Below, in pieces: positions 1 to 26,026 of a DNA stretch of 26,026 bases (positions are counted from its first letter, which is position 1; each line of letters starts with the position of its first letter). The notes beneath the pieces were generated by a model. That model was given only the letters and a program-made list of their open reading frames with translations, ran no database searches and was not told where the DNA came from. The stretch lies in IMG/VR virus record IMGVR_UViG_3300007537_000014, positions 1 through 26,026 of that record; one strand, given 5' to 3'. Origin of the DNA: a virus. The position numbers were made by a program, and so were the translations under genes.

Positions 1-1068
1 GGAGAAATAAATTATAAAGCCAATCCACTATCGATAAATGACGATTTCTTTTTACCACAGAGACCAGATGGCACTGGGGTAAAGATAGATACAATGCAAG
101 GTGGACAGCAATTAGGGGAAATAGATGATGTAAGATATTTTAAAGAAAAAATACTTAGAACAATGAGAATCCCTCTTTCTTATCTAACTGGAGAGATGCA
201 AGGGGATATGGCTAAAACCTCTCTTGCAGCAATGGATGTTAGGTTTGCAAAGACAATAGAAAGAATCCAAAAAATGATAATAAAGGGTCTAGAAAAATTA
301 TCAATTATTGAATTAGCATTTAAAAGATTTAGAATTGATGATATGTATGACTTCCAATTAAAGTTAACAACCCCATCTAAAATATATGAGATGCAAGAGT
401 TGGAAACTTTAACTCAAAAACTTAATGTTATTCAAACGGCAATGGGATTAGTTGACGATAACGGGAAGCCATATTTGCCTAAAGAATGGTTGTATAAACA
501 TATTAATAATTTTACAGAAAAAGAAATATCAAATATTAAACTAATGCAACAGACAGAAATGATAGAAAAAATGGAAGATGCAAAAAGATTAGAACTAATG
601 CAACAACAAGGTGCTACCTCCGGCGAAGCCGGAGGAGGAGAAGTACCCGGCGGTGAAGTTGGAGGCCCAGGTGGTCCTGCCGAAGTTCCTGTTGGAGGTG
701 GAGAAGAGGCCGGCGGTGAAGAAGCCGGTGGAGGAGAGGCAGCGGCAGCGGCTCCTCCTGGAGAAGGCAGCGAGACAGAGCCTGCAGGAGCTGCAGCAGA
801 AGCTGGTGGCGCTGAGATAGAATTAGCCAGTCGGATTCTTAATGTGGCAGGTAACGATTTTCTTTTAGAAAACGAGGACGACATCCGAGAAGTCATCAAT
901 TTTGTTAAACAACAGGGAGAAAATCACAAGATAACTAAAGATAATAACAAATATGATAGGCGTAGGAAAAGAATCTATGAAAATAGCTTTAATCAGTTAT
1001 TTATAAGAGGTGAATTCAAGGGCCTAATCAGACGACGTAAAAAAAGTAATAACGTTCTTAAAGACTAA
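1..1068 (+). CDS. 20: Portal vertex protein, T4 gp20-like, 3' part only
   Basis: The reading frame is open from base 1, so this is the C-terminal 355 residues of a longer protein. The portal forms the dodecameric ring at the head vertex through which DNA is packaged and to which the neck attaches. The stretch FFLPQRPDGTGVKIDT, then GGQQLGEIDDVRYF and the helix with MRIPLSYL, matches the conserved T4 gp20 core (FWLPRREG...LGEIEDIKYF). After a helical region, fragment residues about 204-272 form a Gly/Ala/Glu/Pro-rich low-complexity linker encoded by unusually GC-rich DNA, followed by a short tail of ordinary composition rich in Lys and Arg. The stop is at 1066-1068, with the next gene 14 nt downstream. 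Seen: core motifs and linker. Known: family role. The linker's role is unknown. Confidence 0.9.
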   Translation, partial: GEINYKANPLSINDDFFLPQRPDGTGVKIDTMQGGQQLGEIDDVRYFKEKILRTMRIPLSYLTGEMQGDMAKTSLAAMDVRFAKTIERIQKMIIKGLEKLSIIELAFKRFRIDDMYDFQLKLTTPSKIYEMQELETLTQKLNVIQTAMGLVDDNGKPYLPKEWLYKHINNFTEKEISNIKLMQQTEMIEKMEDAKRLELMQQQGATSGEAGGGEVPGGEVGGPGGPAEVPVGGGEEAGGEEAGGGEAAAAAPPGEGSETEPAGAAAEAGGAEIELASRILNVAGNDFLLENEDDIREVINFVKQQGENHKITKDNNKYDRRRKRIYENSFNQLFIRGEFKGLIRRRKKSNNVLKD

Positions 1069-1082
1069 TAGGAGGACAACTC

Positions 1083-2348
1083 ATGGATTTTAGATATAGT
1101 CAGATAGCCCAACTGACTCAATTCAGTAATGAAAAAATGGTTGACATAATCAAAACAAAACTTGCTGAATCAGAGAATGTTGCTGGCGCTCTTGTGTTTG
1201 ACGACAAAATAATTGTCCTTGACGAAGAGACTGAACAGTTTTATGCTGTTTCTTACGAAGTAGAAGACAGAGCTCTTAATCTAAAGAATTGGGAAAAAAT
1301 TAATGTAATTCCTGATAATAAAACTAGATTAGAGGATTTGGCTGAAAGCTATTTTGATCCACAAAATCAAACAGAGATTCGAAATAAAGATCTCGTTGAA
1401 GCTTTTAGACTTAGGTATTCAAACGAACCATATAGAAGGCTTATTAACCAAGCTTCTATGGAAAAGAAATCTATAGTAGAGTCAAATTCAAAAATCAAAG
1501 CACTTAAAGAGTTAAGAAAAGTAAGGGAAGAATTTTCAGATGATATCCTTTCTGTAATGGAAGATCAAAAGATTAAAACTCTTACAAATGTAATAAGCGA
1601 AAACTCTCCTACTCAACACATGATCACTAGGATCAATTTTAAACAGCCAATCTCAGTTTCTTTATTCGAGGAAAATTCGGATAAGGTAATTAACCTTAGC
1701 GAAAAGAAAAAGAAAAAAATTAATGCTGGTAATGTAAAAAAGAAGGTTAAAAACCTTTGGACTTCAGAATCTTTTAAAGAAGATTTAAAAGAGACTGTTA
1801 ATAAATTAAATGAAAGTGACGAAGAAGTAAGAATATTAGAATCGTTTTTTAATAATCATAACGAGATCTTGGTGCTAGAAGCAAATGAATTAGAAGATTT
1901 AATTTTGAAATCAGCCTTAATGATTGGTGAATCTAAAAACGCAGAGCGGTTAACTCAACTAATGAAAGATTATTATAGCTTAGAAGAAATTCAAGAAGCT
2001 AGAAAAAATTATATTTCAAGGAATATGTTAACAGAGGCTGAAGCTGAAGGAGACGCCGGTGGTGAAGACTTTGAATTTGAAGAAGAGCCGGAAGGTGAAG
2101 AGGCTCCTAAGAAAAAGGATAAAGAAATTTCAATAGATGAAGATTCTATAAATAAATTCATCAAAGTATTGAATGAGATAAAAGAAAAATTAGAAGAAAA
2201 AACAATCCAAAGACGTCTTGTAGATAGCTTTATAACGGCTTTAGAAGATGCTAAAGTTGGATCAATGAGTGAAGGAAAATTAAAAGAAATTGTTGACTTT
2301 TTATCGGCAATTTATAAAGATGCTAAGGAATCCCAAGAGGAGGACTAG
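1083..2348 (+). CDS. Unknown protein in prohead operon, likely prohead core component
   Basis: A 421-residue protein with a good GGAGG ribosome site 8 nt before ATG. I do not recognise its family. It lies between portal and protease, where T4 has the small prohead-core genes 67 and 68, so a core or internal-head role is inferred from position only. It is helical and highly charged. The N-terminal 80 residues look like a small mixed fold (LVFDDKIIVLDEETEQFYAV). The middle has long charged helices. Residues about 318-350 are an acidic Gly/Glu linker, followed by a helical C-terminal domain of about 75 residues. Glu-rich segments with many Leu/Ile-X-Glu tripeptides fit a substrate of a T4-type prohead protease, but no cleavage can be shown here. 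Confidence 0.6.
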   Translation: MDFRYSQIAQLTQFSNEKMVDIIKTKLAESENVAGALVFDDKIIVLDEETEQFYAVSYEVEDRALNLKNWEKINVIPDNKTRLEDLAESYFDPQNQTEIRNKDLVEAFRLRYSNEPYRRLINQASMEKKSIVESNSKIKALKELRKVREEFSDDILSVMEDQKIKTLTNVISENSPTQHMITRINFKQPISVSLFEENSDKVINLSEKKKKKINAGNVKKKVKNLWTSESFKEDLKETVNKLNESDEEVRILESFFNNHNEILVLEANELEDLILKSALMIGESKNAERLTQLMKDYYSLEEIQEARKNYISRNMLTEAEAEGDAGGEDFEFEEEPEGEEAPKKKDKEISIDEDSINKFIKVLNEIKEKLEEKTIQRRLVDSFITALEDAKVGSMSEGKLKEIVDFLSAIYKDAKESQEED

Positions 2349-2354
2349 AAGAAT

Positions 2355-2729
2355 ATGTCTAATTATAATGAATTGCTAGATGAAATGCTTAAATTAGCTG
2401 GGATCCCTCTTAATGAAAAAGACGACGAAAAAGTAAATACAGAAATAGATAAAGAAGATGTTAAAAAATATCAATCCGAGCCAGATGAAAGCACGGACTC
2501 AGAAGATGAAAAAGATAATGAAACAGACGAAGAGCTTGTTGACAAATGGGACGCTTCGATTGATTCTACTGGTAAGGTGGAAGTTGAATTCCATGAATCA
2601 GCTGTTACTGTTAACTTTAAAGATAGAGAAAACATCTCTATTGATATACCTAATACTTTAAGAAATGATGTTGATAAAGTAAGTAAACTTTTTAATAAGA
2701 TCATGTCTTACATAGAGAGGGTTAGTTAA
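2355..2729 (+). CDS. Small acidic prohead protein with N-terminal EMLKLAG motif
   Basis: A 124-residue acidic protein that starts 6 nt after the previous stop, with AGGAGG about 10 nt upstream, and whose stop overlaps the next start by one base (TAATG). Translational coupling to the protease gene is therefore likely. The N-terminus has ELLDEMLKLAGIPL, almost identical to the C-terminal end of the scaffold gene (ELNEMLKLAGVDI). The middle is a disordered Asp/Glu run, and the C-terminal 50 residues look like a small beta-rich domain (KVEVEFHESAVTVNF) followed by a helix. Position and the shared motif suggest a minor prohead-core or protease-associated protein. That is inference and the family is not recognised. 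Confidence 0.6.
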   Translation: MSNYNELLDEMLKLAGIPLNEKDDEKVNTEIDKEDVKKYQSEPDESTDSEDEKDNETDEELVDKWDASIDSTGKVEVEFHESAVTVNFKDRENISIDIPNTLRNDVDKVSKLFNKIMSYIERVS

Positions 2730-3346
2730 TGTCTAATAATATAATACAAGAATTTCAGGATTTTCCTTATCAAATCTTGACTGAAGATAGCGGAGATGGT
2801 AAAAAAACAACCAAACTTCGTGGCCTATTACAACATGCTGGAGTTCCCAATGGGAATAAAAGAGTATATCCTAGACCTATTCTAGAAAGAGAAATTACTA
2901 GGAATAGCGAAAAGATAAAAAACCGCCAAATGCTTGGAGAACTAGATCATCCACCAGAGGGTAAGATACATTTGGACAAAGTGTCTCATTGCATCACCGA
3001 CCTTAACATGGAAACCGATGGGAAAGTCAACGGGGTCGTTGAAGTTTTCGACGGCGCTGATGAGGAAGGTGGAACACCTCAAGGTAGGATTCTTGGTTCT
3101 TTAATCCGAAGGGGAGTTAGATTGGGAATTTCCTCAAGAGGATTTGGATCGGTAAAGAAAAGTGGGGAAGTAAGTGAAGTCCAAGATGATTATAAATTAA
3201 TCACCTTTGATATAGTTTCTGATCCATCAACACCCAATGCTTATCCTTCTGCTGTTTATGAACATAACGAAGCAGACGGTTGGATGAAAGAAGAGAACGA
3301 TAGTATAAATATCGCAGATATTTTAAGCGAAACTTTAGAAGATTAG
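2729..3346 (+). CDS. 21: Prohead core protease, T4 gp21-like
   Basis: A 205-residue serine protease of the T4 gp21 type (herpesvirus-assemblin-like fold). In T4 it acts inside the prohead, cutting scaffold and the capsid protein N-terminus before DNA packaging. Seen here: RGLLQHAGVPNGNKRVYP near the N-terminus; GELDHP with candidate catalytic His74; RLGISSRGFG with candidate catalytic Ser135 or Ser136; and DIVSDPSTPNAYP near residues 161-173, which closes the domain in this family. Length is close to T4 gp21. It sits directly before the scaffold and capsid genes, as in T4. The start overlaps the previous stop. The C-terminal 25 residues are acidic and may be removed by self-processing (inference). 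Confidence 0.92.
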   Translation: MSNNIIQEFQDFPYQILTEDSGDGKKTTKLRGLLQHAGVPNGNKRVYPRPILEREITRNSEKIKNRQMLGELDHPPEGKIHLDKVSHCITDLNMETDGKVNGVVEVFDGADEEGGTPQGRILGSLIRRGVRLGISSRGFGSVKKSGEVSEVQDDYKLITFDIVSDPSTPNAYPSAVYEHNEADGWMKEENDSINIADILSETLED

Positions 3347-3358
3347 GAGGTTTCTTCA

Positions 3359-4303
3359 ATGCCTAATATATTAGAAAATATAGAGCTCAATGAACAGCAA
3401 GTAAAGGCGTTTAACAAAGAGTTAAACAAATGGAAAGTTAAAAAAGAGCAAGAGCTCAGTGAAAAAGTTAGGTCTGACATCAAGACAGAATATGATGTTA
3501 AGCTAAGAGAAATAAAAGAAGAAAAAGAAAATTTCAAAAAAGAGCAAGAGAATCTTGTCGAAGAGATAAAAGAAAAAATGCAAAAGGTAATGGTAAAAAG
3601 ATTTACCGGCGCTATCAAAGAAATGTATGATGAACTCAAAGTGGAAGCTAGAAAGGACGTTATGAACGACCCTAGAATTACCGCTCTTGACGAAGTTAAG
3701 AACATTGTTTATCCTCTTATGGATGAGACTGTTACTAAGGGTTATGTAGACGAACTATCTAATGCACTTAGAATGGTAGAATCTAGAGAAGAGGAAAACG
3801 ACAAGCTTAAAGCTAAAATTAAGCTTAAAGAAATTACTGCTAATCTTTCACCAAGTGTAGCCGAAGCAGTTGAAACTTTTATCGGCGAAGCTACTTCTGA
3901 GGAAGAAGTTGTTGAAAAATACGCTAAACTAAAAAACTTAGTTGGTGAAGGTAAAAAGAAGAATAAAAAAGACAATGGAGTAGAAGACGAAGAAGAGTCT
4001 GAGGAAGATGTTGATATCGACGGCGAAGAAGATGAAGAAGATGAAGTCGAAGAAGATTGGAATCCAGATGATTATGAAGGCGAATACTCCGATGAAAGTG
4101 ATGACGAGGAAGGCGACTCTCCACGTGATTATGAAGATAAAGATGGAAAGAAGAAGAAGAAAAAAGAAGAATCAATGGATGAAGAACTAGAAATTAATCC
4201 TAGTTTCCATTACAACAAAAATGAAGACAACGAGAAAAAAGATGAATACGTTCAAGAGCTTAATGAGATGTTAAAACTTGCAGGCGTAGATATCGAGGAT
4301 TAA
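3359..4303 (+). CDS. 22: Prohead scaffold protein, T4 gp22 position
   Basis: A 314-residue, very charged protein between protease and capsid protein, which is the place and character of the T4 scaffold gp22. ATG has AGGAGG about 8 nt upstream. Residues 8-110 form long charged helices of coiled-coil type, a second helical block spans roughly 125-195, and residues 200-270 are an Asp/Glu-rich disordered stretch broken by a Lys run. The last 15 residues are ELNEMLKLAGVDIED, matching the N-terminus of the 124-residue protein two genes upstream. In T4 the scaffold forms the inner core that sets head shape and is destroyed by the protease. Sequence identity to gp22 cannot be claimed by eye; the call is from position, length and composition. 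Confidence 0.8.
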   Translation: MPNILENIELNEQQVKAFNKELNKWKVKKEQELSEKVRSDIKTEYDVKLREIKEEKENFKKEQENLVEEIKEKMQKVMVKRFTGAIKEMYDELKVEARKDVMNDPRITALDEVKNIVYPLMDETVTKGYVDELSNALRMVESREEENDKLKAKIKLKEITANLSPSVAEAVETFIGEATSEEEVVEKYAKLKNLVGEGKKKNKKDNGVEDEEESEEDVDIDGEEDEEDEVEEDWNPDDYEGEYSDESDDEEGDSPRDYEDKDGKKKKKKEESMDEELEINPSFHYNKNEDNEKKDEYVQELNEMLKLAGVDIED

Positions 4304-4321
4304 TTAACAGGAGGAAATTAA

Positions 4322-5938
4322 ATGCTTTTTGATTATAATAAATTACAGAAAGAACAAAAAAATCAAATTCTTGGTAAGTGGAAACCATTCCTTAAGGGAA
4401 TAAAAGATGGCCACTTAAGAGAAAATACGGCTATGTTGCTTGAGAACCAGTCACAGTACTTGTTAGAAGAGCCACAAACTCAAGCAGGAGACGTAGTTGG
4501 TATACAAAAGATATTGCTTCCTATAGTACGTAGGGTATTCCCTAACTTAGTAGCAAACAACTTAGTATCAGTTCAGCCGCTAGCCGGACCAACTGGTGTT
4601 ATATTCTATCTTAAATACCAATTCGCTTCAACTAAATCAGAGACTGCTGCTGGATCCGAATACAGCATGTACTCAGAAAATCCTAGTGATGCTAGCCAGG
4701 GTTATAATCCCTATTACTCTAGCGATGATGTTAGAGAGGTTACTGTGGCAGCTAATGATGGTGCTGGATCAGCATCTACCTTTGTTTTCGACACAGACAC
4801 AGACTGGGATGACGGACTTAAAGGTTCAGATTGGACTGATAGCACAAACCCATTACTTAAAAGAACTAGACTTAGGTTTAAGGCTTATGATGGTAGTGGT
4901 AACTCTTCTACATTCTTATTTAGGTATGACGGAAGAGCCGGAAAGAACGTATGGCAAATTAAAGAAACTGACAGAGCCGGAACTGGTATTGCATTATTTG
5001 GCGATGCTGCTAACGCAGTATTCGGTGCTCTTGATGCAGCAACAGCTGGTTATGATACTAACGAAGGTAGCCTCAGCTTAGCATCTGTTTCTTATACAAA
5101 TGCTTCAGATGAAATAACAGTCACTCCTACTAGTGCTGGAAGTACTCTTGGTACTGCACTTACTGTTGAAGGAGTAGAAGGTTTCTATACTTACAAACAA
5201 GAAGGAACTGAGAATATTCCTGATATGTCAATCTCTATCAGCCAGTATCCAATTACAGTTAAGAGCAGAAAGCTCAAAGCTACTTGGACAAATGAAGCTG
5301 AGCAAGACTTGAAGGCTTATCACGGCTTAAACGCTGATGCTGAGCTAACAGCTCTTGTATCAAATGAGATGATCGCTGAAATCGACAGGGAAATCGTTAG
5401 AACAGTTATGGACGCAGTTCCTATTAGTTCTTTCAGATATGTTGATTGGGGCGCTGACACAGACAACAACACCTCTGGTAACTATTTGGATAGACACAGA
5501 AACCTTACTCAGACTTTCGCAGAACTCAGTAATGAGATCTATAGAAAATCTAAGATTGGTCCTGCTAACTGGATAATTACATCACCTAAGATGGCTTCTT
5601 ACTTAGAGACTCTTGAAGGTTTCGTTGCCGCACCGGCAGCTACTCAAGGTGGTCTTGGTATCGTTAAAGCTGGTGATTTCCGTGGAAATTACACAGTATA
5701 CAAAGATCCATTGTTCCCACCAAATAAGGCTGTTATGGGTCACAAATCTCCTGCATCTCCTTTCGGAGCTGGAGTGGTTTATGCACCTTACGTAACTCAA
5801 GTAACACCTACCCTCTATGGTCCTAATGACTTTACACCTAGAAAGGGATTCCTAGCTAGGTACGGTCTTGTACAGGTTCCATTGGGTGATCTACTCTATG
5901 GTATGGTAAGTGTATCTGATTTACCAGGAAGTGAATAA
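4322..5938 (+). CDS. 23: Major capsid protein, T4 gp23-like, with insertion domain
   Basis: A 538-residue HK97-fold shell protein. Clear gp23 signatures are LPIVRRVFPNLVANNLVSVQPLAGPTG (positions 66-92, quoted in parts: LPIVRRVFP, VQPLAGPTG), then SRKLKATWTNEAEQDLKA, followed by HGLNADAELTALVS and EIDREIVR at about 315-360. The N-terminal 50 residues are a charged helix ending in YLLEEP, which fits the T4-type protease preference for Leu/Ile-X-Glu, so maturation cleavage near residue 49 or 50 is likely. Residues about 137-285 form a beta-rich insertion between the two conserved blocks, presumably surface exposed. The ribosome site is AGGAGG, 7 nt from ATG. A strong terminator follows, so this gene ends the head operon. 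Confidence 0.95.
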   Translation: MLFDYNKLQKEQKNQILGKWKPFLKGIKDGHLRENTAMLLENQSQYLLEEPQTQAGDVVGIQKILLPIVRRVFPNLVANNLVSVQPLAGPTGVIFYLKYQFASTKSETAAGSEYSMYSENPSDASQGYNPYYSSDDVREVTVAANDGAGSASTFVFDTDTDWDDGLKGSDWTDSTNPLLKRTRLRFKAYDGSGNSSTFLFRYDGRAGKNVWQIKETDRAGTGIALFGDAANAVFGALDAATAGYDTNEGSLSLASVSYTNASDEITVTPTSAGSTLGTALTVEGVEGFYTYKQEGTENIPDMSISISQYPITVKSRKLKATWTNEAEQDLKAYHGLNADAELTALVSNEMIAEIDREIVRTVMDAVPISSFRYVDWGADTDNNTSGNYLDRHRNLTQTFAELSNEIYRKSKIGPANWIITSPKMASYLETLEGFVAAPAATQGGLGIVKAGDFRGNYTVYKDPLFPPNKAVMGHKSPASPFGAGVVYAPYVTQVTPTLYGPNDFTPRKGFLARYGLVQVPLGDLLYGMVSVSDLPGSE

Positions 5939-5964
5939 GTTAATATAATATAATACGTTATACA

Positions 5965-5993
5965 GGGCAGTCATTAATGGCTGCCCTTTTTTG
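5965..5993 (+). terminator. Intrinsic terminator after major capsid gene
   Basis: GGGCAG at 5965-5970 pairs with CTGCCC at 5981-5986; the arms continue inward through a G-U pair and four further complementary bases. A run of six T follows at once. It lies 27 nt after the capsid stop codon, separating the head operon from the endonuclease gene. Confidence 0.92.
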
Positions 5994-6036
5994 CGTAAAA
6001 ATGCATATATTAAAACAACTATAGAGATTATACCGT

Positions 6037-6050
6037 AAAGATAAATATAT
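6037..6050 (+). promoter_or_regulatory. Candidate T4-late-like promoter motif at endonuclease start
   Basis: AAAGATAAATATAT resembles the T4 late -10 element TATAAATA and similar motifs at 6978, 7326, 11441 and 22374. Here it runs into the ATG of the endonuclease gene, so by T4 spacing the transcript would begin just inside the first ATG. Either transcription starts elsewhere or this motif is only AT-rich background. Confidence 0.3.
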
Positions 6051-6909
6051 GATAGATTATAAAAAGCCAAGAAAAAATAAGCAAAATAAAGTTTTTGATG
6101 TAGATAAACTTGAATGGTCAATCCAAGAATATCAACAACGAAAAGATAGGAAAGTAAAAGCTGTAATAATAGATAATAATCCACTAACAAAAAGAGATAA
6201 AGTAAAGTTTATATGTGAGCGTTGTAAAATTGAAGTAGAATTATTTTCAGATAAATTTGTAAAACGTAAAGGGGAAAAACTTTGTAGATCTTGTGCAATT
6301 TCTGTGTACCACGAGAGAAATCCTGATTGGCTCGAGCTATCTGAAGAACAAAAGAAAAATATATCAGAAAAAAATTCGGGCCCAAGAATTAAAGATGTAG
6401 AAACAAGAATTTGTCCTTCATGTGGAAAAAAATTTAAAGTAAGACTTACCGCACATAACATGACAAAGAAGTATTGCTCTAAAGAATGTAATATAAAAAA
6501 CTGGTCAGAACACGGTAAGGAAAATGGTGGGCAATATGGTTATCTCGGTTCAAAACCGTTTCATTATAAGAGTAAACCTGAAAGACAATTTAAATCCCTA
6601 TTAGAAGAATACAATATTAATTTTAAACATCAAAAATTTATTAAAATAAATAATAAAATGCACTCTTTTGATTTCTGGCTGCCTGATCATAATACTTTTA
6701 TAGAGGTAGATGGTGATTATTGGCATTATAATACTAATAATCCCAATGTAAATAAGAAGCCTCCAAACAAAAAACAAATCAATAGAATGGAATTAGACAA
6801 AGAGAAGAATGAATATTGTAAGAAGAATAATATTAAGCTTATAAGGATATGGGCTTCTGAATTAGAAGAAAGGGCAGAGCAAGTATTAGAGCAATTAGAT
6901 ATAGTATAA
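6049..6909 (+). CDS. Free-standing homing endonuclease-like protein, Vsr/PD-(D/E)XK type
   Basis: A 286-residue protein with two zinc-binding segments and a C-terminal nuclease domain. Cys pairs CERC (56/59) with CRSC (79/82), and CPSC (122/125) with YCSKEC (143/147), look like zinc knuckles for DNA binding. From residue 174, SKPERQFKSLLEE, FDFWLP (Asp208), IEVDGDYWH (Glu219, Asp221, His226) and a later LDKEKNEYC...IRIW pattern follow the Vsr-like/DUF559-like endonuclease layout seen in phage homing enzymes. The gene stands alone between two terminators, right after the capsid gene, the usual setting of an intronless homing gene cutting a conserved neighbour. No good ribosome site precedes the ATG at 6049. 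The protein has no other Met near the N-terminus, so that start is kept with doubt. Confidence 0.82.
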   Translation: MIDYKKPRKNKQNKVFDVDKLEWSIQEYQQRKDRKVKAVIIDNNPLTKRDKVKFICERCKIEVELFSDKFVKRKGEKLCRSCAISVYHERNPDWLELSEEQKKNISEKNSGPRIKDVETRICPSCGKKFKVRLTAHNMTKKYCSKECNIKNWSEHGKENGGQYGYLGSKPFHYKSKPERQFKSLLEEYNINFKHQKFIKINNKMHSFDFWLPDHNTFIEVDGDYWHYNTNNPNVNKKPPNKKQINRMELDKEKNEYCKKNNIKLIRIWASELEERAEQVLEQLDIV

Positions 6910-6918
6910 TTTTATTAG

Positions 6919-6943
6919 CCAGTGATTTATTCACTGGTTTTTT
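6919..6943 (+). terminator. Intrinsic terminator after homing endonuclease gene
   Basis: CCAGTGA at 6919-6925 pairs perfectly with TCACTGG at 6931-6937 around a five-base loop, then six T. It lies 9 nt after the endonuclease stop codon, so this gene is insulated on both sides. Confidence 0.92.
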
Positions 6944-6977
6944 GTGAGTTAATATCAAGATAATAACCAAAGGAACA

Positions 6978-6987
6978 CATAAATATA
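6978..6987 (+). promoter_or_regulatory. Candidate T4-late-like promoter
   Basis: CATAAATATA differs from the T4 late element TATAAATA by one base over its core. By T4 spacing the transcript would start near 6992, leaving a short leader with AGAGG before the ATG at 7006. It lies just after a terminator, where a promoter is needed. Confidence 0.5.
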
Positions 6988-7005
6988 TTTATTAGAGGAA
7001 ACTTT

Positions 7006-7281
7006 ATGAAACTGCAAGAGGTTCTTATGGGGCCACAAATTTATGGGAAAATGAAAGATCTCTTTTTAGATTTAACATCCAAAAAGAATAAAGTGCCAAA
7101 GTTCAAAGAGTTCTATGATAATTTAAAAAAAGAGAATCCATCTATAAAAACAAATATGGAAACTCTTAGGAAAAAATCCCAGATTCACGATATAGAGCAT
7201 CAAAAAAGTAAATATGAAGAATATAAAGATGTATATAATTATTTAGTAAAGCAATATAAACAGGGGGATTTAAGAAGATAA
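7006..7281 (+). CDS. Small basic unknown protein, 91 aa
   Basis: A Lys-rich helical protein of 91 residues that I do not recognise. It has an AGAGG ribosome site and a late-like promoter motif just upstream, so it seems to be a real independent unit. There is no membrane segment, signal peptide or Cys. The sequence has two helix-like parts: residues 1-50 (KMKDLFLDLTSKKNKVPKF) and a charged region to the C-terminus ending QGDLRR. The composition would fit a nucleic-acid-binding accessory protein, but that is only a guess from charge. It is the first gene of the accessory island and is followed by a gene-free stretch of 370 nt holding a structured RNA candidate. Confidence 0.6.
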   Translation: MKLQEVLMGPQIYGKMKDLFLDLTSKKNKVPKFKEFYDNLKKENPSIKTNMETLRKKSQIHDIEHQKSKYEEYKDVYNYLVKQYKQGDLRR

Positions 7282-7325
7282 AAAAAGATCTTCATAAAAA
7301 ATAATCTGATATTAAAAATAGTAAC

Positions 7326-7338
7326 AAAGATAATATAT
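7326..7338 (+). promoter_or_regulatory. Candidate promoter of the structured RNA
   Basis: AAAGATAATATAT shares AAGATAAxTATA-like bases with motifs at 6037 and 11441. T4-style spacing would place transcription start near 7345, just upstream of the tRNA-like fold. No convincing -35 hexamer was seen. Confidence 0.35.
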
Positions 7339-7524
7339 GTAAAGAACAACTTATGAAGTAGATGCCTGGTAGCTTAATAGGTAAAGCAGTAACGTTTAAT
7401 GTTTCCTTTTGAGGGCGCCTGAGACTGGAAGTTAGTTACAGAAGACCGGATCATTCCCGGCCCCAGAGATAATCACTAATAAGCTTTAGTTCTTACATTA
7501 ATCCTTACGAATTATGGAGGCGCA

Positions 7525-7542
7525 ATGAAGTTCGTAATTTAA
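7525..7542 (+). other. Possible five-codon leader ORF inside hairpin loop
   Basis: GGAGG at 7516-7520 and ATG at 7525 (4-nt spacing) open a five-codon frame, MKFVI, ending in TAA at 7540-7542. The ribosome site and start codon lie in the loop of the 7505-7537 hairpin. It may be chance, but an SD plus start at good spacing inside an RNA that ends in a terminator resembles an attenuator leader peptide. Confidence 0.2.
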
Positions 7543-7612
7543 ACTTCCCACCATCGTTGATGGAACTGATTCTTTGAACGGGGGGTGATATTGGAAAGTA
7601 ATTTTTGGATAA

Positions 7613-7635
7613 GGGTGGCAATGCCACCCTTTTTT
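7613..7635 (+). terminator. Intrinsic terminator or attenuator before Cys-rich operon
   Basis: GGGTGGC at 7613-7619 pairs perfectly with GCCACCC at 7623-7629 around AAT, followed by six T. It ends only 16 nt before the ATG at 7652, and no promoter is visible in between. The Cys-rich genes downstream therefore need read-through, which fits an attenuator. Confidence 0.9.
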
Positions 7636-7651
7636 GTGCATAGTTGATTTT

Positions 7652-8056
7652 ATGGATGAGTATAAAAAGCTTTTAGACAAATGGCTATATGGGACAGAAG
7701 AGCCTGTTGCTACCGGTAAAATAGAAGATTTTCAAAAATTATTTAATATAATTAAAGAGTCACATCCTAGCTCGATTGGATCATTTAATACTACTAAATC
7801 TAAGGGTATAAAAAATAATGGAAATACCAAAGCATATCTAACAAAATTATTATTAGCGGAGTGTAATTGTACTAATTGTGTTTATAAAAACGATGAAAAA
7901 GTAAAAGATCATTGTGAAAAGTTTGCTGTTGGACCAGAAAAGAATATTTGCAAAGACTACTCAGAAAAACAAATTATAGGCGAATACGCTATAACAAAAC
8001 CAAATAACAGTATATATTACCTAAATTATTTAGATACAAAAAATGAATATTCATGA
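7652..8056 (+). CDS. Cys-rich unknown protein, 134 aa
   Basis: The frame is open further upstream to a TTG at 7634, but that lies in the T-run of the terminator, so the ATG at 7652 is chosen. No clear ribosome site precedes it. The product is not recognised. The N-terminal half is helical and polar. Residues about 73-110 carry a cluster of Cys and His (ECNCTNC, then DHC, then NICKDY), which suggests a metal-binding knuckle, probably zinc. The C-terminus has a beta-like tail. Its last 14 bases overlap the next Cys-rich gene, so the three small genes 7652-8454 look like one translationally coupled cassette. Expression would depend on read-through of the terminator immediately upstream. Confidence 0.6.
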   Translation: MDEYKKLLDKWLYGTEEPVATGKIEDFQKLFNIIKESHPSSIGSFNTTKSKGIKNNGNTKAYLTKLLLAECNCTNCVYKNDEKVKDHCEKFAVGPEKNICKDYSEKQIIGEYAITKPNNSIYYLNYLDTKNEYS

Positions 8057-8258
8057 TTATTGTAAGCACACTGATTGTCCAGTTCACCCCAAAAACCCAA
8101 ATAGTAAGAAAGAAGATAAATTTGTCTTACAATCTGAAGATTTATCCATTGAAATAGAAATATCCTTGCCATGTTTGATATGTAACCAATCTGAAAAAAT
8201 AAATATGAAAGACTTACTAAAAAGGGCTATATTAAAGAGAAAATTAAAAAATGAATAA
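8043..8258 (+). CDS. Mini zinc-knuckle-like protein, copy 1
   Basis: A 71-residue protein overlapping the gene before it by 14 nt and the gene after it by 8 nt. It has four spaced Cys: YCKHTDCP near the N-terminus (CX4C) and LPCLIC in the middle (CX2C), followed by KINMKDLLK and a basic C-terminal tail. The gene immediately downstream repeats this layout (YCEMEDCP, then ACLMC, then KIEMNKVLK), so the two are paralogues. A single bound zinc and a protein or nucleic-acid partner are plausible, but no function is recognised. The start codon lies inside the upstream gene, which favours coupled translation. Small size and clear paralogy make a real gene likely. Confidence 0.62.
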   Translation: MNIHDYCKHTDCPVHPKNPNSKKEDKFVLQSEDLSIEIEISLPCLICNQSEKINMKDLLKRAILKRKLKNE

Positions 8259-8454
8259 ATATTGTGAAATGGAAGATTGTCCAGCTAAAAGAAATGAAAT
8301 AGAAATGACATTTTATGCTATAGATAATTTAAAAGTCCCAGTTGCTTGCTTAATGTGTGTGCATTTTAATAAAATAGAAATGAATAAAGTATTAAAAAGC
8401 ATTAAGACTAAAAATAATTTAAGATCAAATAGTCGAGAATCTATTAGAATATAA
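8251..8454 (+). CDS. Mini zinc-knuckle-like protein, copy 2
   Basis: A 67-residue paralogue of the preceding gene. Shared order: Tyr-Cys, four residues, Cys-Pro; a beta-like stretch of about 30 residues; Cys-Leu-X-Cys; then Lys-Ile-X-Met and a helix with ValLeuLys or LeuLeuLys; and a basic tail. Spacing between the Cys pairs is shorter here than in copy 1. It overlaps copy 1 by 8 nt and is followed after 2 nt by the next gene, so it is inside a tight operon. Paralogy is seen in the sequence; zinc binding is inferred from the Cys pairs; the function is unknown. Confidence 0.62.
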   Translation: MNKYCEMEDCPAKRNEIEMTFYAIDNLKVPVACLMCVHFNKIEMNKVLKSIKTKNNLRSNSRESIRI

Positions 8455-8456
8455 TT

Positions 8457-8912
8457 ATGGAAAACGAGTTAACAGATAAAGAAAAGATTGATGCTTGGAT
8501 TGAGCTGATTGAATTTAATAATTTTTTAACTGATGAAAGTGGTCGTCCATTACCGGGAGAGTTTGGATTAGCGACGGAAGCTTTCTTAAAAAAAGATGGT
8601 ATTGAATTTAACGAGCATGGAAGTGCAATATGCAACTATCTGCAAAGAAATAATAAAGTTATTATTCCGGATAAAGCTGCGGCTAAAGAATTCTTAGACA
8701 CAGCACAAAAGAAATTTTTACTATTCATATATACTGATCTAATTGTTAACACCGTTACAGCTAAGAACGTAGAAGACTTATATATAGTATGGGTTAAACT
8801 CATGAACAGAATATCAGATGAATTTGATTATGATATACCTAGAAAATTGCTTCCAAATTTTATAAAAAAGGATACTTTTAATCTGTTAGAAAAAGTAGCA
8901 AAAGAAATTTAA
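8457..8912 (+). CDS. Unknown helical protein, 151 aa
   Basis: A 151-residue mostly helical acidic protein, not recognised. It starts 2 nt after the previous stop with no strong ribosome site, so coupling to the Cys-rich genes is likely. Visible parts are an N-terminal helix (KEKIDAWIELIEFNNFLT), a short loop rich in Gly and Pro (SGRPLPGEFG), and two longer helices, one of them hydrophobic (FLLFIYTDLIVNTV) but broken by Asp and Asn, so probably packed in the core and not a membrane span. It is the last gene of this operon; a 43-nt gap with a TATAAT box follows. Confidence 0.55.
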   Translation: MENELTDKEKIDAWIELIEFNNFLTDESGRPLPGEFGLATEAFLKKDGIEFNEHGSAICNYLQRNNKVIIPDKAAAKEFLDTAQKKFLLFIYTDLIVNTVTAKNVEDLYIVWVKLMNRISDEFDYDIPRKLLPNFIKKDTFNLLEKVAKEI

Positions 8913-8931
8913 GTTTTATTCGACTATGCTA

Positions 8932-8937
8932 TATAAT
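8932..8937 (+). promoter_or_regulatory. Possible -10 box of a host-type promoter
   Basis: An exact TATAAT lies in the 43-nt gap before the zinc-ribbon gene. The matching -35 place, near 8909-8914, reads TTAAGT, a weak fit to TTGACA. Confidence 0.35.
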
Positions 8938-8955
8938 TAAAGCATGGAGGCTAAT

Positions 8956-9441
8956 ATGAATAATTATATTTCTAATTCTTTCCAAGACAGAATTCAAATT
9001 TCTCTTGCTAATATTTCCAAGAGCTCAAAAGATAAATATTCTATAGTTAATATGGAATATATTCCTAATACTTTCAAATGTGAGCTTTGTGGACACCGAC
9101 CTTGTTTATATGCTTTTAGTATTAAAAATTATGAGACGGACAAAGTAATTAAAGTTGGTAGTGAATGTGTAAAACACTTCCGTGGAGAATGTGATATAGA
9201 CGTCGCAGAGGGGTTAAAAAAAAGAATCAAATCTGTTACTAGAAAAATGAGAAGATATTTAAAGAAATATGTTGAGCCAGAAGATTATAAATCAATGTCC
9301 GTTGAAAGAAAGAGAATGATTACTACTGAATTGTTTATGAGGTTTCAAGTTAAAGAGTCTCTAAGAGGAGAAGGCCAAAAAAAAGCTAAATTAACAAAAG
9401 AAGATGTAGAAACTATCTTAAAAACAACTGCCGAAAAATAA
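8956..9441 (+). CDS. Phage zinc-ribbon-like protein, 161 aa
   Basis: The start is set to ATG 8956 because GGAGG at 8946-8950 lies 5 nt upstream; an earlier in-frame ATG at 8944 overlaps that site. The N-terminal half holds CELCGHRPC (Cys42, Cys45, Cys50), then YAFSIKN, and VGSECVKHF (Cys71, His74), the layout of a small zinc ribbon often met in phage genomes (CxxCG, a tyrosine-rich strand, 'vGseC'). The C-terminal part is strongly basic and helical (KKRIKSVTRKMRRYLKKYV), suggesting nucleic-acid contact. Zinc binding is inferred from the motif. The precise role is unknown. The stop codon is followed in the same frame by another open frame that begins with ATT. Confidence 0.68.
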   Translation: MNNYISNSFQDRIQISLANISKSSKDKYSIVNMEYIPNTFKCELCGHRPCLYAFSIKNYETDKVIKVGSECVKHFRGECDIDVAEGLKKRIKSVTRKMRRYLKKYVEPEDYKSMSVERKRMITTELFMRFQVKESLRGEGQKKAKLTKEDVETILKTTAEK

Positions 9442-9456
9442 TTAAGGGGGAACAAA

Positions 9457-9729
9457 ATTATAACACTAAATGAAATTTATAAAATAGAAGATATTTTCTA
9501 TTATAATCATATAAAGATTGCAAAAATCGAACATTATCAAAATAGATTAGTTGTACGAGTTCATAAAATAAACGTACAAAAATTTAAAGAAATTACTAGT
9601 AGCATAGATAAGGTTATTGGGGATAAGGATGTTGTCTATATTAAAAACGATCTAAAATTGTGGGAAGTATTTATTATTAAACTTTTTAATTTAGAATATT
9701 TATACAAAGATTATAGAGGCAGGAAATAG
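9457..9729 (+). CDS. Unknown 90-aa protein with probable ATT start codon
   Basis: No ATG, GTG or TTG fits this frame near its beginning. AAGGGGG at 9444-9450 stands 6 nt before an ATT at 9457, and the frame then runs open to TAG at 9727-9729, 1 nt before the next ATG. The protein is beta-rich then helical (IAKIEHYQNRLVVRVHKI, later LWEVFIIKLFNLEYLY). The strong ribosome site, tight packing and protein-like composition favour a real gene. ATT is a rare start, known from infC of E. coli, where it serves autoregulation. An alternative is read-through from the previous gene, which is in the same frame and ends in TAA 15 nt upstream. The function is unknown. Confidence 0.5.
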   Translation: MITLNEIYKIEDIFYYNHIKIAKIEHYQNRLVVRVHKINVQKFKEITSSIDKVIGDKDVVYIKNDLKLWEVFIIKLFNLEYLYKDYRGRK

Positions 9730-9730
9730 A

Positions 9731-10324
9731 ATGAATTATTTCACTAGTGATTGGCATTTGGGCCACCAGAAGATGTTAAATGGGCTTAGAGGCAATATTT
9801 TCTCATCTGTAGAAGAACATGATAATACTATTATAAATAATATAATTGAAACTTTATCTCCAGGTGACAATTTGTTTTTCTTGGGCGATGCTTTTTGGAA
9901 ATACTCATCTAAAGAAGTTGAGCAAGTTATGATAAAGTTCAAAAAACACAAAATAAATATACATTGGATTTTAGGAAATCATGATAAAGTTAGTTGGACT
10001 AAATATGGTTGTGTAAAATGGTTCGGGCAAATGAAAGATATTTCCATTGATAAACAATTTATCACTTTAAGTCATTACCCCATGCTTGTTTATAATAAAT
10101 CACATTATTCAGCATGGCTTTTATATGGGCATATTCATAAGAATGATAATACCTGGGATATAATGAAAGATGATTTAATATTAGAAAATTATTTAGGTAA
10201 GTCACTTAACGTAAACGTTGAATTGTATGATTATAAACCATTATCCTTTTTACAAATTAGAGAGATATTAAAAGATAAGCCAGAAAATTTTGATTTAATA
10301 AAGAAAAATAAGAAAGACGAATAG
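9731..10324 (+). CDS. Calcineurin-like metallophosphoesterase
   Basis: A 197-residue enzyme with all motifs of the two-metal calcineurin-like phosphoesterase fold: SDWHLGH (Asp7, His9), FLGDAFW (Asp53), LGNHDK (Asn83, His84, Asp85), LSHYP (His115) and YGHIH (His134, His136). The family cuts phosphate mono- or diesters with two metal ions. Short stand-alone phage members of this type are often annotated as phosphoesterases of unknown substrate, so a nucleotide or nucleic-acid substrate is only a guess. It begins 1 nt after the stop of the ATT-started gene, so those two are likely co-translated. It converges on the minus-strand operon with just 21 nt between, and no terminator was seen there. 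Confidence 0.9.
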   Translation: MNYFTSDWHLGHQKMLNGLRGNIFSSVEEHDNTIINNIIETLSPGDNLFFLGDAFWKYSSKEVEQVMIKFKKHKINIHWILGNHDKVSWTKYGCVKWFGQMKDISIDKQFITLSHYPMLVYNKSHYSAWLLYGHIHKNDNTWDIMKDDLILENYLGKSLNVNVELYDYKPLSFLQIREILKDKPENFDLIKKNKKDE

Positions 10325-10345
10325 CTTTTCCTTCTATTTTTATGC

Positions 10346-10519
10346 TCACATTAACTCTTTCGGTTTTCTTGCAGTATTTCCTGTTTTAGTACACTCAGCA
10401 TAATGTTTTAGCCTGCCATTTTTAAAACAAGACTTCATTATTATTGTACCACCCCAACGTGAGATTAATTCTTGTGTGCCATCCCTTCGTGCATTTTTAC
10501 TTATTTTACCTGCAGCCAT
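10346..10519 (-). CDS. Small basic unknown protein, 57 aa
   Basis: This short gene reads MAAGKISKNARRDG at its start and ends ARKPKELM. AGAGAGG stands 8 nt before the ATG on the minus strand, a good ribosome site. The protein is basic, with two Cys 11 residues apart (SCFKNG, AECTK) and a middle RWGGTIIMKS strand. I do not recognise it. It is the last of three minus-strand genes and lies 76 nt beyond the middle one, so it may be on the same transcript. The ribosome site and reasonable composition support it as real despite its size. Confidence 0.5.
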   Translation of the reverse strand: MAAGKISKNARRDGTQELISRWGGTIIMKSCFKNGRLKHYAECTKTGNTARKPKELM

Positions 10520-10595
10520 TAAACATACCTCTCTTTAATAATATACAGTTAATTCTTATCTTGTTATAAAAGTAAAAAAGCAGGAAAATTAACTC

Positions 10596-11021
10596 CTACT
10601 CTTTTTCATCAGTTATAGGCTCAAAAGAGCCCTTTTTAACAAATATAAACTGTATCTCATCTTTCTTTACCTTCTTTTTAACCTCAGAATCTAAGTCTAA
10701 ATCTAGCATAGCAGTCTCTGTGTCTTTTGCAATAATCTTCTTAGTTAAAATTATTTCACACTCTCTTTTGTCCACTATAATAATTTCATATACGTTCATT
10801 GATTTAATCTCCTCTTTATTTTCTTGATTTTGTTTATCAAAGTATTTTTTTAACTCTTCGATTATTTTATCATTTGAGCATTGATTATAATTCCAGTTAT
10901 TATCTCCTCCGTATCCATATCCATATTCATAATATATGTGTTCTGGCGAAGTTGTAATTACTTGTGGATAGTAATCAATAGTACCAGCACTGTTATCGGT
11001 TATAGTATATTTATGATTCAT
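10596..11021 (-). CDS. Unknown 141-aa protein, possibly two-part
   Basis: A minus-strand gene whose start overlaps the end of the gene before it by 11 nt. The N-terminal part is Tyr/Asn/Gly-rich (EYGYGYGGDNNWNYNQC) and looks like a beta or disordered stretch. The C-terminal part from Met75 is a compact alpha/beta piece (MNVYEIIIVDKRECEIILT) ending in acidic residues. GAGGAG stands 9 nt before the Met75 codon at 10799, so the C-terminal 67 residues may also be made alone. No function is recognised; the C-terminal half looks like a small stand-alone phage domain. Confidence 0.6.
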   Translation of the reverse strand: MNHKYTITDNSAGTIDYYPQVITTSPEHIYYEYGYGYGGDNNWNYNQCSNDKIIEELKKYFDKQNQENKEEIKSMNVYEIIIVDKRECEIILTKKIIAKDTETAMLDLDLDSEVKKKVKKDEIQFIFVKKGSFEPITDEKE

Positions 11022-11349
11022 CTTTATATCCTCCTCCTTTTATTATAATTTGACTTTGGTGTTCACCTATATCACCAGATGTAGTAGTATAACTATTAAC
11101 AGAATAATTTATATTCATAGAGCTGACAACCATGGACGAGTTTTCCCAGCTTATGTTCCACTTTTTTGCATCTTCAAAGACAAACTCTGAATTATATTGA
11201 TCTTTGAAATATTGCAAATCCTTTGCATTTAAAGATGACTCCATTAACTTTTCTAACTTACGAGAAGTATTTTCCGGATAAGCTTCCTTAAATTTTTCCC
11301 ATACTTCCTTTGATATAGTAACTCCTGGCTTTATTCTTCTTTCTGACAT
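11011..11349 (-). CDS. Unknown 112-aa protein, first gene of minus-strand operon
   Basis: AGGAG precedes the ATG by about 8 nt on the minus strand. The N-terminus, RRIKPGVTISKEVWEKFKEAYP, resembles the strand-helix opening of ribbon-helix-helix DNA-binding proteins (a short beta strand, then a helix beginning near Ser-Lys-Glu), followed by a second helix (NTSRKLEKLMESSL). If so, it could be a regulator of its own operon. The rest is polar, Ser/Asn-rich and ends GGGYKDES. The domain is too diverged to call firmly. It is transcribed away from the neck gene at 11473, and the 123-nt divergent region between must hold both promoters. Confidence 0.58.
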   Translation of the reverse strand: MSERRIKPGVTISKEVWEKFKEAYPENTSRKLEKLMESSLNAKDLQYFKDQYNSEFVFEDAKKWNISWENSSMVVSSMNINYSVNSYTTTSGDIGEHQSQIIIKGGGYKDES

Positions 11350-11440
11350 TTTATATCTCCTATGGCCATAATATATCCATGTTTATATATTTAACTTATG
11401 CATACAGAAATAAAGTTCCACGTTAAAACATAAAAAATCT

Positions 11441-11455
11441 AAAGATAATATAAAA
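11441..11455 (+). promoter_or_regulatory. Candidate promoter of neck/tail operon
   Basis: AAAGATAATATAAAA lies 18 nt before the ATG at 11473 and shares AAAGATAATATA with the motif at 7326. It opens the plus-strand operon after the minus-strand island, where a promoter is needed. The ribosome site that follows is TGGAG. Confidence 0.4.
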
Positions 11456-11472
11456 CGAAATGGAGCAAAAGA

Positions 11473-12177
11473 ATGGCTTACGAAGGAATAAAAAATTTTG
11501 TAATGAGACGTCTTGGATATCCAAGAGTTAAGGTTTATCTTACAGAAGAGCAGATAGAAGATAATATTTGGGAAGCTATAAGTTGGTATTTTGAATATAG
11601 AGCATTAAAGACTAAATGGCATTATATACCGGCTATATCAGGAAGTAATGAGCATAAAATACCACCTAACATAGTACCACAATATATACGCGAAGTGGCT
11701 TTCAAGCCAAGTGATCCGTTATTGTCGTTAACTGGTGTAATGCAAGATACATATATACTTTATTACTTGCAAAATGCTGGTGGAGCTTCTAATTTTATAG
11801 TAGATTATTGGATGACATTATCTTCATATGAAGAATATGTTAGAGTTCTAGGCAATCAGCCACACTGGGAAATTATAAATGGAGATACCATAAAATTAGA
11901 TCCAACTCCGTCTACGGATTATAAAATAGGAATTAAATACGATGAAATTCCAGATGAAAATGTCATAGAAAATATAAGATGGATTAGACTATATACTCTA
12001 GCATTATCTAAAATTGTGGAGGGAGAGATTAGGTCTAAGTTTAGCAGTTTCCAAGCTGGATCTGGCGAAATCTCACTTAATGGTGATACATTAAAGTCTG
12101 AAGGTAAAGAAGAGCTAACAACATTAAATCAAGAGAATTATGAAAAAGGTGATCCTCTTGGAATGGTAATGGGGTAA
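11473..12177 (+). CDS. Probable neck / head-tail connector protein
   Basis: A 234-residue protein with TGGAG before ATG. The N-terminus, IKNFVMRRLGYPRVKV followed by LTEEQIEDNIWEAI, is the typical opening of T4-type neck or connector proteins (a helix, then LG-P-V-VELT-EQ-D-AI). The C-terminus has IRLYTLALSKIVEGEIRSKF, then GSGEISLNGDTLKSEGKEEL, also common in such connectors. The middle is beta-rich with aromatic residues. In T4, gp13 and gp14 sit under the portal and seal the filled head. gp13 is the closest counterpart by position before a gp14-like and a gp15-like gene. The assignment is by pattern and not by alignment. Confidence 0.62.
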   Translation: MAYEGIKNFVMRRLGYPRVKVYLTEEQIEDNIWEAISWYFEYRALKTKWHYIPAISGSNEHKIPPNIVPQYIREVAFKPSDPLLSLTGVMQDTYILYYLQNAGGASNFIVDYWMTLSSYEEYVRVLGNQPHWEIINGDTIKLDPTPSTDYKIGIKYDEIPDENVIENIRWIRLYTLALSKIVEGEIRSKFSSFQAGSGEISLNGDTLKSEGKEELTTLNQENYEKGDPLGMVMG

Positions 12178-12180
12178 TTT

Positions 12181-12669
12181 ATGTCAACAAGATGCAATAT
12201 TGGTATTGGGCCCCTAGAAGAATTCATCGGCCTTTATATTCACTCAGATGGATATCCAGATGTAAAAATAGCAGAACTAACCGCTTGGCTACAAAAAAAT
12301 GGTTATCCGCAATTTGTAAAAGTAATAAAAAATACTTATGCAATTGGAGGTAAAAGCTTTGATGGGTCATTAAATCCTAATTCTATTATAGACACTTTAT
12401 ATAATAAAGGAAATAAAGATGGACATGTAAAAGGCAAGAGTGATGCGTTAAACCAAGAGTTTGCCTATATAGTAAATAAAGATATTATAGATGTATATAA
12501 CTGGGGAAAAAAACTAGGAACTATTAATTGGAAAAAAGGTGCAAACAGAGAAACAATAGAATATATATTTGATCCAGGAAGAAGAGATTATGAGTTAAAC
12601 GACGGTGCATATTATGCTATAGGTAATGCTGTATATATGAAATTTTGGGAGAAACTAAGGGATAGATAA
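12181..12669 (+). CDS. Unknown phage protein beginning MSTRCNIGI, 162 aa
   Basis: The opening MSTRCNIGI, later YIHSDGYP, matches a widespread family of phage proteins of unknown function that start 'MSTRs.I.i' and have 'HwDGYP' about 20 residues on. It starts 3 nt after the neck gene stop, with only a GGGG-type ribosome site. The rest is a mixed fold with aromatic residues (YIVNKDIIDVYNWGKKLG). It has no membrane span. Being inside the neck operon does not prove a structural role, since such genes occur in many places in phage genomes. Confidence 0.6.
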   Translation: MSTRCNIGIGPLEEFIGLYIHSDGYPDVKIAELTAWLQKNGYPQFVKVIKNTYAIGGKSFDGSLNPNSIIDTLYNKGNKDGHVKGKSDALNQEFAYIVNKDIIDVYNWGKKLGTINWKKGANRETIEYIFDPGRRDYELNDGAYYAIGNAVYMKFWEKLRDR

Positions 12670-12670
12670 T

Positions 12671-13243
12671 ATGGATAAACCTACTAATATTACTATTAGG
12701 AAAAAATATGAAAGTTATTTGACAAAAAACTTTTATAATTATATAAAAAACAAATATAATAAAGTTGCTGTTAATTATTTATACGATGTTATAAACAAAA
12801 ATATGGATATGAAATCCTTTTATAACATGAAGAAATTAAAAGACGTTGAGTATAAATTTGAAGAATATAGTGGTTATATATCAGATGCTTTTGAGGATGC
12901 TATAAACACCTCTGAGGAAGAAGTAGAAGAACAGATAGAGGATGCTAAGGAGGATGATTATGAAATACCAGATAGAGAAATTGAGCAGCTAAAACTATAT
13001 TATTTTGAGTTACATCTGCTCGATAATCTTGCTGGTATTTCTAAAGATCTAGAAAATTTTGCGAAAGATGCTTTTAATCAAGCTAAGAGAAGAGCAAATC
13101 ACACACAGCCTATAATAGATATTGTTTATGGTGAAATAGACAATCTTGCTGGTGATATCGAAAAAATAATAGAGGAAAGAATAAGAGCTGAAAGAGATGT
13201 CTTAAATTATATATTCGACGAAATATTTAAAGGTTATATATAA
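12671..13243 (+). CDS. Unknown helical acidic protein, 190 aa
   Basis: A 190-residue protein, not recognised. The N-terminal 60 residues are basic and Tyr/Asn-rich. The middle (about 78-105) is an acidic run of Glu and Asp (SEEEVEEQIEDAKEDDYEI). The C-terminal half is two long helices (LYYFELHLLDNLAGI, then ERIRAERDVLNYIFDEIF). It begins 1 nt after the previous stop and ends exactly where the next ATG begins, so it is embedded in the operon. Position between neck-type genes hints at a virion or assembly role, with no direct evidence. Confidence 0.55.
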   Translation: MDKPTNITIRKKYESYLTKNFYNYIKNKYNKVAVNYLYDVINKNMDMKSFYNMKKLKDVEYKFEEYSGYISDAFEDAINTSEEEVEEQIEDAKEDDYEIPDREIEQLKLYYFELHLLDNLAGISKDLENFAKDAFNQAKRRANHTQPIIDIVYGEIDNLAGDIEKIIEERIRAERDVLNYIFDEIFKGYI

Positions 13244-13612
13244 ATGAGTGCAGAAAGAACTGATAAGAATAAACTTGAAATAAATAAAATATATATACAT
13301 CAAAGACCGTGGGCTGTGTTTATTTTTAAACCACTAAAAATGGTTAAGAGGAGCATAAAACCTGGTTATTATCCAGGAGATCCTATGGAAATAGAAGAAG
13401 ACTACAGAGTAGAGGTATTATTACATTTCTTGAATGAAAAATATAATAGAGTAAAGGGGCAGACGCCAAAAGACAATGGAAAAACTATAGTATTAAGAAA
13501 TGAAGATACTATCCATGACTCCGAAAAACTAGATGATTTGCTAAATGACCGGTTTGCTAAATTTGGGGTTTTTGAAGATCTTTTTAAAGCCGGAAAAAAT
13601 ATTAAGATATAA
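13244..13612 (+). CDS. Unknown 122-aa protein
   Basis: A small protein directly abutting the previous gene (TAA then ATG). It has a beta-rich N-terminus (IYIHQRPWAVFIFKPLKMV), a central PGYYPGDPMEIEEDYRVEV strand pair and a helical C-terminus (LDDLLNDRFAKFGVFEDLF). It is not recognised. The gene ends a run of tightly packed genes. The next 112 nt are non-coding and hold GC-rich inverted repeats. Confidence 0.5.
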   Translation: MSAERTDKNKLEINKIYIHQRPWAVFIFKPLKMVKRSIKPGYYPGDPMEIEEDYRVEVLLHFLNEKYNRVKGQTPKDNGKTIVLRNEDTIHDSEKLDDLLNDRFAKFGVFEDLFKAGKNIKI

Positions 13613-13648
13613 TGATATTATTAATGTTAATTATTAATGTTTAATTAT

Positions 13649-13710
13649 GGGCGGTAAATTTGCGGGCAGGGTACCCGCAAAATTCGCCCACCTACCCGCA
13701 AATTGCGGGT
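13649..13710 (+). repeat. GC-rich nested inverted repeats before the gene at 13725
   Basis: In a 112-nt non-coding gap, GGGCG (13649-13653) pairs with CGCCC (13685-13689), enclosing TTTGCGGG (13659-13666) paired with CCCGCAAA (13674-13681). A second perfect hairpin follows at 13694-13710, ACCCGCAA, one A, TTGCGGGT. ACCCGCAAA thus occurs twice in direct orientation with complements on both sides, so the arms can pair in alternative ways. No T-run follows, so it is not a simple terminator. It ends just before the AGGAG ribosome site of the next gene, suggesting control of RNA stability, processing or translation, or a DNA-binding site. Confidence 0.85.
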
Positions 13711-13724
13711 GTTAGGAGTACTAA

Positions 13725-14678
13725 ATGATAGAAGAGATATTAAATGAAATAAGAACGTCAAACTTAGAGCATATAAAACAGTTAAAACTTAGAGATGTGT
13801 GGAATGACTATCCAGTAGAATTGGCCAGGCTTATATATAAGACTTTAAAAGAGAATGGTTATGATTATGAAGAAGCATATGCTCAAGATGTAATAAAGAA
13901 TGTAAAAATATCAGGTTTTTTCTTTTTTCCAGCAGATACTAATAAAATTACTTTTGACTCGGATTTCTATTTATCATTTATGTTGAAGGCGGGTGGACTA
14001 GTAGTGAAGGTTGGTTTAAAAGATCCATATTATGTCACCTCCCTAGAAGTATTTATCTCTCTAAAAAGTACAGTAGAAGAGATGCTAGATAAAATTATTA
14101 GCTTTTTGAAAGAAAATAAGATAGATGATGACGATCCTGATAAAATGAAGAAAATAAAAGAATTGAGGGATAAATATTCTAAAACTAGTCAGTATCCTAA
14201 ACAGTTGACACGAATTAAGAGTTTTGCATATAAAAAACATATAAATTTAATATTCGATAAAGATGATAATGGCCAATCTATTATATTGCTATCAGCAAGG
14301 TTCAATGATATATTACCTCCATCTATAAATACAATTGATTACGAAAAATCTATGGAGCTTAATATAATAGAAAATAATTATAAATATACTTTTCAACTAG
14401 AGTTTTTACAAGAAGTACTCGATAAATTAATACCAAAAATAGAAGCTGTAAATAACTATATAGTAAAATATAACTTTTCACCAAACAGTCTTAAATTAGA
14501 AATATCTGATAAAAGTGGAGAAAGTATTGATCCACATCAAAATATTAAAATCAAGCAAATACATAATAGATTGAAAGAAAGATTGAGCGATTTAAGAAAA
14601 CATGCTCCATCGTCAATAAAGGAGATGAGCTTTGAGGAGTTTAAAAGACATTCTATAAAAGTAATATTAGGAGAATAA
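13725..14678 (+). CDS. Unknown 317-aa protein
   Basis: A 317-residue protein with TAGGAG 8 nt before ATG. It is not recognised. The N-terminus is helical (LEHIKQLKLRDVWNDY), followed by a beta-rich core with hydrophobic strands (ISGFFFFPADTN, SFMLKAGGLVVKVGL, NLIFDKDDNGQSIILLSA). The C-terminal region is basic and helical and ends EMSFEEFKRHSIKVILGE. That ending recalls short C-terminal tails in T4-like structural or internal proteins, but this is weak. It stands behind an RNA hairpin array, so its expression may be set apart from the rest of the operon. Confidence 0.55.
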   Translation: MIEEILNEIRTSNLEHIKQLKLRDVWNDYPVELARLIYKTLKENGYDYEEAYAQDVIKNVKISGFFFFPADTNKITFDSDFYLSFMLKAGGLVVKVGLKDPYYVTSLEVFISLKSTVEEMLDKIISFLKENKIDDDDPDKMKKIKELRDKYSKTSQYPKQLTRIKSFAYKKHINLIFDKDDNGQSIILLSARFNDILPPSINTIDYEKSMELNIIENNYKYTFQLEFLQEVLDKLIPKIEAVNNYIVKYNFSPNSLKLEISDKSGESIDPHQNIKIKQIHNRLKERLSDLRKHAPSSIKEMSFEEFKRHSIKVILGE

Positions 14679-14681
14679 TTT

Positions 14682-14942
14682 ATGAAAATGGTAGAAGCTT
14701 TACAAACTAAAATGAGTGACGAAATAGAATTCGATCAACAAATAACAAAAAAGAATAAGTTTGAAAAACTTATTGACGCAATTAAAAACAATAATTCACT
14801 AGAAATGACTTATGTTATAAATGCATTTCCAAGATTAGAAATAGGGGCTACGTTAGATAAGCTTAAAAAAAGAAGGAAATATAAAAAATACCCTGGATAT
14901 GATGTAGCTATTTCTAAGCTGGAATGGCGAAGGAGTCATTAA
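14682..14942 (+). CDS. Small basic unknown protein, 86 aa
   Basis: An 86-residue basic protein, 3 nt after the previous stop, with AGGAG upstream. It is helical (NKFEKLIDAIKNNNSLEMTYVINAF), with a Lys/Arg-rich C-terminal third (KLKKRRKYKKYPGYD) ending LEWRRSH. No function is recognised. Its end is 1 nt before the TTG start of the membrane protein, whose ribosome site AAGGAG lies inside this gene, so the pair is likely co-translated. Confidence 0.5.
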   Translation: MKMVEALQTKMSDEIEFDQQITKKNKFEKLIDAIKNNNSLEMTYVINAFPRLEIGATLDKLKKRRKYKKYPGYDVAISKLEWRRSH

Positions 14943-14943
14943 T

Positions 14944-15432
14944 TTGGTTAAGAGTAGAAAACGCAATATAGCAACAGGAATTGTAGTCCCAATAATAGTG
15001 GCTGTAATTATGATTATACCTTCTTTTTTAAACAAAATTGTTCTTAATGAAAACACAACTATAGATAAGTTAAAAGGATCTTATATATGTACTAGCAGAA
15101 AAATATATAAAGATAATAAAGAAAGTGAAACGATAAAAAGCTCCGTAGATAGATTATTAAGAATGGTAATAACAGAAGATAAAACAATGTATTTATATAT
15201 TGATGGTGGAGTAATAAATTGTCTTTGGAGTATAGTAATAAGAAATGATGTAATAGAGTTATTCCCCATTGCTGGTAGCAGAGACAATCCACTTTGCAGA
15301 AAAAGAGATAAAATAGTATACCGATTAAGAAAAGATAAATTTTATTGGTTTACTGATAGTCAATTATACCTATTAGAAGAAAAATATGGAAATATAAAAA
15401 GAGTGGAATATGAATTTACAAAACTTAAATAA
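14944..15432 (+). CDS. Membrane-anchored unknown protein, TTG start, 162 aa
   Basis: AAGGAG lies 8 nt before TTG 14944, which is taken as the start; no suitable ATG exists near it. Residues 1-8 are basic (MVKSRKRN) and 9-32 are a hydrophobic span (GIVVPIIVAVIMIIPSF), giving an N-terminal signal anchor with the rest outside the cytoplasm. The soluble part is beta-rich (DKLKGSYIC, KTMYLYIDGG, DKFYWFTDSQLYL) and could be a small barrel. Two Cys are present in the soluble part at most distances. The last 23 nt overlap the nuclease-like gene. A host-membrane protein in a late operon suggests lysis, superinfection exclusion or another host-surface role; none is proven. Confidence 0.6.
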   Translation: MVKSRKRNIATGIVVPIIVAVIMIIPSFLNKIVLNENTTIDKLKGSYICTSRKIYKDNKESETIKSSVDRLLRMVITEDKTMYLYIDGGVINCLWSIVIRNDVIELFPIAGSRDNPLCRKRDKIVYRLRKDKFYWFTDSQLYLLEEKYGNIKRVEYEFTKLK

Positions 15433-15838
15433 TATAAAAGAAAAAGAGATAAAGTATAAATTAGCGGACAATTGGCTACCAAAATTAAAAGAATTAATAG
15501 ATGAGAAATTAAGATTATATTCTATAGAATTTCCAGTTAAGACGCTTGATGGTATCAAGTACGCAGATCTATTATTTGAGATAGACAAAAATGATTCTCC
15601 TTTTAAAAATAATATGTTAGTTCTAGAATTAAAGAAAGAGTTAATAGGAACTGGAGTAGTAGATCAAGTTTCCAGATATACTCACTTTATAAAATTACAA
15701 TTACATAGAAAAAATAAAGTTACATCTATAATAGCTGGCCCTTATTTTAGTGACTGGGAACTTAAAAAATGCAAAGATAATAATATACTTGCTTTGCAAT
15801 ATGATTTAAAAGGAAATATGAGGTTTTTAAATGTCTAG
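15410..15838 (+). CDS. PD-(D/E)XK nuclease-like protein, 142 aa
   Basis: The core pattern is YADLLFEI (Asp53), then MLVLELKK (Glu73, Lys75), then VDQVSRYTHF (Gln86, Tyr90), the spacing of a PD-(D/E)XK nuclease of the NucS/DUF91-like sort (D...ExK...Q..rY), with a final strand SIIAGPYF. Catalysis is inferred from the residues. It overlaps the membrane-protein gene by 23 nt and the gp14-like gene by 8 nt, so it is co-translated in the neck operon. It may trim DNA ends during head completion, as proposed for T4 gp4, or act in exclusion with its membrane partner. It lacks the TnsA-like layout of gp4, so neither role is settled. Confidence 0.6.
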   Translation: MNLQNLNNIKEKEIKYKLADNWLPKLKELIDEKLRLYSIEFPVKTLDGIKYADLLFEIDKNDSPFKNNMLVLELKKELIGTGVVDQVSRYTHFIKLQLHRKNKVTSIIAGPYFSDWELKKCKDNNILALQYDLKGNMRFLNV

Positions 15839-16343
15839 TCCGTTCGAACTATATGACGATTTGTACAACTGGGAAATGGATCTATTTAACGAAGTAGATC
15901 AAGAAAAAATAAATATTGAAGGCGCGCCAATGTTAATTTGGCTATTTGACTTAGAAGAAACTAAAAAGCAGAACGATTCTATTCCTGATGACGGACTTGA
16001 TATGAATGATTTATATGGCGAAGCCCCTCCCGAGAATTTAATTTATACTGGCCCACACGGACCAATAAAGGGTAGTTATTTAGAGCCAGTTTGGACCCAA
16101 GATTTAATGGCTTTTGGTATAACAGAGCCCGAAGAAGTAAATATAAAATTTAATAAAAAGCAAATAGTTGATAGACTTGGTAGAGGTTTTATAATAGGGG
16201 ATATAATAAAAACTTTTCATAAAAAATTCTATATAATAGAAGACGCTTATGTTTCAGATGAAACTGCTATTTGGGAATATATCCATATAAATGTAATAGC
16301 TAGAAAGGTAGATGAAAACAGTATGGATTTGCCAGGAAGATAA
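15831..16343 (+). CDS. 14: Neck protein, T4 gp14-like (shorter)
   Basis: A 170-residue protein. The order DLMAFGITEPEEVNIKFNKK, then GFIIGDIIKTFHKKFYII with IWEYIHINVIARKV at the end follows the T4 gp14 pattern (FSNFGMQVQDEVTLSI..., EGDLIYFP....FEI.WVE..., ....Y.....I.....). An early strand, APMLIWLFDLEE, and ENLIYTG likewise match the gp14 N-terminal half. T4 gp14 is longer (256 residues), and the C-terminal extension is absent here. The gene lies four genes before a gp18 sheath gene. Known role: connects the filled head to the tail. The match is by eye, so moderate confidence. Confidence 0.6.
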   Translation: MSSPFELYDDLYNWEMDLFNEVDQEKINIEGAPMLIWLFDLEETKKQNDSIPDDGLDMNDLYGEAPPENLIYTGPHGPIKGSYLEPVWTQDLMAFGITEPEEVNIKFNKKQIVDRLGRGFIIGDIIKTFHKKFYIIEDAYVSDETAIWEYIHINVIARKVDENSMDLPGR

Positions 16344-16344
16344 T

Positions 16345-16764
16345 ATGGAAATAAATTACGATATAAAGTTAAACAAGGTTTTTGACAAGAGTGAAATAAA
16401 TAAAGAAATAAATAGAGTTTTAAAAAAGATTATCAAAAACATAGAAAAAATAATGTTCGTAAAGAAAGAGCAGGGTAAAATAAGTTCTGGCATGACTTTA
16501 CAAGAGTTTGTGGATAATAATGCTGGGCTCTTTCTAAAAGACATTTTACAAGGATTTTTAGACAAGGGTATAATAAGTAGATACTCATATATAAGAATGG
16601 TAAATGATAATCAGTATAAAAAAGAATTGTCTTTATTGGCTAAAATAAAAGATGAGCATCAAGGAAGATTTGAAAATGCAGATATGCAATATATATTAAA
16701 ACAAACAGGCAATTTAGATTCAACAACTGCTACCAGAATCTTTAATGATATCATGGGAGAATAA
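16345..16764 (+). CDS. Unknown 139-aa protein in neck/tail operon
   Basis: An earlier in-frame ATG exists at 16312 inside the previous gene, but ATG 16345, 1 nt after the previous stop with AGGAAG just upstream, is the better start. The protein is helical and basic (NKEINRVLKKIIKNIEKIMF), with a central LQEFVDNNAGLFLKDILQGFLD. It is not recognised. It lies between gp14-like and gp15-like genes, so a neck or tail-completion role is inferred from position only. Confidence 0.5.
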   Translation: MEINYDIKLNKVFDKSEINKEINRVLKKIIKNIEKIMFVKKEQGKISSGMTLQEFVDNNAGLFLKDILQGFLDKGIISRYSYIRMVNDNQYKKELSLLAKIKDEHQGRFENADMQYILKQTGNLDSTTATRIFNDIMGE

Positions 16765-16766
16765 CA

Positions 16767-17480
16767 TTGCAAAACAATAATTATCCGATATTTGCGGAAT
16801 ATCATTTATATATAAAAAGATGGCTAAAAGAGGTTATGAGTCTACCAAGATATGAGGATACAGATACAAAAATCCCTGTTGTATATAGTACTCCTCGTAG
16901 AGCATTTGCTATGGGCTCATCGAGTGAAGAGCTGGGAGATGCAGGAGGAGAGCCTTTATATGCACCTCCAAGTCAGGGAAATAATTGGCTGCCTATTATT
17001 ACCTTTCATATGACAAGTATGGAGCCAATTATGGGGAAAACTATCCCTTACGAGCACGTTTTGAGACAAAAAATCAAAGATAATAATGATAAGGTCACAG
17101 GCTATCGTAATAATAAACCTTTACTACCTTATACCATAAACTACGTTGCTACGTTATATACAGGTCTTATGCAAGACATGGATATATTAACTTATAGACT
17201 AGCTACTGAATTCCGGCCAAATTGTTACTTGTGGATTGGACCTGAGGATAAAGTAAACAACGGAGATTATGGATTATGGGCACATATGTTTTTAGATAGC
17301 GTAACTGATGGCACGGAATATGAACCTGGAGATATTGGAGAAAGAGTAGTCAGAAAAGATTTTTCTTGGACAATAACAGAAGCTTATGTTCCTACTACTG
17401 AAGCCAACATTGATGATAGAGTTATACAAGAAGTATACACTGATATCCTTGATACAGAAGGAGAATTATTACAAGAATGA
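16767..17480 (+). CDS. 15: Tail completion / sheath stabiliser, T4 gp15-like
   Basis: A 237-residue protein starting with TTG at 16767, GGAG about 7 nt upstream. Features in T4 gp15 order: an N-terminal YHLYIKRWLKEVMSL helix, KIPVVYSTPRRAF strand, LPIITFHMTSMEP, then LLPYTINYVATLYTGLMQDM and the strand RPNCYLWIG, and a C-terminal RVVRKDFSWTITEAYV strand like the last strand of gp15 (RRIEWSLTFEVNGW). T4 gp15 caps the finished tail tube and sheath and binds the neck. The position just before the sheath gene agrees. It overlaps the next gene by 4 nt (ATGA). Confidence 0.72.
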   Translation: MQNNNYPIFAEYHLYIKRWLKEVMSLPRYEDTDTKIPVVYSTPRRAFAMGSSSEELGDAGGEPLYAPPSQGNNWLPIITFHMTSMEPIMGKTIPYEHVLRQKIKDNNDKVTGYRNNKPLLPYTINYVATLYTGLMQDMDILTYRLATEFRPNCYLWIGPEDKVNNGDYGLWAHMFLDSVTDGTEYEPGDIGERVVRKDFSWTITEAYVPTTEANIDDRVIQEVYTDILDTEGELLQE

Positions 17481-17662
17481 AATATTTGATTAAAAACAAA
17501 ACTATTAAAACTATAGTACTTTTATTAGATGGAAAAACAAAATACCTTTTCCCGAAAGGTGATAGACTGGGAAGAGATAAAATAGAAATTAATAAGTTAA
17601 CTGGACAAGTGAAAAATGCAAAATCACTTAAATTTTTACAGATAACTAAAGTAGAAAACTAA
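17477..17662 (+). CDS. Small basic protein before sheath gene, 61 aa
   Basis: A 61-residue basic protein that overlaps the gp15-like stop by 4 nt and ends 13 nt before the sheath gene. It begins MKYLIKNKTIKTIVLLLDGKT and is beta-rich with many Lys. Small genes of this kind often sit before sheath genes of large T4-like phages, but its function is unknown. Co-translation with the gp15-like gene is likely. Confidence 0.55.
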   Translation: MKYLIKNKTIKTIVLLLDGKTKYLFPKGDRLGRDKIEINKLTGQVKNAKSLKFLQITKVEN

Positions 17663-17675
17663 GGAGGCTAGATAA

Positions 17676-20435
17676 ATGGCTCATGATATTTTAAGTCCTG
17701 GTGTTTCGGTTCAAGTTAAAGATAATACAACTTACCCTGCAACAGTACAAGGGACTGTAGCAGCAACAGCCGGGTTCGCTGAAAGAGGACCGGTTAACGA
17801 ACCGACATTAATACTTTCAAAACAAGATTATGCAGAAACTTTTGGTAAACCAATAGCTGATAACCCTTATATGGGTATGTTCGCAGATAAATTTTTAGAA
17901 GAATCCGTTGCATGGTTTACAAGAGTAGCAAAAGAAAAAGACTACGAAAAAGTTTGTAGTACGGTAGCTCCATCTTTGGATTTTGCGGGAGTTTCCTCTC
18001 CAGAATTCTGGATTAGGCTAGAGGATTTTCCGGTACCAAACAATGGAGTGTTCAAAGTTTCAATGACTGGCGGCTCAACCTTTACAGATTTACAAGCTTT
18101 AATTGATGATATGAATATGTCATTCGAATCTGTAACATTACCAGATGGCGAAACACTTTTAAGCAATTATATAACAGCAGAAGAGGATGAAGAAAACCCA
18201 GGAATGCTTTGTATAAAAAGTGATTATTATATAAATGTTCGTATAACAATATTATCATCTGAAGACACCTCGAATAATGTAGCAAAGACAAGTGGTGCTG
18301 GTAATATTGGAATAGCAGACGGCGCTTCTTCTGAAGACGTAGGAGCTATTTCAAGAGCATTTCATAGATTACCAGTTGGGTCAACCCAAGCAACTAATGC
18401 TAGTATAAATTCGTCTGCCCCTATAACACAAGAAAAATTAAATATGATTTCAGCTTATAATTTGATTAACTTAAAAATTGATGGTAGCTCAGCTGAACCA
18501 TTAAAAACTTATGAAGATGTCAATATTACACCAACAAGTGGAACACCAGCTGGATTTCCATTTTTAGTAGCGGATAATGGACCAGCAACTGACGCAGATC
18601 TTTCTACTTCAGATTTTGATATTAGCCTGTCAGGCTTTTATGATTTTTTAGCTAGTGATGCAACTGGAGATATAAATAATACTTTTACTATAACAGCAAG
18701 CGTAGATGGAACTGGCACTGAATTCACAGTAGATGACTTAGTAAGTGACTTGAATGCACAATTGACATCGATTACAACACCTGGCGGAACATTATTAGAT
18801 TACATACAGTTTGAAAAATTTGAGACTACAAAAATAAGATTAGTAAATGGTACAGCTGGTTTGGCAAATTTTGGTAGCCAAGTAAGTGTGGAAATAGCAA
18901 ATGGTACAACTGGAGATATCGTCAATTTAGGTTACACTGGAACAACAGTTACTGAGTCAGGAACAGATGCAACATGGTCTCTAGTTGATGTAGCAGAAAA
19001 AATCAATAATGCTATAGCAGAAGCACAAATATCGGCATCAAGCGATATTTTAACTATACAAAGCCAAACAGTTGGTGGAACAAGTTTTATTGAGATAAAT
19101 GAAGCAACTACAACAGAAGACTCCGCTCTTTCAACATTGAACTTTACAGATGGAGAAAATTCAGTTGGCTCGGTGGCAACTAATAATGGAGTTATTAATT
19201 TCGTAGCAAAAGATGCTGGTAGTTTTGGGAATAACATTAAAGTTAGAACATACACAACAACTAACCCAGTAACTGGCTCTGATATTTATAGCTTAGAAGT
19301 TTATGAAAACGATCAGAGTGTAGAGATCTATAATAATGTAAGCTGGTCAAATTCTTCATCGGATAACTTTATAAAGAAAATATTAGAAGAGTCTAATTAT
19401 ATTGCAGTAGATTTCGGCGCAACCGTTCAATACCCTAATACAGATACATCAATGCCACCAACAGCTCCTGCGCCAAATAACGCTGATATAGGAAACCCAG
19501 AATACTGGGAATTATCTGGTGGAAACGATGGAGTTCCAACAGACCAGAATGCTATGGACTCATTAATAGTTAACGCTCTTGATGAATATACAGACAGAGA
19601 ACAATTTATAATTGATGTAATTTTAGCACCTGGTTTTGTAGGTACACCCATTGTAAACAAATTGCAAAACCTCGGTGAATCTAGAAGGGATTTAGTGGCC
19701 CTAGTAGACCCTCCACCATTTTTAGATTGGAAAGAAATCATAGATTGGCATAACGGTAATTATAGCATGGGAGCCTCTAATTCTGTTTCATTGAGTTCAG
19801 CTTATACTATAGCAACATGGGGATGGCAAAAAGATTTTGATCCATATAATGAGAGTTATATCGATCTTCCGCCATCTATTTATGAAGCTGTTGCTTTAGC
19901 TAGAACACAAAATAATTATGAATTATGGGAAGCACCTGCCGGCTCGGCAAGAGGTATAGTTAATTCTATTAGCTCTTATACTAAGCCAAATCAAGCACAA
20001 AGAGAGTATCTATATAATGATGTAGATCCTGCCTGTATAAACCCTATAGTTCAATTCCCAAATAAGGGTACTTTGATTTATGGTCAAAAAACATGCTTAA
20101 GACAAACTAAGGCTATGAATAGAATAAACGTAGTAAGATTGGTAAATTCAATAAAACGTAATGTTGAAATTATTGGAGATAAATATATTTTCGAATTAAC
20201 TAATCCTACAACTTGGGGAAATATAGATAGAGAATTAAGGGCTTATCTTGGAAACATCCAAGAAAGAGGTGGCCTTGCTACGTTTGGAGTAGTATTTGAT
20301 GGATCTACAAATACCGGTCCTAGACAAGATCAGGGTATTATGTATGGTAAAATCTTTATACAACCAGTAAGAGTAGCAGAAAGAATATATATTGATTTAA
20401 CAATACAAAAAACTGGAGCTGAAGCTGCTGTATAG
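17676..20435 (+). CDS. 18: Tail sheath protein, T4 gp18-like, with large insertions
   Basis: A 919-residue sheath subunit; T4 gp18 is 659. N-terminal signature: LSPGVSVQVKDNT, then AATAGFAERGPVNEPTLI with FGKP. AKDAGSFGNNIKVRTY near 511-526 is the typical sheath motif, and the C-terminus holds GLATFGVVFDGST and RVAERIYIDLTIQKT. Residues about 105-500 are extra. Two related modules appear at about 125-192 and 337-408 (FTDLQALIDDMN/FTVDDLVSDLN and LPDGETLLSNYI/TPGGTLLDYIQF), plus a third piece at 437-490 like the 'IN' motif of flagellar hook proteins (DVAEKINNAIAE). The contractile sheath wraps the tube and drives ejection. AAGGAGG precedes the ATG, and a hairpin spans the stop codon. Confidence 0.93.
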   Translation: MAHDILSPGVSVQVKDNTTYPATVQGTVAATAGFAERGPVNEPTLILSKQDYAETFGKPIADNPYMGMFADKFLEESVAWFTRVAKEKDYEKVCSTVAPSLDFAGVSSPEFWIRLEDFPVPNNGVFKVSMTGGSTFTDLQALIDDMNMSFESVTLPDGETLLSNYITAEEDEENPGMLCIKSDYYINVRITILSSEDTSNNVAKTSGAGNIGIADGASSEDVGAISRAFHRLPVGSTQATNASINSSAPITQEKLNMISAYNLINLKIDGSSAEPLKTYEDVNITPTSGTPAGFPFLVADNGPATDADLSTSDFDISLSGFYDFLASDATGDINNTFTITASVDGTGTEFTVDDLVSDLNAQLTSITTPGGTLLDYIQFEKFETTKIRLVNGTAGLANFGSQVSVEIANGTTGDIVNLGYTGTTVTESGTDATWSLVDVAEKINNAIAEAQISASSDILTIQSQTVGGTSFIEINEATTTEDSALSTLNFTDGENSVGSVATNNGVINFVAKDAGSFGNNIKVRTYTTTNPVTGSDIYSLEVYENDQSVEIYNNVSWSNSSSDNFIKKILEESNYIAVDFGATVQYPNTDTSMPPTAPAPNNADIGNPEYWELSGGNDGVPTDQNAMDSLIVNALDEYTDREQFIIDVILAPGFVGTPIVNKLQNLGESRRDLVALVDPPPFLDWKEIIDWHNGNYSMGASNSVSLSSAYTIATWGWQKDFDPYNESYIDLPPSIYEAVALARTQNNYELWEAPAGSARGIVNSISSYTKPNQAQREYLYNDVDPACINPIVQFPNKGTLIYGQKTCLRQTKAMNRINVVRLVNSIKRNVEIIGDKYIFELTNPTTWGNIDRELRAYLGNIQERGGLATFGVVFDGSTNTGPRQDQGIMYGKIFIQPVRVAERIYIDLTIQKTGAEAAV

Positions 20436-20451
20436 CAGCTTCGGTTTCTTT
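20421..20451 (+). terminator. Terminator-like hairpin spanning the sheath stop codon
   Basis: GAAGCTGCT (20421-20429) pairs perfectly with AGCAGCTTC (20434-20442) around GTAT; the stop codon TAG lies in the structure. A T-rich but interrupted tail follows (GGTTTCTTT), so it is likely a weak terminator or a stability hairpin. This would lower transcription of downstream genes relative to the sheath. Confidence 0.65.
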
Positions 20452-20480
20452 AAAAATGAAAATTAAGACTTGAAACTAGA

Positions 20481-20493
20481 AAGATATAAAAAA
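20481..20493 (+). promoter_or_regulatory. Candidate late-like promoter before tail tube gene
   Basis: AAGATATAAAAAA holds TATAAAAA, two changes from the T4 late element TATAAATA, 23 nt before the tube ATG, leaving a short leader that contains the GGAGG ribosome site. It follows the terminator-like hairpin, so a fresh promoter is plausible. Confidence 0.35.
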
Positions 20494-20515
20494 TTGACTT
20501 CTATGGAGGAAACTA

Positions 20516-21148
20516 ATGGCTATTAGTTTAAGTAACGCAATATCCGGCAAAAGAGAGCCGAAAAGAGGCAATAGATGGATACTTAAATTTGAAGATATAC
20601 CTAGACACGACAGAACCAGTCAAAATAGCAAATATAGTAATGGCGCTGGATCTGACGCTGAATCTCTTGCTATAGACTTATTCTCAGCAGGTAGACCAAA
20701 TTTAAATGTCAACGCATCGGAAGACGTCTCTAGACTAAATGAAAAATGGAAATTTGCACATAACCCAACTTGGGACAATATATCTGTTGAATGGTATGAT
20801 TTTGACTCAGGTAAATCATCTGCAACACAAATCGTATGGAAATGGATGCAAACTATTTATGATGTATTAAATGGCACCATGGGTTATGCAGCAAGCTACA
20901 AGACAGATGCTTCCCTAATTCTATTGGGTCCAGGGCAAACGTTTGCTACTAACCCAAAAACAAATATTGAAGTAATTGAAGCTTGGGATTTATTTGGATG
21001 TTTTCCTGGTAATATGCAAACAGGTGAATTAAGCTATGAAAACAACGATGTATTAAGAGTTACAGTAGATTTATTCTATGATTATGCTAACTTACATACA
21101 GAAGATGATTATGGTACAGATGGTGGAGCATGGTCAGTGCAAAGCTAA
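20516..21148 (+). CDS. 19: Tail tube protein, T4 gp19-like
   Basis: A 210-residue protein with GGAGG before ATG, immediately after the sheath as in T4. It shows the tube-protein pattern: an N-terminal NRWILKFEDIPRH strand, LNVNASEDVSRLN, KFAHNPTWDNISVEWYDF, IVWKWMQTIYDVLNG, then WDLFGCFPGNMQTGELSYEN and DVLRVTVDLFYDY. These correspond to the T4 gp19 order of hand-shaped beta barrel segments (W...FP....G.L.....D....V...YD). T4 gp19 is 163 residues, so about 45 residues are extra, partly near the N-terminus (SNGAGSDAESLAID). Forms the inner tail tube for DNA passage. Confidence 0.9.
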   Translation: MAISLSNAISGKREPKRGNRWILKFEDIPRHDRTSQNSKYSNGAGSDAESLAIDLFSAGRPNLNVNASEDVSRLNEKWKFAHNPTWDNISVEWYDFDSGKSSATQIVWKWMQTIYDVLNGTMGYAASYKTDASLILLGPGQTFATNPKTNIEVIEAWDLFGCFPGNMQTGELSYENNDVLRVTVDLFYDYANLHTEDDYGTDGGAWSVQS

Positions 21149-21154
21149 TAAATA
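21146..21154 (+). promoter_or_regulatory. Candidate late-like promoter before baseplate gene
   Basis: TAATAAATA overlaps the tube stop codon and resembles TATAAATA. T4 spacing would start transcription near 21160, leaving a leader of about 40 nt before ATG 21200, with AAAGGGG as ribosome site. Confidence 0.35.
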
Positions 21155-21199
21155 CGCATAATTTATAAAAAGTGGTAATAAATTGACAAAGGGGTAAAA

Positions 21200-22108
21200 A
21201 TGAGCCAAAACAAAAAAGATACAATAGAAATACCTGAACCTGTTAATAGGCCTAAAGAGGAGGAGAAACCAAGGGCGGAACATCCCCAATCTTCTCCTCA
21301 GCCTAGCAGTATAGGTAGACCAATTAAAAATAACAGTCCTTCTAAATCAAGGTTTGAGCCTGATCCTATTCCTGTGGAAATCCCATCAAAGGGTTTTCCT
21401 TATCGTGGTGTAATAAATGACGAAGAAGTTGCAAAAGGTATAATCAAACTTAAGCCTATGACATATAGGGAAGAGAAAATCTTAACTACAGATCGCCTAA
21501 TACAAGAAGGTAGAGCCCTTGATATGGTCCTTGAAAATTGTATTAAGTCAAACATAAATCCTTATGACTTATTATCTACAGATAGAATGTATTTATTATT
21601 TTATCTACGTGGTATGTCGTATGGTTTAAAATATGACTTCGATGTGAAATGCTATCACTGTGGTCATAATTTTGTACAAACGATAGAAATTGACAAACTT
21701 CCTGTTAAAATTTTTGAAGAAAAAGAAGACGCTGAGGAGCCAATTATTATTAAGCTTCCGTATTCCAAAGCCACATTAGAAGCTCACTTTATGAGAGGAG
21801 ACGAAGAAAGGCAAGCAACAGAAGATGCAATCGCCTCTAAATCTTTTAATGAACCGGATGATGTAGGGGCTACACTACTAAATACAGTTGACAATGTAAC
21901 ACTTGAAGATGGTGAAATATTGTCACCAAACGACAGGAAAGACTTTTTAAATAATCTCATTGGCGCAGATCTGGATCACTTTAGAACTGTAATAAATGAG
22001 TTATCACCTGGCATAAAGCAATTAAATAATATCTATTGCCCTAAATGTCGTGGAGAATTGGAGTTTAATGTCCCTCTGGGACGCAACTTTTTTCGTAGAT
22101 CTAAATAG
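21200..22108 (+). CDS. Baseplate hub assembly protein, T4_baseplate (gp26-like) family
   Basis: A 302-residue protein. A disordered Pro/Lys-rich N-terminus of about 55 residues leads to VEIPSKGFPY, GIIKLKPMTYREEKIL, NPYDLLSTDRMYLLFYLRGMSYG and a zinc knuckle CYHC (151/154), the pattern of the T4 baseplate hub-assembly family (PSKG.Y, 'lrpMt..dE', 'DR..LLl.lR..sYG', CxxC). A second knuckle CPKC (280/283) lies near the C-terminus. The protein ends FFRRSK, and an overlapping frame continues with a plausible family C-terminus, so expression of a longer fusion by +1 frameshift is possible (6-T run at 22088-22093). Role in hub assembly is from the family; no catalytic residues are claimed. Confidence 0.75.
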   Translation: MSQNKKDTIEIPEPVNRPKEEEKPRAEHPQSSPQPSSIGRPIKNNSPSKSRFEPDPIPVEIPSKGFPYRGVINDEEVAKGIIKLKPMTYREEKILTTDRLIQEGRALDMVLENCIKSNINPYDLLSTDRMYLLFYLRGMSYGLKYDFDVKCYHCGHNFVQTIEIDKLPVKIFEEKEDAEEPIIIKLPYSKATLEAHFMRGDEERQATEDAIASKSFNEPDDVGATLLNTVDNVTLEDGEILSPNDRKDFLNNLIGADLDHFRTVINELSPGIKQLNNIYCPKCRGELEFNVPLGRNFFRRSK

Positions 22109-22367
22109 TGAAAGAAATCAAAGCCGCCTCAAGAGAATGATAAATGAGCAATATCGAATTGCTTATATATCACAAGGTGCGACTAGTTATCATGATATAT
22201 CTACTATGACTACGGAAGAAAGGGAAGCTGTAATTGAAGCGATTAAAGAAATCAAAGAAGAAGAGAAACAGGCTGCAGAAAGAGCTACAGGTAAATCAGG
22301 ACAACAGTATTCAGATACACAATCTTATAGTAGTAAATCTGCAATGAATTCGAAGAGTAAAGAGTAA
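22068..22367 (+). CDS. Small tail-assembly-chaperone-like partner, overlapping frame
   Basis: The frame is +1 relative to the baseplate gene and overlaps it by 41 nt. GGAG lies 4 nt before ATG 22068 (99 residues); ATG 22137 (76 residues) lacks a good ribosome site. The product has INEQYRIAYISQGATSYHD, then MTTEEREAVIEAIKEI, like the 'Ia....g.sy.di..M...ER' segment of tail-assembly and baseplate-chaperone proteins, and ends in a Ser/Lys-rich tail. It could be a separate gene or the C-terminus of the upstream one joined by frameshift. Either way it likely belongs to tail or baseplate assembly. The start is uncertain. Confidence 0.55.
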   Translation: MSLWDATFFVDLNSERNQSRLKRMINEQYRIAYISQGATSYHDISTMTTEEREAVIEAIKEIKEEEKQAAERATGKSGQQYSDTQSYSSKSAMNSKSKE

Positions 22368-22373
22368 ATAAGG

Positions 22374-22383
22374 CATAAATATA
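22374..22383 (+). promoter_or_regulatory. Candidate late-like promoter touching the gp47-like start
   Basis: CATAAATATA stands 4 nt before ATG 22388. With T4 spacing the transcript would start at about 22387, making an essentially leaderless message. No Shine-Dalgarno sequence is visible near this start. Confidence 0.4.
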
Positions 22384-22387
22384 TTTA

Positions 22388-23416
22388 ATGAAAATAATCT
22401 TATATTCTGATTTACACATCCACAATCATCATAGGCTTATGGTGAATTCCGAAACAGCTCTGGGTATAATTTCATATATAAAAGATTATGCCCAAGAGCA
22501 TAATATTAAAAAAATTATATGTGCTGGAGACTTTTTTCATACAAAATCAAAAGCATATGCACCTCACGTTATACAAAGTTGGTTAGAATTAAAAGAAATA
22601 AAAAAAGCTGGGCTTGAGCATTATATGCTAATTGGCAATCATGATATGGCTGTCCCCAATACAACTATGAATTCTATTTTATTTGTATTTAGCGATTATG
22701 CAAAAATAGTTCCTGATTATATTTTTTTTGACACAAAAAACACAAGATTTCATTTACTATCATACACAAATACATATTTTAATAATTTTCAAATTGATGA
22801 GAAGAAAAAAAATGTATTAGTAGGCCACCTTGACATAATAGGATTCCAGATGAGTAATGGGTTTCAAGCTATATCTGGTTTTAAAATGGATGATTTTGAA
22901 AAATTTGATTTAGTATTATCTGGTCACTACCATAAACATCAACAAAAGGATAATATAGTTTATATAGGTAGTCCATACCAAACTTCTTTCTCGGAAAGAC
23001 ACCAAAAAAAAGGTTTTATCGTACTTGACGATGAAACTTTGGATTGGGAATTTGTAGAATCTCCAGATGCACCAAAATATGAAATACTAGAAATAAATAA
23101 AATCACAGATTTACCAGAACATAAAATTCCTAATAATTTTCTGAAAATAAAACTAAAAAATAATTCTATTAGTAAAACTAAATTAAGGAATAAACTTACC
23201 GAACTTGGCGCAATTAGTGTTGATATAGTTGCACCAGAAGATGCAAGAGAAATTGAAAAGTACTATGAAAACGAACTTAGTAATGATCCCGCGGAACTTG
23301 CTAGGTCTTACATAAATAGTTTATCAGATTTAAATGGATATGATAAAAGAAAGTTAGTAAAGTATTTTAATAAAATTCAAGAAGTGGCGGATAATATAAC
23401 AGAATATGAACTTTAA
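22388..23416 (+). CDS. 47: Recombination nuclease subunit, T4 gp47/SbcD-like
   Basis: A 342-residue metallophosphoesterase. Motifs run in Mre11/SbcD order: YSDLHIH (Asp8, His10), AGDFFH (Asp48), GNHDM (Asn84, His85, Asp86), VGHLD (His147) and SGHYHKH (His180, His182), then a C-terminal cap domain. T4 gp47 is 339 residues. Partner of gp46; in T4 the pair resects DNA ends for recombination-dependent replication and host-DNA breakdown. It overlaps the next gene by 11 nt. No ribosome site is visible before its ATG; a late-like motif abuts it. Compared with the metallophosphoesterase at 9731, this one has the longer nuclease layout. Confidence 0.93.
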   Translation: MKIILYSDLHIHNHHRLMVNSETALGIISYIKDYAQEHNIKKIICAGDFFHTKSKAYAPHVIQSWLELKEIKKAGLEHYMLIGNHDMAVPNTTMNSILFVFSDYAKIVPDYIFFDTKNTRFHLLSYTNTYFNNFQIDEKKKNVLVGHLDIIGFQMSNGFQAISGFKMDDFEKFDLVLSGHYHKHQQKDNIVYIGSPYQTSFSERHQKKGFIVLDDETLDWEFVESPDAPKYEILEINKITDLPEHKIPNNFLKIKLKNNSISKTKLRNKLTELGAISVDIVAPEDAREIEKYYENELSNDPAELARSYINSLSDLNGYDKRKLVKYFNKIQEVADNITEYEL

Positions 23417-25223
23417 TAGCGTAAAATTTAAGAACTTTATGAGCTATGGTGATGAGCTACAAAAATTAGAATTATCATCTACAGGGATAAGACTTGTTAC
23501 TGGTACAAACGACAAAGACGGTGGCAGCAATGGATCGGGAAAGAGCACGGCAGTTGTTGACGCTATATGTTACGGTTTGTTTGGTAAAACAACAAAAAAG
23601 CTTAAAGCAGATAGTGTAGTAAATTATAACACCGGCAAAAATTGTTATGTTGAAGTTAATTTTAATGTTGGTCAAAATAATTGTAAAGTAAAAAGATATA
23701 GAAAAGATGACGAGTATAATAATTCATTAATATTTGAAGTAAATGGTAAAGATTTATCGGGTGAAGGTAAAACAGAAACACAGGACAATATAGAAGCAAC
23801 TATTGGAATTAGTTTCAAGTCGTTTATATCAGGCATAGTTTTAAGTCAAGAAAAAGTATCTAATTTTGCAGATGCAGACCCTTTAGAACGCAGAAAAATA
23901 ATAGAAAATTTATTAATGTATGATTTTATTAGTAAATATCATAAAGCTAGTAAAGAGATTTTAAGGGTTATAACCCCTGAATTAAAATCGTTATCCTCTA
24001 GTATAAAAGATAAAAAAGAAACTATTAATACTTTAACAGAGAACTTGTTAGATTATATAAATAAAAAAGAAGAAAAAGAGAAGTCTAAATCGGAGCATAT
24101 AAAGAAACTAGAAGCTGAAAAAAACAAACTTGAACAATTAGACATAAACAGTGAAATTGAAAATAGAAATAAATATAAACAACTAATTAACGAGACAAAT
24201 ATACTTAAAGAACAATATGATGAAATAGAAAGCCGTATCTCCGAAGAAGAAAAACTTATAAAAGCTTTAACTCCTAAAATTACAGTTAGAAAAAAAGAGA
24301 TAGAGACCACTAAAAATAATCCCAATATATGTCCAGTGTGTTCAAATATTATAGATAAAGAAAAATTAGATCAATATATATCTAATAAAAAGACAGAAGT
24401 TAAGGAGCTAAATACAGAAATAAATAAACATTCAGAGGCCAAAGCAGCTGCTGAAGAAAATATAAAGCTAATTAAAGCGGATTTAATGTCTAAAGAAAAG
24501 TCAATAGCAAGATTGAAAGCTAAGATTAGCAATGAACTTAATGATAATGAAATAGAACATTCTCTAGAGAAAATAAATGACATAAAAATGCAAATAAAAT
24601 ACCTAGAGAGCGACAAATTGGATTTAGAGAATGATGAATGGATAAGTAACACTTCGAATAACATAGAACAGCATAAGAAAAAATTAAAAAAAATAAAAAG
24701 TAAATTAAGAAAATTAGAAGAAGAGGCAAATTATTATGATTGGTGGAAAATAGCCCTAGGAAATTCACCTAATTCCATAAAATCTTTTGCGATCAATCAA
24801 GTATTAACTTCATTTAATAAATATATAAATTATTATTTAGGGTTTTTTGGCTATGATTTAACATACTCTTTAAACGACCAGCTGGAAGAGACTATTATAA
24901 AAGATGAATATGAGACTAGCTTTGGATCCTTTTCTGGCGGAGAAAAAAGGGCTTTAGAGATAAGCCTTGTTTTTGCTTTATATGAAATAATAAGATTAAA
25001 ATTACCAGACAGTGTAAATATTCTTGTATTAGATGAATTATTGTCTACAAGCCTTGATGACGTAAGAATTAATAGTTCTATTGAAATTCTAAAAGAATTA
25101 GAAGAACGGGGTTTATCGATCTTCGTTATAGATCATAAATCATCCCTAAAGGATAATTTAGATTGTAGGGCAATTTCGATACGAAAGGATGAAGATGGAA
25201 CATCAAGACTGGAAACAGACTGA
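23406..25223 (+). CDS. 46: Recombination ATPase subunit, T4 gp46/SbcC-like
   Basis: A 605-residue SMC/Rad50-type ATPase. Walker A GSNGSGKST at 40-48, Q-loop LSQEK near 146-150, two long coiled-coil arms flanking a zinc hook CPVC (309-312), signature FSGGEKRA from 509, Walker B NILVLDEL (Asp543, Glu544), and H-loop IDHKS (His577). T4 gp46 is 560 residues, so size fits. It binds DNA ends and uses ATP to control the gp47 nuclease. It starts inside the gp47 gene (11-nt overlap), so the two are co-translated in fixed ratio. Confidence 0.95.
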   Translation: MNFNSVKFKNFMSYGDELQKLELSSTGIRLVTGTNDKDGGSNGSGKSTAVVDAICYGLFGKTTKKLKADSVVNYNTGKNCYVEVNFNVGQNNCKVKRYRKDDEYNNSLIFEVNGKDLSGEGKTETQDNIEATIGISFKSFISGIVLSQEKVSNFADADPLERRKIIENLLMYDFISKYHKASKEILRVITPELKSLSSSIKDKKETINTLTENLLDYINKKEEKEKSKSEHIKKLEAEKNKLEQLDINSEIENRNKYKQLINETNILKEQYDEIESRISEEEKLIKALTPKITVRKKEIETTKNNPNICPVCSNIIDKEKLDQYISNKKTEVKELNTEINKHSEAKAAAEENIKLIKADLMSKEKSIARLKAKISNELNDNEIEHSLEKINDIKMQIKYLESDKLDLENDEWISNTSNNIEQHKKKLKKIKSKLRKLEEEANYYDWWKIALGNSPNSIKSFAINQVLTSFNKYINYYLGFFGYDLTYSLNDQLEETIIKDEYETSFGSFSGGEKRALEISLVFALYEIIRLKLPDSVNILVLDELLSTSLDDVRINSSIEILKELEERGLSIFVIDHKSSLKDNLDCRAISIRKDEDGTSRLETD

Positions 25224-25242
25224 AAATAGAAAGATAAATAAA

Positions 25243-25713
25243 ATGAATAATTTCGAAGCTGAAAGAACATTTATATCTTCAAAATCAAAAAACGAGGTTG
25301 CTAAAGATCTTGCTAGTGAATCTTGGCAAAAGAAAAACGAGTCTGAGTTTTACAAGGATAGAAATAACTATATAATAAAATTATATGGAAAGAATCACCC
25401 TATATGGGAAATTGCAGTAGAATCAAAAAGTAAATCTTTTTCGAAAGAAGATTGGAAACTTAGGCAAGATTTTAAATCGATAAAAAATCTTGGTAAGAAG
25501 TTAAATAAAAAGCTATATATAAATGAAAATAATAGATCAGAAATTATTCAATTGATAAATACTTTAATTGCCAATCGATATAGTTTAGTTTATAACGAAA
25601 ATTATATTATATTTCTTAACGGAGATACTTTGAATATATTTAAAATAGCTGCAAGGATGAATTTAAAATCAAAGAGTAATGGTTGGTATATAGGACAAAA
25701 AAAGATTTTCTGA
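25243..25713 (+). CDS. Unknown 156-aa basic protein after gp46
   Basis: ATG 25243 is chosen; an in-frame ATG at 25189 would overlap the gp46 gene by 35 nt. No clear ribosome site precedes either; AAGATAAATA directly precedes ATG 25243, as for the genes at 6049 and 22388. The protein is Lys/Asn-rich: a helical N-terminus (SKNEVAKDLASESWQKK), a central WEIAVESKSKSFSKEDWKLR, and a C-terminal alpha/beta part (RYSLVYNENYIIFLNGDTLN). Not recognised. It is followed by GAGG and the next gene. Confidence 0.55.
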   Translation: MNNFEAERTFISSKSKNEVAKDLASESWQKKNESEFYKDRNNYIIKLYGKNHPIWEIAVESKSKSFSKEDWKLRQDFKSIKNLGKKLNKKLYINENNRSEIIQLINTLIANRYSLVYNENYIIFLNGDTLNIFKIAARMNLKSKSNGWYIGQKKIF

Positions 25714-25721
25714 GGTAAAAA

Positions 25722-26026
25722 ATGGAATTAAAACTAGGATCCATCGCTGCTATAACGAATGAATTAGCCGAGAAATTAACTGGGGAATTAACTAATAATA
25801 AATTATTAGTAACAGTTGTAACAGATAATTCAACTGTACTTCGTTCTATAAAGAATAATAAAACATACAATGTTAGAAATGAAGTTTTATTAGAAAATAT
25901 AAAATGGTACGAGGATAAGATTGACCAGCGTTTTACAAATGCTGCTAATAATGTTTCTTTGCCCGAATCTGAGCCCGAATCTGAGCCCGAATCTGAGCCC
26001 GAATCTGAGCCCGAATCTGAGCCCGA
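25722..26026 (+). CDS. Unknown protein with Pro-Glu-Ser-Glu repeats, 3' end outside window
   Basis: ATG 25722 follows TGAGG by 6 nt. The frame stays open to the window edge, giving 101 complete codons so far. The first 80 residues look like a small mixed domain with strands (NKLLVTVVTDNSTVLRSI, TYNVRNEVLLENI) and an ending helix WYEDKIDQRF. From about residue 81 the protein enters a repeat PESE encoded by an exact 12-bp DNA repeat. Proline-acidic repeats usually form stiff extended linkers between domains, so a C-terminal domain probably follows outside the window. No family recognised. Confidence 0.65.
   Translation, partial: MELKLGSIAAITNELAEKLTGELTNNKLLVTVVTDNSTVLRSIKNNKTYNVRNEVLLENIKWYEDKIDQRFTNAANNVSLPESEPESEPESEPESEPESEP
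25962..26026 (+). repeat. 12-bp tandem repeat CCCGAATCTGAG
   Basis: Five exact copies start at 25962 and a sixth begins at 26022 before the window ends. The unit keeps frame and encodes Pro-Glu-Ser-Glu. All copies are identical at the DNA level, so expansion is recent or copy number is under active change. Confidence 0.95.

Follow-up and report, generated by a model that had tools for sequence, protein, structure and literature searches.

A tRNA-like structured RNA, very probably trans-acting, in a clade of T4-like bacteriophages from metagenomes

The stretch of DNA analyzed here (the window; 26,026 nt of the IMG/VR virus record IMGVR_UViG_3300007537_000014) is a fragment of about 26 kb from a T4-like myophage, and its plus strand holds, at positions 7327-7635, a predicted free-standing, structured RNA, some 300 nt long, with a tRNA-like domain. 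The same fold is written with different letters in three related viruses and, therefore, the structured-RNA family is real; it is apparently undescribed, and its tRNA-like domain is well supported. As judged from the sequence and its surroundings, this RNA very probably acts in trans. With respect to its role, the best overall explanation, to which we give an even chance, would be a late RNA that docks on the 30S subunit and whose tRNA-like domain engages a partner. A first-pass annotation, made from the letters of the window, had proposed either a stand-alone phage RNA imitating tRNA or an attenuator-type leader; the first of these is borne out by homologs, covariation, a promoter motif, a terminator and changing neighbors. 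Few functional non-coding RNAs of phages are available, and tRNA mimics lacking CCA other than YrlA, tmRNA and the tails of plant viruses are rarer still. The family would add a second lineage of RNAs built from a stem plus a tRNA-like module, which bears on the purpose of such modules.

The window encodes the portal (94-1068), the major head protein (4322-5938), the tail sheath (17676-20435), the baseplate hub (21200-22108) and SbcCD-like genes (22388-25223), and the RNA is located in the late structural region. The head protein was about 30-33% identical to the best isolate matches listed, which were mainly from cyanophages. A gene-free stretch had been reported at this place, and indeed no plausible gene was found in 7282-7633; the other long gaps in the window correspond to minus-strand or unlisted genes. 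The element gave a coding signal on neither strand, and an antisense ORF (7498-7680), with 14 non-synonymous vs. 6 synonymous codon changes, was discarded as a coding candidate. ARAGORN identified no tRNA in the window, a search of the window against Rfam gave no match at gathering level and none convincing up to E = 10, and no phage with similar DNA was found in INPHARED. It must be noted that simple folding energy was ordinary (z = −0.69), so that energy by itself would have missed the element.

A head-protein search provided 15 related IMG/VR contigs. One of them, L005, carries the element with 75.5% nucleotide identity over 392 nt (E = 4e-62), while the protein adjoining it is only 52% identical in amino acids between the two; a 46-nt block shows a single difference between the window and L005, though their genomes differ elsewhere. 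A profile built from this pair recovered a sequence common to L002 and L003 (E = 1.5e-14) and a further member in L009 (E = 2e-5), and the covariance model of the cloverleaf, R1, scored 148 bits in L005, 50 bits in L002 and 31 bits in L009. The family as found thus comprises four distinct sequences, all in metagenomic contigs of one clade. No copy of the element was detected in L004, L010, L011, L013, and L014 within the part sampled, which is the same genome region, and, therefore, it is accessory. Neither in IMG/VR nor in 85k bacterial genomes did pattern searches reveal any further member. The 17 matches in bacterial genomes were unconvincing under model R1, the best of them (13.7 bits) being a tRNA called by ARAGORN, and a looser pattern combining the D- and T-arms brought up nothing in IMG/VR beyond tRNAs, chance matches and the members already known. 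The pattern matches L017-L029 (GGAGGCGCNATG; TTTCCNTTTGAGGGCGCC) proved not to be homologs, as they correspond to ordinary start regions or to the motif FPFEGA of the portal protein, and the matches of a second covariance model (R2) in L107 and L095 comprised a tRNA, the region at the start of RtcB and an odd tRNA-like element.

The tRNA-like domain (7365-7467, plus strand) is supported by covariance-model matches and covariation. It consists of an acceptor-like stem (7365-7369/7463-7467), U8-A9 (7370-7371), a D-arm of tRNA consensus, GCTT-AATAGGTA-AAGC (7372-7387), an extended arm at the anticodon position (7389-7439) and a T-arm (7444-7462) that includes the hairpin CCGG-ATCATTC-CCGG at 7446-7460. 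The perfect D-arm, the elongated arm and the T-arm hairpin had all been recognized in the first-pass annotation, and they hold, with U8, A9, A14, G18G19 and A21 in place. In contrast, the acceptor stem had been considered failed, which was wrong: CTGG/CCAG (7366-7369/7463-7466) pairs, covaries and runs on into a longer closing stem, P1. This acceptor-like stem is present in all four members, slightly displaced in L009, and is replaced by ACAGG/CCTGT in L005 and by CTTCgAGG/CCTaGAAG in L002. The D-stem GCTT/AAG(C/T), the UA at positions 8-9 and A14, G18, G19 and A21 of the D-loop are kept in the four members, as is the single nucleotide between the D-arm and the following stem. The latter, of 5 bp (GTAAC/GTTAC; 7389-7393/7435-7439), is fully paired in every member, its counterparts being ATGAC/GTCAT, AAAGC/GCTTT and GCGAC/GTCGC, and the variable loop has 4 nt, (A/T)GAA, throughout. 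The T-stem changes from CCGG to CTGG/CCAG and TAGG/CCTG around an invariant T-loop, ATCATT(C/T), which keeps U55 and C56 opposite G18 and G19 of the D-loop, as the elbow bases of a tRNA, and has A54 and U58 in place of T54 and A58.

Compared with tRNA (RF00005), the D-arm with its 4-bp stem, G18G19 and the 1-nt and 2-nt spacers agree in the four members; the 7-bp acceptor with a 3′ end to which CCA can be added is replaced by a stem of 4-5 bp that leads into P1, and a 7-nt anticodon loop with U33 occurs in no member. This absence of a CCA end, together with the silence of ARAGORN and Rfam, agrees with the earlier opinion that the element is not an ordinary tRNA. The D-arm 19-mer GGTAGCTTANTAGGTAAAG was also detected in six IMG/VR contigs outside the family, and five of these sites are genuine tRNA D-arms. 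Since, in addition, the cloverleaf covariance model recovers genuine tRNA genes, the domain can be regarded as objectively tRNA-like.

The arm at the anticodon position is extended in all members by an inner stem (GTTTCC/GGAAGT in the window; 7401-7406/7427-7432) and a loop of 18-20 nt, which in the window is about 20 nt long and contains the palindrome GGCGCC (7414-7419). This palindrome is shared by three members and is GAGCTC in L009. The RNA could thus be a dimeric or oligomeric scaffold joined through this loop, like the kissing loops of GOLLD and ROOL, with which it shares being phage-borne and structured and a possible loop-loop self-interaction. The loop is self-complementary in all four members (p = 0.086, 0.006, 0.000, and 0.000 for the self-duplex), but it was chosen after inspection and the window by itself is weak. 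Moreover, with about 300 nt instead of the more than 500 nt expected for that class, and no Rfam match, the RNA is far smaller than GOLLD and ROOL (600-800 nt or more), which have another fold; we consider a scaffold improbable. GOLLD has been reported to bind ribosomes in pull-downs (PMC12286853). An intramolecular kissing interaction of GCGCCT (7415-7420) with AGGCGC in the loop of the GGAGG hairpin of the 3′ half was also considered; it is perfect in the window and L005, is lost in L002 and has only the alternative GAGCTC/GAGCTT in L009, and for this reason it is not claimed.

Covarying pairs among homologs, proposed in the first-pass annotation as a check, were found. Given that MAFFT alignments of the four members misplaced the D-arm of L002, the covariance-model alignment (A8) was used, in which 90% of the cells are paired. 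Both partners changed in 12 of the 26 pairs, against 5.5 ± 1.4 in shuffles, in an alignment that was fitted to the structure; in the same structure-fitted alignment the covariation score was 0.59, against 0.27 in shuffles (0 of 500 reached it) and never above 0.15 with the partner strand slid. In a strand-swap test, each member paired far better with its own 3′ strands than with those of other members: all helices together scored 196 vs. 142 ± 8.5 after swapping (0 of 20,000 as high), with the helices outside the fixed tRNA geometry having been picked by eye, and the fixed-offset helices of the cloverleaf by themselves scored 73 vs. 58.8 (3 of 20,000 as high). Unconstrained minimum-free-energy (MFE) folding recovered the entire 5′ domain in L005 and most of it in the window, but the folds of L002 and L009 lack the cloverleaf, a genuine weak point of the evidence from energy. 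A tRNA, tmRNA or protein gene decaying by neutral drift would account for the missing CCA, the incomplete acceptor stem and the patchy distribution; this reading is refuted by the covariation, and the invariant motifs of the D- and T-loops, the nearly unchanged 46-nt block and the mostly non-synonymous changes in the only antisense ORF also go against it, so that its probability is practically negligible.

The domain is closed by P1, whose 5′ strand (GTAA a GAAC .. CTTAT .. AGT. GAT; 7339-7363) pairs with 7472-7496 in the MFE fold of the window. Its counterparts are CTTACAAGA/TCTTGTAAG and AAGGAAC/GTTTCTT in L005, AATGAAC/GTTCATT in L002 and AGAATTA/TAATTCT in L009, and pairing was 0.94 for the own strands vs. 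0.60 for swapped ones. This layout recalls the bacterial Y RNA YrlA, whose 5′ and 3′ ends form a large stem joined to a tRNA-like module (PMC8394870): in both, the module capping the basal stem has D-, T- and acceptor-like arms and lacks CCA. The earlier statement that no family was known with this arrangement stands for Rfam 15, but not for the 5′ domain taken separately. The phage RNA differs from YrlA in the elongated anticodon-position arm with its palindromic loop, the T-loop AUCAUUY, an extra 3′ half with two Shine-Dalgarno (SD)-like sites, its phage location and the lack of an Rfam match. The Ro60-binding motif in the stem of Y RNAs, which we take to be GNCGAAN0-1G, was sought as GNCGAA and appears in none of the four members. 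Given this and the absence of any convincing Rfam match up to E = 10, the RNA was not filed as YrlA.

By analogy, the phage RNA may nevertheless work like a Y RNA, that is, as a tether of YrlA type whose basal stem connects a tRNA-binding enzyme (PNPase) with a second partner. Besides the common two-part layout, RtcB RNA ligase is encoded by one RNA-bearing phage, G008, which may be compared with the rsr-yrlBA-rtcBA operons (PMC7790460). However, no gene for Rsr (TROVE/Ro60, PF05731), the protein with which YrlA associates, was detected in 13 phage records, which are fragments of phage genomes, and both the 3′ half with its terminator and the two 16S-complementary sites are left unexplained, so that a tether of this kind appears quite unlikely.

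Another possibility is that the RNA acts as a tRNA decoy, which would bait or competitively inhibit a tRNA-cutting defense or a tRNA-directed toxin, with the SD-like sites serving its stability or localization. The tRNA-like geometry lacking CCA and anticodon would suit this role, the 181 kb of fetched records of RNA-bearing phages contain no tRNA genes, G008 encodes RtcB, and a decoy role has also been suggested for YrlA (PMC7790460). Nevertheless, about 35-50 nt stand in place of the anticodon loop, the part that anticodon nucleases recognize, and two strongly conserved sites complementary to the anti-SD are left without explanation. In this regard, RtcB was found in just one RNA-bearing record (that of L009, at L095:3136-4413) and also in that of a relative in which the RNA was not found (L085). 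Both the decoy and the Y RNA ideas gain a little from RtcB and the lack of tRNA genes, and the decoy is rather unlikely on the whole.

The RNA appears to be a transcription unit of its own. Directly upstream of it, the promoter-like motif AAGATAATA (7327-7335, plus strand), already noticed in the first-pass annotation, occurs 10 times in the window vs. 1.7 expected, and its core AAGATAA lies just before P1, at the same place, in the four members. In the non-coding DNA of 14 loci of the clade, AAGATAA was found 45 times on the plus strand vs. 10 on the minus strand, with a density about 6-fold higher than in coding DNA, and motifs of this type are among the most enriched 9-mers of the clade's non-coding DNA. 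They are probably a late-type promoter element of the clade, with a suggested likeness to T4-type late promoters. Sites AAGATAA(T/A) are located at 6957, 7327, and 11442 of the window, and others in clade loci. At the other end, the strong intrinsic terminator that had been described was recovered at 7611-7636 of the plus strand (stem 7611-7631 plus a U run). It is kept as a plain terminator in all members and its stem covaries, with GGGTGGC/GCCACCC changing to GGGCAGC/GCTGCCC. These signals point to a stand-alone transcript of about 295 nt.

The neighborhood of the RNA varies. The genes flanking it change on both sides between lineages; the one downstream differs in every lineage, with the pair of the window and L005 as a partial exception, and no homology was found for it among the window, L002, and L009. 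Changing neighbors, a clade-wide promoter motif and its own terminator argue for a trans-acting gene and not for an attenuator. The first-pass annotation had offered the latter as a leader controlling the Cys-rich genes downstream; in this reading, the mini-ORF would be the sensor. Although the terminator stands directly ahead of gene 7652 and the mini-ORF is conserved in the window and L005, the mini-ORF is absent in L002, the Cys-rich genes are not conserved beside the RNA, and neither a conserved downstream gene nor an alternative antiterminator, as in attenuators or T-boxes, is evident. This reading is already largely refuted and highly improbable. The Cys-rich genes themselves (7652-8454) encode small proteins with paired CxxC-type motifs, gave no matches in Pfam, PHROG or NCBIfam and occupy a hypervariable region between head genes on one side and tail genes on the other. 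Upstream of the RNA, the window has a homing-endonuclease-like gene (6049-6909) of which L005 keeps only the last 24 codons (L005:12049-12130; 96% identical), placed behind a new ATG and a promoter motif; this remnant is a trace of loss or gain of the endonuclease gene. In L005, a group I intron (L005:10207-10478; RF00028, 84 bits) splits the gene for the major head protein; the copy in the window is uninterrupted, and the same library gave no match to this family in the window.

The 3′ half of the RNA carries two SD-like sites. Site 1 (GGAGG, 7516-7520) is displayed in the loop of the hairpin TTACGAA/TTCGTAA (7505-7537), as had been described. This hairpin is identical in L005, and its stem is fully replaced by AATTTT/AAAATT around the loop AAGGGAGGCC in L002 and by GTCAT/ATGAC around AGGGAGGTGA in L009, with GGAGG in the loop of all four members. 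It is followed by a small hairpin, CCATC-GTT-GATGG (7551-7563), weakly predicted by folding energy, which becomes CCGTC-GTT-GACGG in L005 and GTCC-GTT-GGAC in L002. Site 2, GGGGGGTGA (7580-7588), is probably in a single-stranded stretch; its counterparts are GGGAGGTGA in L005, AGGAGGTGA in L002 and AAAGGAGGC in L009. The form GG(A/G)GGTGA is common to all members but L009, which has AAAGGAGG instead. Duplexes were computed with a generic anti-SD sequence, from which the 16S tail of the host may differ; on this basis, sites 1 and 2 of the window reached −9.3 and −16.3 kcal/mol, and in the four members the best site ranged from −16.0 to −16.4 and the second from −9.3 to −10.9 kcal/mol. The sum of the best two sites was matched by 2, 0, 0, and 0 of 200 shuffles each. 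The ribosome-binding sites of the window's genes had a median of −6.1 kcal/mol, the strongest being −11.4, and at most two plus-strand sites per RNA-bearing locus were at or below −14. As the stronger site of L009 is site 1, what the members retain is a pair of sites rather than any fixed sequence.

Neither site is followed by a conserved start codon. The five-codon ORF previously noted is present in the window (ATG AAG TTC GTA ATT TAA, MKFVI; 7525-7542), but it is common only to L005. L002 has no ATG after GGAGG and, therefore, conservation extends to the hairpin but not to the peptide, so that a conserved leader ORF was rejected. The sites could also serve short unconserved ORFs, such as this one or that starting with GTG in L009. 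The simplest reading of the 3′ half would be direct binding of this RNA to the 16S tail. A sponge that titrates the translational repressor CsrA/RsmA through GGA motifs in loops was also weighed, as CsrB/RsmZ-type RNAs likewise display G-rich motifs in hairpin loops and A-N-GGA is present in the site 1 loop of all members. However, only this ANGGA loop is kept out of the several that such sponges conserve, and site 2 of the window, GGGGGG, has lost GGA through an A-to-G change that preserves anti-SD pairing by wobble. Conservation also reaches GGAGGTGA, beyond the CsrA core, with GGAGG(TGA) matched to the anti-SD; two sites are few, the tRNA-like domain would remain unexplained and CsrA may be absent from the host. 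A sponge is thus very improbable.

The idea of ribosome binding gains support from the two conserved sites complementary to the anti-SD. The RNA would be made late in infection and would dock on 30S subunits by SD:anti-SD pairing at two sites, one of them predicted to exceed in strength every ribosome-binding site of the window. Held there, the tRNA-like domain would occupy a tRNA site or recruit a tRNA-binding host protein, much as YrlA tethers PNPase, and translation or the fate of the ribosome would be biased in favor of the phage. Ribosome docking as the function is put forward tentatively, at somewhat less than an even chance. The version in which RNA does everything, with the two anti-anti-Shine-Dalgarno sites tethering a tRNA mimic to the 30S subunit and steering initiation or tRNA traffic, is possible and a little less probable still. 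If true, a phage would steer these processes by RNA alone, and the family provides a case in which the targeting of the ribosome by a phage through RNA, in place of protein, can be put to the test.

Among known RNAs of similar size, tmRNA (RF00023) also has about 300 nt and combines a tRNA-like part with a region that meets the ribosome. In tmRNA, however, the tRNA-like part is formed by the two ends, whereas in the phage RNA it is one 110-nt stretch with a true D-stem, no CCA and no conserved tag ORF, accompanied by SD-like sites that tmRNA lacks. No tmRNA match was obtained in the window with the same tools that find the tmRNA of the relative G020. The stable RNAs C and D of T4 are small non-tRNA RNAs of T4-like phages, and they have no known function; the RNA described here differs in being placed in the late structural region, whereas RNAs C and D lie in the tRNA cluster.

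A tmRNA of its own (L106:12368-12720; tag AENFDADFALAA), which scores 128 bits with Rfam, is encoded by a related phage in the 144-kb record of L085. At least 13 tRNAs accompany it, and the tRNA-like RNA described here was not found in this record. Another IMG/VR phage contig carries a tmRNA gene (L033:3101-3400; tag VKPKLRTDNPLLERAAA) and several tRNAs. Finally, the odd tRNA-like element at L107:1549-1648, in the relative that encodes the tmRNA at L106, called by neither ARAGORN nor Rfam, has a perfect 7-bp acceptor (GCCGTGT/ACACGGC), a canonical T-arm and an elongated arm at the anticodon position, and is possibly an analog of, or a step toward, the four-member family.
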